From Paenibacillus sp. sptzw28 (GTDB lineage: Bacteria; Bacillota; Bacilli; Paenibacillales; Paenibacillaceae), in contig NZ_CP080545.1 in the NCBI RefSeq assembly GCF_019550795.1, positions 4,250,001-4,314,000 on the forward strand: a stretch of 64,000 bases of DNA, written 5' to 3'. Each line of letters starts with the position of its first letter. Position 1 is the first letter of the stretch. The notes under the pieces were generated by a model. That model made no database searches. It saw nothing but the letters and a program-made list of their open reading frames with translations, and had not been told where the DNA came from. The translations under genes and the position numbers were made by a program. Shown piece after piece: positions 1 through 64,000 of the stretch.

Positions 1-408
1 GAGGATTACTTTGATGTGCGGCTGATTGCCCCCGGCGCTCCGGCTGAGCTTCTGCCGGCATTTACTGTAGAGCCGGTACGAACGCAGCATATTCCGGGCA
101 AGCCGAGTTTTTCTTATATCATTAATAATTCGTTTTTTTATTCCGCCGATATGAGATTTGACCGGGAACTGCTGGAGGAACTGGTTGAGCGGGGCTGTGA
201 AACGATTTTTCATGAATGTCAGTTCAGCCCCCCCGGTATCGTGCACACGACGCTGGACGAGCTTCTATCGCTGCCCCGGAGCATACAAGAACGCGTCTGG
301 CTCATGCATTACGATGATGCGAAGCCGGAGTACGAACAAGCTATCGGCCCAATGCGCTTCGTGGAGCAGCATCAAATGTATTCGTTTAACCGAAAAACAG
401 CCCGCTGA
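1..408 (+). CDS. MBL-fold metallo-hydrolase, C-terminal part
   Basis: This is the C-terminal 135 residues of a gene that starts left of the window; the frame is open from base 1. The fragment resembles the end of metallo-beta-lactamase-fold hydrolases: a beta-rich stretch with alternating hydrophobic strands (SFSYIINNSFFYSADM), an HECQF segment and a late MHYDD segment that fits the last metal-binding histidine region. The N-terminal HxHxDH motif lies outside the window, so the substrate cannot be inferred. The stop codon falls inside the loop of the terminator hairpin that follows. A GTG at position 16 is in frame but has no ribosome binding site and is probably internal. Confidence 0.7.
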   Translation, partial: EDYFDVRLIAPGAPAELLPAFTVEPVRTQHIPGKPSFSYIINNSFFYSADMRFDRELLEELVERGCETIFHECQFSPPGIVHTTLDELLSLPRSIQERVWLMHYDDAKPEYEQAIGPMRFVEQHQMYSFNRKTAR

Positions 409-423
409 GTGCGGGCTGTTTCC
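393..423. terminator. Bidirectional rho-independent terminator
   Basis: An 11-bp perfect stem (395-405 with 411-421) has a 5-base loop that contains the TGA stop of the left-hand gene. Read on the minus strand it ends in TTTTTC, so it can also end the convergent DUF3892 gene at 447. Confidence 0.85.
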
Positions 424-446
424 ATGTGAAGGTCGTGTATATGCTC

Positions 447-710
447 TTAGAAATTCGGAAGTTCATCGAGGTTGTTGGCGGGATCTCCGTCCGCATCGCC
501 GCGGATATATGTCTCGCCATCTCTTCCTTTAAAAGCATTAACGCCGGCGATTTGGCCGGCCTGTACCTCTTGAAGCGCTTGAGTATAGTCGAGAACCCGT
601 CCTGAGGATGTCTTAAAGGCCTGCAGGTCCCCATCCCCGTTTTTTTGTACAGCCACAAACGACTCGCGAGCCGACTGATTGTTCGGTTGACCTATCTGGT
701 TCAAATGCAT
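447..710 (-). CDS. DUF3892-like small protein
   Basis: An 87-residue protein that fits the DUF3892 family of small Firmicute proteins of unknown function: a beta-rich core (FVAVQKNGDGDLQAFKTSSG), a central ALQEVQAGQIAGVNAF segment and an acidic, Asp-rich tail with GDADGDPANNLDELP. There is no signal peptide or membrane segment. AGGAGG sits only 3 bases before the ATG at 710, while the TTG two codons further in (residue 3) is about 9 bases away, so TTG may be the true start. It shares the bidirectional terminator at 393-423 with the convergent upstream gene. Confidence 0.75.
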   Translation of the reverse strand: MHLNQIGQPNNQSARESFVAVQKNGDGDLQAFKTSSGRVLDYTQALQEVQAGQIAGVNAFKGRDGETYIRGDADGDPANNLDELPNF

Positions 711-785
711 CTGCCTCCTTTACATCTTCTTGCCGGCATAGCATTCCCCGCGTTCCCTTGAATTATTCTGCAGCAGCTTCAGTAT

Positions 786-1025
786 CTACCCGTTTTTGTT
801 GCGCAGAGGCGGCCGTTGTCCATCCTGCAAGGGTGCGGGAACCATTTGTTTTGAAGAGCCCCGCGAACCATAAACGTCACCCAAAACTGAGCGGCTAAGT
901 GGATACACATCCGAAGAAACGCTTTCATTGAAGCTGTTGTCAATATGGATCGCGGGTTCGGCCGAACCGATGGCGCACCCGGAACAAACGATCAAGCAAG
1001 CTGCCGCATATATCGCCCTCTTCAA
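786..1025 (-). CDS. Small putative lipoprotein
   Basis: A 79-residue protein not matched to a named family. The N-terminus reads as a lipoprotein signal: MKR, a hydrophobic AIYAAACLIV run and a lipobox ending at Cys17 (VCSGC). The remainder is hydrophilic, rich in Ser, Pro and Gly, and has no visible domain. The start is TTG at 1025, with a GGGGG Shine-Dalgarno-like run 8-12 bases upstream; an ATG at 1032 is in another frame. It would be attached to the outer face of the membrane. Codon use and the clear signal peptide make it more likely real than not. Confidence 0.55.
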   Translation of the reverse strand: MKRAIYAAACLIVCSGCAIGSAEPAIHIDNSFNESVSSDVYPLSRSVLGDVYGSRGSSKQMVPAPLQDGQRPPLRNKNG

Positions 1026-1049
1026 GCTGCATCAAGCCCCCTGGTTTAA

Positions 1050-1078
1050 ATCATAACCTTGGAACTATTATGCACCAA
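1050..1078 (-). promoter_or_regulatory. Possible SigA promoter for the small lipoprotein gene
   Basis: On the minus strand, TTGGTG (1073-1078) and TATGAT (1050-1055) are separated by 17 bases. The -10 is good and the -35 is weak. The leader would be very short, with the Shine-Dalgarno run starting almost at the predicted start site. Confidence 0.35.
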
Positions 1079-1101
1079 CATTAAGAAGGGCAAACCTTAC
1101 A

Positions 1102-1347
1102 CTATTCTCTCCTCGCCGGCCCCGCCTCCGGAGGAAGCTTCCGCAGCCATACAAACGCCTCATCATAAGAAATCGTATCCCTGATTACCATTCGGGCAGC
1201 GTACACGCAAACCGTGATCACGATACCGAACAAACCGACCAGCCAAACAGCCAAGAAAGCAGCTTCTCTAAGGATACAAACTCCCCCCGCATTCTCATTT
1301 AACGTACAATATGCGGGTATCGGCCCAAATAGTATCGGTGGTCTCAT
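1102..1347 (-). CDS. Small single-pass membrane protein, unknown function
   Basis: I do not recognise this 81-residue protein. It has one strong membrane segment (about residues 30-52, AFLAVWLVGLFGIVITVCVY) followed by a short charged tail ending PPEAGPARRE. A longer frame opens at 1401, but that region holds the divergent tRNA-Val promoter (1361-1389), so I start at the ATG at 1347. No good Shine-Dalgarno sequence is visible before it, which lowers confidence. It could be a non-coding frame with a chance hydrophobic run. Confidence 0.35.
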   Translation of the reverse strand: MRPPILFGPIPAYCTLNENAGGVCILREAAFLAVWLVGLFGIVITVCVYAARMVIRDTISYDEAFVWLRKLPPEAGPARRE

Positions 1348-1360
1348 ATCGAAAAAAGTA

Positions 1361-1389
1361 TTGACTTCAATTTTTCTATTTGATATATT
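1361..1389 (+). promoter_or_regulatory. SigA promoter of tRNA-Val
   Basis: TTGACT (1361-1366) and TATATT (1384-1389) are separated by exactly 17 bases and lie 29 bases upstream of the mature tRNA 5' end. Confidence 0.85.
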
Positions 1390-1418
1390 ATTACTTGTCA
1401 CTAACGAAACTTTTTTGT

Positions 1419-1494
1419 GATCTGATAGCTCAGCTGGGAGAGCACCATCTTGACAGGGTGGGGGTCACAGGTTCGAACCCTGTTCAGATCACCA
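1419..1494 (+). tRNA. tRNA-Val (GAC)
   Basis: A complete 76-base cloverleaf: acceptor stem GATCTGA/TCAGATC, D arm GCTC..GAGC, anticodon stem CCATC/GGTGG with loop TTGACAG (anticodon GAC, reading GTC and GTT), T arm ACAGG TTCGAAC CCTGT, and an encoded 3' ACCA. It stands alone, with its own promoter and a terminator just downstream. Confidence 0.97.
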
Positions 1495-1506
1495 TAATAC
1501 AAACGC

Positions 1507-1537
1507 CGAAAGCCTTCGTAATCGAGGCTTTTTTTGT
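1507..1537 (+). terminator. Terminator of tRNA-Val
   Basis: A GAAAGCCTTCG / CGAGGCTTTT stem with a TAAT loop and one bulge is followed by a run of T residues (1530-1537). Confidence 0.85.
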
Positions 1538-1630
1538 TGTCTGTCCATCCCCTTCTTGCAGTACGACCATTGAATAAATAGCTCCGGATTGCGCCACCTT
1601 ATCGGTATCACACCAGTGGAGGTATTTTTA

Positions 1631-1906
1631 ATGATCGGGATGAAGGTTAGATATGAAATCGGAGCTGTTAATTTAAAGATAAGCAATGTTACGCCAAGGG
1701 ATGCGGAGAGCTACGTCCTTCTTACGGCTGCAGACGAAGCGAGCAATGAGATTGTGTTTGCTCTCTCGCATGAACAGGCAGAACATCTTGAGACTGAGCT
1801 TTACGAGGCAAACCGCCGATGGAAAGAACATTCTGCAACCACGAGATTTTCGCTTACCGATGGGAGAGAGCCGGAAGTCGAGGAAAATCCGGATCCAACG
1901 CATTGA
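1631..1906 (+). CDS. Hypothetical protein, 91 aa
   Basis: I do not recognise this 91-residue soluble protein. It starts MIGMKVRYEIG, has a likely beta-strand first half (NLKISNVTPRDAESYVLL), a helical middle (HEQAEHLETELYEANRRW) and an acidic tail. There is no signal peptide or membrane segment. The frame opens at 1589, but GGAGG at 1618-1622 lies 8 bases before the ATG at 1631 and fixes the start there. A weak hairpin at about 1929-1963 (CCCGGT/ACCGGG) may end its transcript. Confidence 0.6.
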   Translation: MIGMKVRYEIGAVNLKISNVTPRDAESYVLLTAADEASNEIVFALSHEQAEHLETELYEANRRWKEHSATTRFSLTDGREPEVEENPDPTH

Positions 1907-2069
1907 ATTTCTGATTGATCAAACGATAGGCCCGGTACTAAGCCGCCGCAAGTCAGCTGCTGAACCGGGTCTTCGAGCTTTTCTCTTCCACCGCAACATT
2001 TCTCGGATTGTTACCGTCTAATCAGTACATGCAAGACAAAACAAACGAAAATTATGGGGTGAGCCGTTC

Positions 2070-3065
2070 ATGAGGAGAAGCTTAGCTATGCTCTCTGTGA
2101 TTATGCTGCTGTTTCTTGCCGCATCGCAATCGGTTTGGGCATTTACCGACACCAAGAATGACCCGAACGCATCGAAAATCGCCGACCTGCAAAAGCAGGG
2201 CATCATTACCGGCGATAAAGACGGGTTATACAAGCCGGGCGCAAAATTGACCTACGCGGCTGGAATCGCATTGATCGTCAAAGGCCTTGGTCTCAATATC
2301 GATAACATTCGTTTTATAAAAGAACCAAAGGCAAGCGATTATTTTACGAAGGTAAAAGATAACGTCTGGTACTCCGACGCCTTCATCATAGCCGCAAATA
2401 ACGGTCTTGAAGTGGCTAAGGATGTCGATCCCTCGTGGGCGATGACCCGGGAGCAGTTCGCACATCATTTGTTCCGGGCGATAATGACAACAGGCGATTA
2501 TGCTTTTATCGAAATCTATGTCATGATTCATGATGAGAGTGACGTCAGTTCCGCTTATATGGAGAGCATCCAGAAGCTGCTGATTACGAAAATCGCCGAA
2601 CTCGACAAGAAGCAGAACTTTTATCCGAAAGCTGAAATCAAGCGTGGTGAGGCAGCCGGTTGGCTGTATGGCGCGATGAAATTCGTAAAGGAGAACGTTA
2701 CAATTCCGGCGCCGGGAGGAGAGCCGCAGCCTACTCCATTGACGGATGTGGCGATCACGGCAAAAGCGGTTAATGAGACGGTGACTGAGGTAACGGTTAC
2801 GGCAAAAGCGCCTAATCCGGGATACGGTCTGCGTATCAGCTCCATTCTGTTTGACGGGGACAAGGCAATCATCAACGTTGAACCGGTTTTTCCACAAGAG
2901 GATAAGTTCTATGCCCAAGTCATTACAGACGTGAAGGCCGTAACGTACATCGCTTCAGACCTTACGCCGGTCCTTGGAGGCGTCGAAATAGGCGGAGGAT
3001 CCTCCGGAAGTTCGGGAATCTCTCCCCCAACCGACCCGGACCACCCGGTATCAAGCACAAATTAA
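2070..3065 (+). CDS. Secreted SLH-domain protein with PrcB-like C-terminal domain
   Basis: A 331-residue exported protein. Residues 1-25 form a Sec signal peptide ending SVWAF. Three divergent S-layer homology repeats follow (about 25-80, 85-145 and 165-210), recognisable by hydrophobic/aromatic spacing and motifs such as GIITGDKDGLYKPGAKLTYA and the alternating F..V.D..W/Y..A pattern. After a Pro/Gly linker (PAPGGEPQPTP) comes a beta-rich domain (about 250-310, GYGLRISSILFDGDKAIIN and then AQVITDVKAV) that resembles PrcB C-terminal domains; this last assignment is by pattern only. SLH repeats normally bind pyruvylated wall polymer, so it probably sits on the cell surface. GGGGTGA lies 7 bases before the ATG. 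It is convergent with the radical SAM gene and shares its terminator. Confidence 0.8.
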   Translation: MRRSLAMLSVIMLLFLAASQSVWAFTDTKNDPNASKIADLQKQGIITGDKDGLYKPGAKLTYAAGIALIVKGLGLNIDNIRFIKEPKASDYFTKVKDNVWYSDAFIIAANNGLEVAKDVDPSWAMTREQFAHHLFRAIMTTGDYAFIEIYVMIHDESDVSSAYMESIQKLLITKIAELDKKQNFYPKAEIKRGEAAGWLYGAMKFVKENVTIPAPGGEPQPTPLTDVAITAKAVNETVTEVTVTAKAPNPGYGLRISSILFDGDKAIINVEPVFPQEDKFYAQVITDVKAVTYIASDLTPVLGGVEIGGGSSGSSGISPPTDPDHPVSSTN

Positions 3066-3087
3066 CCTTCTTTCACCTATATTAAGA

Positions 3088-3120
3088 AAAGCGCCCAAGG
3101 ATCTCTTCTTGGGCGCTTCT
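3088..3120. terminator. Bidirectional terminator between convergent genes
   Basis: An AGCGCCCAAG / CTTGGGCGCT stem with an 8-base loop is flanked by T-rich ends on both strands (TTCTCT on plus, TTTTC on minus). It serves the SLH gene and the radical SAM gene. Confidence 0.88.
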
Positions 3121-3126
3121 CTATGG

Positions 3127-3945
3127 TTACGGCAGGAAGCCATCCTGTCCGAAGTATACCGCTCCATGCGGCATAAGCGAGCACAGCTCCGCGGCAAACC
3201 GGTCTGCCGTCCTAGGCTCATAAAGCTTCTCCAGACCGAGCTCGCGATATCTCTCCCGCATGCCGAGCTGGGCCGACCGTTTCCCTGCGCTTCCGTCTCC
3301 ACGGAAGAAATCGTCAATGACGACCCGCGGCGCTTCCTCCGCAAGGCGAGCGGCGAAACCGTCCGAACAGGGCAGCAGCGGGGAGACCGCAGCCTGCACC
3401 GGAATGCCCTGCTCGCGAAGCATACGTATCGCTCGCCATCTCGAAGCAAGCGGCGGCGCCGCCGGAGTGAGCCGCTTGCGTACAGGCTCAAGGTCCGTTT
3501 CCACTGTCATGCTGACTCGTACGCGGGCGCCCAGCTGCTTTAACAGGTCGGCGTCGCGCAGTACAAGCGGGCTCCTGGTTTGGACAAGGACAAACTCGGG
3601 TGGGGACTCCACCATCACTTCAAGAATCATCCTCGTGAGGCGAGATTTGTATTCAGAAGGCTGATACGGATCGGTAGCCGAAGACATAAACACCGTAACC
3701 GGCCCTTTAATAAGTGCCTTCTGCCATTCCCGGCGAAATGAATTTTGGTCCACGCCCTTCGCCTCGATCCATTCGCCCCAAGGCTGTCCGCGAAACAGAG
3801 CCACCGGCATCCGTCTGACGTAGCAATAAGAACAGCCAAAGACACAGCCTATGTATGGATTTATCGTATATGAATAACCGGTCAAATAACCGGATGCCGG
3901 ATTAAGCAGTCTTGGCGGACGTTTGTTTCCTTCAGCTGCCGTCAT
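3127..3945 (-). CDS. Radical SAM protein, SplB/Rv2578c-like
   Basis: A 272-residue radical SAM enzyme. The iron-sulfur binding motif CxxxCxxC is plain near residue 35 (CVFGCSYC), preceded by the GYSYTINPYIGC lead-in typical of the spore-photoproduct-lyase-like / Rv2578c family. SAM binding would be through FMSSATDPYQPSE and the later beta strands. The short length and absence of SplB's long N-terminal region argue against a true spore photoproduct lyase; the reaction is unknown. It lies 3 bases after ung, so the two are probably cotranscribed, which fits a nucleic-acid repair theme but does not prove one. Confidence 0.85.
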   Translation of the reverse strand: MTAAEGNKRPPRLLNPASGYLTGYSYTINPYIGCVFGCSYCYVRRMPVALFRGQPWGEWIEAKGVDQNSFRREWQKALIKGPVTVFMSSATDPYQPSEYKSRLTRMILEVMVESPPEFVLVQTRSPLVLRDADLLKQLGARVRVSMTVETDLEPVRKRLTPAAPPLASRWRAIRMLREQGIPVQAAVSPLLPCSDGFAARLAEEAPRVVIDDFFRGDGSAGKRSAQLGMRERYRELGLEKLYEPRTADRFAAELCSLMPHGAVYFGQDGFLP

Positions 3946-3948
3946 AGG

Positions 3949-4662
3949 CTATCCTTCATCCAAAGCAGCCGCTGACTCTGATTGGGCGAGGGCCGGAATA
4001 CACCAATCAATCTCGGGGCTGCCGATACTGCGAAGAAACGCATTGGCGCGGGAGAACGGACGGCTGCCGAAAAACCCGCGATGCGCCGCGAAGGGACTCG
4101 GGTGCGGAGAAGAGATAATACAGTGGCGGTCCGTGTCGATCGCCGAAGCTTTCTCCTGGGCATGCTTGCCCCAAAGAATAAAGACTACCGGCCGCTCCCG
4201 CTCATTTAGTGCGTCAATCACGGCGCCGGTAAACCTCTCCCAGCCCATCCCCTGATGCGATGCTGCAAGTCCGGCCTGAACGGTCAGAACATTATTAAGC
4301 AGCATGACGCCCTGCTTCGCCCAAGATACGAGATACCCGTGATCAGGAATCGGACACCCCAGATCATCGCGCAGTTCTTTGAAAATATTTTGCAGAGACG
4401 GCGGCGACTTTACACCCGGTTGAACGGAGAAGCTTAACCCGTGCGCCTGACCCGGCCCGTGGTATGGATCTTGCCCGATAATAACGACACGGGTATCCTC
4501 ATATGAGGTATAATGAAGAGCATTAAAAATTTCGTGCATACTCGGATAAACCGTCACACTCCGGTACTGATCCGCCAGGCGCGACCGAAGCTCCTTGTAA
4601 TATGACTGCTCAAGCTCTTTATTCAAAATGTCAGCCCAATCGTTTTTGAAAATAACCGCCAT
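3949..4662 (-). CDS. ung: Uracil-DNA glycosylase
   Basis: Family-1 uracil-DNA glycosylase, 237 residues, which excises uracil from DNA to start base-excision repair. The catalytic water-activating loop [17 protein letters not shown] (about residues 62-78) contains the catalytic Asp, and the C-terminal [16 protein letters not shown] holds the conserved His and DNA-intercalating loop. Length is normal, with a slightly extended tail ([10 protein letters not shown]). AGGAGGAG lies about 6 bases before the ATG. It starts just downstream of the tRNA-cluster terminator and probably has its own promoter in the short gap 4663-4704, though I cannot pick one with confidence. Confidence 0.97.
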
Positions 4663-4704
4663 AAGCTCCTCCTTCTCTTGGCACGTACAATGGAAAAAGA
4701 ATGA

Positions 4705-4750
4705 AGAAAAAGAGTCCCGTCGTTTGTGCTTTCACCGAACAGGACTCTTT
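4705..4750 (-). terminator. Terminator of the tRNA cluster
   Basis: On the minus strand an AAAGAGTCCTG / CGGGACTCTTT stem is followed by TTTTTCTT. It ends the fMet-Ile2-Leu tRNA transcript just upstream of ung. Confidence 0.88.
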
Positions 4751-4793
4751 ATGTATGATACCGAATTGTTACCCTACCAAGTAGAGTTAGAAA

Positions 4794-4879
4794 TGCCGAG
4801 GACGGGAATCGAACCCGTACGGTGGTCACCCACCGCAGGATTTTAAGTCCTGTGCGTCTGCCAGTTCCGCCACCCCGGC
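4794..4879 (-). tRNA. tRNA-Leu (TAA)
   Basis: An 86-base class II tRNA with acceptor stem GCCGGGG/CCTCGGC (one G-U pair), anticodon stem CAGGA/TCCTG, loop CTTAAAA (anticodon TAA) and a long variable arm (GGTGGGTGACCACC). The 3' CCA is not encoded. It is the last tRNA of a three-gene transcript. Confidence 0.96.
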
Positions 4880-4899
4880 AAATTGTGACGTGCATGGAA

Positions 4900-4976
4900 T
4901 GGTGGGCCCTGAGGGACTCGAACCCCCGACCAATCGGTTATGAGCCGACCGCTCTAACCAACTGAGCTAAGGGCCC
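4900..4976 (-). tRNA. tRNA with CAT anticodon, probably tRNA-Ile2
   Basis: A 77-base cloverleaf with acceptor stem GGGCCCT/AGGGCCC, D arm GCTCAGTTGGTTAGAGC, loop CTCATAA and an encoded CCA. The CAT anticodon could mean Met or the lysidine-modified isoleucine tRNA. The body (GGTTAGAGC, TCATAACCGA) looks like known Bacillus Ile2 tRNAs and unlike elongator Met tRNA, so I favour Ile2, which reads ATA after TilS modification. Confidence 0.88.
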
Positions 4977-4996
4977 TTAAGATACAATCGAAAGGT

Positions 4997-5073
<77 letters not shown>

Positions 5074-5118
5074 ATAGTACCATTTCACAACAACGTCATT
5101 TGAATGGCGACAAGATAT

Positions 5119-5148
5119 AATATACTACATGATAGAACATGAAGTCAA
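5119..5148 (-). promoter_or_regulatory. SigA promoter of the tRNA cluster
   Basis: On the minus strand TTGACT (5143-5148) and TATATT (5119-5124) are separated by 18 bases, about 46 bases upstream of the fMet tRNA. Confidence 0.8.
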
Positions 5149-5395
5149 GAACTATTTTTCAAGGTACAAAACGAACGCCGTACCTGCCTTTTCGGGACTG
5201 AAAAACCTCGATTTCCCGCGGACACTCGTAACCGTATACCCACCAATCATTTTCCATCCGTCTGACGAGACAACCTGCCTGAAATTTAGTTTCGTACAAA
5301 CGGACCCAATACACCCAACGCATGCTGAATCCCTCCACCGCCGTTTTGCTTTAGATTACCCCTTTTACGGAAAATACAAGCATTGAAGCAGCATG
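5149..5395. other. Intergenic stretch with no gene seen
   Basis: About 250 bases between the tRNA promoter and the terminator of the ABC operon. A plus-strand frame of 85 codons (5129-5386) has no ribosome binding site and overlaps the tRNA promoter, so I see nothing coding here. Confidence 0.6.
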
Positions 5396-5436
5396 AAAAA
5401 AACACCCGCCGACGCATGATATGCATCGGCGGGTGT
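5396..5436 (-). terminator. Terminator of the five-gene ABC operon
   Basis: A 16-bp stem (5402-5417 with 5421-5436, one mismatch) ends in seven T residues on the minus strand, directly after the stop of the solute-binding protein gene. Confidence 0.92.
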
Positions 5437-5440
5437 CAGG

Positions 5441-6982
5441 TCAACCTTTACCGTAAACGCCTACTCCTACCCCGCCGCCATCGATCGGCTCAAGAGGTCC
5501 GTTGGGATTTTCTTTAATCTTTTGCAGCAGCGCATCGCCTTTCGTTTGCCATTCTTTCAGCGCTTGATCGACTGTCTTCTTTCCTTCAACCACTTGTTGG
5601 AAGAGCGGCTGACCGTATTGGTTCACCTGATAGATGTTCGGCTTCTCCCGATACAGCTTCTCCATATCCAGATCTTGAGGCGGCACCGGCTTCAGTGCGT
5701 AGAAGGCTCCGATATTGTAGCTCATTCCGTCCTTCGGCTTCAGGAACGATTTGCGCGCAACCATCTCATATGTGCTGCGCGACTTCAGCTTCGCCCACTC
5801 TTTGCTGTTATTGAATTGAATGAAATCCCAGGCGTCTTCACTGTTCTGGGCTTTCGCATTAATTGCCATCAAATTGTTTAAATAGATATTGCCGCCTACG
5901 TCAGGCACCTCCGCAAATGTAGGGATTGTCACTACATCCCAGTCGACACTCGGAACGTTTTTATTTTTTGCCGCGTAATCCTTGGCCCTGGACAGCTCGT
6001 TGATATAGTCATAACCGCTGATTGTCATTGCTACCCGGCCGTTTATGAACATGTCGCCCTGGAACGGATTGAAACCCGGGTTCTCGCCTGCTGCCCCTGA
6101 GAGCGCCGCTTTGTCGTTGATCACGTTCATATCGTTTTGCGTCGGTACGATTTTATTTTTGTACAGGTTTATAATGTCTGTCCATACCCTTTTCCATTGC
6201 GGCGTATCGACCGTCATTTTCTCGCCTTTCTTATCAAACATCATCAGCTGCAGCGGAGCTGCGTAGGTCTGGATATCATAAAACGGATCTCCGCTCCACC
6301 GGTTAAACTGGAAACCGTACTTGCGGTCTTTGCCTTCGCCTTTCGCAATGCGGCCGGCAAGCGCGAATATATCCGGCCACTGCATATTGTCGGTCGGCGG
6401 AGAGATGCCGGCATCGGTAAACATCTTCTTGTTATAGTAGAGTGCGGAAGAATTGAAAGTCGGAGTGAGCGCGTACAGATTGCCGTCGCCGGCGTCCTTG
6501 ATTCCTTCAATAACCGTAGGAACAAAATCTTCTATGTCGAATTTACTGTCTTGTATGAGCGGATCAAGCTGCTTGAGCATATTGTCCTGAACCAGCCGTT
6601 TCAAGTAAGCGGAATCCAGCACGACGACGTCTACCGGATTTTTGCCGTTTAACAGCTCCTTAATCTTCTCGTACGGATCGGGCTGCTTCTTGTTCGGATC
6701 GGGCTGCTCGAAACGCTGGTCGTCATAGTTGATGGCTCCGACGATTTCTATATCGATATTCGGATGCGTCAGCTCGTAGCCATCCGTAAACTGCTGGCGG
6801 AGCCAAGGCTCTTGATCGGCATTCGAATACATAAAACCAACGCGAAGGACTCGTCTTTGGTCGTCGCTCCCGGTCCCCTTGCTGCAAGCCGCAAGCACCG
6901 TCGAAACGAGTGCCAGCGATAAGATGATACCCGAAGCCTTGCGGATGAATGACCCCCGCTTTGATGATCGATTAATTTCCAT
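5441..6982 (-). CDS. Family-1 extracellular solute-binding lipoprotein
   Basis: A 513-residue lipoprotein with a long lipid signal (RKASGIILSLALVSTVLAAC, lipidated Cys about 33) followed by a bacterial family-1 solute-binding fold: the RVGFMYSNADQEPWL start, the FVPTVIEGIKDAGDGNLYAL hinge region and ALYYNKKMFTDAGI typical of sugar or oligosaccharide binding proteins. The tail ends in a Gly-rich GGGVGVGVYGKG. Family members usually feed an ABC importer, yet no importer permease is present: this is the last gene of an operon whose other members look like a MacB/FtsX-type exporter. GGAGGGG sits 8 bases before the ATG, 5 bases after the ATPase gene. It may act as an accessory substrate or signal sensor for the exporter. 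Confidence 0.9.
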   Translation of the reverse strand: MEINRSSKRGSFIRKASGIILSLALVSTVLAACSKGTGSDDQRRVLRVGFMYSNADQEPWLRQQFTDGYELTHPNIDIEIVGAINYDDQRFEQPDPNKKQPDPYEKIKELLNGKNPVDVVVLDSAYLKRLVQDNMLKQLDPLIQDSKFDIEDFVPTVIEGIKDAGDGNLYALTPTFNSSALYYNKKMFTDAGISPPTDNMQWPDIFALAGRIAKGEGKDRKYGFQFNRWSGDPFYDIQTYAAPLQLMMFDKKGEKMTVDTPQWKRVWTDIINLYKNKIVPTQNDMNVINDKAALSGAAGENPGFNPFQGDMFINGRVAMTISGYDYINELSRAKDYAAKNKNVPSVDWDVVTIPTFAEVPDVGGNIYLNNLMAINAKAQNSEDAWDFIQFNNSKEWAKLKSRSTYEMVARKSFLKPKDGMSYNIGAFYALKPVPPQDLDMEKLYREKPNIYQVNQYGQPLFQQVVEGKKTVDQALKEWQTKGDALLQKIKENPNGPLEPIDGGGVGVGVYGKG

Positions 6983-6987
6983 ACTGT

Positions 6988-7869
6988 TTACCCCTCCAAT
7001 GATTTAGGCGGTGAAATAATAATGCGCTCGCCATCGAATTCCATCGATGCCTTGTCTGTAATCTGCAAGGCGGTTAAATAATCTTTCGGTATTTGAAGCC
7101 TGCCTACGCGGTCTACTACGACATATTCCTCGTGGGCTTCCTTAATGCCATCCGGAAGGCCGTTTTCACCTCCGTCCGAATGCAAATTCGGGTTCCGTTT
7201 AATAAATTCCGTGCTGGTTAGACCGTCTCTGATGGCCACGACGCGGTCGACTTTCCCCGCGAGGGATAAATCGTGGGTAACGATCACGATCGTAATGCCG
7301 ATCTCACGGTTCAGCTTACGGAATATATCCATAATCAAATCCGAGGTCCGCGTATCGACAGAGCCTGTAGGTTCGTCGGCGAGCAGCATTTTTGGCCGGT
7401 TGGAGAGCGATATGGCGATGGCCACGCGCTGCTGCTCACCGCCTGAGAGCTGATGCAGCTTGTTATGCATCCGCTCCTTGAGGCCTACCCATTCCAGCAG
7501 CTGTTTGGCATAGGCCCGGTCCAGCTTGGAAGAGAGCATCATCGGCATTTCCACATTTTCCAGCGCCGTCAAATACGGCAGCAGATTGCGCGCATTATTC
7601 TGCCAGATGAAGCCGACCGTATCGCGTTTGTACTCGACAAGCTGATCGTCGGTAATTTTGAGCAAATCCCATTGACCTACCCGTACGGAACCGGCCGAGG
7701 GCCGGTCAAGTCCGCCGAGTATGTTGAGCAGTGTGGATTTGCCGCTGCCGCTGTTGCCGATAATCGCCATCATCTCGCCTTCGCGGACATTAAGATTCAA
7801 GCCCTGCAGCGCAACGACCTCAAGGTCGTCGGATTTATAAATTTTAACTAGTCCTTCACATTGAATCAT
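6988..7869 (-). CDS. ABC transporter ATPase with C-terminal AbrB-like domain
   Basis: A 293-residue protein. Residues 1-225 are a LolD/MacB-class ABC ATPase: Walker A GNSGSGKS, Q-loop WQNNARN, signature LSGGEQQRVA, Walker B MLLADEPTG and the H-loop VTHD. After a Gly/Asp-rich linker (about 226-248) comes a segment of about 40 residues, VVVDRVGRLQIPKDYLTAL and then FDGERIIISPP, which matches the swapped-hairpin AbrB/MazE/SpoVT pattern (GRhxIPK..R..L.I..G.....V..D.I.L). AbrB-type hairpins normally bind DNA or partner proteins, so the tail may dimerise the ATPase or link transport to gene control; neither is shown. It pairs with the adjacent permease, 6 bases upstream. Confidence 0.93.
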   Translation of the reverse strand: MIQCEGLVKIYKSDDLEVVALQGLNLNVREGEMMAIIGNSGSGKSTLLNILGGLDRPSAGSVRVGQWDLLKITDDQLVEYKRDTVGFIWQNNARNLLPYLTALENVEMPMMLSSKLDRAYAKQLLEWVGLKERMHNKLHQLSGGEQQRVAIAISLSNRPKMLLADEPTGSVDTRTSDLIMDIFRKLNREIGITIVIVTHDLSLAGKVDRVVAIRDGLTSTEFIKRNPNLHSDGGENGLPDGIKEAHEEYVVVDRVGRLQIPKDYLTALQITDKASMEFDGERIIISPPKSLEG

Positions 7870-7875
7870 GGCCGA

Positions 7876-10794
7876 CTAACGCTCCTCTCCCATCTTGACC
7901 GCTTGGTGAACGCGCAGTCTCCGGATATGAATCAATAGAAGCGATGCTCCCATCAGCATCATGCAAGCTACGACAATATACAGCTGCGTCGTATCCTTTG
8001 AATCGAAGACGACCCGGAACGGCGGAACCGAGTTTGCAACATTCTCGGTCGTTTGCAGAAACGGCAGGAAGAGCAAGCTGGCGATCTTGCCGATAACAAT
8101 TCCCAGGGCAATCGACAAACCGGCGGTAAAGATCTGTTCCAGCAGCAGCATGCCTGTGAGCTGCTTGCGCGACAATCCCATCGCTCTTAGCACGCCAAAC
8201 TGAACGATCCTTCCGGATAGGTTGAAGAACCAGAAAAGCACGTATCCAGTAAGTGAAACGATAATCGAGACGATGAAGCCGAGACTCAGAATGCCGAATA
8301 CGCCGCCGCGGGACGGGAGCTTCGCTTGCTTCGCAAGTTCAATGCGCACATCCTTTACATCTGCAAGCTCGATCCCTTTGTCTTGAAGCTGCTTCATAAT
8401 CGGCCCGGTCAATGCACCCGGCTTCATCTTGAGCCAAACGTCGTACTGCATGATCGGAACCTGGTCATAAATATAATCCAGATTGGCGATAATAAACGGT
8501 GATTGATCCGGATATTGCGACGGCCAGTACGGTACGATGCCGAATACAATGAAATCGATCATCCCATCCTGCAGGCCGACCGACACGACGTCCCCGAGCT
8601 TCAGCTGATATTTCTCCGCTACACTTGACGGGATTATCGCCGCTTCCTCACGCATGCCGAGAAAATTCAAATATTTAAACGGATGTGCCGGAAACAAATC
8701 GCTGCGGAACCACGCCACTTTGGCGAAATCCACATTGTCGATGCCCATCAGAGTTCCCTGCCCGATAGAGCGGCCCGATACGACGACATTGCCTTTGACC
8801 TGCAGGACGCGGGCCGCAGCTTCGACTCCGTCCAGCTGACGGAAAATTTCGAAGGGAGGCTCCGTATAAATCGTGCGTGTAGGTACCGCAGGTCCTCCGC
8901 CCTGACCGCCGCCTTGGCCTCCGCCGCCTTGGCCTCCGCCGCTGCCTTGACCGCCGTTCTGTCCTCCTTGACCGCCGCCATTCTGGCCGCCTTGGCCGCC
9001 GCCGTTTTGCCCTTCGGTATCGATGACTTCGGTCCGGCCTTCCCAAACGGTTTGCATAATGACGTCCGTCCCGAATTTGTAGAGCGTTCGTTCCGTCGAG
9101 TTCAAATCGATCGTACGAGCTGCAGAGGCGTTATAAACCCCGAGTCCAAGCGTCAGTATAAGCAGAATCATAAGCGGATAATAGCCTTTGGACGAACGCG
9201 ACAGCTGGGTTAACGTTAAGTAAAGCGGCACCGGAAGCAGCTTCCGGCCTAGCCAATTGCACAGCTTGAGCAGCCATGGGAACACCCGCAGGAAAAATAA
9301 TCCCATTGCAAATATCGCAAGCGCCGGCACGAAAAACAGAAACGGCTGCACATTGAGTTGGTCGGTTGTCATTCCGCTTTGAAACGAAATCATCTGGCGC
9401 TCATTGAACAGGTACCAGCCATATGCGGCAGCTCCCATGAGCACCACGTCGAAGAACCAGCGCTGCCATACGGGCTTTCGGTCCGATCTCGCAAGCTGCT
9501 GCTTGTAGCCTACAATTGAAGAGCGCGCATAGACGACAACGGGAATGACGGTTGCAACAATGGCAAGCAGTACAGCAGCCAATCCGGCGATAATGGCCTC
9601 AGTCGAGAAACCGATCGGAATGGACTTCCGGTTGACGAATTCCAGGAATCCGTTGGCCGACCCGATGCTCTTGGCCATAAACCATCCGATCATCGGCCCG
9701 ATTACGATTGCGATTGCGCCAAGCAGAAGACCCTCAAGCAAATACATCCAGATAATCTGGCGGGTCCCAGCGCCGCGGCTTCGAAGCACGGCGATGTCGC
9801 TACGCTGTTTATCCAGCGATTGACGCGCGTTCATCGCAATAAAGTAGAATACCATTGCGAGCATAGGGGCCGCTAGCGTAAAGAGCAGCATTTGCAGCTG
9901 CAGACTCTGTATACGGAATTCCCCTAGCAGCTTGGCGAAAGAAATCTCCACTTTCGTATCTTTCAGCCGTTGATACAGCTCAATATTGAGCCGGTCAAGC
10001 GTCCTGCCGAGCGGCGAGAGCTGACTCGTCTTGATATTGGCGAGGTCGAACGCGTAATACCAGTTCGCGGTATGAACAGGAATTTTTCTATCCTTCAGCA
10101 GACCCTTCTCGAATGCGTTCCCGCCTATTTGAAGCGAGTTCATAACACCTTCAAGCCCTTGATACCAGTAAGGATCGGTATCGCTCAGCGGTTTGTAAGC
10201 TCCGACAATCTTAACCCGGAGAGTAAGATTAAGTCCGCTGTATATCGGATATTCAAATACATCTCCGATATGTATATCGCTCCGGTACATGGCTTCTTCC
10301 ATCATGACCGCTTCCACCGTATCGTTCTCGCCTACGGCGTCGGAATACCATCGTCCCTGCGTCAGCTCCGTTTTCTTATCGAGTCCTGTCATGGAAGTAA
10401 GCGCCATTTGGCGGACGCGGCTTGCATCGACCTTGGTTGGATCCTCCGGCGTAATTTCCGCGCTGCGAATCGTCATATTCTGAACGTAAGTGCTTACCGG
10501 GAACCCGATATCGGCCGGAACATCCTGCCGGATATAGCGAGTTACTTCGGTCAAGGCGTTCAAATCCGTTTTGCCGCCCGTTGCCTGGTACCGCATGAGC
10601 AGAGATCCTGCCGGCAATCCGCCGCTTTCTTCCTTAAGCGACTGCGCAACGACCCGTTTCAGCGCGCCGTCTGCATACATCGGAATGCTTGTGGCGAATG
10701 CTACGGCAATAATGAGGCCGGCAAGCGAGCTAAGCGTCATCCAACGCGTATTCCACATTTTGCGGAACAGAAAGCGAAATAGCGGCATCCCCAT
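7876..10794 (-). CDS. Large FtsX/MacB-type ABC permease
   Basis: A 972-residue permease. An N-terminal membrane helix (about 20-40) is followed by a large extracytoplasmic domain to about 295. A first FtsX core (about 300-430) has three membrane helices, further helices lie at about 450-550, then comes a second extracytoplasmic domain (about 560-830), and a second FtsX core (about 840-960) ends the protein. This duplicated layout is that of Gram-positive MacB-like permeases that move lipids, peptides or lipoproteins rather than import sugars. The second outer domain starts with a Gly/Gln/Asn repeat (about 592-634) built from QNGGGQGG-like units. The start at 10794 (MGMPLF) lies 3 bases after the adaptor stop, with only a weak Shine-Dalgarno. 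Confidence 0.92.
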   Translation of the reverse strand: MGMPLFRFLFRKMWNTRWMTLSSLAGLIIAVAFATSIPMYADGALKRVVAQSLKEESGGLPAGSLLMRYQATGGKTDLNALTEVTRYIRQDVPADIGFPVSTYVQNMTIRSAEITPEDPTKVDASRVRQMALTSMTGLDKKTELTQGRWYSDAVGENDTVEAVMMEEAMYRSDIHIGDVFEYPIYSGLNLTLRVKIVGAYKPLSDTDPYWYQGLEGVMNSLQIGGNAFEKGLLKDRKIPVHTANWYYAFDLANIKTSQLSPLGRTLDRLNIELYQRLKDTKVEISFAKLLGEFRIQSLQLQMLLFTLAAPMLAMVFYFIAMNARQSLDKQRSDIAVLRSRGAGTRQIIWMYLLEGLLLGAIAIVIGPMIGWFMAKSIGSANGFLEFVNRKSIPIGFSTEAIIAGLAAVLLAIVATVIPVVVYARSSIVGYKQQLARSDRKPVWQRWFFDVVLMGAAAYGWYLFNERQMISFQSGMTTDQLNVQPFLFFVPALAIFAMGLFFLRVFPWLLKLCNWLGRKLLPVPLYLTLTQLSRSSKGYYPLMILLILTLGLGVYNASAARTIDLNSTERTLYKFGTDVIMQTVWEGRTEVIDTEGQNGGGQGGQNGGGQGGQNGGQGSGGGQGGGGQGGGQGGGPAVPTRTIYTEPPFEIFRQLDGVEAAARVLQVKGNVVVSGRSIGQGTLMGIDNVDFAKVAWFRSDLFPAHPFKYLNFLGMREEAAIIPSSVAEKYQLKLGDVVSVGLQDGMIDFIVFGIVPYWPSQYPDQSPFIIANLDYIYDQVPIMQYDVWLKMKPGALTGPIMKQLQDKGIELADVKDVRIELAKQAKLPSRGGVFGILSLGFIVSIIVSLTGYVLFWFFNLSGRIVQFGVLRAMGLSRKQLTGMLLLEQIFTAGLSIALGIVIGKIASLLFLPFLQTTENVANSVPPFRVVFDSKDTTQLYIVVACMMLMGASLLLIHIRRLRVHQAVKMGEER
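8890..9018 (-). repeat. Gly/Gln/Asn-rich coding repeat in the permease
   Basis: About 43 codons encode tandem variants of GGQGGQNG (permease residues 592-634). On the DNA it appears as repeated CCGCCTTGGCC-like units. It probably forms a flexible linker outside the membrane. Such a repeat can change length by slippage. Confidence 0.85.
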
Positions 10795-10797
10795 CGT

Positions 10798-11886
10798 TTA
10801 TCGACCTACAACTTTCTGTCCTGGCGTCAGCCCTTTTACGATTTCGATTTGAGTAGCCGTCTGCTGCCCGACTTCAACGTCGACCTCTCGTTTGCCGTCT
10901 TTATCGACGACCTGGACGTATGTGCGCGAGCCGATTGTGCGGAGCGCCGAAGGCGGAATGACGATGGCATTTTCTTTCCGCTGTGTAATTATGTTAATGG
11001 AGAGCGGGGTTCCGCGGGTTGAGCCGGCCGGTATTTTCTCCAACTCGACGATCAGGAAGTCTTCCGGCCGCTCTGGCTTCTCGACTCCTCCGCCGGGATT
11101 ACCTCCAGGGTTCCCCCCGTTTCCGCCGTTCTGATCGTCGGCATCGATAACCGGCAGCTGCTTCACCTTGCCCTTGATTTGTCCCGCGTTGTTTATATCA
11201 ACGACGACGGGCATGCCTACAGAGATCCCCTGAAGTTCGTCCTGCGTCATCTTGGCCCCCGCGGTCAGCCGGGACGTGTCCGCAACGATGCAGATCGGAT
11301 CGTATGCTTTAATCAGATCGCCTTTCATCACGTTCAGCGACACGATCGTTCCGGTGAACGGAGCTTTAATCGTTGCTTTGTCGATTTCCGCCTGCGAATC
11401 AACCAGCTTCTGCCGCTTGGCCTCGAAGTCGACCATGGCAAGTTCAAAATCCACCGGATTCATTTCATCCTTTTTACGGAGCGTGTCTTTCATTTGAACT
11501 TCGTCCTTCTTGAATTGCAATCGGTCCGAACGAAGCGTTTTCTGCAGGTCGTCAACGTCCAATGAAGCTATGACCTGCCCCGCTGTTACTTTTTGACCCA
11601 TTTTTACGTTTAGTTCCTTGAGGCGTTTGCCGTCGAGCGTAAAGTACATCGTTTCTTCCTGCAGTGAGATGAGCTTGCCGATGCCTGTCGTTTTCGATTC
11701 AAGCGTCGTTGTGGTCACTTCGTACTCCGGCTTCTTAGAGATTTGCGGCGGCGTTATTGCCGGAAGCACTTCCTCGTTGTCTTCGCTTGGAAGGAGAGAG
11801 CAGCCGCTTGAGAATACGAGCGCCGCTCCCAGAACGAGTGCAGCAGTCCGCTTAAATGAATTTTCCGTCAACCATTTCGTAAACAT
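10798..11886 (-). CDS. Lipoprotein membrane-fusion adaptor (HlyD/RND-type)
   Basis: A 362-residue lipoprotein adaptor. The signal runs to Cys about 29 (AALVFSSGC). The body has the barrel-sandwich halves of HlyD/MacA proteins (GIGKLISLQEETMYFTL, then GQKVTAGQVIASLD and KAPFTGTIVSLNVMKGDLI), split by an alpha-helical hairpin (about 110-165), then a beta barrel and a membrane-proximal domain. A Gly/Asn/Pro insert (about 245-265) echoes the low-complexity linker of the permease. The frame opens at a TTG at 11895, but GGAGG lies 9 bases before the ATG at 11886, which I take as start; this overlaps the upstream ATPase gene by 35 bases. In MacAB-type systems the adaptor couples the permease to extracytoplasmic substrate. 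Confidence 0.9.
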   Translation of the reverse strand: MFTKWLTENSFKRTAALVLGAALVFSSGCSLLPSEDNEEVLPAITPPQISKKPEYEVTTTTLESKTTGIGKLISLQEETMYFTLDGKRLKELNVKMGQKVTAGQVIASLDVDDLQKTLRSDRLQFKKDEVQMKDTLRKKDEMNPVDFELAMVDFEAKRQKLVDSQAEIDKATIKAPFTGTIVSLNVMKGDLIKAYDPICIVADTSRLTAGAKMTQDELQGISVGMPVVVDINNAGQIKGKVKQLPVIDADDQNGGNGGNPGGNPGGGVEKPERPEDFLIVELEKIPAGSTRGTPLSINIITQRKENAIVIPPSALRTIGSRTYVQVVDKDGKREVDVEVGQQTATQIEIVKGLTPGQKVVGR

Positions 11887-12634
11887 GATCGGCAACCTCC
11901 AAAATCGTAGGATCGTGCGTTGTCATACAAACTGTAACCTGTTCAGTGCGAATAATATTTTGAAAGACCGACATGATTTGCGCCGCCATTTGGGAATCCA
12001 GCTCCGCCGTCGGTTCATCGGCAAGAAGCAGACGCGGCCGGTGGGCAATCGCTTTGGCGATTGCAACCCGCTGCTGTTCTCCGCCGGACAGCTCGAACGG
12101 ACGATGATGCATCCGTTTGGACAGCCCGACTAGCTCCATGCAGTGAATCACCCGCTGTTTCCACTCACTACCCGGAATATTGGCCATGCGCAGCGACAGC
12201 TCAACATTCTCATAAGCGGACAGCAGCGGCATTAAGGCATACGCCTGGAAGATAAAACCCATTTGCTTGCGCCGCACGAGCGTGCGTTCATCGTCGCTCA
12301 TCGTATGGAAAGGCAGCCCGCGAAAAAAAATATGCCCTTTTGTCGGCTGATCGAGCCCTCCGATCATATTTAGCAGCGTAGTCTTCCCTGAGCCCGATCT
12401 GCCGCGGAGCATCACAAGCTGTCTGGGCATGAGCTCCATGTTTATTCCCTTGAGTACATGCAGCGGCTGTCCGCCGACCTGAAACGTCCTCTCGACGGCT
12501 TCGACCGTCAATATCGGGTCGTCATTCGCCGGCTCCGCTTCATCTCTCCTGGCTTCAATAACAAGCGAACTTCCGTTTGCCGCCGGGTCAAGTGCCGCAG
12601 CAGTCTCTGATTGATTTCGTCTCCACCATGCCAT
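11852..12634 (-). CDS. ABC transporter ATPase (LolD/MacB class)
   Basis: A 260-residue ABC ATPase with Walker A GRSGSGKTT, Q-loop FIFQAYALMP, signature LSGGEQQRVA, Walker B RLLLADEPTAE and H-loop TTHDPTI. A loosely conserved stretch of about 35 residues precedes the domain. The frame opens at 12661, but no ribosome binding site precedes that ATG; the ATG at 12634 has AAGGG 8 bases upstream and is my choice. It is the first gene of the operon and the second ATPase serving a single large permease, so the two may form a heterodimer. Confidence 0.92.
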   Translation of the reverse strand: MAWWRRNQSETAAALDPAANGSSLVIEARRDEAEPANDDPILTVEAVERTFQVGGQPLHVLKGINMELMPRQLVMLRGRSGSGKTTLLNMIGGLDQPTKGHIFFRGLPFHTMSDDERTLVRRKQMGFIFQAYALMPLLSAYENVELSLRMANIPGSEWKQRVIHCMELVGLSKRMHHRPFELSGGEQQRVAIAKAIAHRPRLLLADEPTAELDSQMAAQIMSVFQNIIRTEQVTVCMTTHDPTILEVADHVYEMVDGKFI

Positions 12635-12679
12635 CCCGGTATCCCTTGCCCCCTTCCCCATTAGAATTCTTTAATCTCA

Positions 12680-12709
12680 ATATAACGTATAGACGGAGGA
12701 CGAGGGCAA
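12680..12709 (-). promoter_or_regulatory. Possible SigA promoter of the five-gene ABC operon
   Basis: On the minus strand TTGCCC (12704-12709) and TTATAT (12680-12685) are 18 bases apart, just upstream of the first ATPase gene. Both hexamers deviate from consensus. Confidence 0.4.
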
Positions 12710-12749
12710 AAAGTTACGAAGGTATTTGTAGGAAAACATAAAAATTTGG

Positions 12750-12806
12750 TAAAAAAAGCTCTTATGCACAAAAGCGGAATTAATTCGCTTGTCGTACATA
12801 AGAGCT
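12750..12806 (-). terminator. Terminator of the chemoreceptor gene
   Basis: On the minus strand an AGCTCTTATG / CATAAGAGCT stem, with a smaller inner hairpin around GCGAATTAATTCCGC, ends in seven T residues. Confidence 0.88.
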
Positions 12807-12817
12807 CTATTGTTGGA

Positions 12818-14561
12818 TTAGCGAATGACAAATGTAGAAACCGAGCGATCCAGCTCGCTTACAATGTCCTGCAGATGGATGGCGGAACGTTCTATCTCTT
12901 CCATTAGCGCAAGCTGTTCCTGCGTTGCTGCGGCAACATTCTGGGTGCTGCTTAAATTGTTCTGGGCGGCATGCGCCGACTGCTCCATCGTTGCGCTCAC
13001 TTCCTCTGAGCTGGCAGACATCTCCTCCGTGATCGCAGAGTTGTCATGAATTTGCGCGGCTATGCTCTGGATGGAATCACGGATCAGGGTGAAGCTTTCA
13101 TTCACCTTCTTCATCAACTCCCCGCCCTTGGCGACTTCACCAAGCGTTGCATCCATAACATCCGATGCATGCGCCATTTCGCCCTGCGTCGATGTTACCA
13201 ATTGATTGATGATATCGACCGATTGCAGCGACTGGGCAGCCAATTTGCGGATTTCGCCCGCCACAACGGCAAACCCTCGCCCGTGTTCACCCGCTCTGGC
13301 TGCTTCGATCGAAGCGTTTAGGGACAGAATGCTCGTTTGGTTCGAGAATGATGTAATATTCTCCGCTATTGATCCAATCTCGTTCGACCGCTCGTTCAAT
13401 TTGGTTACGATACCGGCAAGCTTCTCGATGACTACCTTGATTCCTTCCATTTGCGCATCCAGCCGGTCAAGCTCTTCCTGTCCTTGTTCGGCGTCATTCG
13501 AGGTTTTTATGGAGTAATCGGAAATGTTAGAGGTGTTCTCCGCCATCCGTCCGATTCCCACAGCCATCTCATCAATGGCCCGGGCCGATTCTTCCGCTCC
13601 TTTTGCCTGTATCTCAATACCTTCGTTCACCTCAATGATATCCGCTGCAATTTGAGCCGCGGCCGTGGCCGACTGCCTTGAGGAAGTATTCATCTGTTCC
13701 GAAGCGGCGCTTACCTGCAGCGCATTGTCCGAGATTGTAAGAATAAGCTTCCTCACACTGCACTTCATAAGGATAATCGAATGCGCGATCTTGCCGAGTT
13801 CGTCGCCGCTATGCTTAATCGTAGGACAATCTCTTAAGTCACCCACAGAAACGGCGTTGGTCAGCTGGAGCACGTACTTTGCCGTTCTGGATATCTTTCT
13901 GATAATGATAAAGGCGATCAACAGGGTAATCAGCAAACAAACGACAAGGGCGGTAGAACTGGATTTTACGAGTGAATCTTTATTTTTATTAAATACCGAC
14001 GATTTCGCCGGCCGCGTGCTCCTCAAGAATTTCTCCGATAATATTGATGCCTTCCCGCGCTTTACCGAATTGATCCATCAGCTTCTTGTCATAAACCGTA
14101 TTGCTGCCCGTCTCAATTCCTTTGACAGCCAGACCCAGCCAGACCGGAAAATCGGCTCTGAAAGCTGCCGCGATGGATGATATCGAGGTATCGCCGCCCT
14201 TCTTTTTCAGTTCAAGAAGTCCATTATCGCTTATAATGCCGATAGCTTGCTCAATGCGGTCGGATGCCTGCTCTGCATTAGAGGCCATATCCTGCTTCAT
14301 CTGTTTTTTGGTTTCGGCATCCAAGCCGGGGGAACCAACCGCCTGGTACGCCGTAAGCGATTGATACAGGTCTCGGTCCGCGTTCAAGATCAGAGTGTTG
14401 ACCTTGTACGTCGTTTCAAACAATGTCTTAGAAAGTTTAGTGACATCACTCTCGTAAGTATGGGTCCAATACAAAGTGCTGCAAACATACATTAAAATCG
14501 GGAAAGCGACCAGAAGCAGCAGCTTAACACGTAACGACAGGGCGAATTTTCTCTTTGTCAT
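12818..14561 (-). pseudogene. Methyl-accepting chemotaxis protein, frameshifted
   Basis: Two frames together make one chemoreceptor of about 578 residues. The first (14561 to about 14004) gives an N-terminal membrane helix (VKLLLLVAFPILMYVC) and an extracellular helical sensor domain. The second (about 13996 to 12818) gives a second membrane helix ([18 protein letters not shown]), a HAMP domain and the MCP signalling hairpin with its conserved tip ([20 protein letters not shown]). The frames join at 13990-14006, where the first hits TAA at 13989; a single extra base explains the shift. The second frame has no start codon with a ribosome binding site. It is either a recently broken gene or a sequence error. 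The start at 14561 has AAGGA 8 bases upstream. The ligand is unknown. Confidence 0.85.
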
Positions 14562-14699
14562 GACCATCATCCTTTTTTGTTTTTTCTCAATGTCGCTGCC
14601 TCATCAAAAGCTGTTTATTGTTTTATCGTAAAAAATGAGGTGAAAGCGTATAGCAAGATCCAATTATATAATTATTTAGCTTTTCATACCCACAAAATG

Positions 14700-14732
14700 T
14701 AAAAAACCGACAGCCATCTGTCAGGCTGCCGG
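14700..14732 (-). terminator. Terminator of the ABC-2 exporter operon
   Basis: A CCGGCAGCC / GGCTGTCGG stem on the minus strand is followed by TTTTTT, about 50 bases after the stop of the second permease gene. Confidence 0.85.
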
Positions 14733-14782
14733 CTCTTATGGTCTTGTAAAATTCCGCGATGAGGATTGGACATATACCTCCG

Positions 14783-15595
14783 TCAGCTTCTCATGGCTAT
14801 CGCATTGCCCGACGTATAACGCCTCAGACCTGCCTGAAAGAACAATACAGCGATTACGCTGAACAGGAGCGTTGTGCCGATTGCGCCGCTGACGAACCAT
14901 GGGTCAAAGTGCTTCAGCAGCCCGATCGGCAGGTAGCTGATGAATCCTGCCGGTACGAGCGAGAACAGCAGCAGCCGGGCAGCACCTCGAAATATGTCCG
15001 CCGGGTACGTCGTCAGCGCGAGAAAGCCGTTCAATACCTGCTGCGCAATCCCTTCCGAGCTGCCGATAAAGAAAGAGCAGCAGCCTGCAATGATCATCAC
15101 TGCCATAAACAGCGCGCCGCTTATCAACAGACCGAAGAGGTACAGAACTGCGCCGGTAAGCGAATGATCCCCAACCCACAAATAGACAGCGATTCCGAAA
15201 GCGAAATCGCCGATAGCCGTCACTGACATCCGGCTTGCGATGACATGCAGCAGTACCGGCTTTGGCTGCGACAGATAAACGTCAAGCTGGCCCCCGGCAA
15301 CGATGCCCGCGATCCGGTGGAAATTGCCGAACAGTATGTTCGCCCAGCCGAAGCCGCCTGCGCCGAGCGCCCACAGCATCATCACATCATGCAGTCCCCA
15401 GCCGTTCACCAATGGAAACCGGTTAAAGAAGAGGCTCCAAAAAAACAGCCACATGAAATTGTTAAGGAACATCATGCCAGCCATCAGCAAAAAGCTTGCC
15501 CGGTATTCCATCGCGGAGGACAGGTTGACCTTCCAACAAGTAGCCAGAAATCGCAAAATCGCCGTCAGCTTCGCTGCAGCGCCTATACGCTGCAT
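14783..15595 (-). CDS. ABC-2 family permease (second subunit)
   Basis: A 270-residue ABC-2 type permease with six predicted membrane helices, matching the paired permeases encoded with NatA-like ATPases (ABC2_membrane_6 / DUF990 style). The stretch FGNFHRIAGIVAGGQLDVYL, followed by SQPKPVL, is the conserved cytoplasmic coupling loop of this family (compare NGDIAIRLIRPLS in its partner). The frame opens at 15613, but GGAGG lies 5 bases before the ATG at 15595, 1 base after the stop of the partner. The substrate is unknown; relatives have been linked to export of small hydrophobic or cationic compounds. Confidence 0.88.
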   Translation of the reverse strand: MQRIGAAAKLTAILRFLATCWKVNLSSAMEYRASFLLMAGMMFLNNFMWLFFWSLFFNRFPLVNGWGLHDVMMLWALGAGGFGWANILFGNFHRIAGIVAGGQLDVYLSQPKPVLLHVIASRMSVTAIGDFAFGIAVYLWVGDHSLTGAVLYLFGLLISGALFMAVMIIAGCCSFFIGSSEGIAQQVLNGFLALTTYPADIFRGAARLLLFSLVPAGFISYLPIGLLKHFDPWFVSGAIGTTLLFSVIAVLFFQAGLRRYTSGNAIAMRS

Positions 15596-15596
15596 A

Positions 15597-16415
15597 TTAT
15601 CCTCCATTGACATGAAGCTTCGCCACTCCTCTCCGGTAAATCAGCACTACTGCCGCTGCCATAACGGCAATCCATGCCGCTTGAACGGCAAATTGAGGCA
15701 TCAGCTGCGAGCTTTGAAAATTAACCGCCGTCCGGGCGGGATAATAGAGCACTGCCTGAAACGGCAGCCAGGCGCATATCCGCTGCAGCCATTCAGGCAT
15801 TAAATCGATCGGCAGCAGCATCCCGCCAACCGTGAACTGGAGCTTCTGGAGTACGAATTCCATGCCGCGTGTCTCCTCGACCCAGAACGCGGTGAGCGCT
15901 ACCGCCGCGTTCAGCAGAAATGCCAGGGTCAACGCCCCGATGCTGAGCCCTAGCAAACCAAGCCATCCGAGCCCGAATGCCGGTGCGCCGACAAACGCCC
16001 AGGCAATTGCGCTTCCCGCCGCGAGATGGATAACGAACCGAAACGCCGCTTCCGCCATATAAGAGACGTAATGGAAGCCGACGTATGACAACGGCCGGAT
16101 AAGCCGGATTGCAATATCGCCGTTCTTCACCTCTTCTTCGATCCGGACGCATAGGGCCGGACCCGCCATCGTAAGCGCCTCTGTAAACACGAGATACCAG
16201 ACGATTTGCTTAAGCGTAAACCCGGAGATGACCCGCCCGCTGTCGCCGTCATAAGCAGCCGACCACAGCTGGATGAAAACATACAGAATTAACAGCAGGA
16301 ACGCTGCCCGCATTATAAAATCCGTCTTGTACGCCAACTGCTGGCGAACCGTGATATGCGCCACAGCCTCGATTTTGCGGCCCTTTGCCGACCATTTCAG
16401 CAGCCAACCGTTCAT
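15597..16415 (-). CDS. ABC-2 family permease (first subunit)
   Basis: A 272-residue six-helix ABC-2 permease, homologous in layout to the next gene: cytoplasmic N-terminus, helix pairs at about 35-55 and 65-85, the EEEVKNGDIAIRLIRPLSYV coupling loop, then four further helices. The ATG has GGAGG 7 bases upstream and overlaps the ATPase stop by 4 bases (ATGA), indicating translational coupling. The two permeases and the ATPase probably form a heterodimeric exporter. Confidence 0.88.
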   Translation of the reverse strand: MNGWLLKWSAKGRKIEAVAHITVRQQLAYKTDFIMRAAFLLLILYVFIQLWSAAYDGDSGRVISGFTLKQIVWYLVFTEALTMAGPALCVRIEEEVKNGDIAIRLIRPLSYVGFHYVSYMAEAAFRFVIHLAAGSAIAWAFVGAPAFGLGWLGLLGLSIGALTLAFLLNAAVALTAFWVEETRGMEFVLQKLQFTVGGMLLPIDLMPEWLQRICAWLPFQAVLYYPARTAVNFQSSQLMPQFAVQAAWIAVMAAAVVLIYRRGVAKLHVNGG

Positions 16416-17491
16416 ATGTCGGCCTCCTTCGCATGGGCGCCCGTTAATGCATAAACGCCCTTATCAACATGCTGGCTCAGCGGCTCTGTGCCGTCACGGC
16501 GCATGCCGTATATATGTTTAATGATCTCTTCGAGCGGCGGGTCTTCAATCGTTACGTCTTCAATCCTTACCTGTGTAAGCAGCGCGCTGAGCACTGTTTC
16601 GATATCCGTTTGCGTCAAATCCACCGAAAGCTTCAGACGGCGTCCCTCCGCTTGTATAATCCCGGTTCCCGTAATTTGCGGCTCCCCCGTGTTCGTGTTT
16701 GCTTCGGCAAGCGTCAGCGCAATCGTCTTCCTGCTCAGCACATCACGTTTTAAGACGTCTATAGGAGCATCCAGTAAAATGCCGCCATGATGAATGACGA
16801 CCGCCCGTTCGCAAAGCTCTTCCACGTCGCCCGCGTCATGCGAGGTTAAGAAAACGGTCGTTCCCTCAGCGCGGTTTAAGTCGCGGATCAGCTCGCGGAT
16901 GCGCTGTTTGACCACAACATCCAGACCAATCGTCGGCTCATCAAGAAACAGAAGCTGCGGCCGATGAAGGAACGATACGGCGATCTCGCAGCGCATTCTC
17001 TCCCCGAGCGACAGCTTCCGGACAGGAGTATGCAGGTATGGGCCGAGCTCGAACCGCTCGATGAGATCATCGCGTCTGGCGATATAGTCTGCACGCTTGA
17101 GCTCATAGATACGGCTGATCAGGTCAAATGTATCGATGGGGGGCAGATGATACCAAAGCTGCGACTTTTGACCGAATACGGCACCGATTCGGAAGGCCAG
17201 CTTAGTTCTGTCACGCCACGGGGTCAGCCCGAGTACCTGCGCACTGCCCGATGTCGGATGGAGGATTCCGGTCAGCATCTTAATCGTCGTCGATTTACCG
17301 GCCCCGTTCGGTCCGAGGAACGCTACCATCTCCCCGGCGTCAACGGTTAAATCAATGCCGTGAACAGCAAGCTTCTCCTCCCATTCCGGTCTAAGCAGAG
17401 CTCGGAAGCTGCCCGATAACCCCGCCTCCTTGCGCTTAACCCGGAAGCTTTTACATAAACCGCTTGTCTGCAATGCAATCATTCCGATCAT
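16412..17491 (-). CDS. ABC-2 exporter ATPase (NatA-like)
   Basis: A 359-residue ABC ATPase with Walker A GPNGAGKST, Q-loop FGQKSQLWYHLPP, signature LSLGERMRCE, Walker B LLFLDEPTIGLD and H-loop TSHD. The LSLGERMRCE signature and the FGQKSQLW Q-loop are characteristic of the DUF990-type exporters. A C-terminal regulatory domain of about 110 residues (RKTIALTLAEAN to KHIYGM) follows. The frame opens at 17527 inside the leader terminator, so I use the ATG at 17491 (GAGG about 4 bases upstream); 17482 is an alternative. A ykkC-type leader precedes it, so transcription of all three exporter genes is probably controlled by a ligand. Confidence 0.92.
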   Translation of the reverse strand: MIGMIALQTSGLCKSFRVKRKEAGLSGSFRALLRPEWEEKLAVHGIDLTVDAGEMVAFLGPNGAGKSTTIKMLTGILHPTSGSAQVLGLTPWRDRTKLAFRIGAVFGQKSQLWYHLPPIDTFDLISRIYELKRADYIARRDDLIERFELGPYLHTPVRKLSLGERMRCEIAVSFLHRPQLLFLDEPTIGLDVVVKQRIRELIRDLNRAEGTTVFLTSHDAGDVEELCERAVVIHHGGILLDAPIDVLKRDVLSRKTIALTLAEANTNTGEPQITGTGIIQAEGRRLKLSVDLTQTDIETVLSALLTQVRIEDVTIEDPPLEEIIKHIYGMRRDGTEPLSQHVDKGVYALTGAHAKEADI

Positions 17492-17524
17492 GTCCCCTCT
17501 TGCGGTTGCTCTGCCATGGTAAAG

Positions 17525-17670
17525 CAAAGAAGACCTCCAGCGAGCGCCGCCTGATTGTAAGGCGGAACTTGCCGAAGGTCTTTTAATCCCTACGGTGTAG
17601 CGTGACTTATTGTCATTTGCCGGTTTCGCTTGGTTCGCCGTTAGCGGATCCCTAGAAACCCTTCCGTTTG
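17525..17670 (-). ncRNA. ykkC-family riboswitch, ppGpp-like subtype, with terminator
   Basis: The minus strand between the promoter and the ABC-2 ATPase gene carries, in order, CTAGGGATCC (17646-17655), ACCAAGCG (17627-17634), ACACCGTAGGGAT (17586-17598), AAAAGACC (17577-17584) and GGCAAGTT (17566-17573). This order matches ykkC RNAs. The GATCC, ACCAAGCG and GACC..GGCAAGTT elements fit subtype 2a (ppGpp) better than the guanidine-I class, which has CTGGTCCGAGAG and AAAAGCCCGGGAG. The AAAGACC segment can instead pair with GGAGGTCTT (17529-17537) to form a terminator ending TTCTTT, with inner stem CCGCC/GGCGG. This suggests an ON switch in which ligand binding blocks termination. The ligand call is by pattern only. 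Confidence 0.82.
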
Positions 17671-17677
17671 ATGTAAC

Positions 17678-17706
17678 ATATTATCATCGGAATCGCAGGC
17701 TGGCAA
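17678..17706 (-). promoter_or_regulatory. SigA promoter of the ABC-2 exporter operon
   Basis: On the minus strand TTGCCA (17701-17706) and TAATAT (17678-17683) are separated by exactly 17 bases, immediately upstream of the riboswitch. Confidence 0.8.
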
Positions 17707-17730
17707 GACTTTTTGTTGTCACGCTTAAGC

Positions 17731-17973
17731 CTATGCAGTAAACAATAAATCTTCCATCATCGTCAGCAGCCTGTACTTCATCTGCTGAAGCTTCTCAATG
17801 GCCCGTTCCAGGCAGGCTTCGTTCTCTATATGTTTCATCTTGGTTTCAATTCTGCGGTATGCCTGATGCATCTCGACGATTTCATCCGATTTTATCATAT
17901 TCCGGTCGTACAGCCGTACACGGTTCAGCAGGTCGCCCGTTGCGGCAAACAAATGTTCAAAATTGTTATTCAT
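17731..17973 (-). CDS. Small helical protein, unknown function
   Basis: I do not recognise this 80-residue protein. It is predicted almost wholly helical, with amphipathic heptads (NNFEHLFAATGDLLNRVRLY and IETKMKHIENEACLERAIEK) and no signal peptide. It may be a helical-hairpin protein similar in shape to small Bacillales regulators. The frame opens at 17994; AGAGG 9 bases before the ATG at 17973 supports the shorter start. It sits alone between pyrE and the riboswitch promoter, with no clear terminator after it. Confidence 0.6.
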   Translation of the reverse strand: MNNNFEHLFAATGDLLNRVRLYDRNMIKSDEIVEMHQAYRRIETKMKHIENEACLERAIEKLQQMKYRLLTMMEDLLFTA

Positions 17974-18076
17974 GGTCTTCAACCTCTCTCTCACTCTCTT
18001 ATTCTCTCTGTAGGATAAAGCAGTTTATGCTGCAGAATTGTAGCTTATTACCCCAAGAGCGAGTGATTGAAACAAA

Positions 18077-18118
18077 TAAAAAAAGCAGGCAGGAGAAATG
18101 TTCTCCATACTCTGCTTC
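18077..18118 (-). terminator. Terminator of the pyr operon
   Basis: After the pyrE stop an AGCAG..GGAGAA / TTCTCC..CTGCT stem on the minus strand ends in seven T residues. Confidence 0.9.
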
Positions 18119-18128
18119 GAATAACAGC

Positions 18129-18776
18129 TTAAACGCCGAACGCTTGGGGGTTCTCCCGCCATGATTGGAGCAGACCCACATCATCACTGCGCACAGTGCC
18201 GTTCCGTACGGCAACTTCAATCAGCGCGGAGTAGTTGGACAATGTTGCAAGCGGAATATTTGCCGAAGTGAAGGCATCGGCCGCCTGCTTGAATTCATAA
18301 GTAAATATCGCCACTACCCCTTGAACCTCGCAGCCGGCCTCACGCACTGCAATAGCGGCTTTAAGCGAGCTTCCGCCGGTCGAGATCAGGTCTTCGATGA
18401 GAACGACCTTTTGGCCGGGTGTGAAATAGCCTTCGATTTGATTCGTTTTTCCGTGCCCCTTCGCTTTATCCCTGACATACAGCATCGGCAGATTCAGCTT
18501 CTGCGCCACCCAAGCGGCATGGGGAATTCCACCAGTCGCAATACCCGCCACTGCCTCGCAGTCCGGATAACGCTCGCGGATAACGGCGGCGAAGCCCTCC
18601 GCGATCAGCTCACGGATCTCCGGATAAGACATCGTGAGACGGTTGTCGCAATAAATAGGCGATTTGAGTCCGGACGTCCATGTGAACGGATCGCTGGGCC
18701 GGAGGGCAACCGCATTGATTTTCAGCAGTCCTTCGGCAATTAAGCCCGGCAGTTGTTCCAATACGGGGGTGGTCAT
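18129..18776 (-). CDS. pyrE: Orotate phosphoribosyltransferase
   Basis: A 215-residue enzyme that joins orotate to PRPP to make OMP, the fifth step of UMP synthesis. The PRPP motif VVLIEDLISTGGSS (about residues 117-130) and the catalytic loop YVRDKAKGHGKTNQ are intact, as are the N-terminal FTWTSGLKSPIYCDNR contacts. The frame opens at 18806; I start at the ATG at 18776, 1 base after the pyrF stop, with AAGGAG about 10 bases upstream. It is the last gene of the operon and is followed by the terminator. Confidence 0.96.
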   Translation of the reverse strand: MTTPVLEQLPGLIAEGLLKINAVALRPSDPFTWTSGLKSPIYCDNRLTMSYPEIRELIAEGFAAVIRERYPDCEAVAGIATGGIPHAAWVAQKLNLPMLYVRDKAKGHGKTNQIEGYFTPGQKVVLIEDLISTGGSSLKAAIAVREAGCEVQGVVAIFTYEFKQAADAFTSANIPLATLSNYSALIEVAVRNGTVRSDDVGLLQSWRENPQAFGV

Positions 18777-18777
18777 G

Positions 18778-19512
18778 TTACAGCAGCTCCTTAATGATGG
18801 ATTCAATCGCCTCGCGAGGATCGGAGGCGGCGGTAATGGGACGGCCGATTACCATATAGTCGGTACCTCGCTCCAGCGCTTCGCGGGGCGTCATAATACG
18901 CGATTGGTCGTTTGCGTCTGCGCCGGAAGGCCTGATGCCCGGAGTAACGGTTTTAAAAGCGATGCCGCAGGCGGCTTTGATCGATTGTACTTCGTGCGGG
19001 GATGCGACGACTCCGCCCAAGCCGGCAAGCCTTGCAAGCTGCGCATACCGGAGCACGGTATCTTCAACGGCGCCGGCTATGCCGATCTCGTCGTTCAGCA
19101 CCGAACGGCTCGTGCTGGTCAGCTGAGTGACGGCTATGACCGTCGGCCGCTGAAGGCCGATAGAGCCGGCCAGGGCAGCTTCTACCCCTTCAAGCGCCGC
19201 TTCCATCATGCGAATGCCGCCTGCCGCATGTACATTGAAGATATCGACGCCCAGCTTAGTGACGCTGTTCGCGCCGCCTTTGACGGTATTCGGGATATCG
19301 TGCATTTTAAGATCCAGAAACACTCGGTAGCCGCGTTCCTTGAGCGAAGCGACAAAGCCTGGACCGGCGGCGTAAAACAGCTGCATGCCTACCTTCATAT
19401 AGCAGGGAATGCCCTCGAGGCTGCGCAGCAGAGTTTCGGCAGCCGCCGCATCCGGGTAGTCAAGCGCTACCATTACGCGTCCTGCCGCTTCCTCGCGAGT
19501 CAGCTTAATCAT
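18778..19512 (-). CDS. pyrF: Orotidine 5'-phosphate decarboxylase
   Basis: A 244-residue OMP decarboxylase that forms UMP. The catalytic DxKxxD motif appears as FLDLKMHDIPNT (about residues 61-72), and phosphate contacts are in VTPGIRPSGADANDQSRIMT and YMVIGRPIT. Length is typical of the bacterial TIM-barrel enzyme. AGGAGG lies 7 bases before the ATG. It follows carB after a 152-base gap with two strong hairpins; pyrK and pyrD, found between carB and pyrF in B. subtilis, are absent. Confidence 0.97.
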   Translation of the reverse strand: MIKLTREEAAGRVMVALDYPDAAAAETLLRSLEGIPCYMKVGMQLFYAAGPGFVASLKERGYRVFLDLKMHDIPNTVKGGANSVTKLGVDIFNVHAAGGIRMMEAALEGVEAALAGSIGLQRPTVIAVTQLTSTSRSVLNDEIGIAGAVEDTVLRYAQLARLAGLGGVVASPHEVQSIKAACGIAFKTVTPGIRPSGADANDQSRIMTPREALERGTDYMVIGRPITAASDPREAIESIIKELL

Positions 19513-19601
19513 TCAAACACCTCCTGAAAAATTTGCTGCATGCATCATCCCTTGGAGCCGGAGCGCACGATATAGGCAAGCAAAAGTAGAGCTAATCATG
19601 G

Positions 19602-19648
19602 CGAAAGCCTGCTTGGGGGCAGGCTTTCGCGGGCGGTTTCGGCCGCCC
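19602..19648 (-). other. Two stable hairpins in the carB-pyrF gap
   Basis: A perfect 11-bp stem (19602-19612 with 19619-19629) and a GGGCGG/CCGCCC stem (19631-19648) lie between carB and pyrF. No T run follows on the minus strand, so these look like mRNA processing or stability elements rather than terminators. Confidence 0.6.
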
Positions 19649-19664
19649 GGCTGTTGATGATTGT

Positions 19665-22600
19665 TTACAGAAGCACCGGCATCGGGCGAGACGAGAAGTT
19701 GATCGTCTGCAGCATATTGAGCAAGGCGCGTACCGTATCCAGCGATGTCATACATACGACTCCGTTCTCGACCGCTTCACGGCGGATGCGGAATCCGTCG
19801 CGCTCGGGAGTTTTGCCCTTCGTAAGCGTATTGACGACGAAGTGGGCTTGACCGTCCCGGATCAGATCAAGAATGTTCGGTGAGCCTTCACTCAGTTTGT
19901 TCACGCGCTTGACGCGCAGACCGGCTTCTTCAAGCGATGTCGCCGTGCCGCCCGTTGCTATGATATTGTAGCCCAGATCGTAAAAGCCGCGCAGTATTTC
20001 GAGCGCTTCCGGTTTATCTTTATCGGCAACTGTCGCGATGATCGAGCCGGTCGGCGGAATGCGCATGCCTGCCCCGATGAGACCTTTGTACAATGCCTTC
20101 GCGTACTGCTGATCGCGGCCCATGACTTCGCCGGTCGATTTCATCTCCGGTGTCAGTGTCGGGTCGACGCGGCGCAGCTTCGCGAACGAGAATACCGGCA
20201 CTTTAACCGACACATAATCTTGTTCCGGCCATAATCCTTCCGTGTAGCCGAGATTCGCGAGCTTTTTACCCAGAATCGCTTTGGTCGCCAGATTGGCCAT
20301 CGGAATGTTGGTTACTTTACTTAAGAACGGAACCGTGCGCGACGAGCGCGGGTTGACTTCAATGACATATACTTCATCCTGAAAAATGACGAACTGAATG
20401 TTGACCAGACCGATAACTTTAAACTCTTTGGCGATTTTTATCGTTATGTCGATCATTTGCTGCTTCTGCTTATCACTTAGCGACTGCGGCGGATACACCG
20501 CTATCGAGTCGCCGGAGTGGACGCCGGCGCGCTCAACATGCTCCATTATCCCGGGGATGAGTACCGTCTCGCCGTCGCAAATCGCATCGACTTCGGCTTC
20601 TTTGCCAAGCATATAGCGGTCGATGAGAACCGGATGCTCCGGATTGATCTTCACTGCCTGCTCCATGTAGCTGAGCAGCTCGTCATCGGAGTAGACGATC
20701 TCCATCGCGCGGCCGCCAAGGACGTAAGACGGGCGAACAAGCACCGGATAACCGAGTCCGGCGGCGGTTTCGACCGCCTCGCCCACTGTAGTCACGGTTT
20801 TTCCTTTCGGCTGTGCAATGTCCAGCTTTCTGAGCAGCGCTTCGAATTTTTTGCGGTCTTCCGCGGCATCAATGCTCTCAAGGCTCGAGCCCAGAATGCG
20901 GACGCCGGCTTTCGTCAACGGCGCTGCGAGATTGATCGCCGTCTGACCGCCGAATTGTACGATTACGCCAATCGGCTTCTCCTGCTCGATAACGTTCATC
21001 ACGTCCTCGAAGAAGAGAGGCTCGAAATACAGACGGTCCGAGGTCGAGAAGTCCGTAGAAACCGTCTCAGGGTTGTTGTTGATAATGACAGCTTCATATC
21101 CTGCGTCCTGGATCGCCCATACCGCATGAACCGTAGAGTAGTCAAACTCGATCCCTTGACCGATCCTGATTGGGCCCGAGCCCAGCACCAGCACTTTCTC
21201 CTTGGCTGTCTCGGTCACTTCGTTCTCTGTTTCATAGGTCGAGTAATAGTATGGCGTCGTAGCCTCAAACTCGGCCGCGCATGTGTCTACCATTTTGTAT
21301 ACCGGCTTCAGTCCCTGCGCCAAGCGGAACTCGCGCACGTCATGCTCGCTTGCGAAATCCTTATGTCCGCCTTCGCGGCGGATCTCTGCGATGGAGCGGT
21401 CGGAAAAGCCTTTTCTTTTGGCGGAGTAAAGCAGTTCATTCGTAAGCTTGGGAGCACGGCGCAGTTCATCCTCAAAGCGAACGATGCCTTCAATCTTATC
21501 AAGGAACCACCAGTCGATTTTCGTCAAATCCTGAATGTCCTGCAGCTGGTAGCCGCGACGGAACGCCTCGGCGACAAGGAACATCCGCTCATCGTCCGGC
21601 TTCTGCAAACGCATGCGAAGCGTTTCTTCGCTCAGCTCGAAAGCATCCTTCAGGTGAAGACGGTGAACGCCGATCTCGAGCGAGCGAACCGCTTTGTGAA
21701 TCGACTCCTCGAACGTACGGCCGATAGCCATTACCTCGCCGGTCGCTTTCATTTGGGTGCCGAGTTTGCGGTTTGCCGAGGTAAATTTATCAAACGGCCA
21801 ACGCGGGATTTTGGATACGATATAATCGAGCGTCGGCTCGAAGCATGCATAGGTTTGTCCGGTTACCGGGTTGACAAGCTCGTCAAGGGTATAACCGACT
21901 GCGATTTTGGCCGCCATCTTGGCGATCGGATAACCGGTCGCTTTGGAAGCAAGCGCGGATGAACGGCTTACGCGCGGGTTGACTTCAATTACATAATATT
22001 GATAGCTGTTCGGGTCAAGCGCGAACTGGACATTACAGCCTCCCTCAATGCTCAGAGCGCGGATGATTTTGAGTGACGCCGAACGAAGCATCTGGTACTC
22101 GCGGTCCGACAGCGTCTGGCTTGGAGCAACGACGATCGAATCGCCCGTATGAACGCCGACCGGATCGAAGTTCTCCATGTTGCACACCACGATGCAGTTG
22201 TCGTTGGCATCGCGCATAACCTCGTACTCGACTTCTTTCATCCCGGCGATCGATTTCTCGATCAGGCACTGGTTGATCGGGCTGTAACGAATACCCGAAG
22301 CAACGATTTCGAGCAGCTCTTCCTCATTGGAGCAAATGCCGCCGCCCGTGCCTCCCAGCGTATAAGCGGGACGGACGATGATCGGGTAACCGATCTCGTT
22401 GGCGAAATCAAGGGCCTCCTGCACGGTCGTAACGATAACGCTCTCCGGTACCGGCTGCTCCAGCTCACGCATGAGATCGCGGAACAGGTCACGGTCTTCG
22501 GCACGCTCGATCGCAGTCAATTGCGTACCGAGCAGCTGTACGTTTTCACGCTCCAGCACGCCCGCGCGGGCCAGCTCCACCGCCATATTAAGGCCGGTTT

Positions 22601-22877
22601 GACCGCCCAGAGTCGGAAGCAAGCCGTCCGGACGCTCCTGGCGGATTATTTGGGTTACGAATTCGAGCGTGATCGGCTCGATGTAAACTTTATCAGCCAT
22701 ATTGGTATCTGTCATGATCGTGGCGGGGTTGCTGTTGATCAGAACGACTTCATAGCCTTCTTCTCTGAGCGCCTGGCAAGCCTGGGTACCGGCATAGTCG
22801 AACTCCGCCGCCTGTCCGATGACAATCGGGCCGGAGCCGATGACTAGAATTTTTTTGAGCTTGTTATTTTTGGGCAT
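19665..22877 (-). CDS. carB: Carbamoyl-phosphate synthase large chain
   Basis: A 1070-residue synthetase of normal length. The two homologous ATP-grasp halves are visible: the first with [14 protein letters not shown] and [13 protein letters not shown], the second with [13 protein letters not shown] and [15 protein letters not shown]-terminal MGS-like allosteric domain (about 930-1070, with [13 protein letters not shown]) follows. It makes carbamoyl phosphate with ammonia supplied by CarA. The ATG overlaps the end of carA by 14 bases and has AGGAG 9 bases upstream. As the only carbamoyl-phosphate synthase in view, and being in the pyr operon, it is probably under PyrR control. Confidence 0.97.
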
Positions 22878-24009
22878 ACTGCAGTTCTCCTCTCAATGCC
22901 TCCGCAAGCTGGGCTTGACGCGGTCTCTGCGGGTTGTTTTTCTTGTAATCGCGGATCATTTCCAGGAATTCGTCGAACAAGTAACTGGAGTCGAACGGTC
23001 CAGGCGCCGCTTCCGGATGGTATTGAACCGAGAATGCCGGATGAACCTTATGCTTCAATCCCTCGATCGTGCGATCGTTGTTGTTGATGTGCGTAACGGC
23101 CAGCATCGTATCCTGTACCGATTCCTCGAGCACGGTATAGCCATGATTTTGCGAAGTGATGTAGCAGCGGTTTGTCGCCAGATCCTTAACAGGATGGTTA
23201 CCACCGCGATGGCCGAATTTCAGCTTCGAAGTGTCGGCGCCGCAAGCGAGCGCGAACAGTTGATGGCCAAGGCAAATGCCGAAGATCGGATATTCGCCGA
23301 GCAATTCTTTAATCATCTTGACGGCATGCGGCACGTCTTTCGGATCCCCGGGGCCGTTGGAGAGCTGTATGCCGTCCGGCTTCAGGCGGCGGATTTGCTC
23401 CGCTGTCGTATCGTGCGGAACGACAATGACGTCGCATCCCCGCTTTGTGAGCTCGCGCAGAATCCCGCTCTTCGCTCCGAAATCAACAAGCACGATCCGT
23501 TCGCTTTCGCCCGGGCTCGAGAAGATGCTCTTCGTTGAAGTGCGGGCTACCTGGTCGGTCATTACAGGCGTTATGCCCATCCGTTCCTGCAGCTCTTCAA
23601 CGCGCTCCGTACCTGTCGTTATAATCCCCTTCATCGTTCCGTGGTGGCGCAAAATACGGGTCAGCATCCGGGTATCGATCTCGCTGATCCCGATGATTCC
23701 ATATTCCTTCAGAAGCCGGTCAATCGTATATTCAGCGCGCCAGTTGCTCGGAACCGGCTCGTGACGACGCACGACAAGGCCGTGAATGAAAGGACTGACC
23801 GATTCAAAGTCATTCCGCGTAATGCCGTAATTCCCGATAAGCGGATAGGTCATCGTTACGATTTGCCCGCAGTAGGAAGGATCGGAGATGACCTCCTGAT
23901 ATCCTGTAATCCCGGTATTGAACACCACTTCTCCGGTTGACTGACCCTCTGCGCCGAAGCCGAGGCCCGTGAACAGCGTACCGTCTTCCAATAACAATCT
24001 CGCCTGCAT
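22864..24009 (-). CDS. carA: Carbamoyl-phosphate synthase small chain
   Basis: A 381-residue glutaminase subunit. The N-terminal CPSase_sm domain ([20 protein letters not shown]) is followed by a class-I amidotransferase domain with the nucleophile Cys in [15 protein letters not shown] (about residue 245) and the late His/Glu in [10 protein letters not shown]. The frame opens at a GTG at 24018 immediately after AGGAG; the ATG at 24009 is 8 bases from it and is the better start. It lies about 117 bases downstream of pyrC, a gap in which I see no clear regulatory element. Confidence 0.97.
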
Positions 24010-24126
24010 CCGTATCACTCCTAAAGGTTTTCGCTCTGCTTTCCCGGGACGCCTTCGGCTCGCGCAGAAGGCTGCGCCCGGTATGCATCAGCTTGATCTA
24101 AGTTGAACTGTTACTTGTCTAATGTC

Positions 24127-25416
24127 CTAAAGCTCCGACCATACAACGGCGCCATCCACCATCGTCAGCACCGGCCAACCGTATAAGTTCCAACCGCCAA
24201 ACGGCGTATTTTTGCTTTTTGAAGCGAATGTCTCCGGCTGAACATCCCGTTCGTTATCGATATCGACAATCGTAATGTCCGCAGGGGCGCCGACCGCAAG
24301 CTGTCCGCTTTTCAGTCCGAACACCCGAGCCGGATCCGAGGTCATGCGCTGCAGCAGGAAGCCTAGCGTCCATTTGCCGGAGCGTACGAATTTCGTGTAC
24401 ATAAGCGGGAACGCCGTCTCAAACCCGACGATGCCGAACGGAGCAAGCTGCATACCTCGCGCTTTCTCCTCCGCGCTATGCGGAGCATGGTCCGTCACAA
24501 TCATATCAAGCGTTCCGTCTTGAAGCCCTTCGATTACCGCCTCGACGTCGCGGGGGGTCCGAAGCGGAGGATTCATTTTCCAGTTCGAATCCATCCCGGG
24601 AATGTCCTCATCCGATAAAATCAAGTGATGCGGGCAAACCTCCGCGGTTACACGAATACCGACCTGTTTCGCCAGGCGGATCAGCCGCACCGATTGTTCG
24701 GTGCTTACATGGCAGACGTGATAGTGAACGCCAGTCGCTTCCGCAAGCAGGATGTCCCTGCCGACGTGAATCGCTTCCGATTCATTCGGAATGCCCTTAA
24801 TGCCGTGCTTCTCGGCGAATTTCCCTTCCGATACGTACAATCCTTCGACAAGCGAATCGTCTTCGCAGTGCGCGATGATCGGCATTCCGATGGAAGCGGC
24901 AAGATTCATCGCGTTCTTCATCATCTGCGCGTTTTGCACGCCCACGCCGTCGTCCGTGAACCCGATTGCCCCGGCTTCCTTCAGCGCTGCAAAATCAGTC
25001 AGCTCCCGGCCAAGCTCGTTCTTCGTAATCGCCGCATACGGCAGCACCTTGACGATCCCCTCGGTGTCTGCTTTGTCCAGTATGTACCGGACTGTATCCG
25101 GCGTATCGGTTACCGGCCTTGTATTCGGCATGCATGCGATGGTCGTAAAGCCGCCTTTCGCCGCGGAACGCGTACCGCTTGCGATGTCCTCTTTATATTC
25201 GAAACCCGGTTCGCGCAGGTGGACATGCATATCGATGAAACCGGCGGATACCAGTCTGCCTTTCGCGTCGATAATATCGTGTCCGCTTGTATCAAGCGAA
25301 TCGGCTGCCCCGTCCGCAAATGCCGATATGATTCCGTTCTCGATGCGCACATGCTTCGTTTCCAGCCGACCCGAGCTCTCGTTCCAAATTTGCCCGTTTA
25401 ATATCCATAATGACAT
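24127..25416 (-). CDS. pyrC: Dihydroorotase
   Basis: A 429-residue type-I dihydroorotase that cyclises carbamoyl aspartate. Metal ligands are in DMHVHLREPGFE (about residue 62), IAHCEDDSLV and CHVSTEQSV, and the catalytic Asp in MIVTDHAPHSAEEKARG. The bridging carboxylated Lys of other dihydroorotases is usually absent in type I, consistent with this sequence. AAAGGAG lies 12 bases before the ATG, 46 bases after pyrB. Confidence 0.96.
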   Translation of the reverse strand: MSLWILNGQIWNESSGRLETKHVRIENGIISAFADGAADSLDTSGHDIIDAKGRLVSAGFIDMHVHLREPGFEYKEDIASGTRSAAKGGFTTIACMPNTRPVTDTPDTVRYILDKADTEGIVKVLPYAAITKNELGRELTDFAALKEAGAIGFTDDGVGVQNAQMMKNAMNLAASIGMPIIAHCEDDSLVEGLYVSEGKFAEKHGIKGIPNESEAIHVGRDILLAEATGVHYHVCHVSTEQSVRLIRLAKQVGIRVTAEVCPHHLILSDEDIPGMDSNWKMNPPLRTPRDVEAVIEGLQDGTLDMIVTDHAPHSAEEKARGMQLAPFGIVGFETAFPLMYTKFVRSGKWTLGFLLQRMTSDPARVFGLKSGQLAVGAPADITIVDIDNERDVQPETFASKSKNTPFGGWNLYGWPVLTMVDGAVVWSEL

Positions 25417-25462
25417 CTTCGTTTATTTCTCCTTTCGGTGCCTGCAATCCGGCTCCCTCTGG

Positions 25463-27030
<1,568 letters not shown>

Positions 27031-27144
27031 CGTACTTTCTCGTGAATCGGGCGGTTCGCTCCCGGACTAGTGCCGCCTATGCCCAAGGAGCAAGCGTCAG
27101 TAAGTCCCGTCGACCGTTCGAATTCAACTATTCACGCTACCTTG

Positions 27145-27176
27145 ACAGCCTCTCTGGACTGAATTAAAGGTACTGC
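27145..27176 (-). promoter_or_regulatory. PyrR-binding loop (anti-antiterminator)
   Basis: On the minus strand AGTCCAGAGAGGCT (27147-27160) matches the conserved PyrR recognition loop, flanked by CAG/CTG and CCTT/AAGG pairing. It lies about 30 bases after the -10 box. This is the only such site in the operon. Confidence 0.9.
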
Positions 27177-27190
27177 TGTTTATCAAAAGA

Positions 27191-27219
27191 ATTATCCCAC
27201 GTTCGACAATTGATGTCAA
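27191..27219 (-). promoter_or_regulatory. SigA promoter of the pyr operon
   Basis: On the minus strand a perfect TTGACA (27214-27219) and GATAAT (27191-27196) are 17 bases apart. Confidence 0.9.
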
Positions 27220-27270
27220 TACTTCTTATCAATTTCATCTTTTCATGAGCCGTAAGTGGAGTCTACACGC

Positions 27271-28506
27271 TTACAGACTTAATTTCGTAATTCGTTCAAC
27301 CGCTTTTTCCGTATTTTCGCGGCTTCCGAAAGCAGTCAGACGGAAATACCCTTGACCGCTTTGTCCGAACCCGACCCCCGGCGTGCCCACAATCTTCGCT
27401 TCCGACAATAATTTGTCGAAGAAAGCCCATGAATCGAGGCCGTTTGGCGTTTTGAGCCAAATGTAAGGTGCGTTAACCCCGCCGAACACTTCCAGGCCAA
27501 GCGAAGCCAATCCGTCGCGGATAATGCCTGCGTTAGTCATGTAATAGTCGATAATGGAGGCTATTTGCGACTTGCCTTCTGGCGAATAAATCGCAGCCGC
27601 GCCTCGTTGAGTCACATACGAAACCCCATTGAACTTCGTCGTATGGCGGCGGTTCCACAGATCGTTTACCGTTACAGTATTGCCCTCCGCATCCTTCGCT
27701 TTCAGTTCGCGGGGAACAACCGTATAGGCGCAGCGAACGCCGGTGAAGCCGGCTGTCTTCGAGAAGCTGCGGAACTCGATCGCCACTTCCTTGGCGCCTT
27801 CGATTTCATAAATGCTGCGCGGCACATCTTTCTCCTGGATAAACGCTTCATAAGCTGAGTCGTACAATATGATACAGTTATTTGCTTTGGCATAATCAAC
27901 CCAGCGCTTGAGCTCTTCTTTGGTCAGCGTCATACCGGTCGGATTGTTCGGATAGCATAAGTAAATCAAATCGACCTTACGGTCCGGCAGGCTTGGCGTA
28001 AAATCGTTCTCCGCGCTGCACGGAAGGTATACAATGTTCTCGTATTGATTTTTTTCTTTATTAAACTGCCCGGAACGGCCTGCCATTACATTCGTGTCGA
28101 CATAAACCGGATATACCGGATCCTGAACCGCGACAACCGCATCCTGGCTGAAAATTTCCTGAATATTGCCTACATCGCATTTCGAGCCGTCGCTGACGAA
28201 CACCTCGTTCACCGCAATATCTATGCCCCGCGCCTTATAATCGTTTTCGATAATGGCCTGAATAAGAAAATCGTATCCCTGCTCCGGACCGTAGCCGCGG
28301 AACGCTTCCGGGCTTGCCAGCTCGTCCACTGCCTTATGCATCGCTTGGACAACCGAATCGGGAAGGCCGCGAGTTACGTCGCCGATCCCCAGGCTGATAA
28401 TTTGCGCATTAGGATTTTCCTGGATAAATTTCGTGCGCCGCTTGGCGATTTCGGAAAACAGATAGCTGCCCTGCAGCAAGGAATAATTGTTGTTGATCTG
28501 TGTCAT
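27271..28506 (-). CDS. dapL: LL-diaminopimelate aminotransferase
   Basis: A 411-residue PLP enzyme that makes LL-DAP directly from tetrahydrodipicolinate, the one-step branch of lysine and peptidoglycan DAP synthesis. The start [20 protein letters not shown], the [14 protein letters not shown] segment and the PLP lysine motif [19 protein letters not shown] (Lys about 270) are characteristic of DapL rather than of other class I/II aminotransferases; length is exact. Most Bacillales use the acetylase branch instead. It feeds meso-DAP for the MurE encoded in this window. Upstream is a poor match to SigA only; no lysine riboswitch is visible. No strong terminator follows before the pyr promoter. 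Confidence 0.93.
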
Positions 28507-28625
28507 TCGGATTCACTCTCACCTTTCTGTGGTTCATTATTCGGAGTTGTAATTGCTATCATCATAGCGTATTCCTCATATCCAACATAATAAAGAAAAT
28601 GGCGAAAAGTTTGCACTTTTCACAC

Positions 28626-29582
28626 TTAACGCTGTCTTAGTATCGCCAGCTCCCGCTCCAGGTCGGCAGGAAGCGGCGCTTCAAACTGTATATAATCGCC
28701 TGTGCGGGGGTGATTGAAGCCCAGAACGGCCGCATGCAGCGCCTGCCCTTTCAAGGCAATCGTCTTGCTTCGTCCGTAAACAGGATCGCCGGCCAGCGGG
28801 TGTCCGATATACTTCATATGTACGCGAATTTGGTGCGTCCTTCCGGTCTCCAGCTGCAGCTCCAGCAAAGTATAATCACCGAAACGCTCCATCACGGCAA
28901 AGTGGGTTACCGCGTGCTTGCTGCCCTTTTCCGTGACCGTGAACAGCTTGCGGTCGTGAGGATCGCGCCCGATCGGCGCATTCACCGTACCGTGCTCGTG
29001 CGGTACGTTACCGTGTACCAGCGCAATATATTTGCGCGTTACCGAATGGTCTTTAAGCTGTGCCGCCAACGAAGAGTGAGCAAGATCATTCTTCGCGGCC
29101 ATCAGCAATCCCGATGTGTCCTTGTCGATCCGGTGCACGATGCCCGGACGCATTACGCCATTGATACCGGATAGATCCTTGCAATGGTGCATGAGCGCAT
29201 TGACTACCGTACCCGAAGAGTGGCCCGGCGCAGGATGTACGACCATCCCCCTCGGCTTGTTGATGACGATCACATCTCCGTCTTCATAAGCGATATCAAG
29301 CGGGATGGGTTCCGGATCGATAACGGCCGTTTCAGGCTCAGGCACGACAATAACGACCATATCTGCAGCTGCGAGCTTGTAATTGGGTTTTACTTGACGG
29401 CCGTTTACAGTGACCGCACCAGTCTTGATCCAATCCTGCACCTGCGTCCGTGAAACCACGCCTTCTTCAAGGCTTTCCGTTACATATTTGTCAAGCCTCT
29501 CGCCGATTTCGGATTCGGCAGCCGTGAACTCAAGCTGTTCCTCACTGAATTGGCTGCTTTTCGACTGATTCGTTTCGTTCAT
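28626..29582 (-). CDS. RluD-type 23S rRNA pseudouridine synthase
   Basis: A 318-residue pseudouridine synthase of the RluA/RluD family (YlyB in B. subtilis). An N-terminal S4 domain (ERLDKYVTESLEEGVVSRTQ, about residues 27-85) precedes the catalytic domain with the catalytic Asp in IVHRIDKDTSGLLM and the motifs KPRGMVVHPAPGH and LETGRTHQIRVHM. It probably modifies 23S rRNA at uridines near the peptidyl centre; the exact positions are inferred. CGGAG lies 6 bases before the ATG. The gene overlaps the end of lspA by 41 bases and is translationally coupled to it. Confidence 0.93.
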   Translation of the reverse strand: MNETNQSKSSQFSEEQLEFTAAESEIGERLDKYVTESLEEGVVSRTQVQDWIKTGAVTVNGRQVKPNYKLAAADMVVIVVPEPETAVIDPEPIPLDIAYEDGDVIVINKPRGMVVHPAPGHSSGTVVNALMHHCKDLSGINGVMRPGIVHRIDKDTSGLLMAAKNDLAHSSLAAQLKDHSVTRKYIALVHGNVPHEHGTVNAPIGRDPHDRKLFTVTEKGSKHAVTHFAVMERFGDYTLLELQLETGRTHQIRVHMKYIGHPLAGDPVYGRSKTIALKGQALHAAVLGFNHPRTGDYIQFEAPLPADLERELAILRQR

Positions 29583-30069
29583 TGGAATCTCCGTTCTCGT
29601 TTTCTTTCTCTTTTTTCATGGACAGGATGGAATCAAGCAATATCAGGCCTACGCCGCAAACGATACCAGAATCGGCCACATTGAATATAGGGAAAATGTA
29701 GCTTCCGAACGTAAATTGCAAAAAGTCGACCACTTCGCCGTACAATGCGCGATCGAGAAAATTGCCTACAGCGCCTCCGAGCACCATTCCGAGTCCGACC
29801 AGCATCAGCACTCTGCCGGACCGGCGGTTTTTCTCCAAATACCAAACAATGCCTCCGACGACGATAAGCGTTATGCAAATAAAGAAAATCGTCTGTTCCT
29901 GCAAAATTCCGAATGCCGCTCCCCGGTTACGCGCGGAGGTAATAATGAAAAAGCCGTCGCCGAGCACATTGATTTGTTCACCGATCGTGAGCTTGTATTC
30001 GATAATTTTCTTCGTTACAAAGTCGATTATAAAGACGAATAATGCTATCCAGTAATAATAAAATCTCAA
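29542..30069 (-). CDS. lspA: Lipoprotein signal peptidase (signal peptidase II)
   Basis: A 175-residue membrane aspartyl peptidase that cleaves prolipoprotein signals, here needed for several lipoproteins in this window. Four membrane helices are visible. The catalytic Asp pair is in GNFLDRA and FNVADSGI, and SARNRGAAFG is the conserved loop. A charged tail rich in Glu, Lys and Asn extends past the fold because of the overlap with the next gene. The frame opens at 30096, but AAGGGGG stands 9 bases before a TTG at 30069, which gives the normal N-terminus (LRFYYYWIALFVFIIDF); I choose that start. Confidence 0.95.
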   Translation of the reverse strand: MRFYYYWIALFVFIIDFVTKKIIEYKLTIGEQINVLGDGFFIITSARNRGAAFGILQEQTIFFICITLIVVGGIVWYLEKNRRSGRVLMLVGLGMVLGGAVGNFLDRALYGEVVDFLQFTFGSYIFPIFNVADSGIVCGVGLILLDSILSMKKEKENENGDSNERNESVEKQPIQ

Positions 30070-30094
30070 ATCATCATGCCCCCTTGTCCCAAAC

Positions 30095-30100
30095 ATTGTA
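30095..30100 (-). promoter_or_regulatory. Possible extended -10 promoter of lspA
   Basis: On the minus strand TGC-TACAAT forms an extended -10 element just before the lspA Shine-Dalgarno sequence. No good -35 is seen at the right distance. Confidence 0.3.
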
Positions 30101-30262
30101 GCATATTCCCATATTCGCTACCAGCCGCCCACCCTCCGCACTTACCTCACCCAGCATCATCATAACTCCCATTGATGCCCTTATTAAAATTAACCCCGGC
30201 AGCGAAAACTAATGTCATCGCTTTGACCATCAGATGAATGAGGAAAGAGGGCTTAAGCGCTT

Positions 30263-30976
30263 ATGACACAACTTACCCCCAATCAGCTAAATGAACTCCG
30301 AGGTCTCCTTGAAAAGGATAAAGCCGAGACTGAAGAGCGGCTCTCGGATAACGAGCATTACGGGCTTGCCTCGTCACAGCGAGACAACACTGGCGAGCTG
30401 TCGCTGATCGACAACCACCCCGCGGACGTCGCATCCGAAACCTATGAGCGAGGAAAGGATATTTCGCTGCTTGAACGTGAGGACTTGAGGCTAACCCGGA
30501 TTATTGCCGCATTAACGGCGATGAATCAAGGCGATTACGGCACCTGCCTTACCTGCGGCGCTCCAATTCCGTTCGAGCGTTTGCAGGCGGTTCCTGATAC
30601 GCTTTACTGTGTTGACCACTCTCCGCGTCAGGAAGTTTCCGATCGAAGGCCGGTCGAGGAGCAGTTTCTTAAGCCGCCGTTCGGACGGTCCAGTATGGAT
30701 GAGCATGACGAGTACAACGCCTTTGACGGAGAAGACGCCTGGCAGATCGTAGAACGGTGGGGAAACTCCGACTCCCCTGCCATGTCCGAGAACCGCAATG
30801 TCGAATCTTATGAGGAGATTGGCATTGAAACGGGTGAAGAGGATGGCTATGTGGAGTCGCTTGAAAGCTTCCTTGCCACCGACATCACAGGCAAATTCGT
30901 CAGTGTCGTACGGAATAAAGAATACTACGATTACATCGAGCACAATGAAGGAGACCGCGGGTTGGAGCCGGATTAA
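30263..30976 (+). CDS. YteA-family DksA/TraR-type zinc finger protein
   Basis: A 237-residue protein of the sporulation-associated YteA family. The N-terminal helical hairpin (LNELRGLLEKDKAETEERLS) is followed by a DksA/TraR-like finger, YGTCLTCGAPIPFERLQAVP, then YCVDHS; the second half has Cys and His rather than two Cys, as in YteA. A long acidic C-terminal region (Glu/Asp/Tyr-rich, ending YIEHNEGDRGLEPD) is typical of the family. DksA-like proteins bind the RNA polymerase channel, but this role is not established for YteA. GAGGG lies about 10 bases before the ATG. It is monocistronic and oriented against its neighbours. Confidence 0.88.
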   Translation: MTQLTPNQLNELRGLLEKDKAETEERLSDNEHYGLASSQRDNTGELSLIDNHPADVASETYERGKDISLLEREDLRLTRIIAALTAMNQGDYGTCLTCGAPIPFERLQAVPDTLYCVDHSPRQEVSDRRPVEEQFLKPPFGRSSMDEHDEYNAFDGEDAWQIVERWGNSDSPAMSENRNVESYEEIGIETGEEDGYVESLESFLATDITGKFVSVVRNKEYYDYIEHNEGDRGLEPD

Positions 30977-30993
30977 CCTCCCGCCCTCCCCCT

Positions 30994-31326
30994 TTAGCGA
31001 ACGCTTCCCTCCAGCTGATGCTGCACGATGCGGACTATATCCGCGATATAATCGCCTACAATCGGCAAATTCAATTTCCCCAGCATCTGTAAGATGTAAA
31101 CGATAGTGGCGGCGAAAAAAGTGAAACCGATTGCGATGCCGACCCCCCTTGCCGTACCGGCGAGTATATTGCGCCATATAAGCGAAAAAGGACGGTTGAG
31201 CAATTGGACATAATCGGCTATTTGCACTTGTTCCATGTCTTCTGCCACTTTCTTAAGCCGTCGATCGAGTGCCTCCATCGAGCGGCGGATCGCATCTAAG
31301 TCCTTCGTTTCCTCGGACAAATTCAT
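30994..31326 (-). CDS. DUF5665 membrane protein
   Basis: A 110-residue (108 from an alternative start) small protein with an N-terminal coiled-coil segment (AIRRSMEALDRRLKKVAEDM) and one or two C-terminal membrane segments (GVGIAIGFTFFAATIVYILQ). It fits the DUF5665 family of unknown function. GGAGG lies only 1 base before the ATG at 31326 and 7 bases before a TTG two codons later (31320), so TTG may be the real start. It is convergent with the yteA-family gene; the 17-base gap leaves no room for a terminator between the stops. Confidence 0.7.
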   Translation of the reverse strand: MNLSEETKDLDAIRRSMEALDRRLKKVAEDMEQVQIADYVQLLNRPFSLIWRNILAGTARGVGIAIGFTFFAATIVYILQMLGKLNLPIVGDYIADIVRIVQHQLEGSVR

Positions 31327-31586
31327 TCCTCCCACGTATGAAGAAACGGCCGTCGCCTTGCATGAACCATCACTTGGATGCCTTAAGCGATTGGATTCTG
31401 CAACCCCCTGCGGCAAAGCAGCGGGTTTCTTTCCGAAAAATTAGCGTAGTGAAGCGATGATTCGGACTTCTTATTGTTTCAGCAAAGAACGCCCCTGCAC
31501 AGGCTGCCGTTTGCGGCTTTACGCCGTTCGCCGGCAGCTTTTGCATGGGCGTTCGTTTATTTGGCTGCGATAAGAGTACTATTCCC
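31327..31586. other. Intergenic region between ileS and the DUF5665 gene
   Basis: It holds the ileS terminator (31482-31555) and an imperfect GC-rich hairpin (about 31405-31432, AACCC..GCAGCGGGTTTCTTT on the plus strand). No further gene or obvious promoter is seen. Confidence 0.5.
31482..31555 (-). terminator. Terminator of ileS
   Basis: A long branched hairpin on the minus strand (GAACGCCC / GGGCGTTC outer stem, 31487-31554) ends in TTTGCT. It is 32 bases after the ileS stop. Confidence 0.7.
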
Positions 31587-34500
31587 TTATCCGCCGATTA
31601 GAATTCCAATTTCTTTCTCTCCTAGCGGTACCCGCTCCATCCCGGCGCGTTTGCCGTATTCGACGCCGCTGAGCAGGACATTCTCGAACAGCACTGATTC
31701 GAACGCTTGAAGCGCTGCAAGCAGCTCGCTGTCAACGTCTAGCACGAGCTGAACGCGCTTCTCGATCGGAAGATCGAGCTTCTTGCGTGTATCCTGAACG
31801 GCGCGGATCACTTCCCGGACATATCCTTCCTGCTCCAGCTCAGGAGTGATGTCGGTGTTGATCGCCACCGTCAGCTGGTAGCCTGAAGCGGAAGCAAACC
31901 CGGATTTCGCCTGCTTCTCCACAAGCAGCTCATCCAGTGTAATGGTCATCGTTTCGCCTTCGGAAGACGCATACGCAAGCTCGCCCAGTTGTACGGCGGC
32001 GCGCGTTTGCTCCGGAGTGAGTGTCTTCAGATATGCCTGAATCGGGCCTACATGCTTGCCGTATTTCTTTCCGGCCGCCTTAAGGTTCAGCTTGAAGGTG
32101 AAATCGACAAAGCCGCTGTCGCCGCTTGCTATCTTGATCGCCTTTACGTTGATTTCGTCTTTGATAATAGCCTCGTAGCCGGACAATTCGAACTCACGGT
32201 CAAGTGCCACAATAAGCTCGGAAAGAGGCTGACGTGTCTTGATGCCGGACTCGTTGCGGACATTTCGCGCGAGTTCGACAATTTGCCGGGCCGTTTCCAT
32301 GTCACGCTCCAGCGAATCATCAATTGCAGCCGTATCGGCCTGCGGATAATCAGCCAGATGAACGCTGCCCCCGCCGCCCAAATTTCCGTACAGATCCTCG
32401 GCCATCAACGGCGCGAACGGCGCAATCAGCCGTGCAAGCGTAAGCAGCACGTGACGAAGTGTGCCGTATGCGTCCAGCTTGTCATCCGACAAGCCGCTTC
32501 CCCAGAACCGGTCGCGCGAACGGCGGATGTACCAGTTGCTGAGTTCGTCGACAAACACCTCGATCGATTTCGCCGGGTTAAGGAAGTCGTTTGCCGCAAG
32601 CCCCCTATCAACCTGCCGGATGAGGCTGTTAAGCCTCGACACGATCCAGCGGTCAAGCTTGCCCCCGGATACCCGGTGCGGCTGCGTCTCTGGATCATAA
32701 CCGTCGATCGAAGCGTACAGCGCGAAGAAAGCATGCGTATTGACGATCGTATCGATCACCTTCGACTTGGCCTCGCCTACGATTCCCCGCGAGAAACGCT
32801 TACTGTTCCACGGCGCGCTATCGGAGAGCAAAGCCCAGCGGAATGCGTCTGTTCCGTATTCGTTAATGATCTCCCAGGGATCGATGACATTCCCTTTGGA
32901 TTTGGACATTTTCTGTCCGTTCTCATCCAGAATGTGCCCGGTGGAGATGACTGCTTTATACGGCGCTTTGCCGTTGTAAAGCGTCGATACGGCCAACAGG
33001 CTGAAGAACCAGCCGCGCGTCTGGTCAACCCCTTCGCAGATGATGTCCGCAGGATATTGAGATGCAAACTTCTCCTCGTTCTCAAAAGGATAATGATGCT
33101 GTGCGAACGGCATCGAGCCGCTGTCGAACCACACGTCGATCACCTCGGAAGTACGCGTCATCACGCCGCCTTCGCAGTGTCGACAGTTCAGCTTCACTTC
33201 ATCGACATATGGCTTGTGAAGCTCAATATCGGGCGAGACCGGTGCGGTCGCGCGGGCGACCAGATCAGCCCTGCTGCCCGGCGAATGCTGTCCGCCGCAG
33301 CTATCGCACACCCATACGTTCAGCGGCGTTCCCCAGTAACGGTTGCGGCTGATATTCCAATCCACCAATTCTTCCAGGAACTTGCCGAACCGGCCTTCCC
33401 TTATATGCCCCGGATACCAATCGACGCTGTTGTTATTGGCGATAAGCTGTTCCTTCACTGCCGTCGTCTCGATGAACCAGCTCTCCGTCGCGTAGTAGAT
33501 GAGCGGTGATTTGCAGCGCCAGCAGAACGGGTAGCTATGCTCGTAGCGTTCCTTTGAGAACAGGAGCGAACGTTCGCTGAGCATTTTTACAATATCGATA
33601 TCGCAATCTTTCACGAATCGCCCTGCCAGGTCGCTGACCGCTTCGACGTAGCGGCCGGCATTATCGACGACATTCAAGAAGCTGACGCCGTTAAGACGGG
33701 CCACCTTGTAGTCATCTTCGCCATGTGCCGGCGCGATGTGAACGATACCTGTACCGCTTGTGTCGCTGACGAAATCCCCAGGGATGACAAAGTGCCCGTT
33801 ATCGACCGGAACATAGGGGAACGGCGGTTCATAACTCAGCCCGACAAGCTCCTGGCCTTTCAGCGTCGATTCGATTTCATAATCGTCCTTCATCACGCTT
33901 TCCACAAGACCGGCGGCAACAATGTACAGCTGCCCGTCTTTCTTGACGCGTACATAGTCAAGCTGCGGATTAACCGCAAGCGCAACATTCGCAGGCAGCG
34001 TCCACGGCGTGGTCGTCCAGGCAAGCATAAACGCGCCGTCAGCGAGCTTGAACTTTACCGTAGCGCTTAAGTCTTTGACATCCTCGTAGCCCTGAGCCAC
34101 TTCGTGCGAGCTGAGCGTCGTCTGGCAGCAAGGGCAGTACGGGCTAACGCGGTGGCCGCGATAAAGTAAGCCTTTACCATGAATCGTCGATAAAATTTGC
34201 CACACGCTCTCGATATAATTATTGTCAAGCGTTATATAGGGATCATCCATATTGGTCCAGTAGGCGATAGCTTCCGTCAATTCCCGCCACTGGCGTTCGT
34301 ACTCGAATACGCTGTCCTTGCACTTCTTAACAAATGCTTCGACGCCGTACTTCTCAATCTCCTGTTTGCCGGAAATGCCAAGCTGCTTCTCCACGCCCAG
34401 CTCAACGGGCAAACCGTGCGTATCCCAGCCCGCTTTGCGGACGACGCGGTATCCGGACATTGTCTTATACCGGCATATAAAGTCTTTGATGACGCGGCCG

Positions 34501-34676
34501 AGAACGTGCCCGATATGCGGCGCTCCATTTGCCGTCGGCGGCCCTTCGTAGAAGACGAAATTCGCCTTCCCGGCGCGATTTTCTATCGATTTCTCAAACG
34601 TATTTTCCTCTTTCCATTTGGCCAGTACACGCAAATCGCGGCTTCGGGCCCGCTCTTTCACATCGACGCGCTGCAT
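31587..34676 (-). CDS. ileS: Isoleucyl-tRNA synthetase, type 2-like
   Basis: A 1029-residue class I synthetase charging tRNA-Ile. The HIGH motif (PPTANGAPHIGH), the KMSKS motif (GQKMSKSKGNVI), the WWFGSGLSDD-type connective regions and a CPCC..C zinc-like site are visible; a CP1 editing domain occupies about 200-390. The start VDVKERARSRDLRVLAKWKE and extended anticodon-binding C-terminus (TRKKLDLPIEKRVQL, ending GEKEIGILIGG) are those of the eukaryote-like type 2 enzymes, which often tolerate mupirocin; B. subtilis IleS is shorter (about 920). AAGGAGG 8 bases before the ATG at 34676 fixes the start within a longer frame. The T-box leader controls it. Confidence 0.95.
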   Translation of the reverse strand: MQRVDVKERARSRDLRVLAKWKEENTFEKSIENRAGKANFVFYEGPPTANGAPHIGHVLGRVIKDFICRYKTMSGYRVVRKAGWDTHGLPVELGVEKQLGISGKQEIEKYGVEAFVKKCKDSVFEYERQWRELTEAIAYWTNMDDPYITLDNNYIESVWQILSTIHGKGLLYRGHRVSPYCPCCQTTLSSHEVAQGYEDVKDLSATVKFKLADGAFMLAWTTTPWTLPANVALAVNPQLDYVRVKKDGQLYIVAAGLVESVMKDDYEIESTLKGQELVGLSYEPPFPYVPVDNGHFVIPGDFVSDTSGTGIVHIAPAHGEDDYKVARLNGVSFLNVVDNAGRYVEAVSDLAGRFVKDCDIDIVKMLSERSLLFSKERYEHSYPFCWRCKSPLIYYATESWFIETTAVKEQLIANNNSVDWYPGHIREGRFGKFLEELVDWNISRNRYWGTPLNVWVCDSCGGQHSPGSRADLVARATAPVSPDIELHKPYVDEVKLNCRHCEGGVMTRTSEVIDVWFDSGSMPFAQHHYPFENEEKFASQYPADIICEGVDQTRGWFFSLLAVSTLYNGKAPYKAVISTGHILDENGQKMSKSKGNVIDPWEIINEYGTDAFRWALLSDSAPWNSKRFSRGIVGEAKSKVIDTIVNTHAFFALYASIDGYDPETQPHRVSGGKLDRWIVSRLNSLIRQVDRGLAANDFLNPAKSIEVFVDELSNWYIRRSRDRFWGSGLSDDKLDAYGTLRHVLLTLARLIAPFAPLMAEDLYGNLGGGGSVHLADYPQADTAAIDDSLERDMETARQIVELARNVRNESGIKTRQPLSELIVALDREFELSGYEAIIKDEINVKAIKIASGDSGFVDFTFKLNLKAAGKKYGKHVGPIQAYLKTLTPEQTRAAVQLGELAYASSEGETMTITLDELLVEKQAKSGFASASGYQLTVAINTDITPELEQEGYVREVIRAVQDTRKKLDLPIEKRVQLVLDVDSELLAALQAFESVLFENVLLSGVEYGKRAGMERVPLGEKEIGILIGG

Positions 34677-34699
34677 TGCAGCCACCTCCTTATGATTTA

Positions 34700-35080
34700 A
34701 AAAACAAAAAAAGCCCCGTCCCAATAAAGGGACGAGGGCATGCTCGCGTTACCACCCTTGTTCCATACATAATGATGCGGCGGACGCACCTGTAAATACA
34801 GGCTGTACCACTGCGCCATCCTGCATGGCACCTTAGTCACGGACAGTCAATATCCGCGTTCCGGGTAACGGTGGACTTCCGGCAGCGCTTAGTCGCCATC
34901 GATACGCCTCTCATAGAGATTGCCCGATTACTCCGGCTCTCTAATACTGCCGCATCCATGCCCTTTCGGCACCGCTTCTCGGAGAGGATATTCCGACATT
35001 GTCCGCACACCGGCTTTCAGCAAATCGCCGGCTCTCTGTGGTACTGACACATGACGTACTCGTTCTCGTCAACGAAGTTA
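34700..35080 (-). ncRNA. Isoleucine T-box leader
   Basis: Upstream of ileS the minus strand carries a T-box: the conserved AGGGTGGTAACGCG (34745-34758), a terminator (GCCCTCGTCCC / GGGACGGGGC, then seven T; about 34705-34740), the AGAGAGCCGG and GCTGAAAGCCGG Stem I elements, and a specifier loop GAATATCC (34986-34993) whose ATC codon reads isoleucine. The GAGTACG on the opposite side is the S-turn partner. Uncharged tRNA-Ile would stabilise the antiterminator and allow ileS transcription. Confidence 0.95.
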
Positions 35081-35096
35081 ATCAATGATTAATACA

Positions 35097-35125
35097 TTTA
35101 TACGCGATTGCGTGTTAATTGTCAA
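35097..35125 (-). promoter_or_regulatory. SigA promoter of the ileS T-box transcript
   Basis: On the minus strand TTGACA (35120-35125) and TATAAA (35097-35102) are 17 bases apart, just after the divIVA stop. No terminator separates divIVA from this promoter. Confidence 0.88.
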
Positions 35126-35141
35126 ACGAAAGGGCGGTAAA

Positions 35142-35639
35142 TCAAGAGCCGCGCGAAATCTCGCTGGCCAATCTTTCTCCGCCTTCGAGGGAGTCCCAGC
35201 CGTCGTGGCTGAGCAAATCAAGCTGCGCTTCCACCAACGACCGGAACCGGGCGCGGTAAATCGAAGCCTGCTTCTTGAGCTCCTCCACCTCCAGCGCAAC
35301 CTTCCGCGACTTTGAGAGCGCCTCGTTGATAATGCGGTCGGCATTCTTCTCGGCTTCCTTGACGATGAGCTGCGCTTCTTTCTTGGCGTTGGTCTTCACT
35401 TCGTCGGCAGCTTCCTGCGCGACTATGATCGTCTTGCTCAGCGTTTCTTCGATGTTGGTGAAGTGATTCAGCTTCTCCTGAAGCGAGAGCGCCTGATTTT
35501 GCATTTCTTTATTCTCGCGAATAAGCGCTTCATAATCCTTGATGACCTGATCCAGGAATTCGTTCACTTCATCTTCATCGTATCCGCGAAGACGTCTGCC
35601 AAATTCTTTGTTATGTATGTCCAATGGCGTAAGCGGCAT
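35142..35639 (-). CDS. divIVA: Cell-division protein DivIVA
   Basis: A 165-residue coiled-coil protein that marks negatively curved membrane at poles and septa and recruits division and sporulation partners. The N-terminal lipid-binding domain LTPLDIHNKEFGRRLRGYDE and then VNEFLDQVIKDYEALI is the DivIVA signature, followed by coiled coils from about residue 55 to 140. The frame opens at 35654; GGAGG 7 bases before the ATG at 35639 sets the start. It is the last gene of the ylm cluster. Confidence 0.95.
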   Translation of the reverse strand: MPLTPLDIHNKEFGRRLRGYDEDEVNEFLDQVIKDYEALIRENKEMQNQALSLQEKLNHFTNIEETLSKTIIVAQEAADEVKTNAKKEAQLIVKEAEKNADRIINEALSKSRKVALEVEELKKQASIYRARFRSLVEAQLDLLSHDGWDSLEGGERLASEISRGS

Positions 35640-35731
35640 TGGCGCACCTCCCAAGAGTATGAAAATTCATAGCCGGTAAGTTAAAGATTATATGTAAGAT
35701 TCGACAGATCGGGTCAAAATCCTGCAAACCG

Positions 35732-36517
35732 TCAGACAAATTTGCCGATTTTGACCCGCACTCTCCCTTTCTTGGTAACACCCTCGACAGCGAGCACCTT
35801 AAAGCGGCCGAGCCCCTGCATCGAAACGACGTCCCCGTCCTTAAGCAAAGCGGACGGATCTTCCTCCGCCTTCCAATTGACGCGGCATTTTCCCGCTCGT
35901 ATCGGGTCTACTATTTTCGACCGGCTGATACGGTAAACATCGCTGGCAATGCCGTCCAGACGCAAAGAAGCCACCGATAAGTTCTGCTCCTCCAGTTCCG
36001 GAGCCGCTATCTGCAGCCCCGTTAGAGGGATAATGTCCGTCAGGACATGAACCCGGTGGACTTGACGCAAATGAACATTCACATAATCGGCGATTTCATC
36101 GACTACGAGACAATGGCAAAACTGTTCATGCACCTGCAGATCGCCAATCCGGTCCCTTTTGATCCCGAGTCCCAGCAATGCTCCCAAATAATCTCCGTGA
36201 TCGAGCTCCAAATGTCCCTGCGTTCCGCCGCTTATCTCAATGAGCGAAATGCCTTCAGCCTCGTCATCCAGCACTCGGTAATCCGGTGCGACGATTGCCC
36301 GCCTCCGCTCGGCCCCGTCATAACCGCCGAACAGTTTAAGCTGTACTTCAGGACGGCGGTTTGCGAGAGCGGTTAAAATATCGGCTTGACGCGGATCAAG
36401 AAAGTCAGTCCGTTTTAACTCATGGGCGTAAGCCGCCCGTTCAATCCATTCGGACGCCCGGTCGACGAACGGCCGCTCGTCGGGATGAAAATGAACATAA
36501 AGATCCGGCTTCATCAT
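35732..36517 (-). CDS. S4-domain RNA-binding protein YlmH
   Basis: A 261-residue protein of the YlmH family: an N-terminal YlmH domain (FHPDERPFVDRASEWIERAA) and a C-terminal S4 RNA-binding domain (about 180-255, DGIASDVYRISRSKIVDPIR). Relatives bind the 50S ribosome and act in rescue of stalled nascent chains, in parallel with RqcP; here that role is inferred. It starts with an ATGA overlap with ylmG; the second Met is an equally good start. Confidence 0.93.
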   Translation of the reverse strand: MMKPDLYVHFHPDERPFVDRASEWIERAAYAHELKRTDFLDPRQADILTALANRRPEVQLKLFGGYDGAERRRAIVAPDYRVLDDEAEGISLIEISGGTQGHLELDHGDYLGALLGLGIKRDRIGDLQVHEQFCHCLVVDEIADYVNVHLRQVHRVHVLTDIIPLTGLQIAAPELEEQNLSVASLRLDGIASDVYRISRSKIVDPIRAGKCRVNWKAEEDPSALLKDGDVVSMQGLGRFKVLAVEGVTKKGRVRVKIGKFV

Positions 36518-36780
36518 CCGAAAAGCATGTTAAGGATCGCAATGATCCCGAGTGCCACGAACCGCAGCGCAAATAATGCAACGATGGGAGATATATCAAG
36601 CATGCCGCCGATTGGCGGGATAATCCGTCTGAAAGGCGTCAAATAAGGTTCTACGAGTTTACCCAGCCATTCGCCGATAAAGCTTTCGCGTGCGCTAGGG
36701 AGCCACGAGAGCAGAATATAACCGATAATCATAAAATTGTAAATATTGTAAAGCGTCATAACAAAACTGTCGATCGTCAA
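36514..36780 (-). CDS. YggT-family membrane protein YlmG
   Basis: An 88-residue protein with two membrane segments and the YggT motif (YILLSWLPSARESFIGEWLG then EPYLTPFRRIIPP). The family is linked to membrane organisation and osmotic protection; exact function is unknown. It lies 7 bases after sepF and overlaps the ylmH start by 4 bases. Confidence 0.92.
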   Translation of the reverse strand: MTIDSFVMTLYNIYNFMIIGYILLSWLPSARESFIGEWLGKLVEPYLTPFRRIIPPIGGMLDISPIVALFALRFVALGIIAILNMLFG

Positions 36781-36787
36781 CTCAAGG

Positions 36788-37240
36788 TCACCTCATCTTT
36801 TTGTAGTCGTTCTCATCAGCCAGAATATCCGTTATCGTACCTTGAATTTCAACCGTATCCGGCGTGCACAGAAAAATATTCGGCCCAAGCTTCGAGATGC
36901 TGCCGTTTAAAGCATAAACCGTCCCGCTCAAAAAGTCGACTATCCGTACAGCCAGATCCGTTCTCACGCGCTGCAGGTTAACTACAACAGACCGGCGCGA
37001 GCGCAAATGATCGGCGATTTCCTGCGCTTCATCATACGAACGCGGTTCGTTTAGAATAACGCGAACGTTTTTCTGCGAATGGATGCTGACGACATTGCTG
37101 CCCTTCGTGGTTTGTTTACGTGCTTCGAACGAAGAAGTTTCAACCTCTTGCTCCTCATTGTGGTCGATTCTTTCGCGTTGAACGATTTCCTCTTCCTCCT
37201 GCAGGCCAAGAAAGTTCATAAACTTAGTCATTACGCTCAT
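36788..37240 (-). CDS. sepF: Cell-division protein SepF
   Basis: A 150-residue FtsZ-binding membrane anchor. The N-terminal amphipathic helix ([15 protein letters not shown]) binds membrane, a variable linker follows, and the C-terminal core (about 60-145, [20 protein letters not shown] and [20 protein letters not shown]) makes rings that bundle FtsZ. It has the usual length. Its ATG overlaps the ylmE stop (ATGA). Confidence 0.96.
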
Positions 37241-37965
37241 TGTTCATTCCTCCCAACTAGTATGGTGCCCAATCTCAGCCATGTGGCGCCTTCCTCCACG
37301 GCTACTTCAAAATCGCCCGACATGCCCATAGATAACCCGTTCACCGGCTGCCGAAGCACTGCCTTGGCATTAAGCTCGTCCCTGAGCTCGCGCAGCCCGC
37401 GGAAAACCGGCCGCGACTGCTCCGCTTCCCCACCCAGCGGTGCCATAGTCATAAGACCGACAGGCTCGATATGCGGTAAGTCGGCAAGTTCCCTTGCGAA
37501 TTCGGTTAACCGCTCAGGCGCAAGCCCGTGCTTGCTCTCTTCGCCGGAGACGTTCACTTGAATGAAGCACGGGACCACTATGCCAAGCTGCTGGGCCCGC
37601 CGTTCGATGGCTTGAGCAAGCGAAGACCTGTCCAGTGAGTGAATGTATGTAAACTTTCCGATGACGTCCTTGACTTTATTCGTTTGAAGCGATCCGATGA
37701 AATGCCATTTTACCTCACTCGAAGCGGCCTTGGTATCGCCGCCTTCGGCATGGCTGCCGCTGATTGCGTTCCACTTGGCTTCCGCGTCCTGCCAGCGGTT
37801 CTCGCCGAGATGGACGAGCCCGTGCCGAAGAACGTCTGCCGTCTGCTGGAGGCCGACATATTTGGTCACAGCGATCAGCTCTATATCTTCACGTCTTCTG
37901 CCGCTCCGCAGGCACGCTTCGCTCAGACGGCGTTCCACCGTTTGTATCCTGTCCGACAAAGTCAT
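37237..37965 (-). CDS. PLP-binding homeostasis protein YlmE (YggS family)
   Basis: A 242-residue alanine-racemase-like barrel. The PLP lysine is in [11 protein letters not shown] (about residue 35), with [23 protein letters not shown] and the phosphate-binding [20 protein letters not shown]. Family members buffer PLP and affect amino-acid pools. The frame opens at 38073; the ATG at 37965 overlaps the pgeF TGA (ATGA) and has GTGGAG 7 bases upstream, so I start there. Confidence 0.93.
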
Positions 37966-38837
37966 GCGTGCGCTCCACCTCTTCCTATGCCGATCCAACT
38001 GACCATTCTGCCGGTTGCTCCGCCTTCCGCACGATGCGAGAAGAAGAGTTCCGTAGAACAACCGGTGCACCACTCTGACATTTCGATATTGATCGGCAAA
38101 ATTCCTGCTTTTATCATAATCTGTCGGTTCAATTCTTTCAAGTTAATCCGCGCTTTGCCGTTTGCCGTCGGTTTAATGACTGATTCTACAGGTACGCCGT
38201 CTCCCCGGAGCGTTCGCTCCAGCTGAGCCTGAAGGGGCCGGGCGCGTTCCAGCACAATGCCGTCGACTTCATAGCAGCAGAGGCCGATGGAAGGTCCGAT
38301 TGCCGCCCTTATATTTCTCATGCTGCAATTGTACTGCTCCTTCATGGCCTCGGCCGTAAGCCGTGCAATCTCCATAACCGTGCCTTTCCATCCGGCATGA
38401 GCCAGCGCAACAACACCGCACACGGGATCGAAAAAATACAGCGGAACGCAGTCGGCATAAAAAGACGTGAGCAGTACGTCTTTCTCGTTCGTCATGAGTG
38501 CATCAGCCTCCGCTATAGCCGATTCACGGGATTCCCTGCCTTTGCCGCGATCCGCGGCGGTTACACGGTATACACGGGTGCCATGCACCTGCTCGGCGCA
38601 AGTCCAGGCGTCGAAGGGCCAAGCCAGAGCTTCAGCCAGCAACTTGCGGTTGGCTACAACGTTTCCTGCATCGTCCCCGACATGCAGCCCGCAGTTAAGC
38701 GAGGTCCAGGGTTCGGCGCTTGTCCCGCCCAGCCGGCTTGTAAAGCCTGCGCTTAAACCGCCGTAGCCCTCCATCCACCGGGGCAATAAAAAAAGCGAAG
38801 GTCCCTTCGCTGTCTCCATACGTTCAAAAGGTTCCAT
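37962..38837 (-). CDS. pgeF: Peptidoglycan editing factor / purine nucleosidase-like (YlmD)
   Basis: A 291-residue member of the multicopper-oxidase-like (DUF152/YfiH) family. The conserved Cys/His metal site residues are in EQVHGTRV, FYADCVPLYF and AHAGWKGTV (about residues 88-160). YfiH in E. coli edits MurC use of L-Ala versus L-Ser, and relatives also hydrolyse purine nucleosides; which applies here is open. The frame opens at 38879; GAGG about 10 bases before the ATG at 38837 supports that start. Confidence 0.92.
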   Translation of the reverse strand: MEPFERMETAKGPSLFLLPRWMEGYGGLSAGFTSRLGGTSAEPWTSLNCGLHVGDDAGNVVANRKLLAEALAWPFDAWTCAEQVHGTRVYRVTAADRGKGRESRESAIAEADALMTNEKDVLLTSFYADCVPLYFFDPVCGVVALAHAGWKGTVMEIARLTAEAMKEQYNCSMRNIRAAIGPSIGLCCYEVDGIVLERARPLQAQLERTLRGDGVPVESVIKPTANGKARINLKELNRQIMIKAGILPINIEMSEWCTGCSTELFFSHRAEGGATGRMVSWIGIGRGGAHA

Positions 38838-38879
38838 CCGATATTCACCTCGCAACCAGTTTACCACAGGAACGTTCAA

Positions 38880-38909
38880 CCGCGCGAGCGGAGTTCCCCG
38901 CCCGCGCGG
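38880..38909 (-). other. Strong GC hairpin between ylmC and pgeF
   Basis: CCGCGCGAGCGG (38880-38891) pairs with CCGCCCGCGCGG (38898-38909), with one mismatch and a 6-base loop. No T run follows on the minus strand, so it is not a standard terminator; it may stabilise or process the mRNA. Confidence 0.55.
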
Positions 38910-38933
38910 CTTGCGTCTTTTCCCGGGAACCCG

Positions 38934-39209
38934 TTACCGCGCCTGCACGTCTTCCTCTTCGTTGCGGAGCAGCTTTGTGTCATCGATTCGCACCAGAACG
39001 ACATCCGTTCCGATTTTCACGATATTGCGCCATGGAATCACGACATCCGTCCCCCCGCCGAACAAACCGAAAAACTTCGTGTAGTTGGGTACCACAATCG
39101 AGTCGATCCGCCCTTGACGCAAGTCAAGCTCGAGATCACTTACCTGGCCGAGCTTGCGGCCGTCCACGATATTAATGACATCCTTCGTTTGGAAATCCGA
39201 AATTTTCAC
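38934..39209 (-). CDS. PRC-barrel protein YlmC/YmxH
   Basis: A 91-residue PRC-barrel protein of the YlmC/YmxH sporulation family (KISDFQTKDVINIVDGRKLG and then GQVSDLELDLRQGRIDSIVV). The frame opens at a GTG at 39248, but the family start falls at residue 14 of that frame, a GTG at 39209 with GGTGA 8 bases upstream, which I use. On the minus strand CATATAGT (39263-39270) with ACATTTT 12 bases upstream is a weak SigE-like promoter, in keeping with mother-cell expression of ymxH; spacing is short. Confidence 0.9.
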   Translation of the reverse strand: MKISDFQTKDVINIVDGRKLGQVSDLELDLRQGRIDSIVVPNYTKFFGLFGGGTDVVIPWRNIVKIGTDVVLVRIDDTKLLRNEEEDVQAR

Positions 39210-39404
39210 TTCACCGCTCACCACGTTTCCGCAAGGGTTTTCGTCCACTCGCCTTTAATACTACTATATGTTCGCAATGGGCAAAATGTCCTCCCTGCTG
39301 CGAAAAAGTGGCCGGGGCGGGTAATGCCGCCACACCGGCCGATATAAGCGATTCAGACTTAGTTACGTCTTGCCGCGTCTTCTGCTCTGCATCTCTATAC
39401 TACG

Positions 39405-39433
39405 AAAAGAAAAACGGCGCATCGCGCGCCGTT
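39405..39433 (-). terminator. Terminator of sigG
   Basis: On the minus strand AACGGCGC / GCGCCGTT with loop GCGAT is followed by TTTCTTTT, directly after the sigG stop. Confidence 0.9.
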
Positions 39434-40216
39434 TCACGTTTTCACATGCTTTTGCATTTGTTGGATGGCCGATTTCTCCAGCCTTGAAACCTGTGCTTGC
39501 GAGATGCCGATTTCATCGGCGACCTCCATCTGTGTTTTTCCTTCAAAAAAACGCATCGAGAGGATCATCTTTTCCCGGTCGTTTAATTTATGCATCGCTT
39601 CTCGCAGCGCAATCTCTTCGATCCACGATACATCTTTGTTTTTGTCGTCGCTAATCTGGTCCATCACATAGATGGGGTCTCCCCCGTCGTGATAAATCGG
39701 TTCGAACAATGATACCGGGTCCTGAATGGCATCGAGCGCAAACACGACGTCCTCTCTCGGTACGTTTAACGCCTCGGAAATTTCAAAAATAGTCGGCTCC
39801 CTCGAATTTTGATTGGTCAAGCTGTCGCGTACCTGGAGCGCCTTATAGGCGATATCGCGCAAGCTGCGCGAAACGCGAATCGGATTATTGTCCCGCAGAT
39901 AGCGGCGGATCTCACCGATAATCATCGGTACGGCATACGTGGAAAACTTCACGTTTTGACTGAGGTCGAAATTGTCGATTGCCTTCATAAGGCCGATACA
40001 GCCGACCTGGAACAGATCGTCGACGAACTCCCCGCGGTTGTTAAACCGCTGAATGACACTGAGCACCAGCCTCAGGTTGCCATTGACCAATTTCTCTCTT
40101 GCTGACCATTCATTCTGCGTTTGTAATGCCGTGAAGAGCTCGCGCATCTCGACATTGGTCAGAACAGGCAGTTTCGCGGTATCCACTCCACAAATCTCGA
40201 CTTTGTTTCGGGTCAA
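39434..40216 (-). CDS. sigG: Forespore RNA polymerase sigma factor SigG
   Basis: A 260-residue sigma-70 factor for late forespore genes. Region 1.2/2 (LVNGNLRLVLSVIQRFNNRG, DDLFQVGCIGLMKAIDNFDL), region 3 and region 4 (EKMILSMRFFEGKTQMEVAD, then QAQVSRLEKSAIQQM) are complete. The SigG-specific N-terminus (RNKVEICGVDTAKLPVLTN) separates it from SigF. The start is TTG with GGAGG 8 bases upstream. It follows sigE after a 200-base gap with its own terminator and a SigF/SigG-like promoter. Confidence 0.97.
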   Translation of the reverse strand: MTRNKVEICGVDTAKLPVLTNVEMRELFTALQTQNEWSAREKLVNGNLRLVLSVIQRFNNRGEFVDDLFQVGCIGLMKAIDNFDLSQNVKFSTYAVPMIIGEIRRYLRDNNPIRVSRSLRDIAYKALQVRDSLTNQNSREPTIFEISEALNVPREDVVFALDAIQDPVSLFEPIYHDGGDPIYVMDQISDDKNKDVSWIEEIALREAMHKLNDREKMILSMRFFEGKTQMEVADEIGISQAQVSRLEKSAIQQMQKHVKT

Positions 40217-40249
40217 CGTGATTACCTCCCAAGGAGAAACATTAATGTA

Positions 40250-40278
40250 CAGTATCTCCTCGGACCCCCAATTTATTC
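40250..40278 (-). promoter_or_regulatory. Possible SigF/SigG promoter of sigG
   Basis: On the minus strand GAATA (40274-40278) and GATACTG (40250-40256) are 17 bases apart, resembling the forespore TGAATA / CATACTA pattern, about 34 bases before the sigG start. Confidence 0.4.
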
Positions 40279-40282
40279 CCTC

Positions 40283-40332
40283 TGAAAAAACGGCTGTTCC
40301 GCCGGTTTAGAGGCGAAAAAGCCGCTCTTTTA
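40283..40332 (-). terminator. Likely terminator of the spoIIGA-sigE transcript
   Basis: On the minus strand CGGCT..GCC / GGC..AGCCG is followed by TTTTTTC. It separates sigE from the sigG promoter, but the stem is imperfect. Confidence 0.6.
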
Positions 40333-40416
40333 AAGGATATTATCGACACTCGCCAAATTATACATCGAATAAAAATTTCTTTCTTTCGTCAAGTAAGTAA
40401 GTATTATCCATTTCAC

Positions 40417-41139
40417 CTATACCATTTTATTAAACTCCTTGCGGAGGCGTTTTATAATGCGCTTCTCCAGCCTGGAGATGTATGATTGCGAGATGCCGAG
40501 CAAATCGGCCACATCCTTCTGCGTCTTCTCCTCGCCGTCGGCCAGACCGAACCTCAGCTCCATGATGATTCGCTCCCGTTCCGTCAGCTTATCGAGCGCT
40601 TTGTGCAGCAGTTTACGGTCGACCTGTTCCTCGATATTCCGGTAAATCGTGTCATTCTCGGTACCGAGCACATCCGAGAGCAGCAGCTCATTGCCGTCCC
40701 AGTCGATGTTAAGCGGCTCATCGAACGACACCTCGGTCCTTGTCTTACTGTTGCGCCGCAAATACATCAGTATTTCATTCTCGATACAGCGGGATGCATA
40801 GGTTGCAAGCTTTATTTTCTTCTCCGGATCGAATGTATTTACCGCTTTAATGAGTCCAATGGCTCCGATTGAAACTAAATCCTCGATATGGATACCCGTA
40901 TTCTCAAACTTCCTTGCAATATAAACGACAAGCCTCAGATTGCGCTCGATTAGCATGGCGCGTATTGCGGAGTCGCCCGAAGGCAGCTTCTCGAGCAAAT
41001 ATTCCTCTTCTTCACGCGTGAGTGGAGGGGGCAGCGCCTCACTTCCGCCGATATAATAAATTTCCTCGCTTTTTAATCCGAATAAAAACAAAAGACGATA
41101 ATAATATAACTGCAGGGTCAGTTTCCATTTGACGAGCAT
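40417..41139 (-). CDS. sigE: Mother-cell sigma factor SigE (pro-form)
   Basis: A 240-residue pro-SigE. The N-terminal hydrophobic pro-sequence ([20 protein letters not shown]) ends at the processing site [13 protein letters not shown], cut by SpoIIGA after asymmetric septation. Regions 2 ([40 protein letters not shown]), 3 and 4 ([20 protein letters not shown]) are intact. It overlaps the spoIIGA end by 22 bases and is cotranscribed with it. Confidence 0.97.
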
Positions 41140-42107
41140 GCTGTTCCATCCTTCCTCGAAGAACTTTGAATTGGATCGATCGTATCGCTTCTATTTTGCA
41201 GCAACGACGGATGGATAATTGCCTGATAGGCCCCATCTGCGACTAATTTGCCGGCATCCAAGCCGATCAGCACTTTTCGTGTTTCGAATGTTTCGCCTTC
41301 CCTCTTCACATAGACGACATCCGGCTTCATAGCAAGCATAAACTGAGCCCCGCGGTTAATCCCGCGATAGGGCACAAGCCGCAGCCGGTCCTGCCACACA
41401 AACTCTTCATCGTTCATATTAAGCAGCAGTTTGTCGACCTCCGCATCCCTGATCCGGTTGATCCATGAAGGCGGCAGCACATCCTCCCAAATGGAAGCCT
41501 CCATTACCATCACCGGTGTACGGGTCAGCGGTTCATACAGTTGGTTGCCGGTGTCGATAAGTCCAATACACGATCTCTGGCTGTCTCCTATTGTGACTCT
41601 AACCTCCGCAAGATGACTGCGAACAAGATCTCCTTCCTTACGCTGAGTCACGATTGAGCGGAAAATATAAAAACCGACGCATACGACGCTAAATACAAAC
41701 ACAATCCCCAATTTGAGCTGAAAATGGCCGTTTACAAATGAGTTCCAAACCGGTGCCGAGCCGCTCATCAATAAATAGTGAAGCCCGAACACAGCGCCCG
41801 CTGCAGCAAAGTTCACTCCATAGAAAGCCCCGATATGCCGCAGAAAATGCTGCACGCTTCCAAATCCGAATGCCATAAGCAGCATCACGATCGATAAAGC
41901 GAATTTAATAATGATTGTAAACATAAACGATAATGGGGGGAAAAGGATCATAACGGCGTATAGTGAACCAATTAACGCCGCCAGCAGCACCCGCCACCAT
42001 TTTGCGCGAAAGCCCCGCACCCAGGCTGTCATGAGCAATGTTGAACCGTCAATTAGCAGGTTAATCATGAAATAGACATCGATATAGACAACATCCAGCG
42101 CGTTCAC
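41118..42107 (-). CDS. spoIIGA: Pro-SigE processing peptidase SpoIIGA
   Basis: A 329-residue membrane-linked aspartic protease that processes pro-SigE. About five membrane helices fill residues 1-165, and the cytoplasmic half holds the catalytic Asp in [15 protein letters not shown] (about residue 190). The start at 42107 is a GTG whose Shine-Dalgarno (AGGAAGG) overlaps it too closely; a better placed start could be the CTG three codons in, so the N-terminus is uncertain. It lies downstream of ftsZ after a 225-base gap that contains the ftsZ terminator and a Spo0A-type promoter. Confidence 0.94.
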
Positions 42108-42176
42108 CTTCCTGCCGCACTTCCCGGTTGCAGCCTATTCCCTCATGCCTTGCTGAGTTCCTCGGCTTGTGTGTCT

Positions 42177-42209
42177 AGTATATTTAAATCCTATTACAAT
42201 GTCTGTCTA
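42177..42209 (-). promoter_or_regulatory. Possible Spo0A-dependent SigA promoter of spoIIG
   Basis: On the minus strand TAGACA (42204-42209) and TATACT (42177-42182) are 21 bases apart, the unusually long spacing known for B. subtilis spoIIG. A 0A-box-like TGTCGAT lies at 42237-42243. Confidence 0.5.
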
Positions 42210-42281
42210 AACATGCCGTCAGCAGCGATCTTTTTTTGTCGATGTCTCGGGGGTGACAAGCGGTATTATCTCGGAAAAACG

Positions 42282-42316
42282 CAAAAAAACCGCTTCCCTC
42301 GAAGAGGGATAGCGGT
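42282..42316 (-). terminator. Terminator of ftsZ
   Basis: On the minus strand ACCGCTATCCCTC / GAGGGAAGCGGT with a TTCG loop ends in seven T residues. Confidence 0.95.
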
Positions 42317-42332
42317 CGGGTTCAGCCCGGAT

Positions 42333-43451
42333 TTAACGGTCGTTATTACGTCGGTTACGAAGGAATGCCGGAATATCAAGCTGATCGCTCGATACCGTAT
42401 TGCCAAATGGCTTCGGACCAGGCGCAGCTGCCTGACGTGCCTCTCCCGCCGCTTCGGCAGGCTGGCCGGCCGGCGTACGGCGTACCGCCTGGCTGCTGCG
42501 GTGCTCAAAACCGGTCGCAATAACCGTTACTTTGATTTCTTCCTTAAGGTTCTCGTCGATGCTGGCTCCGAAGATCATATTCACTTCCGGATCGGAGGCG
42601 GAAATAACGATTTCCGCCGCTTCATTCACTTCATACAGCGACAGGTTGGACCCACCGGTTATGTTCATAATGATTCCGCGCGCACCGTCGATCGAAGTCT
42701 CCAGAAGAGGACTTTGGATTGCTTTGCGGGCAGCTTCTGCCGCACGATTCTCCCCGGTTGCCGCGCCGATTCCCATAAGCGCCGAACCGCGCTCGGTCAT
42801 AATGGTCTTAACGTCGGCGAAGTCGAGGTTGATAAGCCCAGGGACCGCGATAAGATCCGAAATGCCCTGAACAGCCTGCTTCAATACGTTATCCGCTTCG
42901 CGGAAGGCTTCGAGCATCGGCGTTTTTTTGTCGACGATCTCAAGCAGCCGGTCATTCGGGATGACGATTAATGTATCGACTTTTTCTTTGAGCGCTTCAA
43001 TGCCAAGCTCGGCTTGTCCTGACCGTTTGCGTCCTTCGAAGGTGAACGGGCGGGTAACGACGCCCACAGTCAAGGCTCCGCACTCGCGGGCGATCTCGGC
43101 TATAACCGGAGCCGCGCCCGTGCCCGTACCGCCTCCCATACCGGCAGTAACGAAAACCATGTCTGCTCCTTTGAGCGTGTTCATGACCGATTCGCGGGAC
43201 TCTTCAGCGGCTTTCTTCCCAACCTCGGGGTTCGCCCCGGCTCCAAGGCCGCGGGTGAGCTTGTCGCCAATTTGCAGCTTTTGCTCGGATCTCGCCATGT
43301 GAAGCGCTTGAGCGTCCGTATTCACCGTAATAAATTCCACGCCTCTGACACCATTTTCGATCATCCGGTTAACGGCATTACTGCCGCCCCCGCCAACGCC
43401 GATGACCTTTATTTGGGCCAGCTGCTCCATTTCAAAATCGAATTCCAACAT
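42333..43451 (-). CDS. ftsZ: Cell-division GTPase FtsZ
   Basis: A 372-residue tubulin homologue that polymerises into the Z-ring. The GTP-binding motif [16 protein letters not shown] (about residues 101-116), the T7-like [19 protein letters not shown] and the conserved C-terminal peptide [13 protein letters not shown], which binds FtsA and SepF, are all present. A Pro/Ala-rich linker (about 320-350) precedes the tail. The frame opens at 43472, overlapping ftsA, but GGGGGA 9 bases before the ATG at 43451 marks the start. Cotranscribed with ftsA. Confidence 0.98.
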
Positions 43452-43468
43452 TCTGTTATATCCCCCGA

Positions 43469-44710
43469 TCAAATGAATTCGCTAAACATGTTTTTCAATC
43501 TTTCGAACAGTCCTGGTTTATCGGATGAAGGCGCTCCGGCTTTGCGGCTTGCGCTCTTCTTGGGAGCAGGAATTAACCGATTCCTCATGTGCTTGGAAAC
43601 GTATTGTATCATTCCAACGCCGCTTGTGAAAGACGGGTCTTTAACGCCGATATAATCAGGCACTGCAATGCGTACAGACGATTCCAGCTCGCTTTGCGCC
43701 AGCGAGAGCGTTCCCGGCAGCATTGCAGCGCCGCCTGTCAGCACATAGCCGTTAATTTTGTCGCTATATCCAAGTCGACGTACTTCTTGGCGAATAAGGT
43801 GGAAAATTTCCTGCATCCGGGGTTCGATGATGTTGGCTAGATCGACTTGTGAAAATTCCTTCTCAACGTTGCTGCCCATGCGCATCACTTTGAATTTCTG
43901 ATCCTCGGCTGCATCGCCGATAAGTGCGCAGCCGAACTTCTGCTTGATCTTCTCGGCTTGTTCGGTTTGGGTCCGCAACCCGTATGATATATCGCTCGTT
44001 ACATACTCCCCGCCAATGGGAAGCGTTGAAGTCGCGGAAATGCTGCCTTGTTCGAAGACCGCTATCGTGCAGGACCCAGCACCGATATCGGCCAGTACGG
44101 TCCCCATCATTTTCTCATCCTTGGTCAGCGCCATTTGACCTGACGCCAGAGACATTAAAATAACGCCTGCGATCCGCAGATTGGCTTTCTCGACGCACCG
44201 GACCAGATTATGTATCGCCGTTTTCGCTCCGGTGACGACCGTTGCTTCCACTTCAAGCCGGACGCCTATCATGCCGCGCGGGTCCGAGATACCTTCAAGC
44301 CCGTCTACCAGATACTGTTTCGAAACCAGATTAATGATTTCCCTCTCCGGCGGAAGCGCGACAACTTTAGCAGCCTGCAGTACCCGCTCGATATCTTCCT
44401 CGCCGATTTCCCTGTCTTCATTGGATACGGCCACAACGCCATGATTCGTTTGAAGTCCGATATGGTTTCCCTGAATACCGACGTATACGTCACTTATTTG
44501 AATTCCGACCATCCGTTCGGCATGATCCACCGCATTGCGGATGGATTGGACCGTCTGGTCGATATCAACGATGGCCCCTTTACGAATTCCTTCCGAGTCG
44601 GCAGATCCAACTCCAATAATATTAATGGCTCCGTTATTTACTTCGCCAATAATAGCACGAACCTTGGATGTACCGATGTCCAAACTGACGATGATGTCGT
44701 TGCTGCTCAA
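43469..44710 (-). CDS. ftsA: Cell-division protein FtsA
   Basis: A 413-residue actin-like protein tethering FtsZ to the membrane. The ATPase signatures [21 protein letters not shown] ([18 protein letters not shown]) at the start and [18 protein letters not shown] and [13 protein letters not shown] later are intact, with the FtsA-specific 1C domain between. The C-terminal amphipathic helix [14 protein letters not shown] is the membrane anchor. The start is TTG with GGAGG 10 bases upstream. A 230-base gap separates it from divIB and holds a SigH-like promoter. Confidence 0.97.
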
Positions 44711-44778
44711 GCCCGTGGCACCTCCGTTTCAACATTAATAGATTCCGTTATATACCCGGTCTCTGCGTGCATTTCTAC

Positions 44779-44805
44779 TTATTCAACGCAGCAGCTATTT
44801 TCCCT
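44779..44805 (-). promoter_or_regulatory. Possible SigH promoter of ftsAZ
   Basis: On the minus strand AGGGAAAAT (44797-44805) and GAATAA (44779-44784) are 12 bases apart, resembling the SigH pattern RnAGGAwWW / RnnGAATww. B. subtilis ftsAZ has a SigH promoter, so one is expected here. Confidence 0.4.
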
Positions 44806-44940
44806 CTTTTTTCTACAATTTTTTCGATGTTGATAATATTTCCAAGCGCCCCGGCTGCCGCGCCGGGTCTGCATTCTTTAGAAAAAAATGAAAAAAGAGA
44901 TTGTAAAGTTACATAATTAAAATTCTATCACTCTTTGAAG

Positions 44941-45705
44941 CTATTGAGTAGTCTCTTTTTTGCCGTTATCTTTATTTTCCCCCGCATCCGGAGCGAACGG
45001 AACATAGGTATCGGCAAGAAGCATCGTTATGAGCCCCGGCTCCTGTGTTTCGATCACCGCGTTTAATGCGGAAATCTTCTGCGGAAGCAGTGAAGCGGCC
45101 GTAATTACTTCAAACCTGGTCCGGGTATAAATTTTTATGCGGTCCGGGTATGCCATCGACGGCGCAGGAATAATCTCGGAGAAATCGGATAGCGACTGTG
45201 GGGGGATACTTGCAAGTTCTTTGCAAAGCTGCGCTTTGACCGGATCGTCCGCTTTCCAGCCGGACAGTATCGGCTTGTCCACTATCGTATCGGCTCCGGT
45301 CGGGACGCTCGATCCATTCGACAAAATCGCGGTTAAGGCGCCTTGATCCGACAATTCAAAGGCGACCGTTTGATATTCCTCAACGACGATTCGCACCTTC
45401 CCCGGGAACGATTTAATAACATCAACCTTCTCGATCGGCTTAAGCGTTTTGACCCTCGCCTGGATCGTGCTTGCCGTCGTCCCGAAGAAGGCGTCTCCGA
45501 CTGCTATTCCAGCCGCCTTCCGTATGTCCGTCGCTAGTGTATATTTCTGTCCTTCTACCGACACTGAAGAAATTTTGCTGATGGAAGAATTAAAAAAGAG
45601 AACACATAAAATAACGATAAATAGCAATAACAGAACAGCCAGCAGTTTTTTGCCGCCTCGGCGTTTGCGGACAGGTTCCCGCAGCACGGGTATCTTCTCT
45701 TGCAT
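44941..45705 (-). CDS. divIB: Cell-division protein DivIB/FtsQ
   Basis: A 254-residue bitopic divisome protein. A basic cytoplasmic N-terminus (REPVRKRRGGKK) precedes one membrane helix (about 20-40) and an extracytoplasmic POTRA domain (about 45-115, ISSVSVEGQKYTLATDIRKA), then the FtsQ/DivIB beta domain ending about residue 230 and a short acidic-basic tail. It stabilises the FtsL-PBP2B complex. It lies 83 bases downstream of murA. Confidence 0.92.
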   Translation of the reverse strand: MQEKIPVLREPVRKRRGGKKLLAVLLLLFIVILCVLFFNSSISKISSVSVEGQKYTLATDIRKAAGIAVGDAFFGTTASTIQARVKTLKPIEKVDVIKSFPGKVRIVVEEYQTVAFELSDQGALTAILSNGSSVPTGADTIVDKPILSGWKADDPVKAQLCKELASIPPQSLSDFSEIIPAPSMAYPDRIKIYTRTRFEVITAASLLPQKISALNAVIETQEPGLITMLLADTYVPFAPDAGENKDNGKKETTQ

Positions 45706-45788
45706 AACTTGTCCCCTCTCCGTGCAAACGCAAACGGCAATGCGAGTTGCCGTTCACGGTCTGGTTAGCATACGGTTTTATGAAAGCA

Positions 45789-47069
45789 TTAAGGAATTAA
45801 AGGGTTATTGGGTATGGGCGAGTACCGCGAAATCCGGGCTCCAAGGCGGCCGAGCATCGTTTCGATCCTGTCGTAACCCCGGTCAATGTGATGAACCTGC
45901 TCCACGACCGTTTTTCCATGAGCGGCGAGTCCTGCGATTACGAGTGCGGCGCCGGCGCGCAGGTCGGTCGCTTCTACGGTTGCCCCGTAGAGCCTCGGTA
46001 CGCCTCTGACGAACGCCGAATTCAAGTCGACCCGAATGTCTGCTCCCATGCGCGAGAGCTCGTCGACATGTTTGAAACGGCCTTCAAATATCGTTTCTTT
46101 CATTACGCTGACACCGTCGGCCAATGAGAGCAGGACCATGATTTGCGACTGCAGATCGGTCGGGAATGCCGGGTAAGGCGAAGTCACCAGCCGGTCAATC
46201 GCTTTAGGCCGGCTTGCGCTGCCGACTTTAATTATATCACCGTCAACCGTAATTTGAACACCTGCGCGGCGCAGCACATGAATGAGAGAGGTAAGGTGTG
46301 AGGGACTCGTATTTTGCAGCGTAACCTGCCCCCGTGTAACGGCCGCCGCTACCATAACCGTTCCTGTAACAATCCGGTCGGGAATCACTTGATACCGGCA
46401 TGGTATAAGCCTGCTGACTCCCTCAATCGTTATCGTGTCTGTGCCCGCCCCGATGATTTTCGCGCCCATGCCGGACAGAAAGCGCTGCAGGTCTTGAATT
46501 TCCGGCTCGCGTGCGGCGTTGCTTATTGTCGTTAATCCGTCGGCCAGTACAGCGGCCATCATAATATTCTCAGTAGCGCCGACGCTTGGGAAGTCCAGGT
46601 GCACTTCAGCGCCTTTCAACCGATCCGCATAGCAAACGATCCGGCTTCCCTCTTCTTCAATCTGCGCTCCGAGCGCCGTTAATCCTCTCAGGTGCAAATC
46701 GATCTTTCGTTCCCCGATCGCGCAGCCGCCCGGCTGATAAATCGTAACCTTGCCAAAACGCGCTAGAAGCGGTCCCATCAAAAAGATGGATGATCGCATT
46801 TGACGCATGAGCGCCTCCGGGACGTGCGAGGAATGCGCGCTGGACGTGTCAAGCATGACCGTTTCCTCCGCGTGTTCCGCCCGGCAGCCGAGCTCGCGCA
46901 AAATGTTCAGCATGACTTCGATATCAAGCAGCTTGGGCACTTGATCGATGGTCACTTTTCCTTCTACTAGCAGGCTGGCAGCCAAAATCGGCAAAGCGGC
47001 ATTTTTCGCTCCTTGGATAACAATGGTTCCTGAGAGAGGTTTCCCGCCTTCAATCACCAATTTGTCCAA
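45789..47069 (-). CDS. murA: UDP-N-acetylglucosamine 1-carboxyvinyltransferase
   Basis: A 426-residue MurA, which transfers enolpyruvate to UDP-GlcNAc in the first committed step of peptidoglycan synthesis. The catalytic Cys, the fosfomycin target, is in QPGGCAIGERKIDLHL (about residue 117), and GAKNAALPILAASLL is the conserved N-terminal loop. The start is TTG with GGAGG 7 bases upstream. In B. subtilis this position holds no murA; here it sits between murB and divIB. Confidence 0.96.
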   Translation of the reverse strand: MDKLVIEGGKPLSGTIVIQGAKNAALPILAASLLVEGKVTIDQVPKLLDIEVMLNILRELGCRAEHAEETVMLDTSSAHSSHVPEALMRQMRSSIFLMGPLLARFGKVTIYQPGGCAIGERKIDLHLRGLTALGAQIEEEGSRIVCYADRLKGAEVHLDFPSVGATENIMMAAVLADGLTTISNAAREPEIQDLQRFLSGMGAKIIGAGTDTITIEGVSRLIPCRYQVIPDRIVTGTVMVAAAVTRGQVTLQNTSPSHLTSLIHVLRRAGVQITVDGDIIKVGSASRPKAIDRLVTSPYPAFPTDLQSQIMVLLSLADGVSVMKETIFEGRFKHVDELSRMGADIRVDLNSAFVRGVPRLYGATVEATDLRAGAALVIAGLAAHGKTVVEQVHHIDRGYDRIETMLGRLGARISRYSPIPNNPLIP

Positions 47070-47084
47070 TGTATCACCTCCGAA

Positions 47085-47990
47085 TTACCGCTCACCCACC
47101 ACCAGTACTTCCGGCACCAAATCGACTCCGAACCTGTCTTTTACGGTGCTGCGAATAGTTGCCATGAGGGTGAGAACGTCGTCAGCTGTCGCTTGCCCGG
47201 TGTTCACAATGAAATTGGCGTGCTGCGTCGAAACCTCCGCGTCCCCGCTGCGCAAGCCTTTGAGACCGGCTTCTTCAATAAGTCTCGCGGCATAGTCGTT
47301 TGGCGGATTGCGGAACACACTGCCGGCGCACGGCAGTGTGAACGGTTGAGTGCGCAAACGGCGCTCCTTGTAAGAAGCCAACGTCGACGCAATTTCTTTT
47401 CTGTCCCCCGCCGCCAGCTGAAATGTAGCGCTTGCGATAATGCCAGGCTGCTCATGAAGTACGGAATGGCGGTAAGAAAAAGCCATCTGGTCGATTTCGT
47501 AGCGGACCAATTCTCCTGTTTCCAGCACAATGTCAGCTGATTTGAAAATGCGTGACACATCCGACCCGTGGGCGCCGGCGTTCATGTACACGGCACCGCC
47601 GACCGACCCCGGAATTCCCCCTGCAAATTCCAGTCCGGTCAGTCCTTCCTTGCCTGCCATAACAGACAGCTTGATAAAGGAATAAGCGGAACCCGCATGG
47701 ACGAGCGTGCCATCAAATCGCGCATAATCGAATCCTTCGCCCGGTTGAATAACGACGCCCCGTATTCCTTTGTCGCTTACGAGCATATTGGAGCCGCGAC
47801 CGAGATTGGTCCAAGAGACCTCATATCTGCGGAGCAGACGGACGACCGACACCAGCTGCTGTATATTTTGCGGAATGACCAGCACGTCCGCCGGTCCCCC
47901 GATCTTCCATGTCGTATATTCGGAGAGCGGCTCATTGCACATGACGCTCCCCGTATCGGTTTGTTTTAATTCCGCCAATAATTGCTCCAT
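47085..47990 (-). CDS. murB: UDP-N-acetylenolpyruvoylglucosamine reductase
   Basis: A 301-residue FAD enzyme that reduces the MurA product to UDP-MurNAc. FAD-binding segments NLGRGSNMLVSDKGIRGVVI and FAGGIPGSVGGAVYMNAGAH, the catalytic Ser in FRNPPNDYAARLIEEAGLKG-type context (CAGSVFRNP) and the late Glu are visible; it is the short type II form. GGAGG lies about 6 bases before the ATG. It is 165 bases downstream of murG, and that gap contains a CATAGTATA motif (about 48115) that resembles a SigK -10 element. Confidence 0.95.
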   Translation of the reverse strand: MEQLLAELKQTDTGSVMCNEPLSEYTTWKIGGPADVLVIPQNIQQLVSVVRLLRRYEVSWTNLGRGSNMLVSDKGIRGVVIQPGEGFDYARFDGTLVHAGSAYSFIKLSVMAGKEGLTGLEFAGGIPGSVGGAVYMNAGAHGSDVSRIFKSADIVLETGELVRYEIDQMAFSYRHSVLHEQPGIIASATFQLAAGDRKEIASTLASYKERRLRTQPFTLPCAGSVFRNPPNDYAARLIEEAGLKGLRSGDAEVSTQHANFIVNTGQATADDVLTLMATIRSTVKDRFGVDLVPEVLVVGER

Positions 47991-48155
47991 CTGTCGTACC
48001 TCCTTTAACTAAAGCGATTGTCGGAAAATCCGGCGATCGTTACCCCAGCCGGGCTGCCCGTTACCGGCATCTCTCTGCCAGGTGATGGGCCCGCCGGGTG
48101 ACGGTCACGATTATAGAGTATACTATGCCTTCCGGAACGGGAGTGTGACAATCGC

Positions 48156-49277
48156 CTATACGTCGGGCGCGCCTTTGCCGGTAAGCCGCCGCAGCTCATT
48201 TGCAATGAGCGCGGCAGATTGAGGCATTCCCAGCGCGAGAGCGGCCCTGCCCATTTCGGCAAGCCTACCTTCGTTCTCTATCAGCGCGTATATTCGTTCA
48301 AACAGCATTGCCCCGCTCAGGCTGCGTTCAACGATCAATTCCGCCGCTCCGGCATCCGCAAGACTTCTAGCATTCGCTTCCTGGTGATTGTTCGTCACGT
48401 TAGGAGACGGTATCAATATGGAAGGAACCCCAAGCGCTGTTATTTCCGCAAGCGACGAAGCTCCGGATCTGCTCACGACTAGTCTGGAAGCGGACAGCAC
48501 TTCGGGCATATTATTCAAATACGGCATCAGATGAAGGGTTTCCGGAAGCTTCGGTGTCGTCTTCCTTAACCTCTCCATCGTCTGCTCATAGTAGCTTTCA
48601 CCTGTCACAAACACAAAATGGACGCCTGGCAGCCGCCCGATCAGCGGTGCCATGTCCACCATCGCATCATTTATCGCCTTCGCGCCTCTGCTGCCGCCGA
48701 CCATCAGCACGATCCTGCTGCCTGGAGGCAGTCCCAGAGAAGCGCGGCCTTTATCTCTATTTGCCCTAACGACGTGCGTTGCGCACGGGTTGCCGGTGTA
48801 TACGACATGCTTGGCGCGTTTGAACTGCTGAAGCGAGTCCTTGAAGCTGACTGCGACACAGTCCGCATAACGGGCTAAAAATTGGTTCGTCAGACCGGAA
48901 ACAGCGTTCTGCTCGTGAATAAGCGTCGGAATGCCAAGCTTTGCGGCGGCGTAGACAACGGGACCGCAAACGTAACCGCCCGTTCCGACTACCACATCCG
49001 GTCTGAATTCACGCAGCAGCTGCTTCGACCGCCTGACACCTTTTAGAAAGCGCAGCACGGTTTTTACATTTTCCATGGATATCTTTCTTCTGAAGCCCGT
49101 TATTTCGACCGGTTCAAAGGGGATGCCTTGCGCCGGTACGATCCTGCTCTCTAAACCCTTTGGAGATCCGATATAGAGGATGGCCGAGTCCGGTGCTTCT
49201 TCGGCTGCCTGCCTGCCTATGGCAAGCGCGGGATATATATGGCCGCCTGTTCCGCCGCCGGTCAATACGATACGCAT
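48156..49277 (-). CDS. murG: UDP-GlcNAc:lipid I N-acetylglucosaminyltransferase MurG
   Basis: A 373-residue GT28 enzyme that turns lipid I into lipid II at the inner membrane face. The N-terminal GGGTGGHIYPALAIG loop, GTGGYVCGPV, HEQNAVSGLTN and the C-terminal GGSRGAKAIN and VSRSGASSLAEITALG motifs are all present. GAGG is 9 bases before the ATG, and the gene starts 6 bases after spoVE. Confidence 0.97.
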   Translation of the reverse strand: MRIVLTGGGTGGHIYPALAIGRQAAEEAPDSAILYIGSPKGLESRIVPAQGIPFEPVEITGFRRKISMENVKTVLRFLKGVRRSKQLLREFRPDVVVGTGGYVCGPVVYAAAKLGIPTLIHEQNAVSGLTNQFLARYADCVAVSFKDSLQQFKRAKHVVYTGNPCATHVVRANRDKGRASLGLPPGSRIVLMVGGSRGAKAINDAMVDMAPLIGRLPGVHFVFVTGESYYEQTMERLRKTTPKLPETLHLMPYLNNMPEVLSASRLVVSRSGASSLAEITALGVPSILIPSPNVTNNHQEANARSLADAGAAELIVERSLSGAMLFERIYALIENEGRLAEMGRAALALGMPQSAALIANELRRLTGKGAPDV

Positions 49278-49283
49278 ACAACG

Positions 49284-50381
49284 TCACCTCGAATAACGGG
49301 ATATATTAAGCAAAATGCCGAGCGCCGTAAGCAGCAGCGTCAGCGAAGAGCCGCCGTAGCTGACAAGCGGGAGCGTGATGCCCGTCACCGGAAGCATGCC
49401 GATGACAACGCCGATGTTGATAAACACCTGGACGCCGACGATGCCGACGATGCCGACAGCCAGCAGGCTGCCGAACGTGTCTTGAGCCGATATTGCCGTT
49501 CTCAGGCCACGCCAGATTAAGATTGCGAACAACAGAATGATCGCGGCTGCGCCGATAAAACCCAGCTCCTCGGCAACAATGGAGAATATAAAGTCGGTTT
49601 GCGGCTCGGGCAAATAATTGAACTTCTGCCGGCTCATGCCGAGTCCGAGGCCGACAAGGCCGCCTGGACCGATGGCGTACAGGGATTGAATGATTTGGTA
49701 CCCGGTTCCGAGCGGATCGGACCATGGATTAAGAAAACCTGTGATGCGGTCCATCCGGTACGGTGCGGCAAGTATAAGCCCTACCAATCCGGCAACCCCG
49801 ACAAGGGCAAGGGAGCCCAAATGCGCAAGGCGCGCACCGGCCGTATAGATGACGAGCAGTGATGCGCCGACCATAACAGCGGCCGAGCCAAGGTCAGGCT
49901 GCATCATGATAAGACCGAAAGCGAGGCCCATAATGCCGAGAGGCGGCAGCAGCCCTTTGGTAAATAGCGTCACCGTCTGCTGCTTTTCGGACAACAGTTT
50001 TGCAAGAAACATGACCATGGCGAGTTTCATGAACTCGGACGGCTGAATGCCGAACGAGCTGATGCCGAGCCAGCTTCTCGCTCCGCCTCGAACAACTCCT
50101 ATGCCTGGAATGAGGACAATAACAAGCAGGCCGAAGCAAACCAGAAGGGCCAGACGGGACCATTTCTTCCATATCCAGTAGTCGGTATTCATCGTTACAA
50201 TCATCGCGCCAACGCCTAGTGCGGCGAATAACGATTGCCGCTTCACGTAATAGAATTTGTCGCCGAATTCGTGAAACGCCAGTACTGCGCTGGCGCTGTA
50301 GACCATGACGAGGCCCATGGCCAATATTGACAAAACTGAACCGATCATCCAAACGTCCGGGGCGGACCTGGCTTTTGCCAT
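49284..50381 (-). CDS. spoVE: SEDS glycosyltransferase SpoVE
   Basis: A 365-residue, about ten-helix SEDS (FtsW/RodA/SpoVE) lipid II polymerase. The SEDS signatures GGARSWLGISSFGIQPSEFM and PEPQTDFIFSIVAEELGF are intact. Position between murD and murG and the length (366 in B. subtilis SpoVE) favour SpoVE, the spore-cortex partner of SpoVD; a role in vegetative division as FtsW is possible too. The frame opens at 50417; GAGG 10 bases before the ATG at 50381 is the start I choose. Confidence 0.9.
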   Translation of the reverse strand: MAKARSAPDVWMIGSVLSILAMGLVMVYSASAVLAFHEFGDKFYYVKRQSLFAALGVGAMIVTMNTDYWIWKKWSRLALLVCFGLLVIVLIPGIGVVRGGARSWLGISSFGIQPSEFMKLAMVMFLAKLLSEKQQTVTLFTKGLLPPLGIMGLAFGLIMMQPDLGSAAVMVGASLLVIYTAGARLAHLGSLALVGVAGLVGLILAAPYRMDRITGFLNPWSDPLGTGYQIIQSLYAIGPGGLVGLGLGMSRQKFNYLPEPQTDFIFSIVAEELGFIGAAAIILLFAILIWRGLRTAISAQDTFGSLLAVGIVGIVGVQVFINIGVVIGMLPVTGITLPLVSYGGSSLTLLLTALGILLNISRYSR

Positions 50382-50426
50382 AGCGCTAACACCTCTTGCA
50401 TGCGTAAGTAGGGACAAGCCCCCTAC

Positions 50427-51863
50427 TTACAACGTATGCGCCGTTTGTTTAAAAATGCGCCCCCGCTGTTCATAGGATTTAAACATATCCCAGCTTGCGC
50501 ATGCCGGAGAAAGGAGTACGATATCTCCAGGCTCCGCAATGGAGGCGGCTTCGCGTACAGCTTGCTGCAGCGTCGCTTCGGCGTTCTCCTCAGGTTCGAC
50601 TGTTTTTACGCTAGTTAAACCTGCAAGCTCCGCAACGCGGGCAAGCTTGCCTCTGGTCTCACCCAGTGCGACTAGCCCTTTCACCTTATCCCGGAAGTGC
50701 GGCAGCAGCTCCATGTAGTCGGAACCGCGGTCTTGGCCGCCCGCGATAAGCACAATCCTGCCCGGGAAAGAACGGAGCGCAATAATTGTTGCTACCGGGT
50801 TCGTCGCTTTGGAATTATTGTAGTAAGTGATGCCGCCGCGCTCGCAAACGAATTCTAGCCGGTGCTCGACACCTCGAAAAGCGCGGAGCGGCTCAAGGAG
50901 CTGCTGCGGTTCCGCACCCGCGGCAACACACACTCCGATGGCCGCCAGTGCGTTGGCTGCATTATGCCTGCCGGGTATTCCAAGTTCGCTAACGGCCATT
51001 AAGGTTTCGGGCGCTTCGTTACGGCGTCGTACTACGATATACCGTTCGACCTCGTCTTGAGGCGCGGACAGCTCTACCGGGAACGGCGGATGGATGTACA
51101 CGCCGTATGTAAGCGTCTGTGTTATTGAAAAAGGGAAAATCTCCGGTTTGATTGCTCCGGGTTCCATCAGCCGGCGGCATATCGGATCGTCCGCATTGAG
51201 AACAGCCGTATCTTCGGCTGTCTGATTGGCGAACAGCTTTACTTTGGATGCGACATAATCCTCCATGTCCCCATGGTAATCAAGGTGCGTTTCGGCTACA
51301 TTGAGAAGCACCGAGACGCGCGGACGGAATCTTTGAGTCCCTTTCAGCTGGAAGCTGCTTAGCTCAGCGACGATCCAGTTATCCTCCGCAGAGGCCTGTG
51401 CCGCCTCGCAAAGCGGTGTGCCGATGTTGCCCGCGACGATAGGCTTTAAATTCGCTGCTTGGAGCATTTCGCCGACCCACGTTGTGGTTGTCGTCTTCCC
51501 GTTCGATCCGGTGATACCGATGATCGGCGCCGGCGAGAGCAGGTATGCAATCTCCACCTCCGTCACAACATCAAGGCCAAGCTCAAGCGCCTGACGGACC
51601 GGCGGCGCGGTATAAGGGATGCCCGGATTTTTGACGACAAGAGCCGTATCCGGGGTGATGAGCCCTTCCGGGTGCCCGCCGCAAATAACAGAAATACCCA
51701 AAGCGTCAAGCTCGTCCGCTTCGGGGCACAAATGACGTTCTTTCTGATCGTTTACCGTAACGAGCGCGCCGAATTTATGGAACAGCTTGGCGACGCTGAC
51801 ACCGCTTTTGGCCAAGCCGAGAATGACGACTGGTTTGTTCCGGTATTGTTCCGAAATGAACAT
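50427..51863 (-). CDS. murD: UDP-N-acetylmuramoylalanine--D-glutamate ligase
   Basis: A 478-residue Mur ligase adding D-Glu to UDP-MurNAc-L-Ala. The N-terminal Rossmann domain (VVILGLAKSGVSVAKL), P-loop ITGSNGKTTTTTWVGE (about residues 115-130), the LNVAETHLDYHGDM central motif and the C-terminal GIPGRHNAANALAA are present. Its ATG has GGGGG 8 bases upstream; the preceding gap to mraY is the repeat region. Confidence 0.97.
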   Translation of the reverse strand: MFISEQYRNKPVVILGLAKSGVSVAKLFHKFGALVTVNDQKERHLCPEADELDALGISVICGGHPEGLITPDTALVVKNPGIPYTAPPVRQALELGLDVVTEVEIAYLLSPAPIIGITGSNGKTTTTTWVGEMLQAANLKPIVAGNIGTPLCEAAQASAEDNWIVAELSSFQLKGTQRFRPRVSVLLNVAETHLDYHGDMEDYVASKVKLFANQTAEDTAVLNADDPICRRLMEPGAIKPEIFPFSITQTLTYGVYIHPPFPVELSAPQDEVERYIVVRRRNEAPETLMAVSELGIPGRHNAANALAAIGVCVAAGAEPQQLLEPLRAFRGVEHRLEFVCERGGITYYNNSKATNPVATIIALRSFPGRIVLIAGGQDRGSDYMELLPHFRDKVKGLVALGETRGKLARVAELAGLTSVKTVEPEENAEATLQQAVREAASIAEPGDIVLLSPACASWDMFKSYEQRGRIFKQTAHTL

Positions 51864-51871
51864 TTTTATTA

Positions 51872-51912
51872 CCCCCTAAATCCCCCTGATAGGGGGACCC
51901 CAAGGGCCCCGG
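51872..51912. repeat. C/G-rich palindromic element before murD
   Basis: TCCCCCTGATAGGGGGA is a perfect inverted repeat followed by GGGGACCCC- and GGGCCC-type stretches. It resembles REP-like intergenic palindromes and lies in the 5' flank of murD, next to its Shine-Dalgarno. Confidence 0.5.
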
Positions 51913-51985
51913 CCCTCTGGACACCCGGAATGGTATAACGTCGGAGTGACAGAGGAACGCGCCCTAGTATGTTTGATGTGTAGGC

Positions 51986-52148
51986 TCGCTTTCGTCCCGT
52001 TCGGGACACGCTTTAATTTTGGCGCTTGCTAAGCGACCTGGTGACTCCGTCCTGAAGAACGTTTGAGCCGGCAGAGATGGTGGTTAGTTACTGTGTGCTG
52101 ATGATCGCTTTCGTCCCGTTCGGGACACGCTTTAATTTTGGTGCTTGC
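51986..52148. repeat. Pair of 44-bp direct repeats
   Basis: The same 44-base block, with one mismatch, occurs at 51986-52029 and 52105-52148 (offset 119). Each contains the perfect inverted repeat GTCCCGTTCGGGAC followed by ACGCTTTAATTTTGG. The intervening 75 bases have no gene. Confidence 0.9.
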
Positions 52149-52170
52149 GTCGCCCCTGGCGGGGCGATTT

Positions 52171-52384
52171 GTCGGCAGCTTCGCCGCCTTGTCCCTTGCG
52201 GGACCTTTAAGGCTCGGCAGCTTCGCCGCCTTGTCCCTTGCGGGACCTTTTTTTAAGGCTCGGCAGCTTCGCTGCCTTGTCCCTTGCGGGACCTTTAAGG
52301 CTCGGCAGCTTTGCCGCCTTGTCCCTTGCGGGACCTTTTTTAAGGCTCGGCGGCTTTGCCGCCTTGTCCCTGGGCGGGACTTTT
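52171..52384. repeat. Five tandem double-hairpin repeats between mraY and murD
   Basis: Five units of 42-46 bases, each with the hairpin GGCNGC-TTY-GCNGCC and the hairpin GTCCC-TTGC-GGGAC (starts at 52191, 52233, 52279, 52321 and 52366), separated by CTTT(n)AAGGCTC. The T run between units alternates short and long. Some stems vary in a compensatory way (A-T in unit 3, G-C in unit 5). The array begins right after the mraY stop. On the plus strand each GTCCC hairpin plus T run looks like an intrinsic terminator; on the minus strand, the operon strand, they are plain hairpins. Confidence 0.9.
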
Positions 52385-53339
52385 AATGGACAAGCAGGAG
52401 GCCAAGAGCGGCGAAGATGATGCCGGCAAGCCAGAAGGTGGCTACTACTCGCCATTCAGACCAGCCCGAAAGCTCGAAATGATGGTGGATCGGGCTCATT
52501 TTGAATATGCGCTTGCCGCGCAGCTTGAAAGAGCCTACCTGCAGGATGACTGAAAGCATCTCGATAACGAATACGCCGCCGATGAGAATCAGCAGGATTT
52601 CCGTCTTCGTCAATATCGCAACGGCAGCGATTCCTCCGCCTATGCCCAAGGAGCCTGCATCGCCCATAAATACCTTGGCCGGATGGGCGTTGAATACCAG
52701 GAAGCCGAGCAATGCTCCGATCATAGAGGCGGAGAATACGGCAGATTCATGCTCGCTTGCTTGAAGCGCGATGAATGTAAAGGCGGCAAACGCTACAGCT
52801 CCGGTACCGGAAAGCAATCCGTCGACACCATCAGTGAAATTTACGGCATTTGTGGTGGCGAACAACATGATGACGACAAAGGGATAATAAAACCAGCCAA
52901 ATTGAAGCTCCACCGATGTACCCGGAATTCCAACTGCGGTGCTGTGGTCCATTTGGTAAAGCAGAACGCACACAATTACCGAAAACACGAACTGCCCCAG
53001 GAGCTTCTGACGCGCGGTCAGGCCAAGGGACCGCTTGAATACGATTTTAATATAATCGTCGAGAAATCCGACAAGTCCAAATCCCAGCGACGATACAAGA
53101 AGCACCCAGAACTCGGATGTTTTGTCCGAGAATTTGAGAAACGCCAGCAGCATTGCCAGCATAATGATAATGCCGCCCATCGTCGGCGTGCCTTTCTTCT
53201 TCAAATGGCTTTGCGGGCCGTCGGTGCGGATCTGCTGCCCGAACTTGAGCCGTCTTAGCAGCGGGATGAACAAAGGTCCGAGCAAAACCGCAAGCAAGAA
53301 GGAAGCGCCGATTGACAGCAGGATGACCTTGATGTCCAT
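52383..53339 (-). CDS. mraY: Phospho-MurNAc-pentapeptide translocase MraY
   Basis: A 318-residue, ten-helix enzyme that loads phospho-MurNAc-pentapeptide on undecaprenyl phosphate to form lipid I. Conserved cytoplasmic loops GTPTMGGIIIML, FLDDYIKIVFKRSLGL, NAVNFTDGVDGLLSG, VFMGDAGSLGIGG and SPIHHHFELSGWSEWRVV hold the catalytic Asp residues. Length is typical. The ATG is about 12 bases after murF. Confidence 0.97.
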   Translation of the reverse strand: MDIKVILLSIGASFLLAVLLGPLFIPLLRRLKFGQQIRTDGPQSHLKKKGTPTMGGIIIMLAMLLAFLKFSDKTSEFWVLLVSSLGFGLVGFLDDYIKIVFKRSLGLTARQKLLGQFVFSVIVCVLLYQMDHSTAVGIPGTSVELQFGWFYYPFVVIMLFATTNAVNFTDGVDGLLSGTGAVAFAAFTFIALQASEHESAVFSASMIGALLGFLVFNAHPAKVFMGDAGSLGIGGGIAAVAILTKTEILLILIGGVFVIEMLSVILQVGSFKLRGKRIFKMSPIHHHFELSGWSEWRVVATFWLAGIIFAALGLLLVH

Positions 53340-53351
53340 ATCCTCACCTCT

Positions 53352-54776
53352 TTACACGCGCTCCAGCGCATGGACGATATCTTCCATACGCATGCCGCGC
53401 GATCCTTTCACCAGCACGAGATCTTCCGGCGCAAGACGCACGCGGAGCCACTCAATCAGTTGTTCCTTATCGTCGAAGGCCATAACGGCCGCTTCATCCG
53501 TCTGGTCTGCACTTTCGCTTCTCTGAAACTGCTTTGAAGCCGCAGACGCCGTATGCCGGGACAGCTCGCCGAACGTCAGGAGTGCATCGGCTTTGTCCGG
53601 TGTGATGTAGTCCCCGATGCCTGCGTGAAGCTGCTCTTCCTGCGGTCCGAGCTCCAGCATGTCGCCAAGGACGAGCCATTTGCGGCGGTAACCGGACAAC
53701 TGCTGCACAAAATCGATGGCAGCCCGAACGGCGGTCGGATTGGCATTCCAGGCATCGTTGAACAGCCTTGCTCCATTATACGCGGTCGACGGCTCAATGC
53801 GCATCCCGGTCAGCCGCAGCCCATCAAAGCCTCTGCGGATTTGTTCGGAAGGCACGCCGAGCCGTTTTGCCGCAGCCACAGCGGCCAGAGCATTCATAAT
53901 ATTATGGCGCCCGGCGATAGGAAGCTTTAGCTTCTGAAGCGAATCGTCTCCGGCCAAGTCGAAGGTGGAGGATGTCGCATCGATTGAAATGTTATTCGCC
54001 GACCAGTCGTTTCCTTCTGCCGTACCGAACGTTTGCTTCTCTACAGCTTCGGGCAGCTCCAAAGTCTTAACGCCCGCCTGAAGCAATGGTTCATCGCCGT
54101 TATAGAGCAGCAGACCGTCGGACCGCAGTCCCGAGGCAATCTCCAGTTTTGCCCTGGCGATCCCCTCGCGGCTGCCAAGCTGCAGCAAATGAGCGTCACC
54201 TATATTCGTAATGACAGCAATGTCGGGTTTGGCAATTCCGGTTAACAGTTCAATCTCGCCGAAGCCGCTCATTCCCATCTCAAGCACAACTATATCTATC
54301 GTCTCATCCAGCTGCAGAACGGTAAGCGGAAGGCCGATATGGTTATTCAGGTTACCTTCGGTCTTGTGCACGCGAAAAACGCCGGATAAAACCGACGCCA
54401 TCATATCCTTCGTCGTTGTTTTGCCATTGCTGCCCGTTATCCCGACGACACGGACATTCAGCTCTTGACGATAAGCTGCGGCAAGCAGCTGCAGCGCCGT
54501 CAGTGTATCTTGAACAGAAATCACGGGAAACGCGGTCAACGCCTCCGGCACAGGACGGTCCGACTGCCAAAGCGTTGCCGCGGCACCGTTTTCCAGTGCA
54601 GAGGCGGCAAAATCGTGCCCGTCAAAATTATATCCGATCAGCGGTACGTACAGCTGACCGGGCTGTACGTCGCGGGAGTCTCTAGTCACACCGGTAATGC
54701 CGGTTTCGGCAAATCGGTCCTCTATCAGCGTTCCGCCGCACATTTCCGCAATGGCGCCTAATGTTCGTTTTATCAC
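53352..54776 (-). CDS. murF: UDP-MurNAc-tripeptide--D-alanyl-D-alanine ligase
   Basis: A 474-residue Mur ligase that adds D-Ala-D-Ala. The P-loop GITGSNGKTTTKDMMA (about residues 115-130), VVLEMGMSGFGEIELL and the C-terminal NDAWNANPTAVRAAI and DLVLVKGSRGMRMED are characteristic. The start is GTG overlapping the murE stop (GTGA), so translation is coupled. Confidence 0.96.
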   Translation of the reverse strand: MIKRTLGAIAEMCGGTLIEDRFAETGITGVTRDSRDVQPGQLYVPLIGYNFDGHDFAASALENGAAATLWQSDRPVPEALTAFPVISVQDTLTALQLLAAAYRQELNVRVVGITGSNGKTTTKDMMASVLSGVFRVHKTEGNLNNHIGLPLTVLQLDETIDIVVLEMGMSGFGEIELLTGIAKPDIAVITNIGDAHLLQLGSREGIARAKLEIASGLRSDGLLLYNGDEPLLQAGVKTLELPEAVEKQTFGTAEGNDWSANNISIDATSSTFDLAGDDSLQKLKLPIAGRHNIMNALAAVAAAKRLGVPSEQIRRGFDGLRLTGMRIEPSTAYNGARLFNDAWNANPTAVRAAIDFVQQLSGYRRKWLVLGDMLELGPQEEQLHAGIGDYITPDKADALLTFGELSRHTASAASKQFQRSESADQTDEAAVMAFDDKEQLIEWLRVRLAPEDLVLVKGSRGMRMEDIVHALERV

Positions 54777-56260
54777 GGTGTAATGCTCCTTATCGCTTCT
54801 TTTGCCACTTCACGGTCGTCGAAGTCGTATGTAACGTCTCCGATGATTTGATAGGTCTCATGACCTTTCCCCGCAATCAATACTACATCTTCAGGGCTGG
54901 CCATTTCAACCGCTTTTTGAATGGCGGCCCGGCGATCGGGCAGCAGAACGTACCGGGACTTGGGTACGCCGTCCTTAATAAGGCCTGCTTCGATATCAAG
55001 GAGGATACGCTCCGGCGATTCCGTACGCGGATTATCCGAGGTTACGATCGCATAGTCCGCGTAGCGGCCGGCGATAGCCCCCATGATCGGCCGCTTCGAA
55101 CGATCGCGGTCTCCTCCGCAGCCGAAAACGCAAATAATCCGGCCGGCGGCGAATTCCTTCACCGCCTTCAGCACATTGTCCAGTCCGTCCGGCGTATGGG
55201 CATAATCGACGATGACCGCAAACTTCTGTCCGGCATGCACGGATTCCACTCGTCCCGGCACACCCGGCACCGCTTCCAGACTGCTCTTGATTTGATCCAG
55301 CGGCACCCGTTCGATAAGTGCCGCGCAAACCGCTGCGAGCGCGTTATATACGTTGAACTTTCCGGCCATATTCAATGTGATATCCGTCGACCCGTCGAAC
55401 GTCTCCAAATGGAAAGAGGTGCCGTGAGCCGTAATTCGAATGTTTGAAGCCCGCACATCGGCTTCATTGTCAACACCGTAAGTCAGCACCTCCGCCGAGG
55501 TCGCCCTTGCAAATCCGCCCGATGCGGAGTCATCCGCATTGAGTACCGCATATGCCCGCTCTTCAGGAGACAGGGCGTATTCATTGCCGAGCCTGGCGAA
55601 CAGGAGTTCCTTGGCAGCGGCATACCGCTGCATGGTGCCGTGGTAGTCCAGGTGATCCTGGGTCAGATTCGTGAAAATCGCGGTCCGGTAACGGCATCCT
55701 TTCACCCGTCCCTGCTCCAGGGCGTGCGATGATACCTCCATTGCGCAGCAATCGGTTCCAGCCTCAATCATTGCGGCCAGATGCCGCTGCAGCTCGAGTG
55801 CTTCAGGTGTCGTGCCCGACATCGGGTACGAGCGCCCTCCGAAGCGTCTTTCCACTGTGCCGATGACGCCGGGCTTAAACCCGGCATCGGCGAGTATGCG
55901 CTCGATCAAATAGGTTGTAGTTGTTTTCCCGTTTGTTCCGGTAATGCCGATCAGCTTCAGCTTGCGGCTCGGGCTGCCGAAGAAATAATCCGCCAGGACA
56001 GCCATCGCATGACGGCTGTCCTTGACGATAAGCTGCGGAGCATCAACGGGAAGAGGCCGTTCAGCGACGAATGCCGCCGCTCCCCGCTCCGCCGCCTGAG
56101 GCGCAAAGTCATGGCCGTCCACCGTATGGCCGGGCAGACAAATAAATAAATCGCCCTGCATCACTTTACGGGAATCGATTTGAATTCCGTTCAATTCTAT
56201 ATTTGCATCGCCGGCAAGGCGTGCAGTGAGAAGCAAGGAAGCCAATTGTCCCAATTGCAT
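54773..56260 (-). CDS. murE: UDP-MurNAc-tripeptide synthetase MurE, meso-DAP type
   Basis: A 495-residue Mur ligase adding the third stem residue. P-loop GITGTNGKTTTTYLIE (about residues 108-123), LTQDHLDYHGTM and the substrate motif SDNPRTE, where DNPR marks meso-diaminopimelate rather than lysine, are visible. This matches the dapL gene in the window. The frame opens at a GTG at 56278; GGAGGGGG 8 bases before the ATG at 56260 favours that start. Confidence 0.97.
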   Translation of the reverse strand: MQLGQLASLLLTARLAGDANIELNGIQIDSRKVMQGDLFICLPGHTVDGHDFAPQAAERGAAAFVAERPLPVDAPQLIVKDSRHAMAVLADYFFGSPSRKLKLIGITGTNGKTTTTYLIERILADAGFKPGVIGTVERRFGGRSYPMSGTTPEALELQRHLAAMIEAGTDCCAMEVSSHALEQGRVKGCRYRTAIFTNLTQDHLDYHGTMQRYAAAKELLFARLGNEYALSPEERAYAVLNADDSASGGFARATSAEVLTYGVDNEADVRASNIRITAHGTSFHLETFDGSTDITLNMAGKFNVYNALAAVCAALIERVPLDQIKSSLEAVPGVPGRVESVHAGQKFAVIVDYAHTPDGLDNVLKAVKEFAAGRIICVFGCGGDRDRSKRPIMGAIAGRYADYAIVTSDNPRTESPERILLDIEAGLIKDGVPKSRYVLLPDRRAAIQKAVEMASPEDVVLIAGKGHETYQIIGDVTYDFDDREVAKEAIRSITP

Positions 56261-56352
56261 GCATGTATCCCCCTCCACCGCACCCTTGGGCAGTCATGAT
56301 TATGCCACAGGGTACCCGGTGCTTATACTTAAAGCCTTTATTACCATTATAG

Positions 56353-58293
56353 TCAAGGATGACTGCTTTCATCATCATCTTTTGCCAAGTAGATGCGTAT
56401 CGTGGAACCTCGTTCGACCCGCGCGCCGGCTGCAGGCGCCTGCCGGATAACCGTATCCCCGCTGCCGGCGGACGTCAGGTTGAAATTCATGTTCATATCC
56501 TCGTAAATATCGGAAACCGTCTTGCCCACCAGATTCGGCACCGTTACGATCGGCGTCTCGCCATACTTGTAATCCCGGGCGATCTGGTCCTTACGGGGCT
56601 CAATTCCCATATACGGGAGCGCATCGGCCATAATGTTATGAACGATCGGAGCGGCGACGACGCCGCCGAATTGAATGCCCTTCGGGTTGTCTACTGCAAC
56701 GTAAATGACAATTTTCGGATCGTCTGCCGGCGCGAAGCCGACGAATGAAACAATATGCTCATTCGGAGAATAGCGGCCGTTTATAACCTTTTGCGCGGTT
56801 CCAGTTTTCCCGCCGACCCGGTAACCGTCAAGAAATGCGTTGCGGCCGGTGCCTTTGGCTACGACGCTCTCCAGCGCTTCCCGCACCTGCTTGCTTGTAG
56901 TTTCCGAAATAACCTTCCGAACCTCTTCCGGCTGTACCGTGTCGACCGTTTCTCCCGTTTCGGGATTGATCCAGGCCTTCGCGACGTGAGGCTTATACAG
57001 TGCACCTCCGTTAATCGCAGCCGAGACGGCCGTTATCTGTTGAATCGGTGTTACGGAGACGCCCTGACCAAATGCGGTAGTGGCCAGTTCGACCGGTCCT
57101 ACCTGGCTCATCTTAAACATAATGCCGTTCTCTTCGCCTCCGAGGTCGATGCCGGTCTTGGTGCCGAAGCCGAAGTTCTTAATGTATTGAAACAGTTTTT
57201 CTTTCCCGAGTCTGTTGCCAAGCGCCACAAAGCCGGGGTTGCACGAGTTTTGCACGACCTCGAGAAACGTCTGGCTGCCGTGGCCGCCTTTCTTCCAGCA
57301 GCGAAGGCGCGCGCCGCCGATTTCAACGGCTCCCGGATCGAAGAAATGGTCCGTTTTCAAATTTACCTTGCCTTCCTGCAGAGCAGCGGCCAGCGTAATG
57401 ATTTTAAAGGTCGAACCGGGCTCGTAAGTCATCCAGATCGGGAGGTTCCGGTTATATATTTGCGGATCGACATCCCGGTATTTATCCGGCTCATAATTAG
57501 GACGGCTCGCCATTCCGAGTATTTCACCGGTGGTTGGATCCATAGCGATGGCAATTATGTTATCGGGCTCGAATTTAACCATAGCCTGGTCGAGCTCCCG
57601 CTCGATGATGGACTGGATCTGCTTATCGATGGTCAGCTCGAGATTAAGCCCGTCTTTGGGCTTCTCGTAGGTATCGGAAGACCCCGGCATCTGGCGGCCC
57701 TTCGCGTCGGACAGAAAGGAAATATTACCGTTGATTCCTTCCAGCAGGTCGTTATACGCGGCTTCGATACCGGTCAATCCCTGATTGTCAATTCCCGTAA
57801 AGCCCAGCACATGCGAAGCAAAGCTGCCCATCGGGTAATAACGTTTATTATCTTCGGCCACAACGACCCCAGGCAGGCTCAAATCCCTTACCTGCTGCGC
57901 TTTCTCGGTCGTAATTTTCCGCCCGCCTGGCTGAATGCGCACGATCAGCTGTTTTTTCGTAATCGTCGCGAACACTTTATCCGCCGCCATATCCAGAACG
58001 CTCGCAAGCTGCGTCGCTGTCTCTTTCGGATCCTTAATCTGCGCCGGTATGGCCATAACGGTCGGTGAACTTATATTATACGCAAGCTTTGTTCCGTTTC
58101 GGTCCCATATTTCGCCGCGCTTGGCCGAAAAAGGGATTTCCCTGCGCCAGGAATCTTCGGCTTTAGCCGCAAGCTCCTGGCCTTTATACAGCTGCACATA
58201 ACCGAGCCTGCCGGCAAGAACCGTAAATGCAAGAACGGCGATTATAAGCGCGGCAAACAAACGACGTCTGACGGTAACGTTTGACACTTTCAC
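56353..58293 (-). CDS. spoVD: Penicillin-binding protein SpoVD (class B)
   Basis: A 646-residue class B transpeptidase for spore cortex. N-terminal membrane helix, PBP dimer domain (about 55-220), transpeptidase domain with EPGSTFKI (active Ser about 295), NSCNPGF and GGKTGTAQKV, and one C-terminal PASTA domain (about 585-640, VTVPNLVGKTVSDIYEDMNM). The frame opens at 58299 with TTG; GGAGG is 9 bases before the GTG at 58293, my choice. It partners SpoVE. No clear SigE promoter is visible in the 113-base gap to pbpB. Confidence 0.93.
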   Translation of the reverse strand: MKVSNVTVRRRLFAALIIAVLAFTVLAGRLGYVQLYKGQELAAKAEDSWRREIPFSAKRGEIWDRNGTKLAYNISSPTVMAIPAQIKDPKETATQLASVLDMAADKVFATITKKQLIVRIQPGGRKITTEKAQQVRDLSLPGVVVAEDNKRYYPMGSFASHVLGFTGIDNQGLTGIEAAYNDLLEGINGNISFLSDAKGRQMPGSSDTYEKPKDGLNLELTIDKQIQSIIERELDQAMVKFEPDNIIAIAMDPTTGEILGMASRPNYEPDKYRDVDPQIYNRNLPIWMTYEPGSTFKIITLAAALQEGKVNLKTDHFFDPGAVEIGGARLRCWKKGGHGSQTFLEVVQNSCNPGFVALGNRLGKEKLFQYIKNFGFGTKTGIDLGGEENGIMFKMSQVGPVELATTAFGQGVSVTPIQQITAVSAAINGGALYKPHVAKAWINPETGETVDTVQPEEVRKVISETTSKQVREALESVVAKGTGRNAFLDGYRVGGKTGTAQKVINGRYSPNEHIVSFVGFAPADDPKIVIYVAVDNPKGIQFGGVVAAPIVHNIMADALPYMGIEPRKDQIARDYKYGETPIVTVPNLVGKTVSDIYEDMNMNFNLTSAGSGDTVIRQAPAAGARVERGSTIRIYLAKDDDESSHP

Positions 58294-58406
58294 CCGCAAT
58301 CCCCTCCGAATGGCACGTAAAACGGGAACGTCTGTCCATCCGTTTCCTAATCCAAGCCTATTCGCAATAAAAGGGGGTTAGAACAAGCTGTCGCCTGCCA
58401 TGAGCA

Positions 58407-60608
58407 TCAACCGCCGCCGTTAATCCTCTGTTCGGCCGTAGCCTGCGGTTCAGCTATCTGCGCGGAATTCGGAGGTGCAAGCACGAGCTTCAAAACCTTC
58501 TCGCCGTTCTGCTTGGCGAGCGTTTGCGATATCACGAAGCCCTGTCCTTCCGTGACGCATCTGATCTGCAGAAGCGAGCATACTTCCAGCGCATCGCGCA
58601 TCGACAATCCGCTCATGTTCGGTATCGGCAGCTTGCTCCTGTCTTCCGTGAACAGATAGACTCGCTGATCCGGACTGACCGCCGAGATCGCTTTCGGAAT
58701 TTGCTCCAGCACCTTCTTGCCGGTACCCACGACCACCGAGCTAAGGGAACGTGCTTTGAGCTGGGCCTCCGCCTGATCCGTCGTCAGCTCCGTCAAGTTC
58801 GGTACGGAAACGGTCTTTTCTTGCTGCTGCGTTAGTACCGTATCCGGCAGAGTCGGATTTACACCCATATGCCGCAGGCTTTGCAATACGATTTTTCTGA
58901 ACACGGGAGCGGCAACGGCCCCGCCGCCGAGATATTTGTTGTCAGGTGCGTCAACTACGACGTAAACCGCGATTTTCGGATTTCCTACAGGTGCGAATCC
59001 GATAAATGAAACGACATATTGGTCCGATGAATATTTGCCGTCGATAACCTTCTGGGCAGTACCGGTTTTACCCGCCACCCTGTAACCCTCAATATAAGCA
59101 TTCTTTCCTGTTCCGATCTCCTGGTCGGAGACTACCTGCTCCAAATATTCGCTCACCTTTTTAGCCGATTGCTCTGATAAGACCTGCCGGATAACCTTTG
59201 GCTGGATCACCTCGGTTTTCTTCGTTACGGGATCGTCGATTTCCTTGATCAGGTGCGGCTGCATAAGCTTGCCTCCGTTCGCTACCGCAGCAACTGCCGT
59301 CACCTGCTGAATCGGCGTGACGAGGACATTGCCTTGTCCGAAAGACGCTGTCGCGACATCGTTCGCAATCGACGGATTGATATTCTCAACCCCCGAGCTT
59401 TCTCCCTGGAGCTCGATGCCCGTTTTTTGGCCGAAGCCGAAATTTTTAATATAGTTAATTAATCGGTCAGCACCTAACTTCTCGTAGCCAAGCTTGACAA
59501 AAGCAACGTTACTCGAACGCTTCAATCCGTCCAGATACGAAATTTCGCCCCACCCTTCTCGTTTAATATCCCGAATCGGAGTCACCCTTCCCGGAATTTT
59601 AATGCTTCCCGACATGTATTTCTCATTCGGATTGAACACCCCTTCCTGAACGGCCGCGGAAAGCGTGACGATCTTGAAGGTCGAGCCGGGCTCATAGAGA
59701 GCTTTGGTCGCGCTGTTGTAGAAGTCCGCCGGCTGCGCCTTCCAATATTCATTCGGGTTGAAATCCGGCATATTAGCCATGCCGAGAACTTCCATCGTCT
59801 GCGGATCGACGGCGATGGCCGTGATGCTCTTCGGCTTGTACTTCACATAAGCCTCTTTAATCGCGTCCTCCACGTAATGCTGGATGTCCGAATCGATCGT
59901 CAGCTTCACGTTTTTGCCGTCTATTGACGGATTGAATTTCACAGTCCCGTTCGGAAGAATAACGCCGTTGCCGTCACGCTCATAAACGATTTGACCTTCC
60001 TTGCCCTTCAGCACATCGTTAAGCGACGCCTCAAGCCCCATGACAGGGTTCCCTTCTTTATCCACGTATCCGATCAGATGCGAGGCCATATCATCTTTGG
60101 GATAATAGCGTTTATTCTGTTCGTCCATATAAATCCCGACGTCACTTTTGTCGGTCTGCTCGGATAGATCCTTCCTGAACTGTTCGATCCGGTCTCGAAG
60201 AGGCTTATCGATCTTCCACCCTTCAGGGCGCACCTCGCGCTTTACGTAATACTCGCCGTTCTTCTTCTTGGCCGTCACGATAGCCCGCAGCTCCGATTCC
60301 GGTTTGCCGAGCACCTGATGAAGCTTGCTTACAATGACGTCTTCCAGATGCAGATCGTGTATGACCTTCGGGTTCACCGCGACAGTGTAAGCTGCCACGT
60401 CCATAGCCAGGACGTTGCCTTCGCGGTCCGTGATCGTTCCGCGCACAGGAATCAGCGTCTCCGATTTAGACCAGATTTCGCGGGCTTTCTCCGACCAGAA
60501 ATCCGCCTTGACGACCTGCACCCAATAGATTCGCCCTACCAGAACAACAAAAAAGAGGGTAATGAACCCTCCGACCAGCAGCGTGCGCAATTTTATCCGT
60601 TTATTCAT
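58407..60608 (-). CDS. pbpB: Penicillin-binding protein 2B (class B, divisome)
   Basis: A 733-residue septal transpeptidase working with FtsL, DivIB and an FtsW-type partner. N-terminal membrane helix (LLVGGFITLFFVVLVGRIYW), PBP dimer domain, transpeptidase with YEPGSTFKIV (active Ser about 308), SSNVAFVKLG and GKTGTAQKV, and two C-terminal PASTA-like repeats (about 600-720, SVPNLTELTTDQAEAQLKA). AGGGG precedes the ATG. It follows ftsL by 10 bases. Confidence 0.96.
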   Translation of the reverse strand: MNKRIKLRTLLVGGFITLFFVVLVGRIYWVQVVKADFWSEKAREIWSKSETLIPVRGTITDREGNVLAMDVAAYTVAVNPKVIHDLHLEDVIVSKLHQVLGKPESELRAIVTAKKKNGEYYVKREVRPEGWKIDKPLRDRIEQFRKDLSEQTDKSDVGIYMDEQNKRYYPKDDMASHLIGYVDKEGNPVMGLEASLNDVLKGKEGQIVYERDGNGVILPNGTVKFNPSIDGKNVKLTIDSDIQHYVEDAIKEAYVKYKPKSITAIAVDPQTMEVLGMANMPDFNPNEYWKAQPADFYNSATKALYEPGSTFKIVTLSAAVQEGVFNPNEKYMSGSIKIPGRVTPIRDIKREGWGEISYLDGLKRSSNVAFVKLGYEKLGADRLINYIKNFGFGQKTGIELQGESSGVENINPSIANDVATASFGQGNVLVTPIQQVTAVAAVANGGKLMQPHLIKEIDDPVTKKTEVIQPKVIRQVLSEQSAKKVSEYLEQVVSDQEIGTGKNAYIEGYRVAGKTGTAQKVIDGKYSSDQYVVSFIGFAPVGNPKIAVYVVVDAPDNKYLGGGAVAAPVFRKIVLQSLRHMGVNPTLPDTVLTQQQEKTVSVPNLTELTTDQAEAQLKARSLSSVVVGTGKKVLEQIPKAISAVSPDQRVYLFTEDRSKLPIPNMSGLSMRDALEVCSLLQIRCVTEGQGFVISQTLAKQNGEKVLKLVLAPPNSAQIAEPQATAEQRINGGG

Positions 60609-60618
60609 AGCCGGTCCC

Positions 60619-61023
60619 CTATTCCTTGTTCATGGCGGTCTCGGTCTTCTTGTCACCTGTTTTCACTTTAATCGTATCTTCGCCAAAGTCACCCATACCG
60701 AGCGCTTCGGCCTGCTGTTCGATGTAACCGGGGTTGCTCAGCGTCTCCACTTGCTTCTGCAGCTCTTTCATCTCGACTTCCATGGCCGCATATTTAGTGG
60801 TCATAATTTTTATATCGTTATTGATTTCATAGATTTGCGCGTAACGAAAAATAATAACGCCCGCGACGATTACACAAACGATAATCGTAAACATATAGAG
60901 CAGCTTCTCCTGGACCGGCAGCGACTTCCTTTTAACTACGACCTTTTTTGTCTCGCGGAACGCCTTCTTCTGTTCCGGTTTACGCTTCGGCTGAAGCGCC
61001 AGGTTGCCATTTACATAAGCCAT
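60619..61023 (-). CDS. ftsL: Cell-division protein FtsL
   Basis: A 134-residue bitopic divisome protein: basic N-terminus (KRKPEQKKAFRETKKVVVKR), one membrane helix (about 43-63) and an extracellular leucine-zipper-like coil (DIKIMTTKYAAMEVEMKELQ) ending TLSNPGYIEQQAEALGM. The frame opens at 61041; AGGAGG 6 bases before the ATG at 61023 sets the start. The C-terminal Lys/Thr-rich tail is longer than in B. subtilis. Confidence 0.93.
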   Translation of the reverse strand: MAYVNGNLALQPKRKPEQKKAFRETKKVVVKRKSLPVQEKLLYMFTIIVCVIVAGVIIFRYAQIYEINNDIKIMTTKYAAMEVEMKELQKQVETLSNPGYIEQQAEALGMGDFGEDTIKVKTGDKKTETAMNKE

Positions 61024-61074
61024 TGTAGACCTCCTGTTCAATCTGATTAATGATCTATTTGGAATGAAACGGTT

Positions 61075-62007
61075 TTACAGTTTTTCAGCGACTCTCAGCT
61101 TCGCCGACCTCGCTCGCGGGTTAAGCTCAAGCTCTTCTTCGCCCGGCACGATCGGCTTGCGGTTCACCAGCTTCAGCTGACCTTTCCCTCCGCACACACA
61201 CATCGGGAAATCCGGTGGGCAAGTGCATTTTTCTACAAATTTCGCAAAAATGTGCTTGCAAATGCGGTCCTCAAGCGAATGAAACGTTATGACCGAGGCT
61301 CTTCCCCCGGATTTTAATGCCTTTACCGTCTGCTCCAAGGCCGTTTCCTCGGCCCCAAGCTCGTCGTTTACCGCTATCCGCAGCGCCTGAAACGTCCTCT
61401 TGGCCGGATGCGGCCCCGTACGTCTCGCTGCTGCGGGGATGCCCATTTTAATAAGCTCCACAAGCTCGCCCGTGGTCTCAATCGGACTCTGTTCCCGGGC
61501 TTGTATGATTTTGCGTGCAATCTGCCTGGCAAACCGCTCTTCGCCGTAGATTGCAAGTATACGTGAAATATCCCGCTCTTCCCAGCTGTTGACGATCTCT
61601 CCCGCGGTCAGAACGCCTTCACGGTCCATCCGCATATCCAAGGGTGCGTCGTGATTATAGCTGAATCCGCGTTCGGCTTCATCCAGCTGCGGACTCGATA
61701 CCCCGAGGTCAAACAGTATGCCGTCGACGCTGTCAATGCCGAGATCGGCCAGTACCTGCTCCAAATAACGAAAATTGCTTTTTACGAGCGTCACCTTGTC
61801 CATAAACGGCGCCAGTCGAACTCTTGCATTCTCATGAGCCCACTCATCCTGGTCAAGCGCGATAAGACGTCCGCCCTTGCCTAGCCGCGATGCGATCAGC
61901 TCGCTATGACCGGCTCCGCCGAGCGTACAGTCGACATAAATGCCATCCGCCTTAACCGCGAGTCCATCGACCGCTTCTTCCTTGAGCACTGTAATATGTT
62001 GAAACAA
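61075..62007 (-). CDS. rsmH: 16S rRNA (cytosine1402-N4)-methyltransferase
   Basis: A 310-residue SAM methyltransferase (MraW) that modifies C1402 of 16S rRNA. SAM motifs [20 protein letters not shown] and [12 protein letters not shown] and the conserved [29 protein letters not shown] and GGKGQ segments are present. The start is TTG with GGAGG 8 bases upstream. It lies 57 bases after mraZ. Confidence 0.97.
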
Positions 62008-62064
62008 GCTGCAGCCCTCCCGGCTCTAGGGTTACCTCTGCCGCTACCCGGCTTTGGCATGCGA

Positions 62065-62496
62065 TCAAAAATTAAAATCAAAGTCCACAAGCTTCTCCGC
62101 AATATCGTTAAACGTTTCTTCTGATTGCTTGAAGTAGCTATCCCATATATGCCTGCTCCAAATTTCCACCCGGTTGGAGACTCCGAGAACGATACAATCT
62201 TTGTCCAGCTTGGCATATTCGCACAATGTATTCGGTAAGTTTACCCTTCCCTGTTTGTCAAGCTCGCATTCGGTCGCCCCCGAAAAGAAAAACCGGGAGA
62301 ACGCCCGAGCATCCGATTTCATGAGCGGCAGCGATTTCAGCTTCTGCTCCAGCACGCTCCACTCGCTCATGGGATATACGAACAGGCAATTATCGAGACC
62401 TCGCGTCACTACAAACTGGTCGCCGAGGCTTTCGCGGAATTTAACGGGAATAATGATGCGGCCTTTATCATCGATGCTGTGTTGGTACTCCCCCAT
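62065..62496 (-). CDS. mraZ: Transcriptional regulator MraZ
   Basis: A 143-residue protein with two tandem SpoVT/AbrB-like MraZ domains ([19 protein letters not shown] near the start, [19 protein letters not shown] near residue 90). It forms ring oligomers and represses its own operon by binding direct repeats. The frame opens at 62544 inside those repeats; the ATG at 62496 gives the standard N-terminus. The Shine-Dalgarno GGTGGAG lies 11 bases upstream and coincides with the last repeat, so MraZ binding would cover it. Confidence 0.96.
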
Positions 62497-62508
62497 GAAC
62501 ACGGCCGC

Positions 62509-62554
62509 TCCACCCCTTCCCCCAAATTCACCACTTGGCCCCACTTTTCACCAC
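62509..62554 (-). promoter_or_regulatory. MraZ operator: five direct repeats at 10-bp spacing
   Basis: On the minus strand GTGGTG (62549-62554), GTGGGG (62539-62544), GTGGTG (62529-62534), TGGGGG (62519-62524) and GGTGGA (62509-62514) are each 10 bases apart, matching the GTGG/TGGG direct-repeat pattern bound by MraZ. Confidence 0.8.
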
Positions 62555-62646
62555 TAGTGTTGATCTATTCGCCACCCCATATTAAATTCCTTCTTTCTTA
62601 GAATGAATTTAATAAATATTTTATGCGATTAAAGTTGTTACACTTT

Positions 62647-62672
62647 TGAAACTTTTTGGGACTTTGGTTCGT
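62647..62672 (+). promoter_or_regulatory. Possible ECF-sigma promoter
   Basis: TGAAAC (62647-62652) and CGT (62670-62672) are 17 bases apart, resembling Bacillus ECF promoters (TGAAAC / CGT). The gene start is 66 bases downstream. Confidence 0.4.
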
Positions 62673-62738
62673 GTAAGCTAGAAATGTCAATATCGTGCTT
62701 TTGCCGATTAACATCGTAAAGGAGCGTCAATCCAAACT

Positions 62739-62993
62739 ATGAGTGCCATTGCCGATCCTATAATCGAGCTGCTTCGTCCTGTGGAACAGCTGTGTTATCA
62801 AGTGGCCCATTACCTTCTCGGTAATGATCGCGATGCAGCCGCTGCAAGCGAAGAAGCATTGATCGAGCTTTATCTTACTCCGATGTTCGTCCGAGGTTCG
62901 GAAGAAGAAAGACGACAATTGGCCAAAGCAGCCGCGATGCGCACCGCTTTAAAGCTGGCCGGGCAGAGCATTAGAGAAGGTGCGGCGAAATAA
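62739..62993 (+). CDS. Orphan mini-protein resembling sigma-70 region 2
   Basis: An 84-residue soluble protein, not matched to a named family. Residues 14-46 (RPVEQLCYQVAHYLLGNDRD and then EEALIELYL) follow the helical pattern of ECF sigma region 2 (QLCYRMLGN..EAED..QEAFIRAY), and residues 60-75 (LAKAAAMRTALKLAGQ) resemble the R/TxLA helix. There is no region 4, so it cannot act as a full sigma factor; it might be an anti-sigma-like or sigma remnant. AAAGGAG lies 14 bases before the ATG, a long spacing. It is divergent to mraZ, with no terminator on its own strand. Confidence 0.6.
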   Translation: MSAIADPIIELLRPVEQLCYQVAHYLLGNDRDAAAASEEALIELYLTPMFVRGSEEERRQLAKAAAMRTALKLAGQSIREGAAK

Positions 62994-63037
62994 AAAAAAG
63001 CTGTCACCGGCCCCGTGCGAGGGGCAGCGATGCAGCT
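62992..63037 (-). terminator. Terminator of the DUF4349 gene
   Basis: On the minus strand AGCTG..GCCCC / GGGGC..CAGCT ends in eight T residues, about 60 bases after the DUF4349 stop. A second small hairpin (GCTCTT/AAGAGC) precedes it. Confidence 0.88.
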
Positions 63038-63094
63038 AATTTGAAATGCTCCGGCTTTCCGCTCTTAATGTAAGAGCTTTGAATGGCTGAATTT

Positions 63095-64000
63095 TCAGTC
63101 TGGTCTTTCTTCAGGTTTCGACTCTCCTGCCGGCACGGTTACCGGCATTGCCTGCGATAATTTGACACGCTTCTTGCGGTAAACGATATATGCCGGTGTT
63201 CCAACCGCGAGCAGAAGCACGAGAATCGGCAGCGCACCCGCAGCAACAACCACTACACCCTGAACAAATTCATAGATAAACGTCGAGCTTGCTTTCATTG
63301 CATTCAGCGTGCGTTCCAGAAAAGCCGTTTTCTCTTTGGCGGCTGATGAGGTTAAACCCGTTATCTGATATAACCTCAGTTCAATTGTAGAGAAGGCGAC
63401 ATTTTGATCCAGGTAACGCATTCTGCCTTTGATTTGTTCAATCTCCATTTGCACGTCGCCGAGCTGGTTGGAGAACTTAAGAAGATCGTCCGCACGCGTG
63501 GCTTTATCCATAAACGCGAGCAGCCGCGCCTCCACAACCTTACGCGCTTTAAGCCGTGAATCCAAATCCACATATTCCTCCGTCACATCCGTGCCCTTCA
63601 TGCTTCTCTCGAACTGCGTATGCTTAAGCTTCTCCAATTGGCCCAGAAACGTTTGAAAGCCGGACGCGGGTATTTTAATTGTATAAGTGCCTCCCAGCTC
63701 GCTCGCGGATTTCTGGTCGGAGAATTGTAGAATATAACCGCCTGACAAGTGTATAATGTTGTTCACCGATGTTTGCGCCTTGGAATAGTCGCTAACCTCC
63801 ATCGTGACATTGGCATGATAGATCAGCTTGCGACTGAAGCCGTCCGCATCCGCGCTTCCGGCATCGACACCACCGGTCTGAGCGGAAAATTCAAAATTAC
63901 CATCCGCTTTCGCACCTTCTGCAGCCGCTGCCGACTCCGAAGCCTTCACCTTACTCGTGGTACTCGCCGCATCGCTTACGGTAAAGCCGCTTGATTGGGC
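63095..64000 (-). CDS. DUF4349 membrane protein, C-terminal part
   Basis: The last 301 residues of a gene that starts beyond the window end; the frame is open to base 64000 (the first Met-like codon inside, at 63949, is a GTG without ribosome binding site). The segment carries a DUF4349 domain: KLIYHANVTMEVSDYSKAQT, then a paired helix with ERSMKGTDVTEEYVDLDSRL and KVVEARLLAFMDKATRADDL forming a coiled-coil hairpin, a membrane helix near the end (GALPILVLLLAVGTPAYIVY) and a short basic cytoplasmic tail. The family is lipoprotein-like and of unknown function; the lipobox, if any, is outside the window. Confidence 0.85.
   Translation of the reverse strand, partial: AQSSGFTVSDAASTTSKVKASESAAAAEGAKADGNFEFSAQTGGVDAGSADADGFSRKLIYHANVTMEVSDYSKAQTSVNNIIHLSGGYILQFSDQKSASELGGTYTIKIPASGFQTFLGQLEKLKHTQFERSMKGTDVTEEYVDLDSRLKARKVVEARLLAFMDKATRADDLLKFSNQLGDVQMEIEQIKGRMRYLDQNVAFSTIELRLYQITGLTSSAAKEKTAFLERTLNAMKASSTFIYEFVQGVVVVAAGALPILVLLLAVGTPAYIVYRKKRVKLSQAMPVTVPAGESKPEERPD

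Follow-up and report, generated by a model that had tools for sequence, protein, structure and literature searches.

Exporter operon and its neighborhood

The window, which is the whole 64,000-nucleotide stretch of Paenibacillus sp. sptzw28 DNA that was analyzed, carries on its minus strand three transport genes preceded by a structured leader. The first gene encodes an ABC ATPase (PF00005, 16412–17491), whose start is an ATG at 17491 or 17482 in an open frame beginning with TTG at 17527. It is followed by two genes assigned by Pfam to ABC2_membrane_6 (PF06182), permease 1 (15597–16415) and permease 2 (14783–15613). PF06182 is presumably the family formerly called DUF990. From these matches the genes downstream of the RNA are identified as a predicted three-gene exporter of the PF06182 type, an ABC ATPase and two permeases encoded in one operon. 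At E ≤ 1 no solved structure matched permease 2 and one, at E 0.8, matched permease 1.

A scan of the genome collection with the ATPase gave 232 relatives, and the analysis continued with the best 80. These come mainly from Paenibacillus and Cohnella, with single loci from Tumebacillus, Thermobacillus, Gordonibacillus, Gorillibacterium and Lihuaxuella, and all three exporter genes are matched on the same strand in every one of the 80 loci. Clustering of frames of at least 110 amino acids over about 4 kb on each side revealed no fourth gene constant across the 80 loci. Besides out-of-frame readings of the exporter genes, the most frequent clusters occur in at most 20 of 80 loci, those with 20 being the pyr genes.

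The genes upstream in the window are a phosphoribosyltransferase (PF00156, PyrE-type), OMP decarboxylase and a carbamoyl-phosphate synthase frame, which together represent a pyr operon. As a PyrE match is found in 20 of the 80 relatives' loci, it is the exporter that the RNA accompanies; a regulatory tie to the neighboring pyr operon was rejected on the same count.

A small frame of about 80 residues lies between pyrE and the leader (17731–17994, minus strand); it is matched in 14 of the 80 loci and has no Pfam family. A methyl-accepting chemotaxis protein follows the exporter genes as two overlapping frames of 193 and 402 amino acids (12818–14570, minus strand), with PF00015 in the 402-residue frame. 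Further upstream on the same strand are a PyrR binding site (26996–27174, 55.3 bits against a cut-off of 54) and a T-box leader (34725–35081, 107.1 bits in Rfam).

The leader RNA and its aptamer

The leader is of the ykkC type and extends on the minus strand from about 17672 to 17521, with a full aptamer bearing an extra P0 helix, then a terminator, and then the exporter. The initial annotation had proposed a TTGCCA-N17-TAATAT promoter, and motif search indeed finds the −35-like hexamer TTGCCA at 17701–17706 and the −10 hexamer TAATAT at 17678–17683 on the minus strand. The pair (17706–17678) matches at 9 of 12 positions and is the one promoter-like pair found in 17400–17800, versus a mean of 0.3 in shuffles. 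Any of six −10-like hexamers lies at most 25 bases before the aptamer, near the same place, in 74 of 78 leaders, a count that carries no chance control. The transcript would start near 17672. The conserved ykkC blocks named in the same annotation, GATCC, ACCAAGCG, AAAAGACC and GGCAAGTT, were all located on the minus strand.

The 2a-type aptamer of the ykkC class, measured from P0 to P0, occupies 17563–17668 as delimited by models, covariation and folding. Folded alone and unconstrained, the segment 17672–17563 forms P0, P1 with its inner stems, P2 and P3 at −28.5 kcal/mol, and it has the ykkC P1-P2-P3 fold with the conserved CUAGGG, AAGC, ACACC and AAAAG blocks. P0, which forms in this free fold, pairs CGGAA (17662–17666) with TTCCG (17563–17567), the latter being also part of the terminator stem; folding and covariation agree on both strands, and 98% of the P0 cells are paired over 41 sequences. 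P3 (17572–17595) has an AAAAG loop and its 3′ part is free of the PRPP-type G96 signature. Over 41 diverse leaders 14 pairs are changed on both sides, a number reached in 0 of 500 shuffles, and shifting the partner strand cuts pairing from 90% to at most 50%. The leader RNA itself is confirmed as real and above chance.

Pocket residues are numbered after Knappenberger et al. (PMC6031431) and were mapped onto the window RNA in this analysis. A5 corresponds to 17662 and G6 to the adjacent 17661, the G48-C49 equivalents are placed by sequence at 17628–17629, and the ACACC segment at 17594–17598 is equivalent, by sequence and folding, to A74, C75, A76, C77 and C78. All residues named for ppGpp (A5, G6, G48, C49 and C75) are kept in the window RNA. 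The C75 equivalent would pair with the guanine of ppGpp, and the change C75U is reported to turn a ppGpp aptamer toward adenine ligands (PMC6031431). This residue, C17597 in the window, is a cytosine in 78 of 78 leaders, within ACACC in 75 and ACAGC in 3. The leaders of loci L052, L055 and L058 have a long insert within P3 along with ACAGC replacing ACACC. In the L055 leader the P1 pairing is lost in a manual reading, and it is the sole relative that scores slightly better with the 2b model.

The terminator

A terminator hairpin at 17531–17581 on the minus strand, identified by folding and conservation, is mutually exclusive with P0 and P3 and is followed by the T-rich tail TCTTTGCTTT at 17521–17530, an imperfect T-tract. 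The initial annotation was right that a competing terminator overlaps AAAGACC: the stem 17581–17531 covers this block as well as the 3′ strands of P0 and P3. A hairpin of this kind, linking the AGACC block to the T-run, is found in 78 of 78 leaders, compared with 56 of 390 shuffled downstream sequences. A possible translational control would involve a GGAGG motif contained in the terminator together with the TTG at 17527. The best structure of the full leader contains the terminator, at −56.0 kcal/mol versus −36.8 kcal/mol when the aptamer is kept; because the aptamer-retained structure is weaker by 19 kcal/mol, switching must be kinetic.

The full leader folds better than shuffles (z −3.8), mainly through the terminator. 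This would suit a conserved leader that acts via the terminator alone or via a protein, with the aptamer as a relic, as would L055 with its missing P1. The covariation in P1 and the invariance of the pocket residues over 41 diverse sequences speak against such a relic, which is highly unlikely.

Models of the ykkC subtypes

At gathering scores Rfam calls tRNAs, the T-box and the PyrR site in the window and nothing at this leader, and it matches 0 of 16 relatives' loci, each of which bears the same leader. A permissive search gives the guanidine-I family RF00442 as the best match at the leader, with 16.9 bits against a gathering cut-off of 63; the other match there is a CRISPR repeat model on the plus strand (14.1 bits, E 8.3). 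In six relatives' loci searched in the same permissive manner RF00442 is listed in three, and these scores of 31.9 to 36.6 bits fall under those of the 2a-context RNAs listed at E ≤ 1e-6.

Subtype models were built from RNAs of the phylum. A natA-based model, R1, matched 165 of 299 genomes at E ≤ 0.01; for 106 fetched loci, among them that of the window, the downstream genes were read, and 24 of their proteins were checked in Pfam. Classes were defined by gene context. The amino-acid and transport contexts comprise ilvE, ilvB, ilvC, ilvD, leuA-like genes, glutamate synthase, binding proteins, symporters and permeases, and the purine contexts comprise purB, purC, purE, purL, purK, xanthine/uracil permeases, PnrA-like proteins, one glyA and one fhs. 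The 2a label stands for any non-purine context, including the weak L090, L096 and L163 and the natA locus L087. For the gene at L097, taken as gltS, Pfam gave no hit; this gene and those of the unscanned loci were identified by inspection or from their blastp cluster. The family at L086, glutamine amidotransferase class II, is consistent with glutamate synthase, short of proof. Loci L156, L180, L185 and L188, whose orientation was not assigned, were left out, and the 100-source set excludes L083 and L156, L174, L177, L180, L183, L185, L186, L188, L189 and L190. One of two matches at L131 was used for the score difference. L213, grouped as guanidine, scores PRPP-like (−20.0), and its label is therefore probably wrong.

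Two models were trained on alignments made with R1: R2, the 2a model, on 20 RNAs that precede amino-acid or transport genes in other genomes, natA excluded, and R3, the PRPP (2b) model, on 20 RNAs from purine contexts. In the 6.1 Mb genome the window RNA is the only match to R2 at E ≤ 1 (73.5 bits, E 2.9e-14). Its R3 score is 60.9, a difference of +12.6, where model scores are rough when close. This difference ranges from −27.4 to −13.7 in 38 of 38 held-out purine-context loci and from −4.1 to +22.8 in 21 held-out other loci, four of which fall below zero (−0.2 to −4.1). Among the aptamers of 78 relatives it is positive in 77 and negative in L055 (−2.7). When R2 is taken by itself, the window's 73.5 bits are exceeded by 18 of the 38 held-out loci with purine contexts, and the RNA is therefore divergent from both classes, with only the difference favoring 2a. 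The choice of 2a over guanidine-I in the initial annotation agrees with the models, at 73.5 bits for 2a, 60.9 for PRPP/2b and 16.9 for the Rfam guanidine-I model, which is of a different kind and whose score is on another footing than R2 and R3; the comparison covers these three classes.

Sequence signatures and alternative ligands

Signatures were counted in 78 leaders (77 of the best 80 of the 232 relatives, plus the window), 41 2a-context RNAs and 59 purine-context RNAs. The 2a-type 3′ tail of P0 is present in 78 of 78 leaders, 41 of 41 2a-context RNAs and 2 of 59 purine-context RNAs, and ACACCGT in 70 of 78, 41 of 41 and 11 of 59, correspondingly. The GTTT[C/T] tail has the opposite distribution (0/78, 0/41 and 57/59), as does the G96-type tail signature of 2b (0/78, 0/41 and 56/59), for which the exact alignment of position 96 is ambiguous. 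The window RNA has the 2a tail signatures and lacks those of 2b; ACCAAGCG, one of the cues initially taken for 2a, is common to 2a and 2b.

A PRPP riboswitch of subtype 2b has the same fold. The pyr operon that the exporter closely follows encodes a PyrE-type phosphoribosyltransferase, an enzyme that uses PRPP, and PRPP could therefore be the signal. The PF00156 protein, OMP decarboxylase and the carbamoyl-phosphate synthase frame are in keeping with this, as is PyrE in 20 of 80 loci. However, the 2b model is 12.6 bits worse than that of 2a, and both tails that mark the purine-context RNAs (56 and 57 of 59) are absent from all 78 leaders. In the remaining 60 of 80 loci PyrE is unmatched within the fetched flank, which spans up to 4 kb and is shortened by a contig end in a few cases, and at least 58 of them keep the RNA. 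The purine genes expected of 2b are also missing, with ABC exporter genes downstream and pyrimidine genes upstream. A PRPP riboswitch is therefore very improbable on these counts.

A guanidine-I riboswitch driving a guanidine exporter would account for RF00442 as the best Rfam match, and transporters are known guanidine-I targets (PMC7266159). Its score is, however, far under the 63-bit cut-off, the P0 helix is present, and position 49 is C17628, not A. Cytosine occupies this position in 78 of 78 leaders and the pyrimidine pattern fits 39 of 41 2a-context RNAs; since a pyrimidine at 49 argues against the guanidine-I type (PMC6031431), the leader is not of that type. Moreover, the genome has a separate guanidine-I element, which scores 66.1 bits with Rfam and only 16.6 with R2. 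The chance that the leader senses guanidine is close to negligible, and both the PRPP and the guanidine readings were rejected by the models and the residue counts. The separate element is located at G000:C1:222133-222281 (locus L001) and lies above the Rfam cut-off.

The leaders have features of their own within P1. The inner stem GAACC is found in 77 of 78 leaders and in none of the 41 2a-context or 59 purine-context RNAs, and CTAGGGAT in 67 of 78, 1 of 41 and 2 of 59. The GATCC block, taken initially as a cue for 2a, is by these counts a mark of the lineage instead. AAG or AAA precedes the P0 3′ strand in 78 of 78 leaders versus 15 of 41 2a-context RNAs. An A in place of G104 before P0 could suggest a lost contact, but the same A is found in those 15 RNAs, some of them ilvE leaders. 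The inner stem of P1 is P2b, which, once the aptamer has folded, receives purines from its final hairpin (PMC10687018), so a change there probably touches docking rather than the ligand. The altered stem, lying in a region that takes part in the fold, counts against the 2a assignment.

A ykkC variant with a 2a-like pocket that senses another ligand, either of the nucleoside diphosphate class 2c or new, would be in line with the inner stem changed in 77 of 78 leaders and with the RF00442 scores of three relatives, which lie below the listed 2a-context RNAs. Against this stand the five ppGpp pocket residues kept in the window and the invariant C75, whose replacement by U redirects the aptamer to adenine ligands. 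Riboswitches of class 2c were described before NUDIX and HAD hydrolases (PMC7266159), and by Pfam neither kind of gene follows the window RNA. A different ligand thus appears improbable, and the models and signatures, as judged from sequence, give good support for placing the window RNA in the (p)ppGpp class, subtype 2a.

Distribution

Among the best 80 of the 232 relatives the RNA is present upstream of the ATPase in 78, within about 350 bases in 77 and about 800 bases up in L076; no aptamer was found upstream of the ATPase in L048 and L082. In the family, Paenibacillaceae judging from the named relatives, 80 of 197 genomes match R1 at E ≤ 0.001 and 49, the window's own included, score at least 82 bits; as 148 of the 197 have no strong match, the element is not a general feature of this family. 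Of 20 R1 sites fetched, 17 lead into this ATPase, namely all 16 with at least 82 bits and one with 52 bits; it does not follow the three weaker sites.

Locus L242 (L087), from a genome outside this family, has the same three-gene exporter behind a 2a RNA, with an R2 minus R3 difference of +15.5. Its ATPase is 53% identical to that of the window and both of its permeases are PF06182 proteins. A Paenibacillaceae-centered branch, lying under the Rfam cut-off and having its own inner-stem sequence, is added here to the known natA group.

Two further RNAs were noted by eye. L243 (about 90–240) contains an aptamer copy whose 5′ half is poorly conserved and whose position 49 is A, before an MFS-transporter-like frame. 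L244 (about 90–225), from the window's family, contains a PRPP-like ykkC RNA before xanthine phosphoribosyltransferase- and xanthine permease-like frames.

Proposed mechanism and significance

The leader is likely a transcription-terminating ON riboswitch of ykkC subtype 2a that senses (p)ppGpp and controls the three-gene ABC-2 exporter. Computation shows the fold with P0, a 2a-type pocket and tail, a terminator sharing the P0 and P3 3′ strands, and conservation together with the exporter. The ligand, the direction of switching and the physiology would follow those of the riboswitch class. In fed cells the nascent RNA would refold into the terminator 17581–17531 and transcription would stop. 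When charged amino acids are exhausted, RelA-type enzymes would make (p)ppGpp; the genome encodes three RelA_SpoT domains. The alarmone would bind the nascent aptamer, its guanine pairing with C17597, while G17661, G17629 and P0 would hold the ligand. P0 and P3 would be locked against the terminator, and RNA polymerase would continue into the genes for the ATPase and the permeases. Because its leader resembles a known (p)ppGpp sensor, the exporter is probably turned on when cells starve.

The suggestion that this ties an exporter to the stringent response has support as to the riboswitch class; it is not new as a pairing, since a paper of 2018 already lists the RNAs of natA transporters under subtype 2a, next to those of glutamate synthase and branched-chain amino acid genes (PMC5912903). 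The pairing of an alarmone RNA with an exporter, already known in distant bacteria, is here traced through many Paenibacillus relatives. Direct alarmone sensing by RNA is thereby likely extended to an exporter of many Paenibacillus and Cohnella species that Rfam leaves unflagged, and the switch hints at when the exporter is needed, namely in amino-acid shortage.

A more speculative and rather doubtful proposal is that the Paenibacillaceae-centered exporter leaders form a separate 2a branch tuned to pppGpp over ppGpp, with the docking site in the P1 inner stem re-made and the exporter acting late in the stringent response, as an output specific to pppGpp. Such tuning is reported for a single clostridial natA aptamer (PMC12373219). 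About 78 homologues are on offer for finding the residues that set the preference for pppGpp or ppGpp.

Comparison with known systems

The exporter resembles the ethyl viologen exporter family (TC 3.A.1.141, DUF990), which has an ATPase and membrane proteins of the same kind; two Synechocystis proteins, EvrA and EvrC, are tabulated under ethyl viologen export (PMC5417439). The RNA shares its architecture with P0 with the PRPP riboswitches of subtype 2b, but their extra G (G96), GUUU(C/U) tail and purine genes are absent at the window RNA.

The ppGpp riboswitches of D. hafniense and T. oceani belong to the same aptamer class, and that of D. hafniense regulates transcription termination (PMC12373219, PMC10112252). 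Unlike the window RNA, which precedes an exporter, they precede ilvE; the likeness is one of class. Out of 30 predicted alarmone riboswitches, 25 bound in vitro, one with higher affinity for pppGpp, and no binding was seen for five (PMC10112252).

A search by title and abstract of the literature on Paenibacillus ppGpp riboswitches and on ykkC-natA, in which subscription journals are thinly covered, returned nothing on this branch. A natA aptamer from Clostridiales is reported to bind (p)ppGpp with an about 10-fold preference for pppGpp (PMC12373219, citing Jagodnik 2023) and was used in a B. subtilis reporter in a 2025 paper (PMC12373219). The window RNA is like the natA group of ykkC 2a in its fold, P0 helix, pocket residues, terminator logic and the ABC ATPase gene downstream. 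It differs in that its lineage has GAACC and CTAGGGAT in the inner stem of P1, always has AAG or AAA before the P0 3′ strand, and stays under the Rfam cut-off. With the natA-group member L242 it shares the exporter itself, an ATPase with two PF06182 permeases.
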